Positions 1 to 64,000 of a stretch of 64,000 nucleotides of DNA are shown piece after piece. The stretch lies in contig JAQXXT010000004.1 of assembly GCA_029226205.1 (NCBI GenBank), forward strand, positions 1 to 64,000. Direction: 5' to 3'. Below the pieces are notes generated by a model that saw only the letters and a list, made by a program, of their open reading frames with translations, ran no database searches and was not told the origin of the DNA. Each line of letters opens with the position of its first letter. Position 1 is the first letter of the stretch. Both the position numbers and the translations under genes were made by a program. This DNA comes from Prevotellaceae bacterium (GTDB lineage Bacteria; Bacteroidota; Bacteroidia; Bacteroidales; Bacteroidaceae).

Positions 1-1512
1 CACGGGATAGAGGTTATTATCCTCCATGAACGCATCGAAGATATCGGTACAGAGGACAACGGTCTTCGGGATCTGCACCGTGGCATTGGGGAAGTTGTTG
101 ATCTCGGGATGGAGCTTGATGACATGGTCGAGATAGGCCAGTCCACGGCCCTTACCGCCGAGAGAGCCGTCGCCGATACGTGCGAAATGAGCATATTGGT
201 CAAACTTCATCCGGTCGAAATCAGCCACGATACCGATATTCTTCATGTGTCGGTACTGCACGATGGCGTCGAAGATGATCTGCCGATGGGCATCAACATC
301 CTGCAGCTTATGCCAGGTCACCTGCTTGAGGAAGTTGCTCACGGGGAAGATGGCACGGGCACAGAGCCAGCGGCTCATGTGGTTACGGCTGATATGATAG
401 AGCATGGAGTCGTTGGGGATATCGAAGATATGATCCTGCAGTTCTTTCAGACTATGGATGCGCATAATCTCCTCATGGGTCTTCGGATCACGGAAGATGA
501 AGTCGCCGAACCCCATGTGCTCCTCCATGATATGCCGAAGGTCCACACTGAGTTTCTTCGAATTCTTGTCGACGAAACGGAAACCCTCAGCCTCCGCCTT
601 CTTCCGGTTCTCACTCTCCGCGCTCTCGAGGATCAGCGGGAGATACTCATCCTCCTTACGGATCTGCCTGAGCAGTTTCAGTCCTGCCTCGGAGTCCTTG
701 TTGTCCTTGTCACCGAGGGGAGACGGCGTGCCGTCGGCCTTCACGGGATGGAGGGGAAAACGGGCATCAGAGATCACGCCGAGGCAGTTGTCCTTATATT
801 GTTCATAGACGGCGAGGGCCTCATCATAGGTACGGGCGAGGATAACTTTCGGGCGGCCGCGCATGCGCAGGGTAGCGGCATGGCGGTTGAGGGCCTCACG
901 GGAGAAATTCTTACTCTGTACAAGGATATAATTATAAAGATTGGGAAGGATGGAACTATAGAAACGGATGGAGTCCTCGACGAGGAGGATCATCTGTACC
1001 CCACCCTCCTTGACATCATGCTCCATATTCATCTTGTCCTCGATGAGTTTGATGATGGAGAGGATCAGATTCGTATTGCCGAGCCAACAGAAGACATAGT
1101 CGAAGATACTCAGGTCTTCATTCTGCATGCGGCGCGTGATACCATGGGAGAACGGCGTGAGGACAACACAGGGGATAAGGGGGAAGGCCCCCTTGATCGC
1201 CCGCGCCACCGTGAAGGCGTCGTTGTCGGCATTGCCGGGCATACAGATGACGAGATCGATATGGGTGGACTTCAGAATCTTCTGTGCCTCCTCCGTCGTC
1301 GACACCTGTGTGAACGTCGGTGGATAGCGCAGACCAAGCTCCATATATTCATTATAGATCTTCTCCTCTACCCTGCCGTCATCCTCAAGCATGAAGGCAT
1401 CATAGGGGTTGGCGACGATGAGGACATTATAGATGCGACGCATCATCAGATTGACAAAGGTCACATCCTTGAGCAGGAACCGTGTCCACTGCTGGGGGAT
1501 CTTTTCTTCCAT
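1..1512 (-). CDS. PEP synthase / pyruvate-phosphate-dikinase-like protein with N-terminal receiver-like domains (partial, runs off left edge)
   Basis: Minus-strand reading from ATG at 1512: MEEKIPQQWTRFLLKDVTFVNLMMRRIYNVLIVANPYDAF...MILLVEDSIRFY...LGVISDARFP...IGDGSLGGKGRGLAYLDHVI. Open to the edge, so absent from the ORF track; ORF 109..1548 + is its antisense shadow. Confidence 0.8.
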   Translation of the reverse strand, partial: MEEKIPQQWTRFLLKDVTFVNLMMRRIYNVLIVANPYDAFMLEDDGRVEEKIYNEYMELGLRYPPTFTQVSTTEEAQKILKSTHIDLVICMPGNADNDAFTVARAIKGAFPLIPCVVLTPFSHGITRRMQNEDLSIFDYVFCWLGNTNLILSIIKLIEDKMNMEHDVKEGGVQMILLVEDSIRFYSSILPNLYNYILVQSKNFSREALNRHAATLRMRGRPKVILARTYDEALAVYEQYKDNCLGVISDARFPLHPVKADGTPSPLGDKDNKDSEAGLKLLRQIRKEDEYLPLILESAESENRKKAEAEGFRFVDKNSKKLSVDLRHIMEEHMGFGDFIFRDPKTHEEIMRIHSLKELQDHIFDIPNDSMLYHISRNHMSRWLCARAIFPVSNFLKQVTWHKLQDVDAHRQIIFDAIVQYRHMKNIGIVADFDRMKFDQYAHFARIGDGSLGGKGRGLAYLDHVIKLHPEINNFPNATVQIPKTVVLCTDIFDAFMEDNNLYPV

Positions 1513-1618
1513 GGGCTGTCAAAAGTTTTCTTACGGAGACAAAAGTAATACTATTTTCTATATTTTCCAAACTTTATCCAAGATTATTCATTACCTTTGC
1601 ACGCAAAACGAGAAAAAT

Positions 1619-3538
1619 ATGATTAAAGGATTCAAAGTCTTTTTCAGAATATACCTCTCTTGGCTGCTTATATTCATCCTCCAGAAACCACTTTTCATGC
1701 TCTGGTATCATACGCTCTATGAGAAGGATACGGCCATCGACTGGCTGCGCGTCATCTGGCACGGCCTGTCGCTGGACCTCAGCGTGGTCGGCTACCTCAC
1801 CGTGATACCTGGACTTCTCCTCACGGCCATTAGCATCGTTGCGCCGCTCAAGGAAAAGGAAGAGAAGTTCTTTCGTAGTATTTTCAAAGGCTATTTTCTG
1901 CTTACGGCCTTCCTCATCGCACTCATTTTCTGTCTGAATATCGGCCTGTATGAATATTGGCAGTTTCCACTCGACAACACGCCGTTCTTCTATTTCCTCT
2001 CTTCTCCGAAAGATGCCTTCGCGAGTATCACCATCCCCATGCTCATCGGAGGTATTCTCGCCATTGCTCTGTGTACGGCAGCCATCAGCGCCCTCTTCCT
2101 CCTGCCCGGAGGGGGACGCGTTTATACTTCCCTGGGGAAAGACGGAAACAACCAATCGGCACATCCCGACTACTATGCGCTGAAGCACCGTGTCAAAAGG
2201 GCCGTGATGATGCTCGTGCTGACGGTGTTGCTCTTCCTGCCGATCCGCGGAGGTGTCACCGTCTCAACGATGAACATGGGCTATGCCTATTTCAGTGACG
2301 AGGCACCGCTGAACCATGCCGCCGTCAACCCCGCCTTCTCCCTCCTGGAGAGTCTGTCGCACCGGGAGAACTTCAAGAGCCAGTATCGGTTTATGGATGA
2401 CAAGGAAGCACAGGCCCTCGTCGCGCCGATGCTCAACACGCGTTCCGATTCCGTCCGGCAGGTGCTCCGTGACCGTTGGTTCTCCGCGGAGCGGAAAGAA
2501 GGAGGGCGCCCGGATATCTATCTCTTCATCCTTGAGTCGTTCTCACGGGAGTTGATGAAGACAGCCGCCGTACCGACGATGAACCAGCTGGCACGGGAAG
2601 GCATCTTCTTCGACCAGTTCTATGCCAACAGCTGGCGGACAGACCGTGGCATGGTCGCCATTCTCAGCGGCTATCCGGCCCAGCCGAACATGAGTATCAT
2701 GAAATACTCCCAGAAAGCAACCCATCTGCCGTCCCTCGCCGCCCATCTCCATGATGCCGGTTACACCTTACATTATTATTATGGTGGTGATGCCGACTTC
2801 ACGAATATGCGGGCCTATGTCACGGCCATGGGCTTCACGGACCTGACGAGTGACACCGATTTCCCGCTGAAACAACGGCTGAGCAAATGGGGCGTCCCCG
2901 ACGGACCCGTCATCGAGCGGATGCAGCAGCGCTATCCCCAGGAGGGACAGCTGCGGGCGCCCCGCTTCACCGTCGTTCAGACGAGCAGCAGTCATGAGCC
3001 TTTCGACGTGCCCTGGCATCATATCAAGAATGTGCGGTTGAATGCTTTCAACTATACGGACCACTGCATCGCACAGTTCATCCAATGGCTGAAGGCGACG
3101 GGCCGGTGGAAGCACAGCCTCGTCATCCTCTGTCCTGACCATCTCGGCTGCTATCCGGAGGAACTGAGCATGTACGACCTCCGTCATTTCCAGATTCCGC
3201 TGATCTTCACCGGCGGTGCCATCAAAGGGCCGCAGACGATCCACACCCTCGGCAGTCAACAGGATATTGCGGCCACCGTTCTCGGACAACTCGGTATCCG
3301 TCATGACGATCTCCGTTTCTCGAAGGACATGCTCGGCAATGGTCCTCATTTCGCTTTCTATGATTTTCCCGATGCTATGGGAATGGTCACGGAGGAAGGA
3401 GCGATACTCTACGACAACAGTAAGCAGGCTGTGGTGCCGGTGCCCCGCTCTGCGGAGGAAAAGGATAAGGTGAAAAAACTTTTACCGAGTTTGAAAGCCT
3501 ATCTGCAAGTGTTGTTCGATGATATAGATAAACGATAA
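1619..3538 (+). CDS. LTA synthase-like sulfatase/alkaline-phosphatase superfamily membrane protein
   Basis: N-terminal TM segments, then YLFILESFSRELM, SWRTDRGMVAILSG, PDHLGCYPE motifs; internal ATG at 1619 preferred over 1433; TACCTTTG promoter-like box at 1592-1599. Confidence 0.85.
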   Translation: MIKGFKVFFRIYLSWLLIFILQKPLFMLWYHTLYEKDTAIDWLRVIWHGLSLDLSVVGYLTVIPGLLLTAISIVAPLKEKEEKFFRSIFKGYFLLTAFLIALIFCLNIGLYEYWQFPLDNTPFFYFLSSPKDAFASITIPMLIGGILAIALCTAAISALFLLPGGGRVYTSLGKDGNNQSAHPDYYALKHRVKRAVMMLVLTVLLFLPIRGGVTVSTMNMGYAYFSDEAPLNHAAVNPAFSLLESLSHRENFKSQYRFMDDKEAQALVAPMLNTRSDSVRQVLRDRWFSAERKEGGRPDIYLFILESFSRELMKTAAVPTMNQLAREGIFFDQFYANSWRTDRGMVAILSGYPAQPNMSIMKYSQKATHLPSLAAHLHDAGYTLHYYYGGDADFTNMRAYVTAMGFTDLTSDTDFPLKQRLSKWGVPDGPVIERMQQRYPQEGQLRAPRFTVVQTSSSHEPFDVPWHHIKNVRLNAFNYTDHCIAQFIQWLKATGRWKHSLVILCPDHLGCYPEELSMYDLRHFQIPLIFTGGAIKGPQTIHTLGSQQDIAATVLGQLGIRHDDLRFSKDMLGNGPHFAFYDFPDAMGMVTEEGAILYDNSKQAVVPVPRSAEEKDKVKKLLPSLKAYLQVLFDDIDKR

Positions 3539-3580
3539 ACCGGGAATTACCCCGACGGTATTACATACAATAAACCGACG

Positions 3581-4213
3581 ATGAATACGATCATATACTG
3601 GGACACACAGCTGTTCCTTGCCATCAATAGGATCCATACACCATTCATGGATCATTTCATGGACCTGTACTCCGCGAAATGGGTATGGGTGCCGTTTTAT
3701 GTGGCTCTCTTCTTCGTTATCTGCGTGAGGATCAAAGACTGGAAACGAATCCTGTGGACAGCCATCGCCATCACCATCCTCATTACGCTCACCGACCAGA
3801 CCTGCGCCCATCTCATCCGTCCCTTCGTGGAACGGCTACGACCGGCGAACCTCGAGAACCCCATTCATAATATGGTACACATCGTCAATGACAACCGCGG
3901 CGGACGCTTCGGCTTCCCGAGTTGTCACAGTGCCAACAGCTGGGGCCTGACATTCCTACTGATCTTCCTGTTCCGTGACCGATGGCTGAACATTCTGATG
4001 ATCACGTGGGACATCATCATCTGCTACAGCCGTATCTACCTCGGCGTTCACTATCCCGGAGATGTCCTCGCCGCGACTCTCGTGGGCCTCTTTTGGAGTT
4101 ACCTCACTTACCGTATTCTCCGCCTTCATGTCCGCCCCGTCGCACCTCCCGACCGTTGGACCGTCGTCCCGTGGGTGACGTTCTTCATCACCGTTATTGT
4201 CTTTGCGCTCTAA
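3581..4213 (+). CDS. PAP2 family phosphatase (membrane)
   Basis: PAP2 motifs RPFVERLRP, FGFPSCHSANSW, SRIYLGVHYPGDVLAA. Confidence 0.88.
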   Translation: MNTIIYWDTQLFLAINRIHTPFMDHFMDLYSAKWVWVPFYVALFFVICVRIKDWKRILWTAIAITILITLTDQTCAHLIRPFVERLRPANLENPIHNMVHIVNDNRGGRFGFPSCHSANSWGLTFLLIFLFRDRWLNILMITWDIIICYSRIYLGVHYPGDVLAATLVGLFWSYLTYRILRLHVRPVAPPDRWTVVPWVTFFITVIVFAL

Positions 4214-4217
4214 ATTC

Positions 4218-4437
4218 CACCGTAGGGTGCGTCCCTTGTGGCCGTCCTAACCGGAAACAACGATCAACCGTAGGGTGCGGCCCTTGTGGCCGTCCTAACC
4301 GGGAATCGTGCCCATTAGGGCGCCCACAAGGGGTGCCCCTACGGAGGCAGATGATTCCACCGTAGGGTGCGGCCCTTGTGGCCGTCCTAACCGGGATCCG
4401 AGGCCATTAGGGCGCCCACAAGGGGTGCCCCTACGAT
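4218..4437. repeat. Cluster of short palindromic repeats (CGTAGGGTGCGGCCCTTGTGGCCGTCCTAACC and inverse), four units
   Basis: Repeated units by eye; related units at 5909-6025, 27085-27120, 27218-27320, 38150-38318, 41776-41803, 42385-42560, 57560-57600. Confidence 0.9.
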
Positions 4438-4478
4438 GGCAAAGTGTCATTTATTTATAGGAATTTTAACAGAAAATC

Positions 4479-4510
4479 TTTGGCGATATGCCGAAAACGG
4501 CGTATATTTG
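4479..4510 (+). promoter_or_regulatory. Bacteroidetes-type promoter for gdhA (TTTG-N20-TATATTTG)
   Basis: -33 TTTG 4479-4482, -7 TATATTTG 4503-4510, matching the TTTG/TAnnTTTG consensus. Confidence 0.7.
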
Positions 4511-4561
4511 CCCATGCTAAATAGCAATAAGAAAACTAAGATCCTATAAAACCAAACAACT

Positions 4562-5899
4562 ATGAACGTACAGCAGATCATGCAAGATTTGGAGCGCAAG
4601 CATCCCGGAGAGTCAGAATATCTCCAGGCCGTGCGGGAAGTGCTCATCAGTGTACAGGACGTCTACAACCAGCATCCGGAGTTTGAACGTGCAAAGCTCA
4701 TTGAGCGTCTTATCGAGCCCGAGCGGATCATTACCTTCCGTGTGCCATGGGTCGACGATAAAGGCGAGGTACATGTCAACCTCGGCTATCGCGTGCAGTT
4801 CAACTCCGCCATCGGTCCCTATAAAGGTGGATTACGCTTCCACTCCTCCGTCAACCTCTCTATCCTGAAATTCCTCGGTTTCGAACAGACGTTTAAGAAT
4901 GCCCTCACGACACTGCCGATGGGTGGTGCCAAGGGAGGCAGTGACTTCTCCATCCGTGGCCGTTCCGACGCAGAAGTCATGCGCTTCTGTCAGGCTTTCA
5001 TGTCGGAGCTCTACCGTTATATCGGTCCCGACGAGGATGTGCCGGCAGGCGATATCGGTGTCGGTGGCCGTGAGATCGGTTATCTCTTCGGTGCTTATAA
5101 GAAGCTCACGCACCAGTGGAACGGTGTTCTTACCGGTAAAGGACTGGAATGGGGCGGCAGCCGTATCCGTCCTGAGGCAACGGGCTTCGGTGCCCTCTAT
5201 TTCGTCCGTCAGATGATGGAGACCCATGACCTTGACTTGAAAGGCAAGACTGTTGCCCTCTCCGGTTTCGGTAATGTTGCCTGGGGTGCCGCCACGAAGG
5301 CCACGCAGCTCGGTGCGAAGGTCATCACGATCAGTGGTCCCGATGGCTATATCTACGATCCCGAAGGAATCAGCGGCGAGAAGATTGACTACATGCTCGA
5401 GCTCCGTGCCAGTGGCAATGATGTCTGTCAGCCCTATGCCGACGAGTTCCCCGGCAGTCAGTTCTTCCCCGGCAAGAAACCGTGGGAACAGCCTGCCGAT
5501 GTCTATCTCACCTGTGCCACACAGAACGAGCTCAATGGAGAGGACGCGCAGAAGATCCTCGCCCGTCATCCTCTCTGTGTTGCCGAAGTCAGCAACATGG
5601 GCTGTACGGAGGAAGCCACGAAGGCCTTCATCGCTGCCCGTCAGCTCTTCGCTCCGGGTAAGGCTGTCAACGCCGGTGGTGTAGCCACGAGTGGTCTGGA
5701 GATGACGCAAAACTCCATCCGTCTCCACTGGAGTGCTGAGGAGGTCGACAAAGAACTCCATAAGATCATGCATTCCATCCACGAGCAGTGTGTCCGCTAC
5801 GGCAAAGAGCCCGATGGTTATGTCAATTACGTGAAAGGTGCCAACATCGCTGGCTTCATGAAAGTCGCCAACGCCATGATGGCACAAGGAATCGTATAA
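4562..5899 (+). CDS. gdhA: NADP-type glutamate dehydrogenase
   Basis: 445 aa; RVPWVDDKGEVHVNLGYRVQFNSAIGPYKGGLRFH, LPMGGAKGGSDF. Confidence 0.96.
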   Translation: MNVQQIMQDLERKHPGESEYLQAVREVLISVQDVYNQHPEFERAKLIERLIEPERIITFRVPWVDDKGEVHVNLGYRVQFNSAIGPYKGGLRFHSSVNLSILKFLGFEQTFKNALTTLPMGGAKGGSDFSIRGRSDAEVMRFCQAFMSELYRYIGPDEDVPAGDIGVGGREIGYLFGAYKKLTHQWNGVLTGKGLEWGGSRIRPEATGFGALYFVRQMMETHDLDLKGKTVALSGFGNVAWGAATKATQLGAKVITISGPDGYIYDPEGISGEKIDYMLELRASGNDVCQPYADEFPGSQFFPGKKPWEQPADVYLTCATQNELNGEDAQKILARHPLCVAEVSNMGCTEEATKAFIAARQLFAPGKAVNAGGVATSGLEMTQNSIRLHWSAEEVDKELHKIMHSIHEQCVRYGKEPDGYVNYVKGANIAGFMKVANAMMAQGIV

Positions 5900-5908
5900 A
5901 GCCTCAAA

Positions 5909-6025
5909 CCTCTTGCAGGGGCCGTCCCTTGTGGCGGCCCGATGCCCGTTAGGGCATTCTGAAAGGAGGCTTTCTTTCGGCGTAACCGCCGACGGGCCGC
6001 CACAAGGGACGGCCCCTGCAAGAGG
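5909..6025. repeat. Large inverted repeat, two perfect 33-bp arms (5909-5941 / 5993-6025)
   Basis: CCTCTTGCAGGGGCCGTCCCTTGTGGCGGCCCG and its exact reverse complement, 51-bp spacer. Confidence 0.92.
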
Positions 6026-6051
6026 ATCAAAGCAAATGTATCCCCAAATCC

Positions 6052-6082
6052 TTGTCCGGCTAAAATATTTTTTGTAATTTTG
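6052..6082 (+). promoter_or_regulatory. Bacteroidetes-type promoter (TTG-N20-TAATTTTG) for the rlpA-like gene
   Basis: TTG 6052-6054, TAATTTTG 6075-6082, ATG at 6097. Confidence 0.6.
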
Positions 6083-6096
6083 CAAAAAATAAGCCT

Positions 6097-6573
6097 ATGG
6101 TCAAAAAGCTGATTTTCATATTCTTCGCATTCCTGTCCCTCTATGCCTCCGCTCAACGGAAGGTACAGCATGGCCAGGCGACGTATTATTCCCGCCGGTC
6201 TACAGGAGCAAGGACGGCGAGTGGAGAACGGCTGCACCATGACTCCCTCACCTGCGCCCATCGCAATCATCCCTTTGGAACCCTGCTTCGTGTGACGAAT
6301 ATGAAAAACGGCAAATCGACGGTCGTACGCGTCACTGACCGTGGTCCCTTCGGCCGTGGCAAGGTCATCGACCTCAGTTACCGTGCCGCACGGGAGATCG
6401 GCATGCTCTCCAGCGGCATTGCTACAGTAAAAGTAGAGGTAATAGAGAAAAAACAGGATAAGGGTATCCCCTATCGTACAAACGAAGAAGTCAGTCTGCC
6501 CAAATATGAATTTGAACTGGCTGACTTCAAACCGGAGAAGATTCAGGTCCCCCGGAAACCATTACATAAATGA
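6097..6573 (+). CDS. Septal ring lytic transglycosylase RlpA-like (double-psi beta-barrel) protein
   Basis: Signal peptide then GQATYYSRRSTGARTASGERLHHDSLTCAHRNHPFGTLLRVTNMKNGKSTVVRVTDRGPF. Confidence 0.88.
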   Translation: MVKKLIFIFFAFLSLYASAQRKVQHGQATYYSRRSTGARTASGERLHHDSLTCAHRNHPFGTLLRVTNMKNGKSTVVRVTDRGPFGRGKVIDLSYRAAREIGMLSSGIATVKVEVIEKKQDKGIPYRTNEEVSLPKYEFELADFKPEKIQVPRKPLHK

Positions 6574-6592
6574 ACGTCCTATTGAAGAACTT

Positions 6593-7453
6593 TTATTCTT
6601 TCTTCGTAGGAATATTAAACTCCGACACTTTCGTACATGTCTTGCCATTTGCCAGGACACTGACACAGAACTTTGCGTAGCCATTTTTCAGTCGACTGTC
6701 GGCCTGGATGACGGCGGTATAACGAATACCTTGTCCGGCACCGATACTCTCCACTCTTACGCTCGGGGAGATGTAGATATGGCGGTTCTTATAGAACTCC
6801 ACGACACAAGGGATAGCGCCATAGACCGTCCGGTTGCCGGTATTCCAGATCTCGAAGACCATACGGGCATCCTCGCCACGCTGCAGGGCACCATCACCAT
6901 TACTATCGATGAAACGGGCATTGCGGATCTCGAGACTGGGCAGTGCAGTGACGGTAGAAGTTCTACCGGCAGACGGCATTGAACCATTCTGCTGACCCTT
7001 ACCAAGGGTGATACGGTCATCACCACTGTTATTGGCATTGAAGCCACTCTGCTCACGCCAGCCTTCAGCGTCATCACGCGTCGTATCAATAGGCGTGGCA
7101 TCACTCTGAGCCTCGTAACGACGGGAATAGTTCCGATCCTCATTCTCGTAGCCGTCACAACCGTAAGAGCCTCTCGTGCCCACCTCGGCCTGACGCTCAC
7201 GGACAGCCTCGTCGACAGCAGCGGCCTGACGACGGTCGGCCTGACTGCCAATAGCGGCACCGGCGACAGCACCACCGACAGTACCAACAATCTGGCCAAT
7301 ATCTGAGCCACGCCATCCACCGGAGAGATCTCCGATAGCTGATCCGAGCACACCACCCAGCATAGCGCCGGAGTAAGCACCGGCACCCGTATAGCTGTCA
7401 CAGCTGCTCAACAGAAGGGCAGAGACAGCCAATGTGATCATGAACTTTTTCAT
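6593..7453 (-). CDS. Glycine-zipper lipoprotein
   Basis: Start at MKKFMITLAVSALLLSSCDSYTGAGAYSGAMLGGVLGSAIGDLSGG; lipobox LLSSC, Gly-zipper. Confidence 0.75.
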   Translation of the reverse strand: MKKFMITLAVSALLLSSCDSYTGAGAYSGAMLGGVLGSAIGDLSGGWRGSDIGQIVGTVGGAVAGAAIGSQADRRQAAAVDEAVRERQAEVGTRGSYGCDGYENEDRNYSRRYEAQSDATPIDTTRDDAEGWREQSGFNANNSGDDRITLGKGQQNGSMPSAGRTSTVTALPSLEIRNARFIDSNGDGALQRGEDARMVFEIWNTGNRTVYGAIPCVVEFYKNRHIYISPSVRVESIGAGQGIRYTAVIQADSRLKNGYAKFCVSVLANGKTCTKVSEFNIPTKKE

Positions 7454-8064
7454 AAGCCTTTTATTTTTATCTGACTGCAAAAATAATCATTATTTTCCAT
7501 ACTTCACAGCCATTTTCCCTAATTTAACATAGGGGAAACCCTAAAGAACACAAAAAAAAGTTTTGTATCACTCCCTCAATTCCGACACAAAATATTCTCA
7601 CGAGAAATTTCTATTCTAGAAAGGAAGTAAAAGGAAATGATATCCTTACATGACAAAACAACAATAGGAATTCAGAAAACAGCATAGAAAAAATATTCTG
7701 CAACGTGTTTAGAAAATTATCTACGTAAGATACGATCGTATCTAACGGAGATAATTCCATAAATGGAATGAATAAATTTACAAGACAGTAGAAAAGCAGG
7801 GCAATATTACATAATTATCCGGATAATTATGCTGAATAATCGACCATTCAAAAGCCATAATTTATCATTATACTGATACTCAGCAAGATACAAACACTAT
7901 CAAAAATTCCGAATAATCCACCAAATGCCCGATCGATGAATAATACGTGAATCCTAATCATTTCTCCAGGGGAAGAAATGAGTTAGTATAGCCTGTCACT
8001 GACACAATCAATCCTTTACAGGGCGTGGTTAGGTAGAATGAAATAATAGAAGCAAAACACATAG

Positions 8065-8100
8065 AAAAGGGGTGCAGAACATGGTCTGCACCCCTTTTTA
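8065..8100 (-). terminator. Intrinsic terminator downstream of rplQ
   Basis: 14-bp perfect stem AAAAGGGGTGCAGA/TCTGCACCCCTTTT with T-runs on both strands. Confidence 0.88.
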
Positions 8101-8132
8101 GGTGATGAATGAGTAGAGTTATGAATAGTGAA

Positions 8133-8666
8133 TTATTCAGCCTTAGGAGCTTCCTCAGCCTTTGCCTCTGCTGCAGGAGCAGCATCAGCGGCGGGAGCAG
8201 CCTCCTCAGCCTTCGGAGCCTCGGCAGCGGGAGCAGCAGCCTCTGCGGACTTGTTGCTACGACGGCTACGACGGGTCTTCTTGGCAGCGGGAGCCTTGGC
8301 CATGTTCTCATCGAAGTCTACGAGCTCGATGAAAGCCAGCTCTGCGGCATCACCCTGACGGATACCGAGCTTGATCACACGGGTATAACCACCGGGACGG
8401 TTGGCAACCTTTGCAGCGACTTCACCGAAGAGCGTCTTCACAGCCTCTTTATCCTGGAGGTAACGGAAGACAACACGACGGGATGTCGTAGTGTCGTTCT
8501 TAGAACGGGTGATCAGGGGCTCTACATACTTCTTCAGAGCCTTTGCCTTTGCGAGGGTCGTAGTGATTCTTTTGTGCATGATCAGGGACACTGCCATGTT
8601 TGCAAGCATAGCACCGCGGTGAGATGCAGTACGGCCCAGATGGTTGAATTTCTTATTATGTCTCAT
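8133..8666 (-). CDS. rplQ: Ribosomal protein L17 with Ala/Glu-rich C-terminal tail
   Basis: [29 protein letters not shown]; next to rpoA. Confidence 0.97.
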
Positions 8667-8712
8667 TTTGTTTTTTACTATTTTGGACGAGTTAGCTCAG
8701 CCCTCACAGGCC

Positions 8713-9705
8713 TTACTCTTTGTCCAGTTTATACTTTGAAATATCAGTTCCAAACGACAGATTCAGACTCTCGAGCAAATCATCAAGCTCTGAGAGCGAT
8801 TTCTTACCGAAGTTGCGGAACTTCAGGAGGTCGGTCTTGTTGTACTGTACGAGATCACCGAGTGTCTCAACGTCAGCAGCCTTCAAGCAGTTGAGGGCAC
8901 GGACAGAGAGGTTCATATCGGTGAGCTTCGTCTTCAGCAACTGGCGCATGTGGAGAACCTCCTCGTCAAACTCCTCGTTGTTCTCCTTGTCAGGATTCTC
9001 CAGAGAGATCTTTTCATCGGAGAAGAGCATGAAGTGATAGATGAGGATCTTCGCAGCCTCCTTCAGGGCGTCCTTCGGGTGAATGGAACCATCCGTGGTG
9101 ACTTCGATGACGAGCTTGTCGTAGTCGGTCTTCTGCTCGACACGATACGGCTCGACACTGTATTTCACGTTACGGATCGGGGTGTAGATGGAATCGATAG
9201 GGAGTACGTTAACATCTGTGCAGAACTGACGGTTCTCATCAGCGGGGACGTAGCCACGGCCCTTGTTGATAGTCAGGTCAATCTGCATAGTAGCTTTGGC
9301 ATCTAAATGACAAATCACTAAATCAGGGTTTAACACTTCAAATCCAGTCAGATACTTACTGATATCACCTGCTTTGAATTCGGTGGAATTCTCGACGGTG
9401 ATACTAACTTTCTCGTTCTCGAATTCTTCTACTACTTGCTTGAATCGAACTTGCTTGAGATTCAAGATAATGTTGGTCACGTCCTCCTTCACACCCGGAA
9501 CGGAGCTAAACTCATGCTCAACACCAGCGATACGGATGGTGTTGATGGCATAGCCCTCGAGTGACGAAAGAAGAATGCGGCGCAAGGCATTACCGATGGT
9601 AATACCGAAGCCAGGCTCAAGAGGACGGAACTCGAACTTGCCGAAGTGGTCATTGGCCTCCAACATTACGACTTTGTCAGGTTTTTGAAATGCTAATATC
9701 GCCAT
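8713..9705 (-). CDS. rpoA: RNA polymerase alpha subunit
   Basis: 330 aa; [22 protein letters not shown]-terminal [14 protein letters not shown]. Confidence 0.98.
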
Positions 9706-9719
9706 TGATTTAATGAATT

Positions 9720-10328
9720 TTATTGTTTAGAGTAAAGCTCAACGATTAACTGCTCCTTGATGTTCTCCGGGATGTCAGCACGCTCGGGCTTGTGAAGGAA
9801 CTTACCGCTCTTGGTGTTCTCGTCCCATTCGAGCCAAGGATACTTGCTGTGGTTGAAACCAGCCAGAGCAGCCTCGATGACCTCAAGAGACTTAGCCTTT
9901 TCACGGACGCCAACAATCTGGCCCGGCTTGACAGTGTAGGAAGGAATGTTAACCACCTGGCCATCTACTACGATATGCTTGTGAGATACAAGCTGGCGAG
10001 CAGCGGCACGGGTAGGAGCGATACCCAAACGGAACACGACATTGTCCAGACGACTCTCGAGACTCTGCAGCAGCACCTCACCGGTGATACCGTCAGCCTT
10101 GGCAGCCTTGTCGAACAAATTGCGGAACTGACGCTCGAGAACGCCATACGTGTACTTTGCCTTCTGCTTCTCAGCGAGCTGAGCACCATACTCAGAGACC
10201 TTACGGCGACGGTTGTTGCCGTGCTGTCCGGGAGCGAAGTTGCGCTTAGCGAGTACCTTGTCGGCGCCGAAGATAGCCTCTCCGAAACGGCGTGCAATTC
10301 TTGATTTAGGACCTATGTATCTTGCCAT
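9720..10328 (-). CDS. rpsD: Ribosomal protein S4
   Basis: [30 protein letters not shown]. Confidence 0.98.
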
Positions 10329-10369
10329 AATGAATAATATGCTTTTTTATATTGATTGATAAGATGTGA

Positions 10370-10759
10370 TTATACACGACGACGCTTAGGAGGACGGCAG
10401 CCATTGTGCGGCAGCGGGGTGACGTCGATAATCTCAGTAACCTCAATACCTGCGCCATGGACGGCACGGATGGCGCTCTCACGACCATTACCCGGGCCCT
10501 TCACATAAGCCTTTACCTTACGGAGACCGAGATCGTAAGCAATCTTTGCACAATCCTCAGCAGCCATCTGAGCTGCGTACGGCGTGTTCTTCTTACTGCC
10601 ACGGAATCCCATCTTACCAGCGGAAGACCAGGAGATAACCTGACCCTCAGAGTTTGCAAGAGATACGATGATGTTGTTGAAAGAACTGTGAACGTGAAGC
10701 TGACCAACAGCGTCTACGCGAACATTTCTCTTTCTGCTTGTTGCTTTTGTCTTTGCCAT
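10370..10759 (-). CDS. rpsK: Ribosomal protein S11
   Basis: [28 protein letters not shown]. Confidence 0.98.
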
Positions 10760-10777
10760 AATTTACTGTCCTTTCAA

Positions 10778-11158
10778 TTACTTAGTAGCCTTCTTCTTAT
10801 TAGCAACAGTCTTCTTCTTTCCCTTGCGAGTACGAGCATTGTTCTTTGTACTCTGACCACGAACGGGAAGACCATTACGATGTCTGACACCACGGTAGCA
10901 GCCGATGTCCATCAAGCGCTTGATGTTCATCTGGATCTCGCTACGGAGATCACCCTCTACCTTGAACTCAGCGCCGATAATTTGACGGATAGCGGCTGCC
11001 TGCTCGTCAGACCATTCGCTGACCTTCAGGCTGCGGTCTACGCCTGCCTTATCCAATATCTTTGCTGAACTACTTCGACCAATACCATAGATATAGGTCA
11101 ATGCGATTTCGCCTGCCTTATTCTGGGGCAAATCTACTCCAACAATTCTTATTGCCAT
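10778..11158 (-). CDS. rpsM: Ribosomal protein S13
   Basis: [50 protein letters not shown]. Confidence 0.98.
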
Positions 11159-11255
11159 TGTTTGATAATAATGTGATAAATACTTTTTCTTGCTAAAGAG
11201 CGTGCAAAATTACGACTATTTTTTCAAATAACCGCACATTTACAGATCTTTAACA

Positions 11256-11372
11256 TTAACCCTGACGCATTTTGAACTTCGGGTTCTTCTTGTTGATAAC
11301 GAACAGACGTCCCTTTCTGCGAACGATCTTGCAGTCGGGAGTACGTTTCTTTAATGATGCTCTTGTCTTCAT
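11256..11372 (-). CDS. rpmJ: Ribosomal protein L36 (38 aa, below ORF-track cutoff)
   Basis: Minus-strand translation [38 protein letters not shown], between infA and rpsM. Confidence 0.95.
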
Positions 11373-11385
11373 ATCTGTTGATGAA

Positions 11386-11604
11386 TTATTTGTATCGGAA
11401 TACAATTCTTCCCTTTGTCAAGTCGTAAGGACTCATTTCTACCTTGACTTTGTCACCGGGCAGAATCTTGATGTAGTGCATGCGCATCTTACCCGAGATA
11501 TGGGCGATGATCTGCACGCCGTTCTCCAGCTCTACACGGAACATAGCGTTGGAGAGACTTTCAGTGATGGTTCCGTCTTGTTCTATAGCGGACTGCTTTG
11601 CCAT
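11386..11604 (-). CDS. infA: Translation initiation factor IF-1
   Basis: [29 protein letters not shown]...[19 protein letters not shown]. Confidence 0.97.
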
Positions 11605-11632
11605 AAATCTTAAATTAACCTTTCTTATTTAA

Positions 11633-12442
11633 TCAATTAACTGTCTGATTGTAATAGCGTTCTTGATCAATATCGTCGAACGTAGATAAAATCTCTGCCT
11701 TTCCCCTTCGGATGGCGATGGTATGCTCGAAATGAGCGGCGGGCTGTCGGTCGCGGGTGATGATGCCCCACTTGTCGGGAAGGAGCCAGATCTTGCGGTC
11801 ACCCATCGTAATCATGGGTTCGATAGCGATACACATGCCTGCCTTCAGCATCACGCCGTTGCCCCGATTGCCATAGTTGGGTACCTGGGGTGCCTCGTGC
11901 ATCTCCTTGCCAATGCCATGACCCGTCAACTCACGTACGACGCCATAGCCTTCGGCTTCAGCAGTGGTCTGCACCGCATTGCCAATATCACCGAGATGAT
12001 TGCCGGCAATGGCTTCTGCGATACCCTTGTAGAGTGACGCACGCGTCGTTCTGAGGAGTTTCATGACTTCGGGACGGACCTCGCCGACACAGAACGTGTA
12101 ACAACTGTCACCGTTGAATCCGTCAAGGAGCGTTCCGCAGTCAATGCTAATGATATCACCATCCTTGAGCACCTGTTTATCCGACGGGATACCGTGGACG
12201 ACAACATCATTGACAGAGGTACAGATAGAAGCGGGGAAAGGCCCTCCAAATGGATTGGGGAAGTTCTTGAACGTGGGGACAGCCCCATGATCACGGATGA
12301 ACTCCTCGGCAATTTTGTCCAATTGGAGGGTCGTAACACCTGCTTGGATATGTTTTCCCAATTCCGCAAGGGTAGCACCGACGAGGCGGTTGGCCTTGCG
12401 CATCAGGTCTATTTCATCTTCCGTCTTCAGAAAAATCTTCAT
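11633..12442 (-). CDS. map: Methionine aminopeptidase type I
   Basis: VNDVVVHGIPSDKQVLKDGDIISIDCG; GHGIGKEMHEAPQVPNYG. Confidence 0.96.
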   Translation of the reverse strand: MKIFLKTEDEIDLMRKANRLVGATLAELGKHIQAGVTTLQLDKIAEEFIRDHGAVPTFKNFPNPFGGPFPASICTSVNDVVVHGIPSDKQVLKDGDIISIDCGTLLDGFNGDSCYTFCVGEVRPEVMKLLRTTRASLYKGIAEAIAGNHLGDIGNAVQTTAEAEGYGVVRELTGHGIGKEMHEAPQVPNYGNRGNGVMLKAGMCIAIEPMITMGDRKIWLLPDKWGIITRDRQPAAHFEHTIAIRRGKAEILSTFDDIDQERYYNQTVN

Positions 12443-12453
12443 TCGCTGTAGAC

Positions 12454-13791
12454 TTAGTATGCGGATACACCACCCTGACGAGTGTGACCGGCATTGAGGA
12501 GGCCGTCGTAATGACGCATCATCAGATGGCTCTCAATCTGCTGAAGGGTGTCGATGACAACACCGACGAGGATCAGCAGTGATGTTCCTCCGAAGAACTG
12601 GGCAAAGCCCTGCTGGACGTTGAGGAATCCTGTGAGTGCCGGCATGATTGCAATGAAAGCGATGAAAAGAGAACCAGGGAAAGTAATACGAGACATGACT
12701 GTATCAATATACTCAGCTGTTTCCTTACCAGGCTTGACACCGGGGATAAAACCATTGTTACGCTTCATATCCTCGGCCATCTGCGTCGGGTTCAGCGTAA
12801 TTGCCGTATAGAAATACGTGAATGCGATCACAAGGGCCACATAGATGACATTATACAGCAATGAACGGTTATCCATCAAGTCACGGACCCACCAGGCTGC
12901 CGTCTCGGAGTTGTAGCGTACGATGGCCAACGGAATGAACATCAATGCCTGAGCAAAGATGATCGGCATGACGTTGGCGGCGAACAACTTCAACGGGATA
13001 TACTGACGGGCACCACCGAACTGCTTGTTGCCTACAACACGCTTAGCGTACTGTACAGGGACCTTACGGGTACCCTGGACGAGCAGGATGGAGACCAGCA
13101 CGACGGCGTAGAGGACGATGAGCTCAACGATGAACATCATCAGACCACCACCAGTGACGGCTGTCAGGCGGGAGGAGAGCTCCTGGATGAAAGCCTGCGG
13201 AAGGCGGGCGATGATACCGATCATAATGATCAGAGAGATACCATTGCCGACGCCTTTATCCGTGATACGCTCACCAAGCCAAAGGATGAACATCGAACCT
13301 GCAGCGAGGATGATCGTGGCGGGGATCATGAAGGCCGTCCAGTCAATACCCGAGGCGAGGGCCTGAGAGGCCTGCATCTTCAGGTTGATGAGGTAGGACG
13401 GAGCCTGGAACAGCAGGATGGCTACCGTGAGCCAACGGGTGTACCAGTTGATCTTCTTACGACCGCTCTCGCCCTCGCGCTGCATCTTCTGAAAGTAAGG
13501 TACAGCGACGGCGAGGAGCTGCATGACGATGGAAGCTGAGATATAGGGCATGATACCGAGTGCGAAGATAGACGCATTGGAAAATGCTCCACCAGAGAAC
13601 ATGTCCAAGAGTGACATCAGGCCACCGGCGGTCTGTGACTGGAGTTTTGCCAACTGTGTCGGATCGATGCCCGGGAGGACAACATAGGATCCGAAACGAT
13701 AGATAGCCACAAATAGAAACGTGATGAGGAGGCGCTGACGCAGATCCTCGAGTTTCCAACAGTTCTTTAGTGTCTCAATAAACTTTTTCAT
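12454..13791 (-). CDS. secY: Preprotein translocase subunit SecY
   Basis: 445 aa multi-TM; ALGIMPYISASIVMQLL. Confidence 0.97.
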   Translation of the reverse strand: MKKFIETLKNCWKLEDLRQRLLITFLFVAIYRFGSYVVLPGIDPTQLAKLQSQTAGGLMSLLDMFSGGAFSNASIFALGIMPYISASIVMQLLAVAVPYFQKMQREGESGRKKINWYTRWLTVAILLFQAPSYLINLKMQASQALASGIDWTAFMIPATIILAAGSMFILWLGERITDKGVGNGISLIIMIGIIARLPQAFIQELSSRLTAVTGGGLMMFIVELIVLYAVVLVSILLVQGTRKVPVQYAKRVVGNKQFGGARQYIPLKLFAANVMPIIFAQALMFIPLAIVRYNSETAAWWVRDLMDNRSLLYNVIYVALVIAFTYFYTAITLNPTQMAEDMKRNNGFIPGVKPGKETAEYIDTVMSRITFPGSLFIAFIAIMPALTGFLNVQQGFAQFFGGTSLLILVGVVIDTLQQIESHLMMRHYDGLLNAGHTRQGGVSAY

Positions 13792-13794
13792 CCC

Positions 13795-14241
13795 TTAGAT
13801 TTTGGTTGCCTTGCCACCTGCTGCGACGATAGCATCCTCAGCAGACTTGGAGAAGGCATTTGCTTCTACTTCAACTTTTGCTTTCAGTTCACCGTTACCG
13901 AGGATCTTCACCAGCTTCTTGCCATTGGTAAGACCAGCGGCAACGAGATCAGCGATGGTGATCTTCTCCAGGTTCTTACTCTCAGCCAGGGACTGAAGAG
14001 TAGAGAGGTTTACTGCGAAATATTCCTTATGATTGATATTCTGGAAGCCGAACTTCGGCACGCGACGCTGCAGAGGCATCTGACCACCTTCGAAACCAAT
14101 CTTACGCTTGTAACCAGAGCGCGCCTTGGCACCCTTGTGACCACGGGTAGAAGTACCACCGAGACCCGAACCGGGACCACGGCCGATACGACGACGTGAA
14201 TGGGTAGCGCCCTCTGCAGGCTTCAAATTATTTAATTTCAT
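13795..14241 (-). CDS. rplO: Ribosomal protein L15
   Basis: [37 protein letters not shown]. Confidence 0.97.
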
Positions 14242-14264
14242 CTTGCGTTGACTTTTTAAAGTTG

Positions 14265-14441
14265 TTATTTGATTACTTCAACGAGGTGATGAACCTTGCG
14301 GATCATACCCAGGTTGCTAGGAGTGTCTTCAACTTCAACAACCTGTGAAATCTTGTGAAGACCAAGAGCGATGAGCGTCTTCTTCTGATCGACAGGAGCG
14401 CCGATGCGACTCTTGATTTGCTTGACCTTAATTGTTGCCAT
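14265..14441 (-). CDS. rpmD: Ribosomal protein L30 (58 aa, below ORF-track cutoff)
   Basis: Minus-strand translation [58 protein letters not shown], between rplO and rpsE. Confidence 0.95.
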
Positions 14442-14460
14442 TGTGTTATTCTCCTATTGA

Positions 14461-14973
14461 TTAACCGTTAAACACTTTGTCCATTGCGATGCCGCGCTCA
14501 CCAGCAACCTGATAAGCATCACGCATCTCAGAGAGAGCCTCTACAGTAGCCTTCACCAGAGAGTGAGGATTAGAAGAACCCTTAGACTTTGCGATGACAT
14601 CCTTGATACCTGCGCTCTCCAGAACGGCACGCATAGCACCACCGGCCTTCAGACCAGTACCAGCAGCAGCCGGCTTGAGGAGCACGCGGGCACCACCGAA
14701 CTTCACCTCTACCTCGTGAGGAACCGTACCCTTGAGGACGGGGACCTTCACCAGGTTCTTCTTGGCTGCCTCAGTACCCTTGGCGATAGCTGCGGTGACC
14801 TCACCGGCCTTACCAAGGCCATAGCCGATCACACCCTTGCCGTCACCAACAACGACGATAGCAGCGAATGTGAAAGTACGACCACCCTTCGTAACCTTCG
14901 TTACGCGGTTGATGGCAACCAGGCGATCCTTCAGTTCTGTTTCAGTATTTGCTTTAACTTTATTCATTGCCAT
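14461..14973 (-). CDS. rpsE: Ribosomal protein S5
   Basis: [40 protein letters not shown]. Confidence 0.97.
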
Positions 14974-14979
14974 AATCGT

Positions 14980-15324
14980 TTAGAATTTGAGACCGCCCTC
15001 ACGTGCTGCATCAGCAAGTGCCTGTACACGGCCATGATAGAGATAACCATTACGGTCGAAGACGACAGACTCTACGCCTGCTGCCTTGGCCTTCTCAGCC
15101 ACGAGTGCGCCGACCTTCTTTGCCTGCTCGATCTTCGGCAGTTTCTCCATGCCGAGGGAAGAAGCACTGGCGAGGGTCTTGCCCTCAAGGTCGTTGATCA
15201 CCTGTGCGTAAATCTGCTTGTTGGAGCGGAACACCGTCAGACGGGGACGCTCAGCAGTACCGTTCACGCTCTTACGGATACGGAATTTTATCTTGATTCG
15301 TCTTTCTACTTTCTTTACTGTCAT
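14980..15324 (-). CDS. rplR: Ribosomal protein L18
   Basis: [37 protein letters not shown]. Confidence 0.97.
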
Positions 15325-15348
15325 AATCGTAAGTTTTAAAAATTAAAA

Positions 15349-15921
15349 TTACTTAGCTGCAGCTGTCTTACCAGACTTGCGGCGGATGACCTCACCCTTG
15401 AAGAGGATACCCTTACCCTTGTAAGGCTCAGGCATACGGAAAGAACGAATCTTAGCGCAGATCATACCCAGCAGCTGCTTGTCACAGCTCTCGAGGGTGA
15501 TGACGGGGTTCTGGTTACGCTCAGACTTGGTCTCTACCTTCACTTCCTTAGGAAGCTGGATGTAGATGGGGTGCGTGTAACCGAGGGAGAACTCAATGAG
15601 GTTGCCCTGGTTGCTCACACGATAACCGACACCGACGAGCTCCATAACCTTCTGATAGCCCTGGCTGACACCAACAACCATGTTGTTGACCAGCGCGCGG
15701 TAGAGGCCGTGGAAAGCATGCTTCTGCTTCTCGTCTGTGGCATTATTCTCATCAACAGTAAATTCAACCTGACCGTCAGCGATAGCGACCTTGATGGAGG
15801 GATCAATCCACTGAGACAGTTCACCCTTCGGGCCCTTGACATTGACTACATTTGTCTTCTCGTCGAAAGTAACCGTTACTCCGGCGGGGATGCTAATTGG
15901 CAATTTTCCTATTCTTGACAT
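15349..15921 (-). CDS. rplF: Ribosomal protein L6
   Basis: MSRIGKLPISIPAGVTV; RMPEPYKGKGILF. Confidence 0.97.
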   Translation of the reverse strand: MSRIGKLPISIPAGVTVTFDEKTNVVNVKGPKGELSQWIDPSIKVAIADGQVEFTVDENNATDEKQKHAFHGLYRALVNNMVVGVSQGYQKVMELVGVGYRVSNQGNLIEFSLGYTHPIYIQLPKEVKVETKSERNQNPVITLESCDKQLLGMICAKIRSFRMPEPYKGKGILFKGEVIRRKSGKTAAAK

Positions 15922-15935
15922 ATTCAATCCTCCAA

Positions 15936-16331
15936 TTAATAAACGTAGCAGAGAACTTCTCCACCGATCTTGAGGTCGGAAGCCTCTTTGTTTGTCATTA
16001 CACCTTTGGATGTGGATAAGATAGCGATACCCAATCCGTTGATCACGCGCGGCATATCCTTGTAGCCCGTATAGCGGCGGAGACCGGGAGTAGAAACGCG
16101 CTCAAGTTTCTTGATGGCGCTCTGCTTTGTCTTCGGGTCATACTTCAATGCTACCTTGATGGTGCCCTGGGGACCATCCTCGATGAACTTGTAGTTCAGG
16201 ATGTAACCCTTCTCGAAGAGAATCTGAGTGATAGACTTCTTCATGTTGGACGCAGGAACTTCGACAACACGGTGATGAGCCATGATCGCGTTTCTGAGTC
16301 GTGTCAGATAATCTGCTATTGGATCTGTCAT
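15936..16331 (-). CDS. rpsH: Ribosomal protein S8
   Basis: MTDPIADYLTRLRNAIMAHH; start trimmed to MTDP. Confidence 0.96.
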   Translation of the reverse strand: MTDPIADYLTRLRNAIMAHHRVVEVPASNMKKSITQILFEKGYILNYKFIEDGPQGTIKVALKYDPKTKQSAIKKLERVSTPGLRRYTGYKDMPRVINGLGIAILSTSKGVMTNKEASDLKIGGEVLCYVY

Positions 16332-16393
16332 AAAATATAAATGTTTAATTAATCGGGACTCCCCCGACAATATTAAATATGAGTCTTTTCTTG

Positions 16394-16490
16394 AGTTAGC
16401 AGTTAGGAGATAGGGATTAGGAGTTGTTAGGATAGAGCTCCCAAAAGGAACCTCTATTAACTCCTAACTCCTATCTTCTAACTCCTAACT
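16394..16490. repeat. Imperfect inverted repeat of TTAGGAGTTAGGAG type between rpsN and rpsH
   Basis: AGTTAGCAGTTAGGAGATAGGGATTAGGAGTT ... AACTCCTAACTCCTATCTTCTAACTCCTAACT; related copy at 55629-55690. Confidence 0.82.
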
Positions 16491-16501
16491 AGAATAACTT
16501 T

Positions 16502-16804
16502 TTACCAGCTTGCTTTCTTCACGCCGGGGATGAGACCCTGAGAGGCCATCTCACGGAACTGGATACGGGAGAGACCGAACTGGCGCATATAGCCCTTTGG
16601 ACGACCCGTGATCTTGCAGCGGTTGTGAAGACGGATAGGATTGGCGTTCTTAGGAATGCTCTGGAGCTTGCGGGCAGCCTCGTAAGCCTCGGCGGGATCC
16701 TGAGTCGTTGCAATGATCTTCTTCAGTGCGGCGCGCTTCTCAGCATAGCGGGCGACAAGCTTAGCACGCTTTACCTCACGTGCCTTCATTGATTCTTTTG
16801 CCAT
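16502..16804 (-). CDS. rpsN: Ribosomal protein S14
   Basis: [43 protein letters not shown]. Confidence 0.97.
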
Positions 16805-16809
16805 ATCTC

Positions 16810-17364
16810 TTAATCGTTTTTAGCGTTCTTGAAAGGAAGACCGAAGGCCTTGAGCAGAGCATAACCCTCTTCGTCCGTCTTAGCGGAGGTGACGAAGGTG
16901 ATGTTCATACCCTGGATGCGGTCAATCTGGTCGATGTTGATCTCCGGGAAGATGATCTGCTCCGTAACGCCGAGGGTGTAGTTACCACGGCCGTCGAGCT
17001 TGCTCTCGATACCCTTGAAGTCACGGATACGAGGAAGGGCGACGCGGACGAGACGCTCCAGGAACTCATACATACGCTCGCGGCGGAGGGTTACCATCAC
17101 GCCAATCGGCATCTTCTTACGAAGCTTGAAGTTGGCGATATCCTTCTTGGAATAGGTGGCAACGGCCTTCTGACCGGTGATAGCGGTGAGCTCGTTGATA
17201 GCGACGTCGATGATCTTCTTGTCCTGCGTAGCATCGCCGAGACCCTGGTTGATAACAATCTTCTTCAGTACAGGGATCTGCATAGAGGAAGAATAGTTGA
17301 ACTGCTTCTGCAGAGCCGGAGCAATCTTCTCCTTATACTCTTTCTTTAACTGTGCTGTATCCAT
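16810..17364 (-). CDS. rplE: Ribosomal protein L5
   Basis: [16 protein letters not shown]; operon position. Confidence 0.97.
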
Positions 17365-17681
17365 TACTTGATTTCCTCCCCGGATTTTTTGGCGATACGC
17401 TTCACGGTCTTGCCCTCGCGCTCAATCTTGATGCGCGTAGCCTTACCGCTCTTCGGATCAATCAGACTTACGTTAGAAATATGAATAGGAGCCTCCTGCT
17501 TGACGATGCCTCCCTGAGGATTCTTAGCCGAAGGCTTGGTGCTCTTGGATACCATGTTGATACCCTCTACCAGCACGCGCTCCTTATCACGGAGCACCTG
17601 CAGCACCTTACCAGTCTTGCCCTTGTCGGCACCGGCGAGGACAATGACCTGGTCGTCTTTCTTAATATGAAATTTTGCCAT
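17364..17681 (-). CDS. rplX: Ribosomal protein L24
   Basis: [22 protein letters not shown]. Confidence 0.96.
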
Positions 17682-17701
17682 TCTACTTTTCTGTTTATTG
17701 A

Positions 17702-18067
17702 TTAAAGAACCTCAGGTGCGAGAGACACCACCTTCATGTTGACGGCACGGAGCTCACGAGCAACGGGGCCGAAGATACGGCTACCGCGAAGCTCACCGGC
17801 GTTGTTCAACAATACACAGGCGTTGTCGTCGAAACGGATATAGGAACCGTCAGCACGACGGATCTCCTTCTTCGTACGGACCACAAGGGCCTTGCTCACT
17901 GCACCCTTCTTCAGATCACTGGAAGGAATGACATTCTGAACGGCTACGACAATAACGTCGCCCACGCTGGCATAACGACGGCCGGTACCACCGAGTACAC
18001 GAATGCACTTGGCCTCACGGGCACCGCTGTTGTCAGCTACGGTCAGTCTTGATTCTACTTGTATCAT
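17702..18067 (-). CDS. rplN: Ribosomal protein L14
   Basis: [27 protein letters not shown]. Confidence 0.98.
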
Positions 18068-18070
18068 TTT

Positions 18071-18328
18071 TTACTTAGCCTTTTCAATGATTTGTACTAA
18101 TCTCCATCGCTTTGTCTTCGACAGAGGACGAGTCTCCAGGATCTGGACGGTATCACCGACCTGTGCCTCATTGTTCTCGTCATGGACGTGGTACTTCTTT
18201 GTCTTCTGGACAAACTTACCGTAAATGGGGTGCTTCTCCTTGAACTTAGCGGCAATAACAATGGTTTTATCCATTTTGTTGCTGATGACAACACCCTGTC
18301 TTACCTTTCTTAAATTTCTTGTTTCCAT
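18071..18328 (-). CDS. rpsQ: Ribosomal protein S17
   Basis: [25 protein letters not shown]. Confidence 0.95.
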
Positions 18329-18339
18329 CTGGACCATTA

Positions 18340-18534
18340 TTATTTGTTAAGTTCTCTCTGGCGGAGCTCAGTCTCCATACGTGCGATGTCACGACGAGTA
18401 CTCTTAATCTGTGATGGATTCTCCAGAGGAGTAACCTGATGGTTGATCTTCATCTGATGAAGGGAAGCCTTCGTAGCCTCCAGCTTTTCGGCCAATTCCT
18501 TGGTCTCAAGCGCCTTTACTTCTTTCTGCTTCAT
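18340..18534 (-). CDS. rpmC: Ribosomal protein L29
   Basis: [32 protein letters not shown]; operon position. Confidence 0.94.
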
Positions 18535-18537
18535 AGT

Positions 18538-18966
18538 TTAAGCGTTTTTATCGTAATCACGACGTACAACAAACTTCGTCTTTACGGGCAGCTTCTGCGC
18601 AGCGAGGCGGAGGGCCTCCTTGGCAGTGTCGAAACTGACACCCTCGACCTCGAAGAGGATACGTCCCGGCGTTACGGGAGCGACCCATCCTGCGGGATCA
18701 CCTTTACCTTTACCCATTCGGACATCGGCAGGCTTGCGGGTGATAGGCTTATCAGGGAAGATACGGATCCAGACCTGGCCCTCACGGTTCATGTAGCGGT
18801 TCAGGGCTACACGAGCGGCCTCAATCTGACGGCTGTCGAGCCATTTGGCCTCAAGGGTCTTGATGCCAAAGGTACCGAAAGCCAGTGTCGTACCGCGGTG
18901 GGCGTTACCCTTATTACCACGTCCGTCCTGCGGTCTTCTATATTTTACTCTTTTTGGCTGTAACAT
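18538..18966 (-). CDS. rplP: Ribosomal protein L16
   Basis: [25 protein letters not shown]. Confidence 0.97.
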
Positions 18967-18982
18967 GATAGCTTTCTACTTT

Positions 18983-19708
18983 TTAACGGTTATTATTTCT
19001 CTTACCACCGCGACGGCCGTTGCGACGATCACCACGTCCGTTGTTCTGCTTCTCCTGCTGGAAGTTAGGAGCGAGCTCACGCTTGCCATAAACCTCACCA
19101 CGGCAGATCCATACTTTCACGCCGATCGTACCGACCTTCGTGATAGCAGTAGCAGAGCAGTAGTCGATATCAGCACGGAAGGTATGCAGAGGAGTACGAC
19201 CTTCCTTCAGCATCTCCTTGCGGGCCATTTCAGCACCGTTGAGACGACCGGTGACCTGTACCTTGATGCCCTCGGCACCAGCGCGCATGGTGTTGGCGAT
19301 AGCCATCTTGATAGCGCGGCGGTATGCGATCTTGCCCTCTACCTGGCGAGCGATATTGTTGGCAACGATCGTAGCATCGAGATCAGGCTTCTTCACCTCG
19401 AAGATGTTGATCTGGATGTCCTTGTGGAAGATGTTCTTCAGCTCTTCCTTGAGCTTGTCAACATCCTGGCCACCCTTACCAATGACGATACCCGGACGAG
19501 CCGTGCAGATGGTAATAGTGATGAGTTTCAGCGTACGCTCGATGACGATGCGAGAAACACTGGCCTTAGCCAGGCGCTCGTTGAGGTACTTACGGATTTT
19601 CTGATCCTCTACGAGGTTGTCACCGAAGTCCTTACCACCGAACCAATTGGAATCCCAACCACGGATAATACCTAAACGGTTGCTAATTGGATTAACTTTC
19701 TGTCCCAT
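18983..19708 (-). CDS. rpsC: Ribosomal protein S3
   Basis: [25 protein letters not shown]. Confidence 0.98.
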
Positions 19709-19716
19709 TCTATCTA

Positions 19717-20121
19717 TTATTTTTCGTCATTGTTTTTTGCATCAACAAAGAGGGTCACGTGATTGCTACGCTTGCGAATGCGATAGCCACGGCCCTGCGG
19801 TGCCGGTCTCATACGTTTCATTGTTACGCCCGGGTCTACGAAGACGCGGCTCACGTAGAGCTCGCCGTCCTCAGCCTTACGGTCGTTTTTCTGTTCCCAG
19901 TTAGCGATGGCGGAACGCAGCAGTTTCTCTACGTCCTTGGCAGCCTGCTTGTTGGAGAACTTCAGTACGCCGAGTGCACGGTTGACTTCCATACCGCGGA
20001 TCATGTCAACGACATAACGCATCTTGCGGGGAGAGGAGGGACAACCCTTGAGCTTGGCGAAGAACAGATTTTTACGAGCTTCTTTCAGCTTTTCAGCTGC
20101 TATATGTTTTCTTGCTCCCAT
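19717..20121 (-). CDS. rplV: Ribosomal protein L22
   Basis: [47 protein letters not shown]. Confidence 0.97.
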
Positions 20122-20154
20122 TATTATTGTCTATTTTTAATGGATTGAACCTGA

Positions 20155-20424
20155 TTACTTCTTGTTGTTACCAGAGTGGCCACCGAAGCGACGGGTAAGT
20201 GCGAACTCACCGAGCTTATGACCAACCATATTCTCTGTCACGTAAACAGGAATGAATTTGTTACCGTTGTGGACTGCGATCGTGTGACCTACAAAGTCAG
20301 GAGAGATCATGCAAGCCCTGGCCCATGTCTTGACGACATTCTTCTTACCACTCTCGTTCATTGCGAGAATCTTCTTCTCGAGTGATACGTTGATATAAGG
20401 ACCTTTCTTAAGTGAACGACTCAT
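20155..20424 (-). CDS. rpsS: Ribosomal protein S19
   Basis: [49 protein letters not shown]. Confidence 0.98.
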
Positions 20425-20434
20425 AACTTACTCT

Positions 20435-21262
20435 TTATTTATTATTAGCTCTTTCGATAATGTACTTGTTGGAAAGCTTCTTCGGTGCGCGTGTCTTCAG
20501 ACCCTTAGCGTAGAGACCCTTACGAGAGCGCGGATGACCACCACTCTGACGGCCTTCACCACCACCCATCGGGTGATCAACAGGGTTCATAACAACACCA
20601 CGGTTGTGGGGACGACGACCGAGCCAACGGCTGCGACCAGCCTTACCAGACTGTTCCAGAGCGTGGTCGGAGTTACCGACACTACCGATAGTAGCTTTGC
20701 AAGCACTCAGAATCTGACGAGTTTCGCCAGAAGGGAGCTTAATCACACAATAACTGCCCTCACGAGAAGTCAACTGAGCGAAGTTACCAGCCGAACGGAC
20801 GAGCAGAGCACCCTGACCGGGACGCAACTCAATGTTGTGAATCACCGTACCCACAGGAATGTTTGCCAGAGGAAGCGCGTTGCCGACCTCAGGTGCAGCC
20901 TCTGCACCACTCATGAGCTGAGCGCCGACCTCCAATCCATTAGGAGCAATAATGTAACGTTTTTCACCATCTGCGTAGTAGAGCAGGGCGATGCGAGCGC
21001 TGCGGTTCGGATCGTACTCGATGCTCTTTACGACAGCAGGCACACCATCTTTCTCTCGCTTGAAATCGATGAGACGATATTTACGCTTGTGGCCACCGCC
21101 CTTGTAGCGTACGGTCATCTTACCGGTGTTGTTTCGACCACCGGTAGAACGCTTACCGTAAACGAGAGACTTCTCTGGCACGGATGCAGTAATATCCTCG
21201 AACGTGCCAATAACCTTGTGTCTTTGTCCCGGAGTAACCGGGTTTAACTTACGTACTGCCAT
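20435..21262 (-). CDS. rplB: Ribosomal protein L2
   Basis: [45 protein letters not shown]. Confidence 0.98.
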
Positions 21263-21269
21263 TTTTTAT

Positions 21270-21563
21270 TTAAATATTGCTGTAAAAATCAATTGTGTCG
21301 CCCTCTTTGAGAGTGACGATTGCTTTCTTATAAGCATTCTTCTGTCCCTTCACGAGACCTGCCTTGGTGTAACGGGAGGAGCGCTTGCCAGCGTAACGGA
21401 TGGTATTTACATCCAGGACGGTGACGTTGTAGAGCTTCTCGATCTCGCTCTTAATCTGGAGCTTATTAGCCTCCGGCTTCACGACGAAAGCGAAGCGGTT
21501 AGGGAACTTATCTGTGATCTTGGTGAACTTCTCAGTTACCAATGGTTTAATAACAAATGCCAT
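21270..21563 (-). CDS. rplW: Ribosomal protein L23
   Basis: MAFVIKPLVTEKFTKITDKF...EIEKLYNVTVLDVNT. Confidence 0.95.
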   Translation of the reverse strand: MAFVIKPLVTEKFTKITDKFPNRFAFVVKPEANKLQIKSEIEKLYNVTVLDVNTIRYAGKRSSRYTKAGLVKGQKNAYKKAIVTLKEGDTIDFYSNI

Positions 21564-21578
21564 ATCTAATATCTCCAT

Positions 21579-22208
21579 TTATTTTGTTAAGAGCTCTTCG
21601 ATAGCCTTCAGTGCGGACTCTGTCATGACGAGCTTGTCAGCATTCAAAACCTTATAGGTATTGATGTTGCGAGCCTCGATGACATCAGCCTTCGGCAGGT
21701 TACGAGCGGACAAATATACGTTTTTATTTGCTTCCGGCAAAACGACGAGCGCTTTTTGGCCCTCAACTTTCAGATTTTTAACAATCTTTACGAAATCTTT
21801 CGTCTTAGGAGCGTCCAAAGCGAAGTCTTCGACGACAATGATCTCACCGTTCTTGGCAGCCTGAGAGAGGGCAGATTTACGGGCGAGGATGTTTGTCTTC
21901 TTGTTGATCTTCTGCTCATAGTCGCGGGGTTTCGGACCGAAGACACGACCACCACCGACGAGGACCGGAGAGTTGATATCACCACGACGTGCACCGCCGC
22001 CGCCCTTCTGGCGGATGAGCTTGCGGGTAGAACCGGCGTGCTCACTTCTCTCCTTAGACTTGGCTGTGCCCTGACGCTGTGCGGCGAGGTAAGCCTTGAC
22101 AGAAAGCCAAAGTACGTGCTCGTTAGGCTCAATGCCGAAAACGCTGTCGTTCAGGGTTACCTTCTTACCGGTGTCCTGACCGTTGATATTTAAAACACTT
22201 ACTTCCAT
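21579..22208 (-). CDS. rplD: Ribosomal protein L4
   Basis: [33 protein letters not shown]. Confidence 0.97.
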
Positions 22209-22822
22209 TACTTTTCAATGATTACAGTTGAACCTTTGCATCCTGCGACAGAGCCCTTCACAACGAGGAGGTTCTGCTCGGGGATAACCTTTAATACCTG
22301 GAGGTTCTGGGTTGTCACCCGGTCACCACCCATCTGGCCACCCATGCGCATGCCCTTGAAGACAATAGCAGGGTAAGAACAAGCACCGATAGATCCCGGC
22401 TTACGAGCGCGGTCGTCCTGACCGTGAGTGCTCTGGCCGACACCACCGAAACCGTGACGCTTCACGACGCCCTGGAAACCGTGGCCCTTGGAGGTACCAA
22501 CGATATCGACATACTTAGCATCGTTGAAGATGTCTACTGTAATCGTGTCACCGAGGTTATACTCCTCGTCAAACTTGAACTCGGCCAAGTGCTTTTTCGG
22601 TGTTGTGCCTGCTTTCTTGAAGACTCCCTGCATCGGCTTGGAGGTTCTGCTCTCCTTAGCCTCGCCGAAAGCCAACTGATAAGCTTTGTAACCGTCGGTC
22701 TCAACAGTCTTGACCTGCGTTACAACACAAGGACCAGCTTCGATAACAGTGCACGGAATATTCTTACCGTCGGCACTGAAAACGGATGTCATTCCGATTT
22801 TCTTTCCTAATAATCCTGGCAT
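22208..22822 (-). CDS. rplC: Ribosomal protein L3
   Basis: [37 protein letters not shown]. Confidence 0.97.
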
Positions 22823-22882
22823 TTCAAATAAAATGTTTGATTGATAAAACTTTTAGAATTTCTGAGCTGAATATCTGTCCGA

Positions 22883-23188
22883 TTAGACCTTGATCTCTAC
22901 CTCAACACCAGAGGGGAGCTCGAGCTTCATGAGGGCATCCACGGTCTTTGCGGTAGAAGAGTAGATGTCGATGAGACGCTTGTAGTCGCTCAACTGGAAC
23001 TGCTCACGAGCCTTCTTGTTGACGAAGGTAGAGCGGTTGACGGTGTAGATACGCTTGTGAGTAGGCAATGGAATAGGACCGCTGACGATAGCGCCCGTAG
23101 CCTTGACAGCCTTCACAATCTTCTCGGCTGACTTATCAACCAACTGGTGGTCGTAAGACTTCAGCTTAATTCTGATTTTCTGACTCAT
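22883..23188 (-). CDS. rpsJ: Ribosomal protein S10
   Basis: [39 protein letters not shown]. Confidence 0.98.
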
Positions 23189-23216
23189 TGTTTTGTTTTA
23201 TTATTGATGATTATGA

Positions 23217-23271
23217 GGTACCGGTGACGCCGACCCTTAAGAGTCATTTGCTAAGGGCAGCGCCCCGGACC
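23217..23271 (-). promoter_or_regulatory. Strong structured leader hairpin between fusA and rpsJ
   Basis: RNA sense: GGTCCGGGGCGCTGCCCTTAG...CTTAAGGGTCGGCGTCACCGGTACC, long near-complementary arms. Confidence 0.6.
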
Positions 23272-23297
23272 ATATTTATTTTTGCGTTGGTGCAGTA

Positions 23298-25412
23298 TTA
23301 CAGCAGTTCAGCGTGTCCGTGAACCTCCTCGAGCACAGCCTTGGCGATGCTGGTGGAGACAGGAGCGTGGTGATCATACTCCATAGAAGAGGTAGCACGA
23401 CCGGAGGTGATGGTACGCAGAGCGGTGACATAACCGAACATCTCTGCCAGCGGAACCATAGCCTTGACGATACGGGCGCCACTGCGAGCCTCGTCCATAC
23501 CCTGGACAAGACCACGGCGCTTGTTGAGGTCACCGATGACATCACCCATGTTCTCTTCCGGCGTAACGACCTCGACCTTCATGATCGGCTCCATGAGCAC
23601 GGGGCCGGCCTTCGGGCAGAGGACCTTGAAAGCCTGATGAGCGACGAGCTCGAAGGAGAGCTGATCGGAGTCAACGGGGTGGAAGCTACCATCGTTGAGG
23701 GTAACCTTCAGACCGGTCATCGGGAATCCGCCGAGGACACCACTGGAGAGGCAGTCCTTGAATCCCTTCTCTACGGAAGGAATGAACTCCTTAGGCACGT
23801 TACCACCCTTGACATTATTGATGAACTGCAGATCGCCCTCGGTGTAATCCTCATCCTTCGGAGCGATGGTGACGTCGATACAAGCGAACTTACCACGACC
23901 ACCAGACTGCTTCTTATAAGTCTCACGGCTCTGAGCGCTCTTCGTGATAGCCTCCTTGTAGTTCACCTGAGGCTTACCCTCGTTACACTCAACCTTGAAC
24001 TCACGCTTCAGACGGTCGATGATGATATCGAGGTGGAGCTCACCCATACCGGAGATAATGGTCTGACCACTCTGCTCGTCGGTACGAACGGTGAACGTAG
24101 GATCCTCCTCAGCGAGCTTAGCGAGACCGTTGTCCATCTTGGCAACGTCAGCCTGGCTCTTCGGCTCAACGGCAACGGAGATCACCGGATCCGGGAAGGT
24201 CATGGACTCGAGTACGATAGGATGGTCCTCATCGCAGAGGGTATCACCCGTACGGATATCCTTGAAACCTACACCTGCACCGATATCACCGGCGTCGATG
24301 GTCTCCATAGGAATCTCCTTGTTGGAGTTCATCTGGAACAGACGGCTGATACGCTCCTTCTTACCGGAACGGGGGTTGTAGACATAAGAACCAGCGGCAA
24401 CCTTACCGGAGTAAACGCGGAAGAACACCAGACGGCCCATGAACGGATCGGTAGCGATCTTGAAGGCCAGAGCAGCTGTCGGCTCGTTCTCATCCGGCTT
24501 ACGATCCTCTTCCTCACCGGTCTCGGGGTTCGTACCCTTGATGTTCGGTGTATCGAGCGGAGAGGGCAGGAAAGCACAGGTATAGTCGAGCAGCGGCTGA
24601 ACACCCTTGTTCTTATAAGAAGAGCCGAGGGTCATCGGGCAGCACTCCATAGAGACACAACCCTTACGCAGAGCGCGGATAATCATATCCTCGGGGATAT
24701 CCTTACCATCGAGGTAGAGCTCCATGAGCTCATCATCGTAGTTGGCAGCACCCTCGAGCATCTTGTCACGCCATTCGTTTGCCTCGTCAACGAGATCAGC
24801 GGGGATATCGTCAACCTCGAACTCAGCGCCCAGCGTCTCATCGTGCCACAGGATAGCCTTCATCTTGATGAGGTCTACGACGCCCTTGAAGTTCTCCTCA
24901 GCACCGATAGGAATCTGTACGGGGATCGGGTTAGCGCCCAGGATGTCCTTCATCTGCTGAACAGTCTCGAAGAAGTCTGCACCGGAGCGGTCCATCTTGT
25001 TGACATAACCGATACGGGGAACGTTGTACTTGTCAGCCTGGCGCCAAACCGTCTCGCTCTGCGGCTGTACACCGTCGGCAGCGGAATAGGTAGCGATAGC
25101 GCCATCGAGAACACGGAGAGAACGCTCAACCTCAGCGGTGAAGTCGACGTGTCCCGGAGTATCGATCAGGTTGATCTTGTACTTGTTGCCCTTGTACTCC
25201 CAGTTACAGGTGGTAGCAGCAGAGGTGATGGTGATACCACGCTCCTGCTCCTGAGCCATCCAGTCCATGGTAGCGGCACCATCATGAACCTCACCGATCT
25301 TGTGCGTCTTACCTGTGTAATACAGGATACGCTCAGACGTTGTTGTCTTACCGGCATCAATGTGGGCCATGATACCGATATTACGAGTCAAATGTAAATC
25401 GCGATTAGCCAT
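23298..25412 (-). CDS. fusA: Elongation factor G
   Basis: 704 aa; [30 protein letters not shown]. Confidence 0.98.
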
Positions 25413-25437
25413 TGTTTTTTAATCCTGAAAATATTGA

Positions 25438-25914
25438 TTAGAATCTGAAGTGAGCGAATGCGCGGTTAGCCTCAGCCATACGGTGCATATCCTCCTTACG
25501 CTTGAAGGCACCACCCTGGTTGTTGAAGGCATCGAGGATCTCGGCAGCGAGCTTCTCAGCCATAGACTTACCACTACGCTTGCGTGCGAAAGCGATGAGG
25601 TTCTTCATAGCGATACTCATCTTGCGGTCAGCACGGATCTCCGTAGGCACCTGGAAAGTAGCACCACCGATACGGCGGCTCTTTACCTCTACCTGAGGAG
25701 TGATATTGTCGAGGGCCTGCTTCCAGATCTCCAGAGGACTCTTCTCCTCGTTCTGTGCCTTTGCCTTGACAGCATCCAAAGCGGAATAGAAAATGCGGTA
25801 GGAAGTATTCTTCTTACCATCATACATCAAGTGATTAACGAACTTGGCGACCATCTGGTCATTGAAGACGGGATCCGGAATGATCACACGCTTCTTGGGT
25901 TTTGCTTTTCTCAT
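25438..25914 (-). CDS. rpsG: Ribosomal protein S7
   Basis: [39 protein letters not shown]. Confidence 0.97.
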
Positions 25915-26122
25915 TGTTTATTTTAAAATATCATTCTGCGGAGGTTGTACTTTTTCATTTCTGTCTTCAACGCCCGCACCCGGGCATTTACTCAACCTGA
26001 TTAGTCTTACTCCAGCAAAACTGTTGTTTGAAAATAAAATTTCCTTGTTTAGGGGAAGGGGTGAAGCCTCAGGCTCTCAGGCATCTCCGCCTGTGAGCCC
26101 TCGGCATAAATGTCCTTGTGGA

Positions 26123-26500
26123 TTACTTCTTCTTAGGACGCTTAGCACCGTACTTGGAACGGCGCTGTGTACGGTTGGCAACACCGGCGGTATCAAGGGT
26201 ACCACGAACGATGTGATAACGTACACCAGGAAGGTCCTTCACACGACCGCCACGAACGAGGACGATACTGTGCTCCTGAAGGTTGTGACCCTCACCAGGA
26301 ATGTAGGAGTTAACCTCCTTCTGGTTCGTCAGACGCACACGAGCCACCTTACGCATGGCGGAGTTAGGCTTCTTCGGAGTGGTTGTATAGACACGGACGC
26401 AGACACCACGACGCTGAGGACAGTTGTCCAAAGCCGGTGACTTACTCTTGTCTACAATCACCTTTCTGCCTTTTCTTACTAACTGTGAAATAGTAGGCAT
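26123..26500 (-). CDS. rpsL: Ribosomal protein S12
   Basis: [46 protein letters not shown]. Confidence 0.98.
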
Positions 26501-26743
26501 GATTTGTACTTTTTAATTTATATATTTATTTTATTTATTATCAACAGTTTATGCAAACGGGTATAGCAAGCCCGTTTCGGGGTGCAAAGGTACGGACTTT
26601 TTTTGGAATATCTTTCTCAAAGACTGACAATTTTCAATCGGAAAGAAAGATTTATATTTTCTTAACGATTAGCAGAACGGAACATGACAAATCACGTCCC
26701 TACCGTGAGGCAATAACTCCCCACTCCATCCGTTGAAACAAAT

Positions 26744-27058
26744 ATGAAACCCGATACAGAACGCTTACACAAGGTCGTCTATGAAATTGTCCGTGCCATA
26801 CCGCGCGGCCGCGTGTTGACCTACGGCATCATCGCCCGCTTGACCGGATGGCCGAATCATGCCCGACTGGTGGGTCATATCATGAAAGGAGCAGGCATTG
26901 AGCCAAATCTCCCTTGTCACCGTGTCCTCGCTGCCAGTGGCCGTCCCTCCCCTACTTTCCCCGAACAGCGGGCGCTCCTCGAGGCCGAGGGTGTACGCTT
27001 CAAGGACAATGGTTGCGTGGATATGAAGCGATATCTCTGGGAGATAGTAGGGACATGA
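26744..27058 (+). CDS. MGMT-family (alkyltransferase-like) protein, DNA-binding domain only
   Basis: 104 aa; IPRGRVLTYGIIARLTG, PCHRVLAASG. Confidence 0.88.
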   Translation: MKPDTERLHKVVYEIVRAIPRGRVLTYGIIARLTGWPNHARLVGHIMKGAGIEPNLPCHRVLAASGRPSPTFPEQRALLEAEGVRFKDNGCVDMKRYLWEIVGT

Positions 27059-27072
27059 TTTATCATGATCCG
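27047..27072. repeat. GTAGGGACATGATTTATCATGATCCG palindromic repeat overlapping the 3' end of the MGMT gene
   Basis: Related sites at 26677-26704, 32411-32427, 41551-41574, 42036-42060, 62963-62988. Confidence 0.85.
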
Positions 27073-27139
27073 CCCAAACCGGGAATTGCAGGGGCCGTCC
27101 CTTGTGGCGGCCCGCCGTCGGAACGACGGATGTTCGGGA

Positions 27140-27215
27140 AAGACAGAGTAACAGATCAAACACAAAAAAAGACAGAATAACAAATGATGTTGCATCATCT
27201 GTTATTCTGTCTTCA
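27140..27215. repeat. CAGAATAACA/TGTTATTCTG hairpin repeat
   Basis: AAGACAGAATAACAAATGATGTTGCATCATCTGTTATTCTGTCTT; related hairpins near 37452-37510, 38088-38135, 42299-42350. Confidence 0.82.
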
Positions 27216-27217
27216 CC

Positions 27218-27320
27218 GTAGGGGCACCCCTTGTGGGCGCCCTACCCCCCTTAGGACGGCCACAAGGGCCGCGCCCTACGGGGGATCATTCCCCTTTATG
27301 ACGGCCACAAGGGCCGCACC
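27218..27320. repeat. GGCC-type palindromic repeat cluster
   Basis: CGTAGGGGCACCCCTTGTGGGCGCCCTA and GGACGGCCACAAGGGCCGCGCCCTACG units. Confidence 0.85.
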
Positions 27321-27328
27321 CTGCAAGA

Positions 27329-30300
27329 TTACATCACGATCACTTTCCAACTCTGCTGATGGCCGTCGGCGCAAGTGGCGCGGAGGACGACGACACCAGA
27401 GGGAACAGCGACGGAGAGCTTGGCTGCATGATTAGCGGTCACATTGGTGAGCAGTTGGCCAGCCTCATCGTAAGCCGTGAGGGAGCTGAGGTCAGCCTTT
27501 GAAGCCTTCACCGTAGCGACACCGTCGCTGACGGAGAGCACGAGAGCGCCATTGGCCTCAGAAACTGTATTCACACCTGTCGCAGCACCGATGCGAGAGA
27601 GATAGAATCGGCCGACATTATCGCCGTTCATCCAAACGGTAGGAGCAGCGTCGAGGGCATAGCTGTCACCTGTCTCACGATCATAGAGTTTCCAGTCGGA
27701 AGCATCAAAAGCCCCGGAGGTCTCAAAGCTCAGGCGGACGCTGTCAGCCTTTGTCATGAAGAAGCCGAGGTTGATAACATCTTGATCAACGGGACGGATA
27801 TCATAAGCCTTACCACCCTCTTCAGAGAAGATGGCGAATTGTGGCTTGTAATCCTCATCGATAAGTGTCGGTGCCTTTGTATCGTTGTCCTGGAGGAGGA
27901 CAGTACCGACATGATAGTTACCGGCATCAGCCTTCACACGCAGGAAGGACGGAACCTCCTCATCAGCATTATACCCCTTAGCAGCTGAAGCCGTAGACTG
28001 ATAGAGCTCATCAGAAGAAGCCGGCTGACCACCATACATATCTTTACTGTAGGTGACAGTCTGCGTAGCAGAATAGGTCGTCGTGGTGACATAATTCTTT
28101 GTCGTGGTCGTACCTTTCTGCATGACGAAGAATGCCTGTGCCGGACCGACATAGAGGTTCTTCGAAGCGAGGTCAGAGGAGCTGACAAGACTACCATTCA
28201 CGAGGATCACAGAGTAAGCCGTATTGCCATCGTAGCATTTCACGCCAGTAATATTGTTGCTGTTGGCATTGGCAATAGCCTCAAGGAAGCTCTTCACGTT
28301 GAGGTGACTCATCATCGGGTTACCGACGAGGAAGATACCATCAGTTGTACTACTATTCCCATCGGACGTATTCTTATAGGTCAGATTCAGCTCGTCACCG
28401 TTGGACCAGTTGTCACTCCAGAGTTTTGCGGAAGCATGACTAGGATCAACTGATGTACTCAACTTATTACCACTATTGTCATAATAATAATAGGTACGCG
28501 CACCGGACTTCGGCAGATGGACAAAGCATGTATCCGTATTTCCCTTAGCAGCCATCAGGGCGAAGCTCAAGGGCGCGTCACCACTGACTGTCGTCGTAGT
28601 GCCACTCGTCTTAGAAGATCCACTGAACGTAGCATAGTCGTAAGCAAGAGAGTTGAAGCCATTCGACCAACGGCTTGTCTCGACAGAGATAGTCGTAGGC
28701 GTTGCCGTTGTCATATCACTGTTCATATTGAACTGTACCTTATCACCCGTTGTATTCTCCCATACACGCTGGATGAGCGGGTAAGTCACACGGTCGACAA
28801 CATCGAGCTTGTTCTTCGTAGCGTTTTCATCGGTGAGCGGAGTGAAGTAATCCTTCTCCGCAATCTTACTGGCGAAGAAATCACCACTGACGAGCGACTG
28901 AACCGGCGACATATAGAGCCGCGTAACACCGGGCGTCAGAGCGAGGTCCACCCAGGCGCTGTTGTACTTCAGCCGATAGACATTCTCCACGGCAGCGTCA
29001 TGCTCGAAGTGGATACCGTTGCAGGCATTCTCGTAATCCTTATCAACATCCGTAGAGACATCAGTCAATACCGGATAAACTTTGGCACCAGCCGGGATGA
29101 TGACATTGGAGCAAGCAGAAGGTGCGCCCTCTACCCAGTTGTCCCAGTTGTTCCAATCCGTAGAAGCGGCATTGGTTCTCCAGTGGGTAGTAGTCGGATA
29201 TACCTTATAGTATACCTTGCCAAGAGTATTGCCGCTCTCATCGAGGATATAGGCTACCTGGTTGTCTCCAACCTTCTTAAGACTTATGTTATTTACAGAG
29301 AAGTTCAGAGAGCCGTCACTGTTGGCCCAGACTTTCTTCGTGAAAGACTCAGCGGGAACAAACACCTGGTAGTTGGCCGTCTTGTCCGTACCCTTCCAGG
29401 AGATTGTAGAAGTTTCACCCTCACAGACAGATGTCATCTTGAGATCGGTGATCTTCGGATCCTCACAGGAGTTGTCATCACGGTTATCAGGAACGCCATC
29501 GCCATCGGCATCCGACAGCAGGGCGATACCATAGAGCTTCTGCACATCAGCCACATTAGCCACGGCACCCATCGTGATGACGACCTCATCATACTGCTGT
29601 TTCGGCGACATGAGATAGATGTCACGGTCCTGTGTGGTGAGGACATCAGCACCGAGCACCTGCCAGGAGTTCTTGCTTTCACCCGTAGCCTTACCTTTAT
29701 AATAGGTCTCAATCTTCAGATAGTTACCGGCATTGACCGAGAGGTAGTGGTTGACATCCTTGTTCATCACCACAGCGAGCTGATGGCGGTAGTCGTAGGT
29801 ACGCCCGAGCTTGATGCCGAAGCTGTAGTAGGACCCGGCCTTCACGCCGTTACCCCAAGTTACGGCCGTCTCATAGTTAGGATCATCATCGACGGCATTG
29901 CCGAGATTCTCCATAAAGCCACCGACAGTAGCCAGAGACGCGTTGCTGCCACCTGCAGAGATCGTAGCGCCCGTAGCGCTGTTGCTCACCTGTGTGCTAC
30001 CGGCAAGCTGGTTATTGCATTTTTCAGCATCGCTGCCATCCTCATAGAAAGGATAGTAGATATTGAGTTTGGAGATAGAGAGACTCAACGTACCCGTGCT
30101 CCAGAGCGTGAACTCATCGAAGTCGGTACCGGCCGGAATGGTAGCGGCGAACTCGACCTTCTGCACATGGTTACTACCGGCGAGGGAGAGTCCGAGGACC
30201 TTAGAGTCAGAGACCAAGACAGAAGCCACAGCGTTATTGGGCTGTGCGGACTTACTGTTGTAGCACTTGATCATGAACCCATCGAGAAGATTAAGGTTCA

Positions 30301-32128
30301 AGCCCGTGGAAGTCGCCTCAACGACGAATCCGACGCGGATACTGTGTGTCTTGTCTTTCAGCAGAGAGGTGAAGGAGGTACCATCGGCACGCTTGACGCC
30401 GACGATCTCCACATTATGCGCAATCTGTACGCCACCCGTCCAGGAAGCGCATGTATTGGTGTTTCCATCGAAGATATTGGAGGAGTTCTTAAGACCAGAG
30501 ATAGAGAGCAGACTGCCACCGCCATGGCTGTTGTCGGCGAGAGCATATTCAGCCGTCTGTCCACTGATATTTTCAATCTTATTCTCACATGTACCGGAAG
30601 CATAAGCACCGGCGGCGATGCCACGTGTCAGCGAGATGGTCTCATAGCAACCATCAGCAGCCGTAGCCTTGATGACATAAGTGCCATTATAACTGTCGTC
30701 ATTCGTATGGGCGAAGGTGACGAGACCCGTATTGTCAACGGTACATTCCTTGGAGACATCCTTCTTGCCATCGGCAGCCTTCGCACTCTCCACCTCCCAT
30801 TTCGTGATATTGATATTGGGATTATGCTCAAGTTGAATGGTCTTGTTCTTGTTGCAGAGGCTCAGATCAGCCGTGAGGTCGATCGGGCAATGATGGTCGG
30901 CCTTCGTAGGAGCCGGAGTGACAAAGGCATAGTAGACACCCGTGCCACCGAGATCTACATTCAACAGTCCGGGAAAGAGGATCTCCACGGTAGAGAAGTC
31001 ATGCTTAGCCTCCACTGAGACTGTACGGTCACCGCCGGAGATCACCTGCAGTCCGAGGACAGAGGCATCGCAGTCTTCCGACTGTACCTTTTTGCCATTC
31101 TTGTCATAGAGATTGATATGAGCAAAAGTACCCACAGAGAGTTTCAGCAGACTGCCGGCCTTCATCTTAAATCCGACCATCGTACCGGCTTTGAAAAGGT
31201 CTGACTGGTCAGTATCATCACCTGTGGGTTTTGCCGTGACCTTATCAATGCCACTGATTCCGACACTGACCGGCAAGTTCAGACGGAAATTCGTGAGATC
31301 AGCATCAATAACCTTATCCGTACCGAGACCCCAGTTGACCGTTGCTACTGCGGGCTTACGCCCCATATCATTGCAATAGTCCTCAAGGTTCTTCTCGGTC
31401 TTCTCACTCTCCTTTCCAGTGGCGGGATTATTCGTGAGCGTATAGACATTGGCTGTACCGACATAAGCATATTTCAGCTTGGTGTTGGTAGCCACGTCAA
31501 CATTGACGCCCTGGGCTGTACAGAGCTCTATCTCATCATACTCCTGGGTAGGCGTCGCCTCCACATTGAAGCAGACATTCTTTGAGCCGGGGAGCTGGAC
31601 GAGGGAGAGGTTGACACCCTCAATGCTCTTACCGGCAGAAACGGTCTGCTGCTCCACGAACTGACCTTCGCGGAAGAAGCGGATGATATAGGTCTTACCG
31701 ACATCGAGCTTAAGAATACTCTTATCTGAAGAAGCATCAACACAGAAGCCTGCGGGGGTATTCGGCGCATAGTGGCGCTTCATATCGCGCACACTGACGA
31801 TCGGCGTGAAACCGAGGTTGGCTTGTACGAGAGAGGGGAATGACGCCTCATTGTCGAGGGTCGAATCCGTAAGGTTGTCGAGGTCATGGTTCAAAGAACC
31901 GACCTTCACCGTAGAGAAGAGGCGGTTGACGAGACAGTGCGGCCCTACGAGGGCGATGTGGTTGGAGAACTTGATGATGTTCTTCCCATCAGCCGTGTAA
32001 TAGCCGGTCTGCTCGTAGAGCGGCTTCCCTACTTCGGAATAGGTCTTCGGCGTTGTCGTGTCGGCTGCCAGCGGCATGGAGACGACGACGAGCAGAAGGC
32101 TAAGGATGAAATATTTAAAACGTGTCAT
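27329..32128 (-). CDS. Large secreted/surface protein, thrombospondin type-3-like segment
   Basis: 1599 aa; signal peptide MTRFKYFILSLLLVVVSMPLAA; DADGDGVPDNRDDNSCEDP; C-terminus ...TAYDEAGQLLTNV...SWKVIVM. Confidence 0.8.
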   Translation of the reverse strand: MTRFKYFILSLLLVVVSMPLAADTTTPKTYSEVGKPLYEQTGYYTADGKNIIKFSNHIALVGPHCLVNRLFSTVKVGSLNHDLDNLTDSTLDNEASFPSLVQANLGFTPIVSVRDMKRHYAPNTPAGFCVDASSDKSILKLDVGKTYIIRFFREGQFVEQQTVSAGKSIEGVNLSLVQLPGSKNVCFNVEATPTQEYDEIELCTAQGVNVDVATNTKLKYAYVGTANVYTLTNNPATGKESEKTEKNLEDYCNDMGRKPAVATVNWGLGTDKVIDADLTNFRLNLPVSVGISGIDKVTAKPTGDDTDQSDLFKAGTMVGFKMKAGSLLKLSVGTFAHINLYDKNGKKVQSEDCDASVLGLQVISGGDRTVSVEAKHDFSTVEILFPGLLNVDLGGTGVYYAFVTPAPTKADHHCPIDLTADLSLCNKNKTIQLEHNPNINITKWEVESAKAADGKKDVSKECTVDNTGLVTFAHTNDDSYNGTYVIKATAADGCYETISLTRGIAAGAYASGTCENKIENISGQTAEYALADNSHGGGSLLSISGLKNSSNIFDGNTNTCASWTGGVQIAHNVEIVGVKRADGTSFTSLLKDKTHSIRVGFVVEATSTGLNLNLLDGFMIKCYNSKSAQPNNAVASVLVSDSKVLGLSLAGSNHVQKVEFAATIPAGTDFDEFTLWSTGTLSLSISKLNIYYPFYEDGSDAEKCNNQLAGSTQVSNSATGATISAGGSNASLATVGGFMENLGNAVDDDPNYETAVTWGNGVKAGSYYSFGIKLGRTYDYRHQLAVVMNKDVNHYLSVNAGNYLKIETYYKGKATGESKNSWQVLGADVLTTQDRDIYLMSPKQQYDEVVITMGAVANVADVQKLYGIALLSDADGDGVPDNRDDNSCEDPKITDLKMTSVCEGETSTISWKGTDKTANYQVFVPAESFTKKVWANSDGSLNFSVNNISLKKVGDNQVAYILDESGNTLGKVYYKVYPTTTHWRTNAASTDWNNWDNWVEGAPSACSNVIIPAGAKVYPVLTDVSTDVDKDYENACNGIHFEHDAAVENVYRLKYNSAWVDLALTPGVTRLYMSPVQSLVSGDFFASKIAEKDYFTPLTDENATKNKLDVVDRVTYPLIQRVWENTTGDKVQFNMNSDMTTATPTTISVETSRWSNGFNSLAYDYATFSGSSKTSGTTTTVSGDAPLSFALMAAKGNTDTCFVHLPKSGARTYYYYDNSGNKLSTSVDPSHASAKLWSDNWSNGDELNLTYKNTSDGNSSTTDGIFLVGNPMMSHLNVKSFLEAIANANSNNITGVKCYDGNTAYSVILVNGSLVSSSDLASKNLYVGPAQAFFVMQKGTTTTKNYVTTTTYSATQTVTYSKDMYGGQPASSDELYQSTASAAKGYNADEEVPSFLRVKADAGNYHVGTVLLQDNDTKAPTLIDEDYKPQFAIFSEEGGKAYDIRPVDQDVINLGFFMTKADSVRLSFETSGAFDASDWKLYDRETGDSYALDAAPTVWMNGDNVGRFYLSRIGAATGVNTVSEANGALVLSVSDGVATVKASKADLSSLTAYDEAGQLLTNVTANHAAKLSVAVPSGVVVLRATCADGHQQSWKVIVM

Positions 32129-32143
32129 AATCCAACCCTTTGA

Positions 32144-32383
32144 TTAATCGTCATTAACATCCCAGCCATTATCGGAACCGGCGACACTACCATTATTACT
32201 GATAACATTGCCCCAGGTCTCGGAAGCTGTAGAGGGAGAATTAGGATTACCGGCAACTGTCTGATCTTGCATAAAGCCATACACTTTAGGCATAAGTGAC
32301 ACACGGGGACTAGCCATTACCAGCTGGCTCATCTCGAGCGCATAGCATTGAATCTTCGGACGAGCGTATATTTTCTTGTTCAT
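32144..32383 (-). CDS. Small hypothetical protein (79 aa) between two large surface-protein genes
   Basis: MNKKIYARPKIQCYALEMSQLVMASPRVSLMPKVYGF...GWDVNDD; same strand, 15-bp gap to the 1599-aa gene. Confidence 0.6.
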   Translation of the reverse strand: MNKKIYARPKIQCYALEMSQLVMASPRVSLMPKVYGFMQDQTVAGNPNSPSTASETWGNVISNNGSVAGSDNGWDVNDD

Positions 32384-32424
32384 ATCGTTAATCGTTTTTA
32401 TTATTTTGAAGATGAATCATGTCC

Positions 32425-34998
32425 CTACTTCACGACCTTCTTACCATTGCAGATATAGAAGCCATGAGCGGGCAGGACGACGCGGCGGCCCGTGAGGTCG
32501 TAACAGTCATCAGGACGGGCGATGGTCTCCGGGATCTCATGGATGCCCGTGGCAGGGCTGTCATCGAAGAAGACGGAGAGGACAGACTTGGCCGCTGTGG
32601 TCGTCGGGGCATTGACGAAACAGCGGTTGGCCATCGGATACTCGTCAAGGGGATGGACGAGAGAGAGATTGCTCTGCGTCGTCGCCGTCTTTCCACTCTC
32701 CTCCAGCGTACTACTGAAAACGTAGTATTTATCCTTATTATCCGTGGTGTAGATGCCGCTCGTCGATCCGGGAGTACGGAACCAGAGATCCTCGCTCTCA
32801 ACGACACCCGTGAGGATATCATTATCGGCATCTACAGTAGAAGATGTAGCGGGCTCGAGGTTGAATGTGACGGTCTGAATCTGCGCGTCCGACTTATCGG
32901 TAGGCTCCTCATAGACGAAGACGCCCTTGTTGGCGGGAACGTCGGCGACACGACTGAAGATGACGCCACTGTTGTCATTGTTGAATCTTGCCGTATAGAG
33001 TTTGGCACCCTTTGTAGCCACTGTAGCATGGAAGGGGAAGTAGACGGAGACATAGCGCGGTCCCGTGGCATCAGCCTTACCATCGGAGGTCACATTCATA
33101 TAACCCGTGACGGCATCAATCGTCTCAGCTTTCTGGAAATCCCAAATTGCATTGGAACTAAGCTTCTTGACACTTGTTTCAGAAGAAAGATAGAGACCGG
33201 CAGTATATGGAGCGGTTTGCTTGTTACTGACCATATAATCATTATTGATCACGATATATCCGGCTTTCGTATCTGCCTGGTTCGAGGGATCCCGATAAAC
33301 AAGATAATACTCACCATCACAGTCGCTCACGGGTTCCATCCAGAACTCGGCGGCAGTCTTCGGTACGGTACCATTGTCACCTTCAGCGATAAGGGTGAAG
33401 AAACCTTCCGTACCCGGTTGTCCGAGATACTTGCCGCTATTGGCATTCTGCAGCACATAGATATTATGCTCATGCGGATTGACGATACCAATCATACTTT
33501 CTCCATTTGAGCCCTTATACAACAGTTTCACGCGCCAGAGGTTGGCAGCCACTGTCTTCACGCGAGGACCGGAGATGACATCGATCATCGGCATAACCTT
33601 GAAATAGGGCTTCGTATTACTCTTGTTCGTGGCAAGATAGAGGTCATAATGACGCATATCACGATGGTCTACATCGGTGAGCCAGCCACCCGATGTGGAA
33701 CCGCCGAGACGATAGCCGTTGTTCTCAATACGGAAGAAGGAGGCGCCATTATCCGCTGCCATCTTCGCATCCGTATAGGCCACATGGTCGTTCTTACGTG
33801 TCGACGGATCGTAGGCAACGAACTTCCAATCAGGATCAGTGATATAATGGTCAGCAGCAGAATAATAGCTGCTCAGCGTCTCTTCCGTGGCTTTACGCTC
33901 ATAACTGGCAACGAGGATCTTCTTGTTATTTTGATCACTGATCTGACGGTAAGCGCTGTTGGCATCGGAGGAAGTCAGCAAGTGGAGATAGGTATTGTCT
34001 GCCGTCACCGTCTTACCGGCATTCATATACAGATAGGCCTTCGTCTGGTCTGTGAGATTATTCAAGCCACTCAGAGATGCAAGTTGATAGATATTTTTAT
34101 CCGTATCATGGTTAACAGCCCAGATGCAGTCGTTGTTGATGAAGTTGGACATGTAAATCGTACCGTCCTTCCGGCGGCCGAGGTAGGTGTCGTAACGGCG
34201 ACTCTTGATGACGTAGGAGCCATTGTCGGCATTGTCACCCGTCTGGCCATTGATATTCACCGTGGCAGTCTGATTGCCGTTATCCGTATTATACTTGGCA
34301 ATAATCGCAATGAGCGATCTGAAATTGGCAGCATTGACGGTATTCTCATCGGGCAATGTCTCGCCGGTCTCCAACTTAGCCTTGGCTACCTGATAAAGGT
34401 CGGAATAAGTCAGAAAGCGATAGGTGGCGAGGAGATAATAATTTGTCACGCTATGGGTGCGATCATCAATGGAAGTGGATGAAGAAGAGAGACAATTATA
34501 ATAGCCCTTATCCGGATAGATGTTATAATAGTAAGTATACCAAATCTTACCCTGATAGAGCGGATCACTGCTGACCATATATCCCTCACGGTTATAGTCA
34601 TTGCGGAGGATATACCAGCAGGGAGCAGAGGCGGAAGTGGTTTCCGCATTCTGGCAATAATCATTTGAAACATTAGTACCTACATAGTACTTTGTCTTCC
34701 CGTCGGCACTCTGGGTATAGATCTTATACCCCTCATCGGTGCCGCTACCCTTTTCGAAGTACCAAACGTCCGTAGTGCCGGAGAAACTGCCTGGCGTCTC
34801 ACTGCCTGGCGTCTCATTGAGATAATACTTACTGGTTGTGTCGTAATGCAGGAAAGTCTGAGTTTCCTGATTATAAACGACATAAGGGGTACCCACTACG
34901 GGATAGAAGTTTCCATTACTCGCAGCCCAACCGCCTAGCGGGAAGGTGGCAAAGAGTAAGAGGAAGAAACTGATCAATGATAAATTGATTCGTCTCAT
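32425..34998 (-). CDS. Secreted/surface protein with C-terminal YDLTGRRV...GFYICNGKKVVK-type domain
   Basis: 857 aa; signal peptide MRRINLSLISFFLLLFATFPLGGWAA. Confidence 0.78.
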   Translation of the reverse strand: MRRINLSLISFFLLLFATFPLGGWAASNGNFYPVVGTPYVVYNQETQTFLHYDTTSKYYLNETPGSETPGSFSGTTDVWYFEKGSGTDEGYKIYTQSADGKTKYYVGTNVSNDYCQNAETTSASAPCWYILRNDYNREGYMVSSDPLYQGKIWYTYYYNIYPDKGYYNCLSSSSTSIDDRTHSVTNYYLLATYRFLTYSDLYQVAKAKLETGETLPDENTVNAANFRSLIAIIAKYNTDNGNQTATVNINGQTGDNADNGSYVIKSRRYDTYLGRRKDGTIYMSNFINNDCIWAVNHDTDKNIYQLASLSGLNNLTDQTKAYLYMNAGKTVTADNTYLHLLTSSDANSAYRQISDQNNKKILVASYERKATEETLSSYYSAADHYITDPDWKFVAYDPSTRKNDHVAYTDAKMAADNGASFFRIENNGYRLGGSTSGGWLTDVDHRDMRHYDLYLATNKSNTKPYFKVMPMIDVISGPRVKTVAANLWRVKLLYKGSNGESMIGIVNPHEHNIYVLQNANSGKYLGQPGTEGFFTLIAEGDNGTVPKTAAEFWMEPVSDCDGEYYLVYRDPSNQADTKAGYIVINNDYMVSNKQTAPYTAGLYLSSETSVKKLSSNAIWDFQKAETIDAVTGYMNVTSDGKADATGPRYVSVYFPFHATVATKGAKLYTARFNNDNSGVIFSRVADVPANKGVFVYEEPTDKSDAQIQTVTFNLEPATSSTVDADNDILTGVVESEDLWFRTPGSTSGIYTTDNKDKYYVFSSTLEESGKTATTQSNLSLVHPLDEYPMANRCFVNAPTTTAAKSVLSVFFDDSPATGIHEIPETIARPDDCYDLTGRRVVLPAHGFYICNGKKVVK

Positions 34999-35121
34999 AA
35001 CCTTTGATTTTGTTTAATTTTATATATATGTTCTCTATAATCTAGTTCAATCCAATTCCGAGTATCTTAATCGTCGGATCACATTTTGATTTTTACTGCT
35101 GTCCTCTTTTCTAAGGGCGTG

Positions 35122-35129
35122 CAAAGGTA
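35122..35129 (-). promoter_or_regulatory. Putative -7 box (TACCTTTG) upstream of the 857-aa surface-protein gene
   Basis: CAAAGGTA on + strand; no clear -33 element found. Confidence 0.45.
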
Positions 35130-35306
35130 CAAATAAACTTTCAGATTGATATGACATTTGTGTTACAATTTTTGGTTGGAACGGGTGATTTTAAGTTAAT
35201 AAATCTGAATTTCAAAGAATATTTGTCCATATTTTTGATAACTCATCCATAAATTTCACAAAATGAACAAGTTACAAAGTTTGAATTTATAAGGAGATGG
35301 CGATTA

Positions 35307-35319
35307 GGGGGGGGGGGGG
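35307..35319. repeat. 13-bp poly-G (poly-C on minus strand) homopolymer
   Basis: gattaGGGGGGGGGGGGGacgg. Confidence 0.95.
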
Positions 35320-35560
35320 ACGGAAAAGCCACTACCATGCTTACAAACAACTGTTTTTCATACATTTCAGAGGAATGATTGGTCTGTCCTCAGAAAATTT
35401 TACCCATATAAAAAAGGAGATGGTTACGATTTAAAACTTCGAAAATCCAAAGGGGCTCTTCACCCCGTTTGTCCATAAATTTTAGGAATCGTAGCTGTCA
35501 AGATTTGTACGGAAAAATTTTAACAATTCCACCGAGATTGCCATTTTGGAAATCCCGGGA

Positions 35561-35815
35561 GATTATCAATGGATTACGTCTCCAGGCACAAATTCCCCCA
35601 TCAATATCCATCCATTGTGGCGGTGTTTGACGTCTCCATTAATATACATTAATTGAACATTAATGGATATTCCATGATGCCACAAGATTAATGGATCATT
35701 AATGATCATTCATGGAGACGGGAAAAAGGCGCCACTGGTTTTTATTTTGTTTTTATAGGTTTTCTTCGTAAAACAAACGCCCACGGTTTTATTTTTGTTT
35801 TTTGTTGAATCCAAT
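35561..35815. repeat. Long direct repeat, copy A, with palindromic core 35616-35737
   Basis: atcaatggattacgtctccaggcacaa...GTGGCGGTGTTTGACGTCTCCATTAATATAC...ATTCATGGAGACGGGAAAAAGGCGCCAC...gttgaatccaatc. Confidence 0.88.
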
Positions 35816-35822
35816 CCACCAA

Positions 35823-37409
35823 TCATGTTCCAACGGCCCAATCCTCTATCGTACGCGTCTCCTTGTCGACCTTCACGCCGACCCTGACCACTCGACGGCG
35901 GTCCGCCTCATAGGGAGCGGCATAACCATGGGTATCGATCTGCAAAAGAGCCGCCCGGGCGCTCTCATTGACATTCAGTTCAAAGATATAGATCGTATCC
36001 GACATGAAAACGACAACATCAACACGTCCATGGGCAACCTTCACCTGTGTACGGACATAAACGTTAAGCATGGAGAAGATCAAATAGAATGTATACTCAT
36101 AGAATCCCTCAGCCGTAGCAGCCTCACGGAGCTTCTTCTTGAAACCCTCTACATAAGGCAGTCCGGCCAGATAAGCCTGCAGATGACGGAGTGCAAGATC
36201 AATGTCTCCCGACTTCAAGGCCCGCCAGAACTTCAAGGCAAAACCAGCTTGTACTTCTCCGCCATTCAGTCCCGTGAATGCCGGCAACAGACCCTCCGTA
36301 TACCCGATGCGCACTTCCTGATTAGGGATCGAGAGGGTATAAAGCTCACCCTCGGGATCATAATCCTTAATCGTCAGATAACCACTCTGATAGAGCAGCG
36401 GCAGAGCATCCTGCATATTCTCCGTCGGTTGGTCGAAAGAGGAAGCAGGAACTTCCAACGTGTCGAGGGCTGTAATATCCGTATGAAAATATTGCAACTG
36501 ACGAATAAGGAATGTCGGCGTACCACTCTCAAACCAATAATTCGCCACCTTCCGGCGAAGAAAGGCCTTCAACAGACTGAAAGGATTATATACTTCGGGG
36601 GAATTCTCCGAGAAATGATATCCGTCATAGCGCATTTTCAAACGCTGATGCATCTCTTCCGACGAGATGCCATAGGCACCGGCAAGGTCCTCCACATCCT
36701 GCCACAATGTCGACGTCAACTCCTCTTCCGTAATACCACAGATGGCGGAGAAACGTGGATCGAGGGTGACATTGGTGAGGTTGTTGAGCGTAGAGAATAT
36801 ACTCAGTTGGGAAAATTTCGTAATACCGGTAATGAAACAGAATTTTATCCGCGGTTCATTGACCTTCAACGGCTGGTAGAACTCCTGCATCACAGCACGC
36901 ATATCCTGCAATAGATCCCTTCGATGAAGGACATCGAGCAGTGGCGCGTCATATTCGTCGATGATAACGACTACCTGCTTACCCGTACGCTTATAGAGAC
37001 GGTTGATCATGCCATTGAGGATCTCGCCCGGACTTTCCTCCAGGTCCTCGCGCTCATAGCCTTCCATATTCGTCAACAGCCATAGTAAGCCCCTGCGGAG
37101 ATCATCAGCGCAGGACTTTCCTTTAACGATACTGAGGTCCAGATGGATCACGGGATACTGCACCCAATCTGTTTCATAATCCATCACCTTCAATCCTTTG
37201 AACAAGTCCTTCTCTCCCCTCCAATAAGCATCGAGCGTAGAGGTCAACAGTGATTTACCAAAACGACGGGGACGACTGAGGAACACAAATGTAGTAAAAT
37301 GGGCAAGTTGCCAGACGAGGTCAGTCTTGTCCACATAGACATATCCCTCGCGGATCATTCGCGAGAAGGTCTGTATGCCAACGGGATATTTTCTTTTTTG
37401 CTGTTCCAT
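35823..37409 (-). CDS. AAA-ATPase-like protein with C-terminal PD-(D/E)XK nuclease-like domain (AAA-ATPase_like / DUF1703 type)
   Basis: 528 aa; FVFLSRPRRFGKSLLTSTLDAYW (Walker A), VVVIIDEYDAPLLD (Walker B), GRVDVVVFMSDTIYIFELNVNESARAALLQI. Confidence 0.88.
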   Translation of the reverse strand: MEQQKRKYPVGIQTFSRMIREGYVYVDKTDLVWQLAHFTTFVFLSRPRRFGKSLLTSTLDAYWRGEKDLFKGLKVMDYETDWVQYPVIHLDLSIVKGKSCADDLRRGLLWLLTNMEGYEREDLEESPGEILNGMINRLYKRTGKQVVVIIDEYDAPLLDVLHRRDLLQDMRAVMQEFYQPLKVNEPRIKFCFITGITKFSQLSIFSTLNNLTNVTLDPRFSAICGITEEELTSTLWQDVEDLAGAYGISSEEMHQRLKMRYDGYHFSENSPEVYNPFSLLKAFLRRKVANYWFESGTPTFLIRQLQYFHTDITALDTLEVPASSFDQPTENMQDALPLLYQSGYLTIKDYDPEGELYTLSIPNQEVRIGYTEGLLPAFTGLNGGEVQAGFALKFWRALKSGDIDLALRHLQAYLAGLPYVEGFKKKLREAATAEGFYEYTFYLIFSMLNVYVRTQVKVAHGRVDVVVFMSDTIYIFELNVNESARAALLQIDTHGYAAPYEADRRRVVRVGVKVDKETRTIEDWAVGT

Positions 37410-37539
37410 AGTCGACGGAGTATTTTTTGCAAATTTACGTTTTTATTTTGGATTACACAAAAAAAACACAGAATAACAGACCCTACGCTACTTCTGTTAC
37501 TCCTTATTTATATCATATTCCACACTTTACCATATTGCC

Positions 37540-37790
37540 CCATCAATATTCATCAATAGCGCCAACAATAACCGTCAATGGGATACCAAGGCATCACATC
37601 AATATTCATCCATCGTGGCGGCATCGTCGTCTCCATTAATATACATTAATTGATCATTAATCGATATTCCATGAAGCCACAGATTAATGGTCCATTAATG
37701 ATTATTAATGGAGAAGAAAGAAAGGGCGCAGCCGGTTTTTATCATGTTTTTATCGGTTTTCTTCGTAAGCAAAGAAAATTTTCATGGAAT
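37540..37790. repeat. Long direct repeat, copy B, palindromic core 37615-37734
   Basis: catcaatattcatccatcGTGGCGGCATCGTCGTCTCCATTAATATAC...TTAATGGAGAAGAAAGAAAGGGCGCAGCC. Confidence 0.88.
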
Positions 37791-37819
37791 TCCAACAGTA
37801 TTTTTTAGCAACCTTGGAC

Positions 37820-38083
37820 AATTATCAATGGATTACGTTTCCATGCACAATTATCCCCATCAATATTCATCCCTCCTAGCGGTGTTTGTCGTCTCCATTA
37901 ATATACATTAATTGAACATTAATCGATATTCCATGAAGCCACAGATTAATGGTCCATTAATGATTATTAATGGAGAAGAAAAAGAGTGCGCAGCCGGTTT
38001 TTATCATGTTTTTATCGGTTTTCTTCTTAAAACAAACACCCACGGTTTTATTTTGGTTTTATTTGGTTTTTGTAGAATCCAAT
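37820..38083. repeat. Long direct repeat, copy C, palindromic core 37876-37995 (tandem with copy B)
   Basis: atcaatggattacgtttccatgcacaattatccccatcaatattc...ttttgtagaatccaatc; same order as copies A and D. Confidence 0.9.
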
Positions 38084-38087
38084 CAGA

Positions 38088-38318
38088 CACAAAAAAACAG
38101 AGTAACAGATCATGTGTGCAATCTGTTACCCTGTATTTATTATTGTATTCCCCCATTAGGACGGCCACAAGGGCCGCACCCTACGAGAGGATCGTTTGCC
38201 AACGTAGGGGCGCCCCTTGTGGGCGCCCTAATTGCCACGATTCCCGGTTAGGACGGCCACAAGGGCCGCACCCTACGAAGGGATCACAGGCCACAAGGGC
38301 CGCACCCTACGAAGGGAG
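38088..38318. repeat. CAGAGTAACAGA hairpin plus GGCC-type repeats abutting the DUF3467 stop codon
   Basis: cacaaaaaaacagagtaacagatcatgtgtgcaatctgttaccctg then CGTAGGGGCGCCCCTTGTGGGCGCCCTA / GGACGGCCACAAGGGCCGCACCCTACG units. Confidence 0.88.
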
Positions 38319-38320
38319 AA

Positions 38321-38659
38321 TTAGTTTTCCTTATTGTTTACACCTGTACCGAAGGGAGCGATGGTGCGGGGACCCTGCTGAGCCTCCTCGGGGAGCTTGA
38401 TCTTGCCAAACTCCTGCTCGTACTTCGTGACATTGCCCTGGAGAGCCATGAGCAGACGCTTAGCGTGCTCAGGAGCCATGACGATACGGCTGGAAACGGG
38501 AGACTTCGGCATGCCCGGAAGAACGGTGCAGAAGTCGAGGATGAAATCACTGGAAGAGTGTGTGATGATGGCCAGGTTAGCGTATACGCCCTTGGCTACT
38601 TCGGGAGAGAGCTCGATCTGGAGCTGGTTCTCCGGCTGATTGTTGTTGTTGTCTGCCAT
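38321..38659 (-). CDS. DUF3467-family protein
   Basis: 112 aa; IELSPEVAKGVYANLAIITHSSSDFILDFCTVLPGMPKSPVSSRIVMAPEHAKRLLMALQGNVTKYE. Confidence 0.85.
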   Translation of the reverse strand: MADNNNNQPENQLQIELSPEVAKGVYANLAIITHSSSDFILDFCTVLPGMPKSPVSSRIVMAPEHAKRLLMALQGNVTKYEQEFGKIKLPEEAQQGPRTIAPFGTGVNNKEN

Positions 38660-38773
38660 TGTTAGCTTGATTTATTAATTGTTTCTTTTTAGTTTAACTC
38701 TTGCAAAGGTAATAAAATCCCCCCAACTGACCAAGCAATGGGGGGATTATTTTTCTGTTACGATGTATATCGA

Positions 38774-41113
38774 TTAAATTTTCACCCAGGAATCCTTCCC
38801 AGTAGGGTTGATAAGTTTGTTTCTCTTCCATCGGCTGATGACGGTACGGACACTGTGTTCCTTGCATCCCACACCCTTCAGGCGCATCACCTCTTCCAAC
38901 GTGAAAGTATTGGGCAACTGGTCGAAGAGGCGGTTGTTAGCCGACTTGTAGATTCCGGTGGTCGGGGTAAAATCATCCCAGCTCTGCTGAAGGAGGTTGC
39001 CGAAGATTCTCATCTGCTCAAAGAGCACATACTCGGCCATCATCAGCGCGAAATCGACGCATTTCTTGTCCTCCTTGTCGTTGAGCAGACGGTAGATACA
39101 TCCGGCGCGGAACCCGATGACGGCGGACCGCTTGCGGTAGACATCCATCACCTTGTCGTCATTCTTCATGGCCACGATGCGCTTCTCCTCCACCCACTTG
39201 GCGATGGCTTTTCTCAGCCGGGGCGTATCGATATAGCCCGACTGAGCTCGCAGTTTGGTGACGGCAGTGAGGATATTCTTGTTGTCTGCCTCACTCCGGT
39301 GACCATAGACAGGCATCTTGGCGAAGTCGTTGTTGGGCATCTCAGCGATGATCATTCGTGAAGAGAGGCCGTTCTCCACATTGTCAATCCGGAAACACTT
39401 CCGCAACGCGCCGTAGGTGCCGAGCATCGTCCAGTTGTACGCCACCTTGACGACACCGCTCTCCGCCTGCTCGCCATTATAGTCCTGACCCCACTCGCCA
39501 TTGTCGAAGGCCACACGATAGATATCGTATTTGTTGGACCAGCTACCGGCACCGTTGCTCTTGCGCAACGTATCGAGTTCCTCGCCGAAGGAATAGAGGC
39601 AATGGCCCTGGGAGTTCTTCAGACGCCGCAGAAGGGTTGAGTTACTGACCGTCGGGGGAACGATGCGAATGATGGTCTTGGGATCCTCGGGGGCACGCTC
39701 ACTGGCCTTGCGGCCATATTTCTTATGCCGCCAGTCTTCCTCGATCTTTCGGTTGGCGGCATCCTCGTCCTCGAGCGGTTGCTTCCATACATCGATGACA
39801 TCCTTGCAGACACTCTTGCCGCTGGCCTGCTCACCGACGATGATCGACATCAAGCCCAGGCGCTGATAGTTGCCATTGCAGTATTTCACCTCCACCTGGT
39901 CGGCAAGGGCTCCCGCGATGGTGAGGACGCTGCAAAGGACGGGCATATACATATTCTCAGGAACGCCCGTCAGACTCTCCTTCAAGCCCATGGGCAGTCG
40001 GCGGGCATTGATCTTCTCCCACGCCTTCTTCTCCGGCTTCGGCTCCTTCTGCCGAGCGTCAGCGGCCTCGCTGCCGCCGCTGACTTTCTGCTCCGCAAGG
40101 GCCAGGATGCGCTGACAAGCCGTTGACATTAACTTACTCTCGTCGTGATAACGATTGTAGAAATCATGGATCAATCGGCGGCAATCGTCATCCTGGGCGT
40201 AATACTCCGGCATCTTCTTAGCCACGACAGCCTCCAGCTCCTGACACGACATGAGGCGGGCGGCACCGACACTCATGATGGACTGCAGACAGGTATGGCG
40301 TGATCCGATGGCATTGATGTCCACATGTTCCAAGCCGGCTTCCTGCTGACAGAGGTCGAAAATCAGGAGATCCTTGCGCATGCAACGGTCGAGATCCCGC
40401 TCCGGAATCTTTGCCGCTGCCTTTACCGGAGTTATCTCTGAGGCTTTGTCAGAATGCTTGTCATCTGCCGTGACAGGAGCCTTTACTGCAACCGGAGAGG
40501 GAGCGAGCGACAGGGCGTGATACCGCTTTGAAGAGGCCAGGGCGTCACGGTACATCCGGAGATCATCGTCACTCATCTTCTCATACCAGTGCTCAGAGCG
40601 GTAGATCTCATCTTCTATCGGCGTTATGAAGATGATACGCTCGGGAGTGACACAACTGTGATCGTAATCAATGCCCATGAGGTCGCCGTACTCCTTCTGG
40701 GTCTGTTCGATGGTCATTCCCAAGGGGAGACGGAGGTCGATGTGCAGCTTTTTCGAGGCGCTGTACTCCATGTGGAGAAGTTTGCCGCGCCATTTGCCGG
40801 GCTGCTCATCGAGCTCACGGGCCCGGTCGATAGCTTCCGGGACCTTGTCGGCATCATCGATGTCCACACAAGTCTGGAAAAGGAAGGACTCGGGCTGAAT
40901 GGCCGACTGGCAGCGGCGGTCATCCTTGAAGGCGTAGTAATGAGGGGAGCGGAAGGGCAGCTGCTTCTTCAGGAGTTTGTTGCCCTGTCGGATCTCTGAA
41001 ACCAGTTCGCGCAGCCAGTTCTCGCGGATCAGTCGGTCATAGTCGGCTAGTGTCAGAGTAGAGATGCGGCCCATGTTCCCGGCCCGCTGGGGATTAAATG
41101 CTATGAGATGCAT
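38774..41113 (-). CDS. VirE-N/BT4734-like primase domain plus DUF3987 helicase-like domain protein
   Basis: 779 aa; N-terminal VDIDDADKVPEAIDRAREL, YSASKKLHIDLRLP; Walker A-like IIVGEQASGKSVCKDVI. Confidence 0.78.
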   Translation of the reverse strand: MHLIAFNPQRAGNMGRISTLTLADYDRLIRENWLRELVSEIRQGNKLLKKQLPFRSPHYYAFKDDRRCQSAIQPESFLFQTCVDIDDADKVPEAIDRARELDEQPGKWRGKLLHMEYSASKKLHIDLRLPLGMTIEQTQKEYGDLMGIDYDHSCVTPERIIFITPIEDEIYRSEHWYEKMSDDDLRMYRDALASSKRYHALSLAPSPVAVKAPVTADDKHSDKASEITPVKAAAKIPERDLDRCMRKDLLIFDLCQQEAGLEHVDINAIGSRHTCLQSIMSVGAARLMSCQELEAVVAKKMPEYYAQDDDCRRLIHDFYNRYHDESKLMSTACQRILALAEQKVSGGSEAADARQKEPKPEKKAWEKINARRLPMGLKESLTGVPENMYMPVLCSVLTIAGALADQVEVKYCNGNYQRLGLMSIIVGEQASGKSVCKDVIDVWKQPLEDEDAANRKIEEDWRHKKYGRKASERAPEDPKTIIRIVPPTVSNSTLLRRLKNSQGHCLYSFGEELDTLRKSNGAGSWSNKYDIYRVAFDNGEWGQDYNGEQAESGVVKVAYNWTMLGTYGALRKCFRIDNVENGLSSRMIIAEMPNNDFAKMPVYGHRSEADNKNILTAVTKLRAQSGYIDTPRLRKAIAKWVEEKRIVAMKNDDKVMDVYRKRSAVIGFRAGCIYRLLNDKEDKKCVDFALMMAEYVLFEQMRIFGNLLQQSWDDFTPTTGIYKSANNRLFDQLPNTFTLEEVMRLKGVGCKEHSVRTVISRWKRNKLINPTGKDSWVKI

Positions 41114-41419
41114 AGGTTAAAGTGTTTAGAAGATGAATAATTACGATCGTTATCCGACTGTATTCTGATTGTAATTCCCATTAAGCTTGTCAATTTATTT
41201 GTCAAAAGGTTCCCAACGAAGTTTTTAGATGAATTCGACCGCAAAGATAGAAAATATTTCCATAGCTTCCAAATTCTGACAGTCCATAAGGCCCCTTTTC
41301 TCGCAGTATTTTTGATTAAAAAATATTAAAATACTTGTAAGCGTTTGTATTATAAGGGTTTATAAACGCATACATCCACATATAGGTGGCCGTCCTATTG
41401 CGGCCAAGCACACACTGAT

Positions 41420-41634
41420 GAATCGCAAATCGCAAATCGCAAATCGCAATTTCAATGTTATTCACCCCCATCCCATAGGGATATATTATATTATATATAA
41501 TATAATATAATATATAAACTATTTATCATAATCATGTTACGCCATAACGCTGTGACATGATTCATCATGTTCCGCCTCCACACCCAACACACCGGAATGG
41601 TTGAAATTGCTATTTGCGATTTGCGACTTGCGAC
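41420..41634. repeat. Tandem heptamer (CGCAAAT)n with distal inverted copy, enclosing an AT-rich palindrome
   Basis: GAATCGCAAATCGCAAATCGCAAATCGCAATTTC (41420-41453) versus GAAATTGCTATTTGCGATTTGCGACTTGCGAC (41603-41634); ATATATTATATTATATATAATATAATATAATATATA at 41480-41517. Confidence 0.85.
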
Positions 41635-41670
41635 AGAAACCTATCAAACGCATTTCAACAGGATAAACAA

Positions 41671-41762
41671 CGAAGAAAATTTTTTATCTCCGAAGCACAG
41701 AAAATTATCTCACATAGATTGATAAGCCGCTGAAAATCAATTATAGTATCCAAAATGGATAC
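41671..41762. repeat. Degenerate structured repeat, copy 1 (hairpin GTATCCA-AAA-TGGATAC at 41746-41762)
   Basis: Shares ATTTTTTATCT...ATCTCA...CTGAAAATCAAT + hairpin with 41945-42035. Confidence 0.7.
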
Positions 41763-41944
41763 GCTCTGCCGCTCGTAGGGCGCAGCCTTGTGGCCGTCCT
41801 AACCCCACAACAACAACCCACCACCTTCCCATTTTGTGAAAGTGAACTGATTTCCAAGGTATTATGACTAATCACAAAAAATGGCCACCAACAAAGGATC
41901 TATCAGTTATTTGCAAACATATCATTTGTCAACTGTAAACAAAT

Positions 41945-42035
41945 GAGATAATTTTTTATCTTTCAGCGATAAAAATACATCTCAATGAGATATAACCCTC
42001 TGAAAATCAATGACCGTTCCCAAAACGGGAACGGT
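41945..42035. repeat. Degenerate structured repeat, copy 2 (hairpin ACCGTTCCC-AAAAC-GGGAACGGT at 42013-42035)
   Basis: Same layout as copy 1 with a different, still complementary stem. Confidence 0.7.
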
Positions 42036-42065
42036 AGGGACATGATTCATCATGTTCCGTCGATT

Positions 42066-42297
42066 TCCTCCATCAATAATCATCAATCGTGGCGGCATCG
42101 TCGTCTCCATTAATATACATTTATAAATCATTAATGGATATTCCATGATGCCACAAGATTAATGGATCATTAATGATCATTAATGGAGACGAAAAACGGC
42201 GCCACCCGGTTTTTATCATGTTTTTAAAGGTTTTCTTCTTTAAACAAACACCCATGGTTTAATTTTGGTTTTGATATGGTTTTTGTTGAAACAATCA
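42066..42297. repeat. Long direct repeat, copy D, palindromic core 42089-42205
   Basis: catcaataatcatcaatcGTGGCGGCATCGTCGTCTCCATTAATATAC...ATTAATGGAGACGAAAAACGGCGCCACC. Confidence 0.9.
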
Positions 42298-42298
42298 G

Positions 42299-42560
42299 GC
42301 ACAAAAAAAACAGAGTAACAGACCATGTGATAAATCTGTTACTCTGTCTTTATTATTGTATTCCCCCAACATCCGACCTTCGGTCGGCGGACGGCCACAA
42401 GGGCCGCACCCTACGAGAGGATCACCTGCCACCGTAGGGGCACCCCTTGTGGGCGCCCTAATGGCCACGATCCCCGGTTAGGACGGCCACAAGGGCCGCA
42501 CCCTACGAAGGGATCAATCCCCGGTTAGGACGGCCACAAGGGCCGCACCCTACGAGAGGG
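42299..42560. repeat. CAGAGTAACAGA hairpin plus GGCC-type repeats abutting the rpoC stop codon
   Basis: Same order as 38088-38318. Confidence 0.88.
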
Positions 42561-42569
42561 AAGGAGGCT

Positions 42570-46925
<4,356 letters not shown>

Positions 46926-46956
46926 GTTGTATCTTGTACTTTAGGGATGTTTATTA

Positions 46957-49900
46957 TTATTCGAGTTTAATGCTCAGACCAAGGCCGCGGAGCTCATGGA
47001 GCAGCACGTTCAGTGACTCCGGAATACCCGGCGTAGGCATCGGATCGCCCTTGACGATAGCCTCGTAAGCCTTGGAACGGCCCGTGACATCATCACTCTT
47101 GATCGTCAGCACCTCCTGAAGGACATGTGCGGCACCGAAGCCCTCAAGGGCCCAGACCTCCATCTCTCCGAAGCGCTGGCCTCCGAACTGTGCCTTACCA
47201 CCGAGCGGCTGCTGCGTGATGAGGGAGTACGGACCGATGGAACGGGCGTGCATCTTATCCTCTACCATGTGACCGAGCTTGAGGAAGTAGGTCATACCCA
47301 CCGTGGCTGGCTGGTCGAACTTCTCTCCCGTCTCACCATCATAGATATAGGTGGAGCAGAGGCGTGGCAGACCGGCCTTGTCGGTCCACTCGGAGAGGTC
47401 GTCGAGCTTCGCACCATCGAAGATAGGCGTGGCGAACTTCACACCGAGCTTGCTGCCGGCGAGACCGAGGATGGCCTCGAAGATCTGACCGAGGTTCATA
47501 CGGGAAGGCACACCCATCGGGTTCAGCACGAGGTCTACAGGACGACCGTCCTCGAGGAACGGCATATCCTCCATACGTACGACTTTGGAGACGATACCCT
47601 TGTTACCATGGCGACCGGCGAGCTTATCACCGACCTGGATCTTACGCTTCTTGGCGATATATACCTTGGCCATCTGAAGAATACCACTCGGCAGCTCATC
47701 ACCGATGGTGATGGCGAACTTGCGGCGCTTCAGCTGTGCGTCAAGCTGCTTGTACTTGCGGATATAGTTCATGATGAGCTTCTGGATGAGCTTGTTGGCA
47801 TGCTCGTCATCCGTCCACGCGTTGCTCTGGATACTCTCGTAGTCGAGGTTCTTCAGGGCGGCAACGGTGAACTTGGAGCCCTTCGTGATGATCTCGGCGC
47901 CACTGTAGTCCTTCACGCCCTGGCACGTCTTGCCTTCGGTGAGCGTGAGGAGCTTGTCGACGAGGATATCCTTCAGGTCATTGTCCTTGGCCTCATACTC
48001 CTCATCGATCTTCTGCAGCGTGATCTTATCCTGCTTCTTCGACTCACGCGTCTTGACGGCACGGGCGAAGAGCTTCTTGTCGATGACGACACCACTCAGA
48101 CTCGGGTTGGCCTTCAGTGAGGAGTCCTTCACGTCACCGGCCTTGTCGCCGAAGATGGCACGGAGCAGCTTCTCCTCAGGAGAGGGATCGCTCTCTCCCT
48201 TAGGACTGATCTTACCGATCATGATGTCACCGGGCTCTACACGGGCACCGACACGGATGATACCGTTGTCATCGAGGTCCTTCGTTGCCTCCTCGGAGAC
48301 ATTCGGGATATCAGCGGTGAACTCCTCTACGCCACGCTTCGTCTCACGGACATCGAGGGAGTACTCATCGACATGTACGGAGGTGAGGATATCCTCACGG
48401 ACCATACGCTCGGAGATAACGACGGCATCCTCATAGTTGTAACCCTTCCAGGGAATGTAGGCTACGAGGAGGTTACGACCCAGGGCGAGCTCGCCGTTCT
48501 CCGTGGCATAACCCTCGGTGAGGATGTCGCCCTTCTTCACGCGCTGACCCTTGTTGCAGATCGGGCGCAGGTCGATGGTCATATTCTGGTTCGTACGGCG
48601 GAACTTCGGAATGCGGTATTCCTTCAGTGCCGGCTCGAAGGAGACAAACTCCTCCTCTTCCGTACGGTCATAAAGAATTCGAATGGTTGTGGCGTCGACA
48701 TACTCGATGACACCGGGACCCTCGGCCGTGATCATCGTGCGGGAGTCCTCGCAGACCTGCTTCTCAAGGCCTGTTCCGACGATCGGCGCGTCATTATGGA
48801 GCAGTGGTACGGCCTGACGCATCATGTTACAACCCATCAGTGCACGGTGACCATCATCATGCTCTAAGAAAGGAATAAGGCAGGCACTGACAGAAGCGAT
48901 CTGCTGCGGCGATACATCCATGTAGTCCACCTGATCCGGTGTGACAACGGGGAAGTCGGCATCCTCACGGCAGTGGACGGTATCCTTGATGAAGTCGCCA
49001 TCCTCGGTCAGCGGGGCATTACCCTGGGCGATGAGCTTGTCCTCCTCTGCCTCGGCGGTGAGGTAGACTACATCGTCGTTGTTCATATCGACCTTACCAT
49101 CCTTCACCACACGATACGGCGTCTCGATGAATCCGAGCTCGTTGATGGTGGCGAAGACGCACAGTGAGGAGATCAGACCGATGTTAGGACCTTCAGGCGA
49201 CTCAATAGGACAGAGACGGCCGTAGTGCGTATAGTGGACATCACGGACCTCGAAACCGGCACGCTCACGGGACAGACCACCAGGACCGAGGGCGGAGAGA
49301 CGACGCTTGTGGGTGACCTCTGCCAGCGGGTTCGTCTGATCCATGAACTGACTCAGCGGGTTCGTTCCGAAGAAGGAGTTGATGACGCTGGAGATCGTCT
49401 TGGCGTTGATCAGGTCCGTCGGCGTGAAGACCTCATTGTCGCGGACATTCATACGCTCACGGATGGTACGGCTCATACGGGCAAGACCGATGGAGAACTG
49501 GTTGGCCAGCTGCTCACCGACGGTACGTACACGACGGTTGCTCAAGTGGTCGATATCATCTACGGTAGCGTTACTGTTGATGAGCTGGATGAGATACTTG
49601 ATGATGGCGATGATATCCTCCTTCGTCAGCACGCGGGTATCCATGTCGATGTCGAGACCGAGCTTCTTGTTGATACGGTAACGACCAACCTCTCCGAGGT
49701 CATAACGCTTGTCGGAGAAGAACAGGTTCTGGAACACCTCATGAGCACTGGCATCATCAGCCGGGTCAGCGTTACGCAGCTGACGGTAGATGTAGTTGAC
49801 AGCCTCTTTCTCGCTGTTGCTCGGGTCCTTGGCCAACGTGTTGAAGATGATGGCATACTTGCTGGCGGCCTCCTCATCCTTGTGGAGCAGGATCGTCTGA

Positions 49901-50766
49901 GCGCCGGAGTCGAGGATCTCCTCGATATTGTCCTCCGTCAGCTCCGTCTCACGGTCCATGATGACCTCGTTACGCTCGATGGATACAACCTCACCGGTAT
50001 CCTCATCGACGAAGTCCTCATTCCAGCTCTTCAGGACACGGGCAGCGAGCTTACGGCCGATGGCGTCATGGAGGTTCTTCTTGTTGACCTTCACCTCCTC
50101 TGCGAGGTCGAAGATCTGAAGAATGTCCTTATCGGTCTCGTAACCGATGGCACGAAGCATCGTAGTTACAGGTAACTTCTTCTTACGGTCGATGTAGGCA
50201 TACATGACATTGTTGATATCAGTAGCGAACTCTATCCAACTACCCTTGAACGGAATGATACGAGCTGAATAGAGTACGGTACCATTAGCATGTACACCCT
50301 GGCCGAAGAACACACCCGGTGAACGGTGCAACTGTGCGACAACGACACGCTCGGCGCCATTGATGACAAAAGTACCATTGTCCGTCATGTAAGGAATCGT
50401 ACCCAGGAATACGTCCTGAATGAACGTACCGAAATCCTCATGATCAGGATCGGTGCAGTACAGCTTCATCTTCGCCTTCAAAGGCACTGAATAGGTCAGA
50501 CCACGCTCCAGGCACTCATCGATGGAGTAACGGGGCGGATCGATATAGTAGTCGAGGAATTCCAGGACGAAGTTGTTACGGGTGTCCGTGATCGGGAAAT
50601 TCTCCGAGAACACCTTGTACAGACCATCGTTCTTGCGCTCCTCAGGAGGGGTATCCAACTGCAGGAAATCCTTGAATGACTTCAACTGGACGTCAAGGAA
50701 ATCCGGATAGGGATACGGATTGTGCACGCTGGCGAAGTTGATTCTGTTGTTGATAACTTTTGTCAT
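46957..50766 (-). CDS. rpoB: RNA polymerase beta subunit
   Basis: [40 protein letters not shown]; start taken at [11 protein letters not shown]. Confidence 0.97.
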
Positions 50767-50795
50767 TGAAAATGATGAATAAAAAGACACAAAAA

Positions 50796-50828
50796 GGTTA
50801 GGACTTACCGACTGGGTAAATCCTAACC
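50796..50828 (-). terminator. Hairpin plus T5 in the rplL-rpoB intergenic region (attenuator-like)
   Basis: RNA sense GGTTAGGATTTACCCAGTCGGTAAGTCCTAACCTTTTT. Confidence 0.7.
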
Positions 50829-50904
50829 AAATATTTTTGAGTTTAGCAGGGGGATGGACTTACTGGCCTCACCCCCTTGGCTGTGCGGAAGATGTAATCT
50901 ACGA

Positions 50905-51282
50905 TTACTTCAGCTCAACCTTAGCACCCTCAGCCTCGATAGCCTTCTTCAGGTTCTCAGCCTCGTCCTTAGCTACACCCTCCTTCAGAGTAGAAGGAGC
51001 AGCGTCTACGAGATCCTTAGCCTCTTTCAGACCAAGACCACAAGCCTCCTTGACTGCCTTGACAACCTTCAGCTTGCTAGCGCCAACCTCTGCGAGGACA
51101 ACATCGAAAGATGTTTTCTCCTCTGCAGCAGCTGCACCACCAGCTGCGGGACCTGCAGCAACTGCAACAGCTGCAGCTGCGGGCTCAATACCATACTCGT
51201 CCTTCAGGACCTGTGCCAACTCATTTACTTCCTTAACAGTAAGATTTACTAACTCTTCTGCAATAGCTTTAACGTCTGCCAT
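50905..51282 (-). CDS. rplL: Ribosomal protein L7/L12
   Basis: [42 protein letters not shown]. Confidence 0.98.
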
Positions 51283-51336
51283 TTTTATTCTTAATTTAAT
51301 TTGTTTATACTTTTGTATGAATGCTTAATTGTTTGT

Positions 51337-51855
51337 TTACTCAGCACGCTCACCCAGGGTCTTAAGCACACCGTGGATGGTCTGACCACCAGACTGGAGG
51401 GCAGATACAACGTTCTTTGCGGGAGACTGCAGCAGGGCAACGATCTCGGCGATAACCTCGTTCTTGCTCTTCAATGCTGCCAGCTCGTCCAGCTTGTCAG
51501 CGCCTACATAGAAACTCTCTTCTGCGTAAGCAGCCTTCAGGGCAGGAATACCTTCCTTCTTGTACTCCTTCAGCATCTTTGCCGGGACATTGGCCGTTGA
51601 CGTGAACATCACGGCGGTAGTTCCCTTCAGAGACTCATAGACAGGAGTGAAGTCGATATCAGAAGCCTCAAATGCCTTGTGGAGAAGCTTGTTCTTCACA
51701 ACGACCATCTTCACCTCATTCTTGAAGCACTTACGACGAAGGTCGGAAGTCTTCTCTGCATTCAGACCCGTCACATCGACGAGGTAGAAATGAGGATACT
51801 CAGACAGCTTCTTGCCGAGATCGGCGATAATAGTATCTTTTACTTCTTTCTTCAT
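51337..51855 (-). CDS. rplJ: Ribosomal protein L10
   Basis: 172 aa; VDVTGLNAEKTSDLRRKCFKNEVKMVVVKNKLL. Confidence 0.96.
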   Translation of the reverse strand: MKKEVKDTIIADLGKKLSEYPHFYLVDVTGLNAEKTSDLRRKCFKNEVKMVVVKNKLLHKAFEASDIDFTPVYESLKGTTAVMFTSTANVPAKMLKEYKKEGIPALKAAYAEESFYVGADKLDELAALKSKNEVIAEIVALLQSPAKNVVSALQSGGQTIHGVLKTLGERAE

Positions 51856-51867
51856 TGTACTTTACTT

Positions 51868-52566
51868 TTAGAGTGATTCAACTGATTTAGGATCAATCTT
51901 GATACCCTTACTCATAGTGCTAGAAAGGAAGATACTCTTGATATACGTACCCTTAGCAGCAGCGGGCTTCAGCTTGATGACCGTGGAGATGAACTCCTTG
52001 GCATTGCCATAAATCTGATCGGCAGTCATAGAGATCTTGCCGATAGAGGTGTGGATAATGCCGGCCTTGTCAACCTTGAAGTCAATCTTACCCTGCTTGA
52101 CTTCCTTGACTGCTTTTGCTACATCCATAGTGACAGTACCGCTCTTCGGGTTAGGCATCAAACCACGGGGACCGAGAACACGACCCAGAGGACCTACTTT
52201 ACCCATGCAAGAGGGCATGGTGATGATGACGTCAACATCCGTCCAACCACCCTTGATCTTGTCGATATATTCATCGAGACCAACATAATCAGCGCCAGCG
52301 GCTTTCGCAGCCTCTTCCTGATCGGGCGTACACAGAGCCAGGACACGTGTCACCTTACCGGTTCCGTTAGGCAGTGACACAACGCCACGTACCATCTGGT
52401 TGGCCTTACGAGGATCCACGCCTAAGCGTACATCAATATCCAGAGATGCGTCAAACTTCGTCGTGGTGATCTCCTTGACGAGCTTGGATGCCTCTTTCAA
52501 TGTGTATGCCTTCCCTGCTTCAACCTTATCAGCTACTGATTTTTGATTTTTTGTCAGTTTACTCAT
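51868..52566 (-). CDS. rplA: Ribosomal protein L1
   Basis: [22 protein letters not shown]. Confidence 0.98.
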
Positions 52567-52587
52567 TTTTCTAATTGAAGTTATAAA

Positions 52588-53028
52588 TTATTTTTCAGGG
52601 AAGTCCCCTTTGACTGTGATACCCATACTACGTGCTGTACCAGCGATCAGACGCATCGCAGACTCTACTGTGAAGCAGTTGAGGTCCTTCAGCTTATCTT
52701 CAGCGATAACCTTGATCTGATCCCATGTGACAGAAGCGACCTTCTGACGGTTGGGCTGACCGGAACCACTCTTAACCTTGGCGGCCTCCTTCAGCTGAAC
52801 AGCTGCAGGCGGAGTCTTGATGACGAAATCAAAGGACTTATCAGTGTAGTAGGTGATAACAACCGGTAATACCTTACCAGCCTTATCCTGGGTGCGGGCA
52901 TTGAATGCTTTGCAGAATCCCATGATATTGATACCCTTGGAACCCAGAGCAGGACCAACGGGTGGTGAAGGATTCGCAGCGCCTCCCTTAATCTGTAACT
53001 TGATTAATCCAGCAACTTCTTTAGCCAT
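52588..53028 (-). CDS. rplK: Ribosomal protein L11
   Basis: [44 protein letters not shown]. Confidence 0.97.
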
Positions 53029-53123
53029 TTGTTTGTGAATAATTGAATTGTTGTGAATATAAGTCGTAAGAGTGGAAGCCTCTACAACCATATTGCGGAT
53101 AACCTTACCGTAACATATAAGAA

Positions 53124-53675
53124 TTATCCTTCTTTTTCTACCTGATTATAATTCAGCTCCAGCGGGGTCTTGCGGCCAAAGATCTTGACCATGACCTTCA
53201 ACTTGTGCTTCTCTTCGTTGACTTCCTCGATGACTCCCGTGAATCCGTTGAACGGACCATCGGTCACTTTCACCGTCTCATCAACGACATACGGGATATC
53301 TACCGTCTCGTCGATCTCCGACTCTGTAGCCTGACCCAGCATGCGATTGATCTCGCTCTGCGGCACCGGCGTAGGATCATCGAGTCCACCGAGGAATCCC
53401 AGCACATTCGGCATGAAGCGTAATTTTGAAGCAATATCTCCATTTCCAAGGTTTGCCTCTACAAAGACATAACCCGGCAGGGCCACCTTCTCTTTGATGA
53501 CTCGCTTACTACCATGCATCACGGCATGCTTCTCCATCGGAATGAGAATCTGGGAGACATGACGCGAAAGGAGCTCATTGTGCTTCATCTCAGCTTCAAT
53601 GTACTCCTTTACCTTCATCTCCTTGCCGCTGACGGCTTTCATCACGTACCATTTGTTATTATTTGTCTCAGCCAT
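53124..53675 (-). CDS. nusG: Transcription termination/antitermination factor NusG
   Basis: [19 protein letters not shown]...[47 protein letters not shown]. Confidence 0.97.
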
Positions 53676-53688
53676 TTTCCTTTCTCCT

Positions 53689-53889
53689 TTAACCGGGATA
53701 AATAACACCCATGATCCAGCTGAACAAAGAGTCCATTGCGAATACGATCAATGCGATGACGAGAGATGCTGAAAGAACGACCATCGCGCTGTGCGTCAGT
53801 TCTCCTGCCGTCGGCCATGTCGTCTTGTGAGCAAGCTCATCATAGCATGCCTTGCAATAATTGATTGCCTTGTGGATAAATTGATTCAT
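53689..53889 (-). CDS. secE: Preprotein translocase subunit SecE
   Basis: MNQFIHKAINYCKACYDELAHKTTWPTAGELTHSAMVVLSASLVIALIVFAMD. Confidence 0.93.
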   Translation of the reverse strand: MNQFIHKAINYCKACYDELAHKTTWPTAGELTHSAMVVLSASLVIALIVFAMDSLFSWIMGVIYPG

Positions 53890-53904
53890 TACTTCTTTAA
53901 TTAG

Positions 53905-53977
53905 CACGGGTTGGAAGGCTCGAACTCCCGACACCTGGTTTTGGAGACCAGTGCTCTACCAACTGAGCTAAACCCGT
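53905..53977 (-). tRNA. tRNA-Trp (anticodon CCA)
   Basis: ACGGGTTTAGCTCAGTTGGTAGAGCACTGGTCTCCAAAACCAGGTGTCGGGAGTTCGAGCCTTCCAACCCGTG cloverleaf. Confidence 0.95.
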
Positions 53978-54030
53978 AAGTAAGTCTCCGCATCCGCAGA
54001 AGCGGAGACTTGTATTATCGCGATAGAATT

Positions 54031-55251
54031 TTACTTCTTCTCGTTCTGCCAGCCCTCGGGGAGGTCCTCAAGGATCTTCGTGATCTGACCAGAACCAACG
54101 GTACGGCCACCTTCACGGATAGCGAAACGCAGACCTTCATTCAGAGCAACCTTGTAGATCAGGTTAACCTCAATCTCTACGTTATCACCAGGCATTACCA
54201 TCTCAACACCCTCGGGGAGCTTGATCTCACCCGTGCAGTCCATCGTACGGAGATAGAACTGAGGACGATACTTGTTACCGAACGGTGTGTGACGGCCACC
54301 CTCTTCCTTCTTCAGGACGTAGATGGAAGCCTTGAAGTGATCGTGAGGAGTGATAGCACCCGGATGGACAACTACCATACCACGCTTTACTTCGTCCTTA
54401 TCGATACCACGGAGGAGCAGACCGACGTTATCACCAGCCTCACCCTCTGCCAGGGTCTTACGGAACATCTCAACACCCGTGATGGTAGACTTCTTGTCCT
54501 CACCAAGACCGAGCAGCTGAACCTCATCACCGACCTTGCACTTACCAGTCTCGATACGACCAGTAGCAACAGTACCACGACCAGTGATAGAGAAGACATC
54601 CTCTACAGGCATCAAGAACGGCTTATCAACCTCGCGGACAGGCTCCTGGATCCATGTATCAACGGTATCCATCAGCTTCTTAACGGAGTCAACCCACTTG
54701 GGTACACCATTCAGAGCACCAAGGGCAGAACCACGGATGATAGGAGTATCCTCCTCATAACCGTACTGCTCGAGGATCTCACGAACCTCCATCTCGACGA
54801 GCTCAAGCATCTCCTCATCGTCGACCATATCGCACTTGTTCAGGAATACGACCAAACGGGGAACGTTGACCTGACGAGCCAGAAGGACGTGCTCACGTGT
54901 CTGAGGCATAGGACCATCAGTAGCAGCAACTACCAGGATGGCACCATCCATCTGAGCAGCACCAGTAACCATGTTCTTCACATAGTCGGCGTGTCCCGGG
55001 CAGTCGACGTGAGCGTAGTGACGCTTAGCGGTCTCATACTCGATATGAGCGGAGTTGATGGTGATACCACGCTCTTTCTCCTCAGGAGCATTATCAATCT
55101 GATCGAAAGACTTGACATCTTCCTTACCAAAGCCCTCATCGTGGAGCACCTTGGAGATGGCAGCTGTCAGAGTAGTCTTACCGTGGTCTACGTGACCGAT
55201 TGTACCAATATTTACATGCGGTTTGGTACGTACGAATTCTTCCTTAGCCAT
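54031..55251 (-). CDS. tuf: Elongation factor Tu
   Basis: [47 protein letters not shown]. Confidence 0.98.
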
Positions 55252-55346
55252 AGCTTTGTTATTTTATTTATATAAATGAATAATCAAATATTTTGTTTAA
55301 GTCTTGTTTTCCTTCCCTGACCCGATCAGCATCTCACAGGAAATGG

Positions 55347-55418
<72 letters not shown>

Positions 55419-55431
55419 ATAAGAACTTTTG

Positions 55432-55504
55432 AGCGGAAAACGGGGCTCAAACCCGCGACCCCCAGCTTGGAAGGCTAGTGCTCTATCAACTGAGCTATTT
55501 CCGC
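55432..55504 (-). tRNA. tRNA-Gly (anticodon TCC)
   Basis: GCGGAAATAGCTCAGTTGATAGAGCACTAGCCTTCCAAGCTGGGGGTCGCGGGTTTGAGCCCCGTTTTCCGCT. Confidence 0.94.
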
Positions 55505-55524
55505 AGGACTTCTTATTGAAGTGG

Positions 55525-55606
55525 TGGGTGGTGATGGATTCGAACCACCGAAGCTAGAAGCAGCAGATTTACAGTCTGCCCCATTTGGCCACTCTGGAAA
55601 CCACCC
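55525..55606 (-). tRNA. tRNA-Tyr (anticodon GTA), long variable arm; CCA encoded at 55522-55524
   Basis: GGGTGGTTTCCAGAGTGGCCAAATGGGGCAGACTGTAAATCTGC...GGTTCGAATCCATCACCACCCA. Confidence 0.94.
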
Positions 55607-55628
55607 ATATAGTTTGGAGTTGTTTGTT

Positions 55629-55690
55629 AAGAGATAGGAGTTATACGATGAGACGGAGAACTCCTAACTCCTATCTCGTAACTCCTCACT
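55629..55690. repeat. Inverted repeat GAGATAGGAGTTA/TAACTCCTATCTC between tRNA-Tyr and tRNA-Thr
   Basis: Perfect 13-bp arms at 55631-55643 and 55665-55677; same sequence type as 16394-16490. Confidence 0.85.
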
Positions 55691-55696
55691 CAGATG

Positions 55697-55770
55697 AGCC
55701 TCTTGTCGGATTCGAACCAACGACCCCGAGATTACAAATCACGTGCTCTGGCCAACTGAGCTAAAGAGGC
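55697..55770 (-). tRNA. tRNA-Thr (anticodon TGT)
   Basis: GCCTCTTTAGCTCAGTTGGCCAGAGCACGTGATTTGTAATCTCGGGGTCGTTGGTTCGAATCCGACAAGAGGCT. Confidence 0.94.
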
Positions 55771-55874
55771 GTATCCTCACAGCCCTTTACAGACCATCGT
55801 TTCGAGGACTTGTCGTAAAACGGCTGCAAAGATACGACTATTTTTTGAAACGCCAAAACTTTTAGGCGTTTTTT

Positions 55875-56165
55875 TTATCTGTTACGCAATTTTTCTTTGT
55901 ATTTGGTCAGCTGTACCCGCATCGTGTCCACACTCAGGTCCGTGGCCTCCTCAAAGGAGTTGCAGATCTTCTCAGCGTGGAGCACCTGACCCGGAACACT
56001 CACGTTCAGGTCCACCTCCTTGTTCTGGACGGTGGCTGGCTTGACGACCTTCAGTTGCACCTCTACTTTCTGAATATCTTCGTAAGTTTTCTCCAACTTG
56101 GCGACTTTCTTCTCGATAAACGCCTGTAACTGCTCGGTAGCGTCGAAATGAATCGACTTGATCAT
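55875..56165 (-). CDS. hpf: Ribosome hibernation promoting factor / RaiA-like
   Basis: MIKSIHFDATEQLQAFIEKKVAKLEKTYEDIQKVEVQLKV. Confidence 0.87.
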   Translation of the reverse strand: MIKSIHFDATEQLQAFIEKKVAKLEKTYEDIQKVEVQLKVVKPATVQNKEVDLNVSVPGQVLHAEKICNSFEEATDLSVDTMRVQLTKYKEKLRNR

Positions 56166-56201
56166 AATTTCCATAATGACCTCCTGTTTTAGTTTTAAAG
56201 G

Positions 56202-57086
56202 TTACGCCCTGGGATGGGCTTCAATGTATTCACGTTTCAGCTGCTCAAAGGTGGTGTGCGTATAGATCTCCGTCGTTGACAGAGAAGCATGACCAAGCAA
56301 CTGCTTTACACTTTCCAGGTCCGCCTTGTGGTTCAGCATCGCTGTGGCAAACGTGTGCCGCAGCACGTGCGGCGACCGCTTCTTCAGCGTGCATACCTTA
56401 GAGAGATTGCGTCTCACCCAGACATAGACTTCTCCGGCGGTCACCGGACGGCCTTTCTGATTGAGGAAGAAACTGTCGGAGCTATGCTCTTCGAGTTTGT
56501 CTCTCTCCGCCACATAGCGGGAAAGCTGAGCCTCCAGTTCTTCTCCGAAGGGGATGATGCGCTCCTTGTCTCTTTTGCCATGGACCTTCACCTCATGATG
56601 GGTAAAGTCCACACGCTCCAAAGTCAGCGAGACCAGCTCACTGCGGCGCATGCCCGTTTCGTAGAACATCATGATGATCGTTCGCTCCAAGACTGACTGA
56701 TAGCTGTCGTCCCACATCTTTGGATCGAGGAGACGGTCCATCTCACTCTCTTTCAGGAACTGCGGCAGCGGGCGCTGCTTCTTCGGTCCCTTGACGGCAT
56801 AGGCGGGATCATGATCCACCTGGCCGTGAGCCAACGCGTAACGATAGAAGGATCTTAAAGCGCTCAGACGGCGGTTCACCGTCGAGGCTGTATGACCACT
56901 GTCCATCAGACTCGCCATCCAGTCGCGGATGACATCGCTGTCTACCGTCTCCCAGGTGAGCTGACTGTCGAGATTCTGAAAGAAATCCTCAAAGCCGTGA
57001 AGGTCGTCTCCATAGGATTTGATCGTCCTCGGACTGCGATTCCGTTCATAGCGGAGATAATTCAGAAAATCGTCTATCTGCATCAT
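56202..57086 (-). CDS. Tyrosine recombinase XerC/XerD-like
   Basis: 294 aa; MFYETGMRRSELVSL, HVLRHTFATAMLNHKADLESVKQLLGHASLSTTEIYTH. Confidence 0.92.
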   Translation of the reverse strand: MMQIDDFLNYLRYERNRSPRTIKSYGDDLHGFEDFFQNLDSQLTWETVDSDVIRDWMASLMDSGHTASTVNRRLSALRSFYRYALAHGQVDHDPAYAVKGPKKQRPLPQFLKESEMDRLLDPKMWDDSYQSVLERTIIMMFYETGMRRSELVSLTLERVDFTHHEVKVHGKRDKERIIPFGEELEAQLSRYVAERDKLEEHSSDSFFLNQKGRPVTAGEVYVWVRRNLSKVCTLKKRSPHVLRHTFATAMLNHKADLESVKQLLGHASLSTTEIYTHTTFEQLKREYIEAHPRA

Positions 57087-57175
57087 GCGTACCGAAAGGT
57101 TTGAACTGTACTACTTGTTTTCGGGTACGAAAATACGGAAATTATTTGGAACTACCAAATTTTTAACGAGTTTTT

Positions 57176-57367
57176 TTACTCTTCCTCAGCGCGCAGCTTC
57201 TGTACGTAGATAGCATGCTCCATCTTGAGACGCTTCTTGACAGACGGCTTGTCGAACTGCTGACGAGCACGAAGCTCCTTTACGACACCAGTCTTCTCGA
57301 ATTTTCTCTTGAACTTCTTGAGAGCTCTCTCGATGTTCTCACCATCTTTTACAGGTACAATAATCAT
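57176..57367 (-). CDS. rpsU: Ribosomal protein S21
   Basis: MIIVPVKDGENIERALKKFKRKFEKTGVVKELRARQQFDKPSVKKRLK. Confidence 0.95.
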   Translation of the reverse strand: MIIVPVKDGENIERALKKFKRKFEKTGVVKELRARQQFDKPSVKKRLKMEHAIYVQKLRAEEE

Positions 57368-57478
57368 TGCTTTTTGTTTTTTATTTTTTAATTGTTAAAC
57401 ATGCACCGGAGGCTTCCAAAGCATCGCTTTTCCATTGATTGGGAACGCTCACGTATGGGCACACTCCGATTCGGGTTG

Positions 57479-57509
57479 CAAAATTACGACTTATTTGTCA
57501 AACTACCAA
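57479..57509 (-). promoter_or_regulatory. Bacteroidetes-type promoter for rpsU (TTG-N20-TAATTTTG, minus strand)
   Basis: CAAAATTA at 57479-57486 and CAA at 57507-57509 on + strand. Confidence 0.6.
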
Positions 57510-57625
57510 CTTTTTACGCCGTTTTTTACCTTTTTTGATTAAATTTCCCCGTCTCCACTCGTAGGGGCGGCCCTTGTGGCCGTCCTAGCGGCAGGCCGCC
57601 GCTCATCACGGCTTGCCGTCATGTG

Positions 57626-57646
57626 CTTGCGCTTTGCAAGCGCAAG
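57626..57646. repeat. Hairpin repeat CTTGCGCTT-TGC-AAGCGCAAG
   Basis: Perfect 9-bp stem; also at 63013-63033 and, as CTTACGCTT-TGC-AAGCGTAAG, at 63626-63646. Confidence 0.88.
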
Positions 57647-57663
57647 GAAGCACCAGACGCCGT

Positions 57664-59460
57664 TCAGATCTCCCTCGTCGCAGTCTTCAGCCACTGCAGA
57701 TCTTCTCCCTCCACGTATGGCGCCAGCACCTCAAGGACCAGTCGATGATAAGCGTTGAGCCACTGCCGCTCCTCATCGGTGAGCAGACTCAGAATGATCG
57801 GCTCGGTATCGATGGGACAGAGCGTCAGCGGCTCCATCTTCAGGAAACTGCCGAAGGCCGTCGTCTTATCGGGGACGATGAGCAACGTGTTCTCTATACG
57901 CACGCCGAACTGTCCGTCGACATAGATACCGGGCTCGTCAGTGACGGTCATACCGGCATGGAGCGGAGCGGGCATATATTCCATACGGATCTGATGAGGA
58001 CCTTCATGAACATTAAGATAACTGCCGACACCATGGCCCGTTCCATGGAGGAAGTTCAGTCCCGCACGCCACAGCGGCTCACGGGCAAGGGCATCAATCT
58101 GCGTACCACAGGCTCCGTCGGGGAAGACGGCAAGTTCGAGTTGGATATGTGCCTTTAATACATAGGTATAGACACGGCGCTCCTCATCGGTCAATGGTCC
58201 AAGGGGTATCGTTCTCGTGATATCCGTTGTTCCGTCAAGATACTGCGCGCCACTGTCAAGGAGCAGAAAGCCTTTCGGTTTCAGAGCAACATCACTCTCC
58301 TCCGTCGGCTCATAATGGACAATCGCGCCATGGGCAGCATAGCCGGCAATGGTATCGAAAGAGATATCCTGATACAGATCCTGACGGGCACGAAGACTAT
58401 CAAGTTTCCGACTCACGGACAGCTCGGTCTGATCTCCTTTGGCGACAGCGGGACGGAGCCAACGGAGGAATTGTACCATGGCAACACCATCACGGAGCAT
58501 GGCCTGATGATAGCCTTCTATCTCCGTGGCATTTTTCACGGCCTTCATTGCCGGGACGGGAGACGGCAACAGTTCTACTTCTGCCCTGCCCTTCCTCGTG
58601 GCAGCAACGAGATAGCTGTTGGTCTCATCCGGATCCATAAGAATATTATAATGAAAGTAATCTTTCCGAAGATAATCACCTACCGCATCATAATCTCGTA
58701 CCGTGATCTGCTGCTCCTTCAGATATCGACTCACTTCCTCCGTGATCTTGTCCTTATATATAAATAAGGTGGTAGAATCAGGTTCAACGATGAGATAAGC
58801 GATGAAGACAGGATTGCAATGGACATCATGCCCACGGAGATTCAACGTCCATGCGATATCATCGAGAGCCGACATCAGCATACCGTCACAATGTTGCTCG
58901 CGAAGGTCCTGACGGATACGCCGGAGCTTATCAGCCGTACTTTCACCGGCATATCGCAATGGATGAATGGAAACCGGTTCACGGGGTACGGCAGGACGAT
59001 CCGTCCAGATCTGTTCCAAAGGATCGAGGTTCAACCGAAGGGTCAGACCGCCATGGGCGCGCAGGTCTTTCGTCAGTCCTTCCACAAGACGCTCCGAAGC
59101 ACAACGGCCGTCGATAGCAACCTCCGTGCCCGCATTCTCCTCTTGAGCCATCCGGCCAAGCCACTCCGCAATCGTCGGCGTGCCGGCAACCTTCAGCTTC
59201 ATCAACTCATATTCCGTATCCTTCAACTCCTCAGCGGCAGCGAGGAAATAGCGGGAGTCTGTCCACACGGCGGCATGGTGAAGGGTCACGACAGCCGTAC
59301 CGGCACTGCCATCGAAACCACTGATCCACTCACGGCCCTTCCAACGGTCGGCGACATACTCACTCTGATGCGGGTCCGTACTCGGGAAGATAAAGGCAAA
59401 GAGACCTTCACGACGCATCACCTCACGTAACTTTTCAAGTCTTTCTTGTATCTCTTTCAT
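57664..59460 (-). CDS. Aminopeptidase P family (M24) metallopeptidase
   Basis: 598 aa; LLDSGAQYLDGTTDITRTIPLG, GTGHGVGSYLNVHEGP, TDEPGIYVDGQFGVRIENTLLI. Confidence 0.92.
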   Translation of the reverse strand: MKEIQERLEKLREVMRREGLFAFIFPSTDPHQSEYVADRWKGREWISGFDGSAGTAVVTLHHAAVWTDSRYFLAAAEELKDTEYELMKLKVAGTPTIAEWLGRMAQEENAGTEVAIDGRCASERLVEGLTKDLRAHGGLTLRLNLDPLEQIWTDRPAVPREPVSIHPLRYAGESTADKLRRIRQDLREQHCDGMLMSALDDIAWTLNLRGHDVHCNPVFIAYLIVEPDSTTLFIYKDKITEEVSRYLKEQQITVRDYDAVGDYLRKDYFHYNILMDPDETNSYLVAATRKGRAEVELLPSPVPAMKAVKNATEIEGYHQAMLRDGVAMVQFLRWLRPAVAKGDQTELSVSRKLDSLRARQDLYQDISFDTIAGYAAHGAIVHYEPTEESDVALKPKGFLLLDSGAQYLDGTTDITRTIPLGPLTDEERRVYTYVLKAHIQLELAVFPDGACGTQIDALAREPLWRAGLNFLHGTGHGVGSYLNVHEGPHQIRMEYMPAPLHAGMTVTDEPGIYVDGQFGVRIENTLLIVPDKTTAFGSFLKMEPLTLCPIDTEPIILSLLTDEERQWLNAYHRLVLEVLAPYVEGEDLQWLKTATREI

Positions 59461-59620
59461 CTGCTATTCGCTTTATTTTCGAAACGAAAGTAATCAATAA
59501 AAATGAAACAAGCAAATCGGACCTCAGCTTTTGTCATCTGTATCTATCAAACAACGGGATTTTTCAGAAAAAATAACATTACATTGAACATTATTAAGAT
59601 GAAAAGCAAAAACTTTTTGC

Positions 59621-59628
59621 TAACTTTG
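59621..59628 (+). promoter_or_regulatory. -7 box (TAACTTTG) upstream of mdh
   Basis: Matches TAnnTTTG; 50 bp upstream of the ATG. Confidence 0.55.
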
Positions 59629-59677
59629 CGGTGCGTTTGAAAAGGAAGTTATTCACAATTTTAAAATATACGTAGTT

Positions 59678-60712
59678 ATGAAATGGTTAACAAATGACAA
59701 GCTCCTTATCGTCGGTGCCGGCGGTATGATTGGTTCCAACATGGTACAGACAGCCCTTACGCTCGGTCTGACTCCGAACATCTGCCTCTATGATATCTAT
59801 GAGCCGGGTGTACACGGTGTCTTCGACGAGATGGAGCAGTGCGCTTTCCCTGGCGCTAACCTCTCTTACTATGCTCCTGCCGTGGAGGATATGAACAACC
59901 CCGAGAAGGTGGCAGAAGCTGCCAAGAAGGCCTTCACCGGCGCTAAGTACATCATCTCTTCTGGTGGTGCTCCCCGTAAGGCTGGCATGACCCGTGAGGA
60001 CCTCCTCAAGGGTAACTGCAAGATCGCTGCTGACTTCGGTGAGAACATCAAGAAGTACTGCCCCGATGTAGAGCACGTCGTTGTCATCTTCAACCCTGCT
60101 GATGTCACCGCTCTGACAACACTGATTCACTCCGGTCTGAAGCCCAACCAGCTGACCTCTCTCGCTGCCCTCGACTCTACTCGTCTGCAGCAGGCCCTGG
60201 CTCACGAGTTCGGCGTTCAGCAGGACAAGGTCACCGGCGCTCACACCTATGGTGGCCACGGCGAGCAGATGGCTGTCTTCGCTTCTCAGGTAAAGATCGA
60301 CGGCAAGCCGCTGTCTGAGATGGGTCTGAGCAAGGACCGCTGGGAAGAGATCAAGCAGATCACCACACAGGGTGGTAGCCGTATCATCAAGCTCCGTGGC
60401 CGTAGCTCTTTCCAGAGCCCGGCTTACAACGCTGTGAAGATGATCGAGGCTGCTATGGGTGGCGAGCCCTTCACACTCCCCGCTGGCTGCTATGCCAACC
60501 TGCCTGAGCTCGGCATCAAGAATGTCATGATGGCTCTGCCTACAACGATCGACAAGACGGGTGTTCACTACACTACGCCGACAGGTACTGAAGAGGAGAT
60601 GGCTGACCTGCAGAAGTCTTACAAGCACCTCTGCGACATGCGTCAGGAAGTCATCGACCTCGGCATCGTTCCTCCGGTAGACAAGTGGGGTGAGGACAAC
60701 AAGAACCTGTAA
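59678..60712 (+). CDS. mdh: Malate dehydrogenase
   Basis: 344 aa; NAD-binding LLIVGAGGMIGSNMVQTAL; AHTYGGHGEQMAVF. Confidence 0.85.
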   Translation: MKWLTNDKLLIVGAGGMIGSNMVQTALTLGLTPNICLYDIYEPGVHGVFDEMEQCAFPGANLSYYAPAVEDMNNPEKVAEAAKKAFTGAKYIISSGGAPRKAGMTREDLLKGNCKIAADFGENIKKYCPDVEHVVVIFNPADVTALTTLIHSGLKPNQLTSLAALDSTRLQQALAHEFGVQQDKVTGAHTYGGHGEQMAVFASQVKIDGKPLSEMGLSKDRWEEIKQITTQGGSRIIKLRGRSSFQSPAYNAVKMIEAAMGGEPFTLPAGCYANLPELGIKNVMMALPTTIDKTGVHYTTPTGTEEEMADLQKSYKHLCDMRQEVIDLGIVPPVDKWGEDNKNL

Positions 60713-60754
60713 TGAGATTCCTGCCCCGTAGGGGGTTGTCTGAATAACACTTAT

Positions 60755-60810
60755 CCCCTCTGTTTGCGAGGCTGTCATCCATATGACAAGTATTGCGACA
60801 GAGGGGTTTT
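60755..60810 (+). terminator. Terminator downstream of mdh with nested inner hairpin
   Basis: Outer stem CCCCTCTGT/ACAGAGGGG followed by TTTT; inner TGTCAT-CCAT-ATGACA. Confidence 0.75.
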
Positions 60811-60850
60811 CTATTTCTCTCAATTCGGGTAAATCAATCCGCAACTCGGG

Positions 60851-60882
60851 TTTGTCCCTTTGGCATAATGTTTGTACCTTTG
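60851..60882 (+). promoter_or_regulatory. Bacteroidetes-type promoter (TTTG-N20-TACCTTTG) for the DUF3737 gene
   Basis: TTTG 60851-60854, TACCTTTG 60875-60882, ATG 60908. Confidence 0.65.
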
Positions 60883-60907
60883 CAGCCGTAATTTTACATA
60901 TTTGACA

Positions 60908-61756
60908 ATGGAAACTATTCAAGGAAAAACTTATGGCGGTGAGCGCCCTCTCTTCGGCGCCCACGATCTCAAACTGAGAAATATCACGATCACCGATGGT
61001 GAGTCGGGTATTAAATGTTGTCACGACCTCGAATGCGAGGACTCTAAATTCTACGGCAAATATCCATGGGGGCATGTTGACCGCAGTCGTATCTCCAACT
61101 GTTATTTTGCGCCGGAGTCACGCTCTGCCATCTGGTACAGCAATGACATGGTAATGAAGGACTCTGTCATCGACGGACCGAAATTCTTCCGCGAGATGAA
61201 GAACCTCGCCCTGGAGAATGTCAAGATCAATGACGCCGATGAGACATTCTGGCGTGTCGATGGCCTGAAGATCAAGAATGTAAAGCTCCATCAAGGCACT
61301 TACCCGTTTATGTTCAGTAAAAATATTTATGTCGACGAACTGGAGAGTGACGCGAAGTATGTCTTCCAGTACTGCCAGAACGTCGAGGTCCATCATGCGA
61401 AGATCACCACGAAAGACAGTTTCTGGGAGTGTGACAATGTGGTGGTCTACGACTCTGAGCTCAATGGCGAATACCTCGCATGGCACAGCAAAAACATTAA
61501 ATTTGTTCGTTGCCACATCTCCGGTGAACAGCCACTGTGCTATATGGATCATGTGACGCTCGTAGACTGTACCTTCGACGAGGACTGCGACCGTGCCTTC
61601 GAGGACTGCTCGAACATCGACGCGCAGATCAAAGGCTCTATCACAAATATCAAGAACCCTATCAGTGGCCATATCGTTGCCGACCATATCGGTAGTGTCA
61701 CCTACACGGAGTTCGCTAAAGGCCACGACTGCCAGATTGAAGAAATAAAAAAGTAA
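60908..61756 (+). CDS. DUF3737 family protein (predicted parallel beta-helix)
   Basis: METIQGKTYGGERPLFGAHDLKLRNITITDGESGIKCCHDLECEDSKFYGKYPWGH; start at internal M after the promoter. Confidence 0.82.
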   Translation: METIQGKTYGGERPLFGAHDLKLRNITITDGESGIKCCHDLECEDSKFYGKYPWGHVDRSRISNCYFAPESRSAIWYSNDMVMKDSVIDGPKFFREMKNLALENVKINDADETFWRVDGLKIKNVKLHQGTYPFMFSKNIYVDELESDAKYVFQYCQNVEVHHAKITTKDSFWECDNVVVYDSELNGEYLAWHSKNIKFVRCHISGEQPLCYMDHVTLVDCTFDEDCDRAFEDCSNIDAQIKGSITNIKNPISGHIVADHIGSVTYTEFAKGHDCQIEEIKK

Positions 61757-61765
61757 AGAAGTAAA

Positions 61766-62965
61766 ATGAAATACAACTTCGATAAAATCGTGAACCGCCG
61801 AGGCACCAACTCCTACAAATGGGACTTGGCGAAAGAGGATGACGTCATCCCTCTCTGGGTCGCTGACATGGACTTTGAAGTCTGTCCCGCCATCACCGAG
61901 GCTCTGAAAGCCCGTATGGAACATCCCGTCTTCGGCTATACCCTCGTGCCCGACAGCTATTACGATGCTGTCATCGGCTGGTTCAAGCGACGCCATGACT
62001 GGAAGATCCAGCGTGACTGGATCCTCTATACCTCCGGTGTCGTCCCCGCTGTGAGCTGTTCCATCAAGGCCCTCACCCTCCCCGGCGAGAAAGTACTGTT
62101 GCAGACGCCTGCCTACAACTGCTTCTTCTCCAGTATCCGCAACCAAGGTTGTGAGGTCGTGGAGAACGAGCTGAAACGTGATGGTGACACTTATAAGATC
62201 GACTTCGAGGATTTCGAGCGGAAGGCTGCCGACGACAAGGTCACCGTATTTCTCCTCTGCAATCCCCATAATCCCTGTGGTCGTGTGTGGACGCAGGAGG
62301 AACTGACCTGGATGTTCAATATCTGTCGGAAACACCATGTACGTGTCATCAGCGACGAGATCCACGGCGAGATCATCATGCCCGGTAATCACTTCACGCC
62401 TTTCGCTACCATCAGCAAGGAAGCACAGGACGAAGCGATCATCCTCAACTCACCGTCGAAAGCCTTCAATATCGCCGGTCTGCAGATTGCCAACATCATC
62501 TGTAAAGACCGGGAGATCCGCCGCCGCATCGACCGTGTCATCAATATCTATGAGGTATGTGACGTCAATCCCTTCGGGGTCATCGCCCTCCAGGCTGCCT
62601 ATAACAATGGTGACGAGTGGCTTGACGAACTCAACCAGTATATCTGGGAGAACTACCAGTATCTGAAGAAGTTCATCTATGAGGAACTGCCGCAGATCGA
62701 GGTCATCCGCCTTGAGGGTACCTATCTTGCCTGGCTCGATATCATGGGCTATGAACTGACGAGTGACGAGGCCTACGAGAAACTCCTCCACGACGGGAAG
62801 GTCTTCCTCAACAGTGGTACCCTTTATGGCCGCAAGAGTGGAGAAGGTTATCTGCGCATCAACCTCGCCTGTCCCCGTGAGACACTGAAGAAAGGCCTCA
62901 TCCGTATGGGCCGTGTCCTCAGCCAGTATTCCCAGGACCAGGAAGAGCTCGGCTGTCCGATGTAG
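61766..62965 (+). CDS. MalY/PatB family PLP-dependent aminotransferase / C-S lyase
   Basis: LWVADMDFEVCPAITEAL; NPHNPCGRVWTQEEL; SPSKAFNIAGLQ. Confidence 0.9.
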   Translation: MKYNFDKIVNRRGTNSYKWDLAKEDDVIPLWVADMDFEVCPAITEALKARMEHPVFGYTLVPDSYYDAVIGWFKRRHDWKIQRDWILYTSGVVPAVSCSIKALTLPGEKVLLQTPAYNCFFSSIRNQGCEVVENELKRDGDTYKIDFEDFERKAADDKVTVFLLCNPHNPCGRVWTQEELTWMFNICRKHHVRVISDEIHGEIIMPGNHFTPFATISKEAQDEAIILNSPSKAFNIAGLQIANIICKDREIRRRIDRVINIYEVCDVNPFGVIALQAAYNNGDEWLDELNQYIWENYQYLKKFIYEELPQIEVIRLEGTYLAWLDIMGYELTSDEAYEKLLHDGKVFLNSGTLYGRKSGEGYLRINLACPRETLKKGLIRMGRVLSQYSQDQEELGCPM

Positions 62966-63072
62966 GGACATGATTCATCATGTTCCGCATCGGTTGGGCA
63001 CGCCGTCATGTGCTTGCGCTTTGCAAGCGCAAGGAAGCGCAAGTAAGAACTAACAGAAAAAATCATAACAAT

Positions 63073-63597
63073 ATGGAGAACGAAGTATTAAAAGCCATCC
63101 GTGAGCGCCGTTCCATCCGACGCTTCAAACCCGACCAGATCACGGATGAAGAACTGAAGACGGTCCTCGAGGCCGGCACATGGGCTCCCACGGGTATGGG
63201 AACTCAGGAGCCGTTCATCGTCGCCGTACAGAATGCAGATCAGCGGGCAGCCCTGACAAAGATCAACGCCGAGATCATGGGCGTCACCTCTGATCCGTTC
63301 TATGGTGCTCCGACCCAGGTCTATGTCTTTGCGGAGAAAGATTGTAAGAACAATGTCAAGGACGGCAGCCTCATCCTAGGTACGATGATGCTTGCCGCAC
63401 ACGCCACGGGACTTGCCTCCTGCTGGATCAACCGCGTCGACAAGATGGTCGATTATCCGGAGATGCAGCAACTCATGAAACAGTGGGGACTTCCCGATGG
63501 CCTCATCGGCGTCGGCAGTCTCGCCCTCGGTTATGCCGCCTCACAGCCTCACACCGTCAAGCCCCGCAAGAAAGACTATTACCGCGTCATCAAATAA
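63073..63597 (+). CDS. Nitroreductase family protein
   Basis: MENEVLKAIRERRSIRRFKPDQITDEELKTVLEAGTWAPTG; GLASCWINR. Confidence 0.9.
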   Translation: MENEVLKAIRERRSIRRFKPDQITDEELKTVLEAGTWAPTGMGTQEPFIVAVQNADQRAALTKINAEIMGVTSDPFYGAPTQVYVFAEKDCKNNVKDGSLILGTMMLAAHATGLASCWINRVDKMVDYPEMQQLMKQWGLPDGLIGVGSLALGYAASQPHTVKPRKKDYYRVIK

Positions 63598-63672
63598 ACA
63601 TCCATAACGGGCCTGCCGTTCCGTGCTTACGCTTTGCAAGCGTAAGACAGGTTATCGAAATAGGGAAATCAC

Positions 63673-63712
63673 ACGCCACAGATAGGGAATCTCCCCCATC
63701 TGTGGCGTTTTT
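63673..63712 (+). terminator. Intrinsic terminator (ACGCCACAGAT/ATCTGTGGCGT + T-run) after the nitroreductase gene
   Basis: 11-bp perfect stem followed by TTTTGTTTT. Confidence 0.85.
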
Positions 63713-63757
63713 GTTTTAGTATCTTTGCAACAGATTAAGAACAAAATCCATCTCGTT

Positions 63758-64000
63758 ATGAAAAAGTTATTAGTGATCCTCGTTGCGTTGGTAGCCGTAG
63801 TGCCTGCCTTCGCACAATATTATCCCGACGGGCGCCCTATCCCGCCACGTCTGCGCAATGGTTATAACGCTCAGCGCACCGACAACCGTTATTATCACAA
63901 CGTGTACTACGGTCTGCGCCTTGGCTTCGGCGTGTCTACCGTCAACAGTGATGCGGAGTCACTGAACAGCAACAAGAGCAAGACGGGCATCAATGTCGGT
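63758..64000 (+). CDS. Outer-membrane protein (beta-barrel type), partial, runs off right edge
   Basis: MKKLLVILVALVAVVPAFAQYYPDGRPIPPRLRNGYNAQRTDNRYYHNVYYGLRLGFGVSTVNSD; TATCTTTG box at 63720-63727. Confidence 0.65.
   Translation, partial: MKKLLVILVALVAVVPAFAQYYPDGRPIPPRLRNGYNAQRTDNRYYHNVYYGLRLGFGVSTVNSDAESLNSNKSKTGINVG

Follow-up and report, generated by a model that had tools for sequence, protein, structure and literature searches.

Dispersed MITE-like palindromes and AAA-ATPase_like/PDDEXK_9 genes as two probably unrelated elements of a variable rpoC-DUF3467-rpsL hotspot in a Prevotellaceae bacterium

Introduction

The closest described systems to the palindromic repeats treated here are BrickBuilt and the other MITEs of Porphyromonas gingivalis, a member of the same bacterial order, which resemble them in being short, non-coding and intergenic, in numbering about 20 copies, and in their inverted-repeat ends, repeated internal motifs and truncated copies (PMC4596501). 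The CGTC- and GTAG-tagged REPs (PMC3733652) offer a second likeness in their intergenic position, in a palindromic core framed by CGTC...GACG and in the GTAGG with which GC-rich repeats near our palindromes often start. CGTC-type REPs have no dedicated transposase (PMC3733652). For the AAA-ATPase/nuclease gene that stands among the palindromes, the DUF1703 genes of Cardinium share the two-domain architecture PF09820 plus PF08011, lineage-specific expansion and inferred horizontal spread (PMC6387759). The Rpn genes (YhgA-like, PF04754) are comparable as PD-(D/E)XK genes with several dispersed paralogs per genome and a sporadic distribution, and Rpn nucleases are reported to promote RecA-independent recombination (PMC5350276).

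The window analysed here is a stretch of 64,000 nucleotides, bases 1-64000 of a 73-kb contig (C4), from a metagenome-assembled genome (MAG) of 2.51 Mb in 124 contigs. It was compared with the close relative Prevotella sp. AGR2160 (~95% identical) and with congeners, two of which, G066 and G069, are ~93-95% identical wherever flanks are shared. The original prediction joined the AAA-ATPase gene and the palindromes around it into one mobile cassette. Our preferred reading, with a probability of about 0.7, is that two unrelated things occupy one variable hotspot, namely dispersed MITE-like palindromes and AAA-ATPase_like/PDDEXK_9 genes that turn over as compact units.

Results

The palindromic repeat occurs in the window as follows:

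35541-35820, + strand: copy A (core 35603-35764), which lies just beyond the 3' end of the AAA gene and has both a left extension and a T-rich tail
37541-37798, + strand: copy B (core 37601-37761), which in its left part also matches the 327-bp family described below
37821-38084, + strand: copy C (core 37862-38023), likewise with a left extension and a T-rich tail
42065-42290, + strand: copy D with T-rich tail (core 42075-42235)

The predicted layout of four copies in one orientation with a B-C period of ~262 bp was borne out, as all four lie on the + strand with aligned extents of 35603-35801 (A), 37601-37798 (B), 37862-38060 (C) and 42075-42272 (D), and the B-C spacing measured 262 bp. Their mutual identity is 63-86% over 171 nt without gaps, and blastn with copy D as the query gave 83-88% against the other copies in the window. 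Each core is an imperfect palindrome, with arms of 35-40 nt in B, C and D that are 80-86% complementary and separated by ~20 nt. Folded as single-strand DNA, the copies reached z values of -4.9 (A), -5.6 (B), -8.6 (C) and -5.8 (D), and for none of the four was any of 200 shuffles as stable. The palindromic nature of the core beginning with GTGGCG was thereby upheld, but the outer pairing GTGGCG...GGCGCCAC proposed for it is good in A and D only, the right ends of B and C being GGGCGCAGCC and GTGCGCAGCC. Similarly, the T-rich tail expected after each core was found in all four copies, but it is dispersed as a repeat of its own, with 18 sites at no more than 2 mismatches versus 3 for the reversed control, and many of its sites stand without a palindrome. 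The left extension is common to A and C and missing from B and D. Copies C and D also share the following ~250 bp, which consist of a terminator hairpin and GC-rich repeats (81% over 289 bp). GC-rich palindromic repeats (GGACGGCCACAAGGGCCGCACCCTACGA), located at 38149-38317 and 42371-42559 and on many contigs, are very abundant, often GTAGG-tagged and GTAG REP-like.

With copy D as the query, similarity searches, from which the repeat counts derive, found matching intergenic sites on about a dozen other contigs of the genome. The best of these matches represent an element of 327 bp (type copy C79:20594-20920) that occurs both in full and with internal deletions, and the neighbours of the dispersed palindromes are ordinary genes. 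Aligned copies have sharp common ends, GGCGCACCGGATATT... and ...AATTATCCGGTGCC, beyond which the sequence is unrelated. The type copy carries terminal inverted repeats of ~60 bp, its outer 60 bases being 91% identical over 57 aligned positions, and CATYAAT/ATTRATG motifs recur every 10-12 bp in the element, whose longest ATG frame of 44 aa leaves it with no coding ORF. The family shows three of the features by which bacterial MITEs are recognised: non-coding elements of 50-1000 bp, terminal inverted repeats, and dispersed intergenic sites with occupied/empty polymorphism. Opposite the palindromes on contigs C118 and C79, the corresponding gaps in AGR2160 measure 29 and 53 bp; both differences also take in other DNA. 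The 327-bp family is present in AGR2160, and at a dinB-like locus (C21 in the source genome, C6 in AGR2160) palindromes are found in both strains. Against 59 relatives the 327-bp element had no match at E<=1e-5. Plasmids gave no match to the repeat, a core-pattern scan of viral contigs gave nothing among the matches inspected, and Rfam assigned no family to the repeat-bearing stretches, only tRNAs in the window. By eye, the aligned copies show no consistent target-site duplication, the single 8-bp candidate (GGAAAAAA) being at C77. An end-motif search of this incomplete MAG found no transposase with the same ends and returned mostly family copies together with scattered two-mismatch sites. A CGTC REP was considered and rejected: the core is framed by CGTC...GACG, but the element is far longer than a 20-40 bp single stem-loop and has terminal repeats. 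The most plausible reading of the palindromes is as MITE-like passengers, non-coding, dispersed and shared with AGR2160. Beside the palindrome on C118 lies a sequence of ~390 bp (L109:10255-10640) with partial similarity (67-74%) to parts of L110 and L188.

The gene between copies A and B is the following:

35823-37409, - strand: 528-aa AAA-ATPase_like (PF09820) plus PDDEXK_9 (PF08011) protein, Walker A and B intact, with a Lys to Asn change (codon AAT at 35973-35975)

Both domains scored above the cut-off (PF09820, E 2e-60, 204.5 bits; PF08011, E 1.1e-15, 57.9 bits). We rejected membership of the Rpn family, as PF09820 and PF08011 were matched and PF04754 was not. Of the catalytic D...ExK residues, D464 and E477 are kept and position 479 is Asn. 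In a comparison of 74 family members 480 aa or longer, Lys occupies this third position in 73, and the window copy alone has Asn; its nuclease is therefore probably inactive, as judged from the residue pattern. The dN/dS against the AGR2160 gene is 0.06, a value averaged over the whole divergence. Searches of PHROGs, PADLOC, NCBIfam and PDB sequences gave no match to the protein, while relatives were found in 62 plasmid records, all below 60% identity, and on only three viral contigs.

The palindromes had been proposed as the specific ends of a cassette, on which the AAA/PDDEXK protein acts for its own movement. Direct copies on both sides of the window gene speak for this, as does the AGR2160 gene on that strain's own contig C4, which has a related palindrome ~160 bp beyond its 3' end, so that gene and palindrome recur together at this one locus. 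But the association does not extend to the rest of the family, of which the source genome has four PF09820 genes versus only two in AGR2160. Three of the four in the source genome have no palindrome within ~2.8 kb: none lies in the 10-11 kb around the genes on C81 and C104, and the palindrome nearest to the gene on C118 is 2.8 kb away, past another gene. The second AGR2160 gene, on its contig C15, likewise has none in 10-11 kb, and no palindrome occurred in 75 stretches (426 kb) around PF09820 genes of five congeners. Conversely, many repeats stand without such a gene. The prediction that other DUF1703 genes would be flanked by the core was thus contradicted. The gene on C118 (5645-7369) is absent from AGR2160, where its flanks are joined at the matching site, which bears out the empty site looked for in related strains; its junctions, however, hold no palindrome. 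Together with the missing catalytic Lys in the window protein, these findings make the cassette-end model extremely improbable, and we conclude that the palindromes are not the ends of an ATPase cassette. Two observations had been named in advance as counting against the original prediction. One of them, a genome-wide repeat without gene association, is what we found; the other, a lack of empty-site polymorphism, does not apply, because an absence polymorphism exists, though without palindrome involvement. Inspection by eye of the C118 and congener-pair flanks found no inverted repeats bounding the AAA gene, and an insertion sequence with this gene as its transposase was rejected on that ground. 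Short palindromes (GTGCAAAGGCC/GGCCTTGCAC) upstream of the C118 gene (L109:7187-7370) recur near another element, L020 (C100).

The surroundings of the gene are laid out below (no strand is assigned to hairpins, repeats and the 8.8-kb stretch):

26123-26500, - strand: conserved 125-aa gene, the other hotspot boundary, presumably rpsL by position and size
27075-35832: 8.8-kb stretch holding two large ORFs (1599 and 857 aa) on the DUF3467-rpsL side, not at this place in AGR2160
35833-37502, - strand: segment homologous to the AGR2160 gene at its other position, from ~10 bp inside the ORF 3' end to the terminator-like hairpin 93 bp upstream of the ATG
37462-37526: terminator-like hairpin upstream of the AAA gene, forming one repeat family with the hairpins that follow rpoC and DUF3467
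38091-38317: terminator hairpin and GC-rich repeats downstream of DUF3467, a near-copy of 42304-42559
38321-38659, - strand: DUF3467 protein (PF11950), 98% identical in AGR2160 and adjoining rpoC in congeners whose fetched stretch has both
38774-41113, - strand: DUF3987 protein lying between rpoC and DUF3467, which AGR2160 also has (dS 0.63), not seen in other congener stretches
42304-42559: terminator hairpin and GC-rich repeats downstream of rpoC
42570-46925, - strand: rpoC, conserved hotspot boundary

The order in congeners, where the fetched stretch reaches, is rpoC, DUF3467 and the conserved 125-aa gene. From rpoC, the window reads palindrome D, DUF3987, DUF3467, palindromes C and B, AAA, palindrome A, the two large ORFs (neither with a Pfam or NCBIfam match) and rpsL, and AGR2160 reads AAA, palindromes with other genes, DUF3987, DUF3467 and rpsL, which puts the AAA counterpart across DUF3467 from its place in the window. 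The homologous stretch of the two AAA genes reaches no further than the ORF 3' end on one side and 93 bp upstream of the ATG on the other. The dS of this pair is 1.26, imprecise as any value above 1 yet clearly above the background set by 24 other genes of the stretch, whose values lie at 0.006-0.65 and for the most part at 0.1-0.27, and the C4 genes are therefore not simply one inherited gene in two places. Another family pair, C81 and the AGR2160 gene on C15, has a dS of 0.15 and 98% protein identity. The nusG gene (53124-53708) also stands out, with a dS of 0.65 against AGR2160, far above most neighbours. The terminator-like hairpins at 27162-27213, 37462-37526, 38091-38155 and 42304-42368 are close copies of each other that follow different genes. 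In AGR2160, two short adjacent ORFs between palindromes (L188, C4:165040-165660) look toxin-antitoxin-like by eye.

The changed order could also have arisen by passive shuffling: homologous recombination between intergenic repeats in direct orientation (palindromes, terminator hairpins) would have duplicated parts of rpoC-AAA-DUF3987-DUF3467 and later removed some of them, the gene itself being immobile. In the window, the terminator and palindrome block that follows rpoC is indeed a near-copy of the one that follows DUF3467, the repeats are directly oriented, and duplication followed by deletion yields the observed order. We nevertheless consider this fairly unlikely, as a dS far above that of the neighbours does not fit the same inherited gene merely moved, and C118 would go unexplained. 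The window order is known from one MAG contig, and an artefact of a fragmented assembly that is 87% complete, with repeats abundant in its gaps, would be another source of it. However, the 14-37% divergence among copies A-D should let reads tell them apart, AGR2160 matches long blocks to either side at 94-96%, and the dS excess is independent of gene order, all of which leaves an assembly error very unlikely. The best explanation is that the rpoC-DUF3467-rpsL region received AAA genes independently in the two species, on opposite sides of DUF3467. The earlier claim that the AAA gene is mobile gains from its different position and dS history in AGR2160 and from the clean absence there of the second member on C118; mobility of the window gene itself is partly supported.

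Family copies per congener genome range from 0 to 39, and those in G066 and G069 show what is shared between sites. Four copies (L224, L226, L254 and L255) that are 93-96% identical occupy four unrelated sites, and the shared extent comprises 85-98 bp upstream, the ORF and no more than 26 bp downstream. For L225/L253, which have a common left flank, the alignment runs more than 900 bp upstream. The shared leader of the four copies appears promoter-like from a TATTATCTTTGCC-like element. Around 17 G069 genes, a search for a recurring flanking repeat found only leader-sized stretches and a few short matches in common.

These compact segments might instead reflect gene conversion among old paralogs without any movement of genes. 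In Cardinium, DUF1703 paralogs are reported to recombine frequently (PMC6387759), the shared segments coincide with the functional unit, and conversion could give matching ORFs in unlike flanks. But most sites are not common to the two genomes: at least 11 of 15 G069 stretches have no extended flank in common with 27 G066 stretches (five further G066 copies lie outside this comparison). Moreover, for three G066 sites (L241, L250 and L254) one flank was recovered in G069, each time in a 20-kb stretch devoid of family genes; matches of G066 copies to G069 stretches were one-sided only, giving no two-sided empty sites. The C118 gene is a presence/absence difference as well. We regard conversion as doubtful, though it is the strongest of the alternatives.

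Discussion

The AAA-ATPase_like/PDDEXK_9 family most plausibly represents compact units whose turnover comes about through imprecise integration or through loss. Each unit would consist of a promoter-sized leader and the ORF, with no repeat at its ends. The absences would be explained by gain rather than loss, and movement may proceed by breakage and imprecise repair rather than by end recognition, active members of the family perhaps inducing the breaks in the manner of Rpn nucleases. A stronger version makes them self-spreading single-gene elements, in which an active member cuts the chromosome and the break is filled with a copy of its promoter and ORF; the dispersed copies would then lack terminal repeats and have ragged ends. 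We hold this distinctly unlikely. The palindromes, for their part, would be moved in trans by a separate enzyme and would decay by deletion between short internal repeats. Copies A-D would be a divergent local subfamily, which may serve as passive homology for local rearrangement.

Palindromes and an AAA gene that a reader would naturally join are here set apart. A multi-copy family of unknown role gains an evolutionary signature, namely compact single-gene turnover and independent arrival between rpoC and rpsL.

Compared with the known systems, the 327-bp element differs from BrickBuilt in having no 23-nt tandem array, and no insertion sequence with matching ends was found for it. REPs measure 20-40 bp with CGTC-type stems of 8-9 bp, whereas elements of the window family are 110-330 bp long, with arms of 35-60 bp and definite terminal repeats (PMC3733652). 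Rpn is a different family with no AAA domain described (PMC5350276). The Cardinium DUF1703 genes (PMC6387759) are the nearest match in architecture; the window copy differs in lacking the catalytic Lys, and the present family adds a presence/absence site, a change of position between close strains and compact duplicated units.
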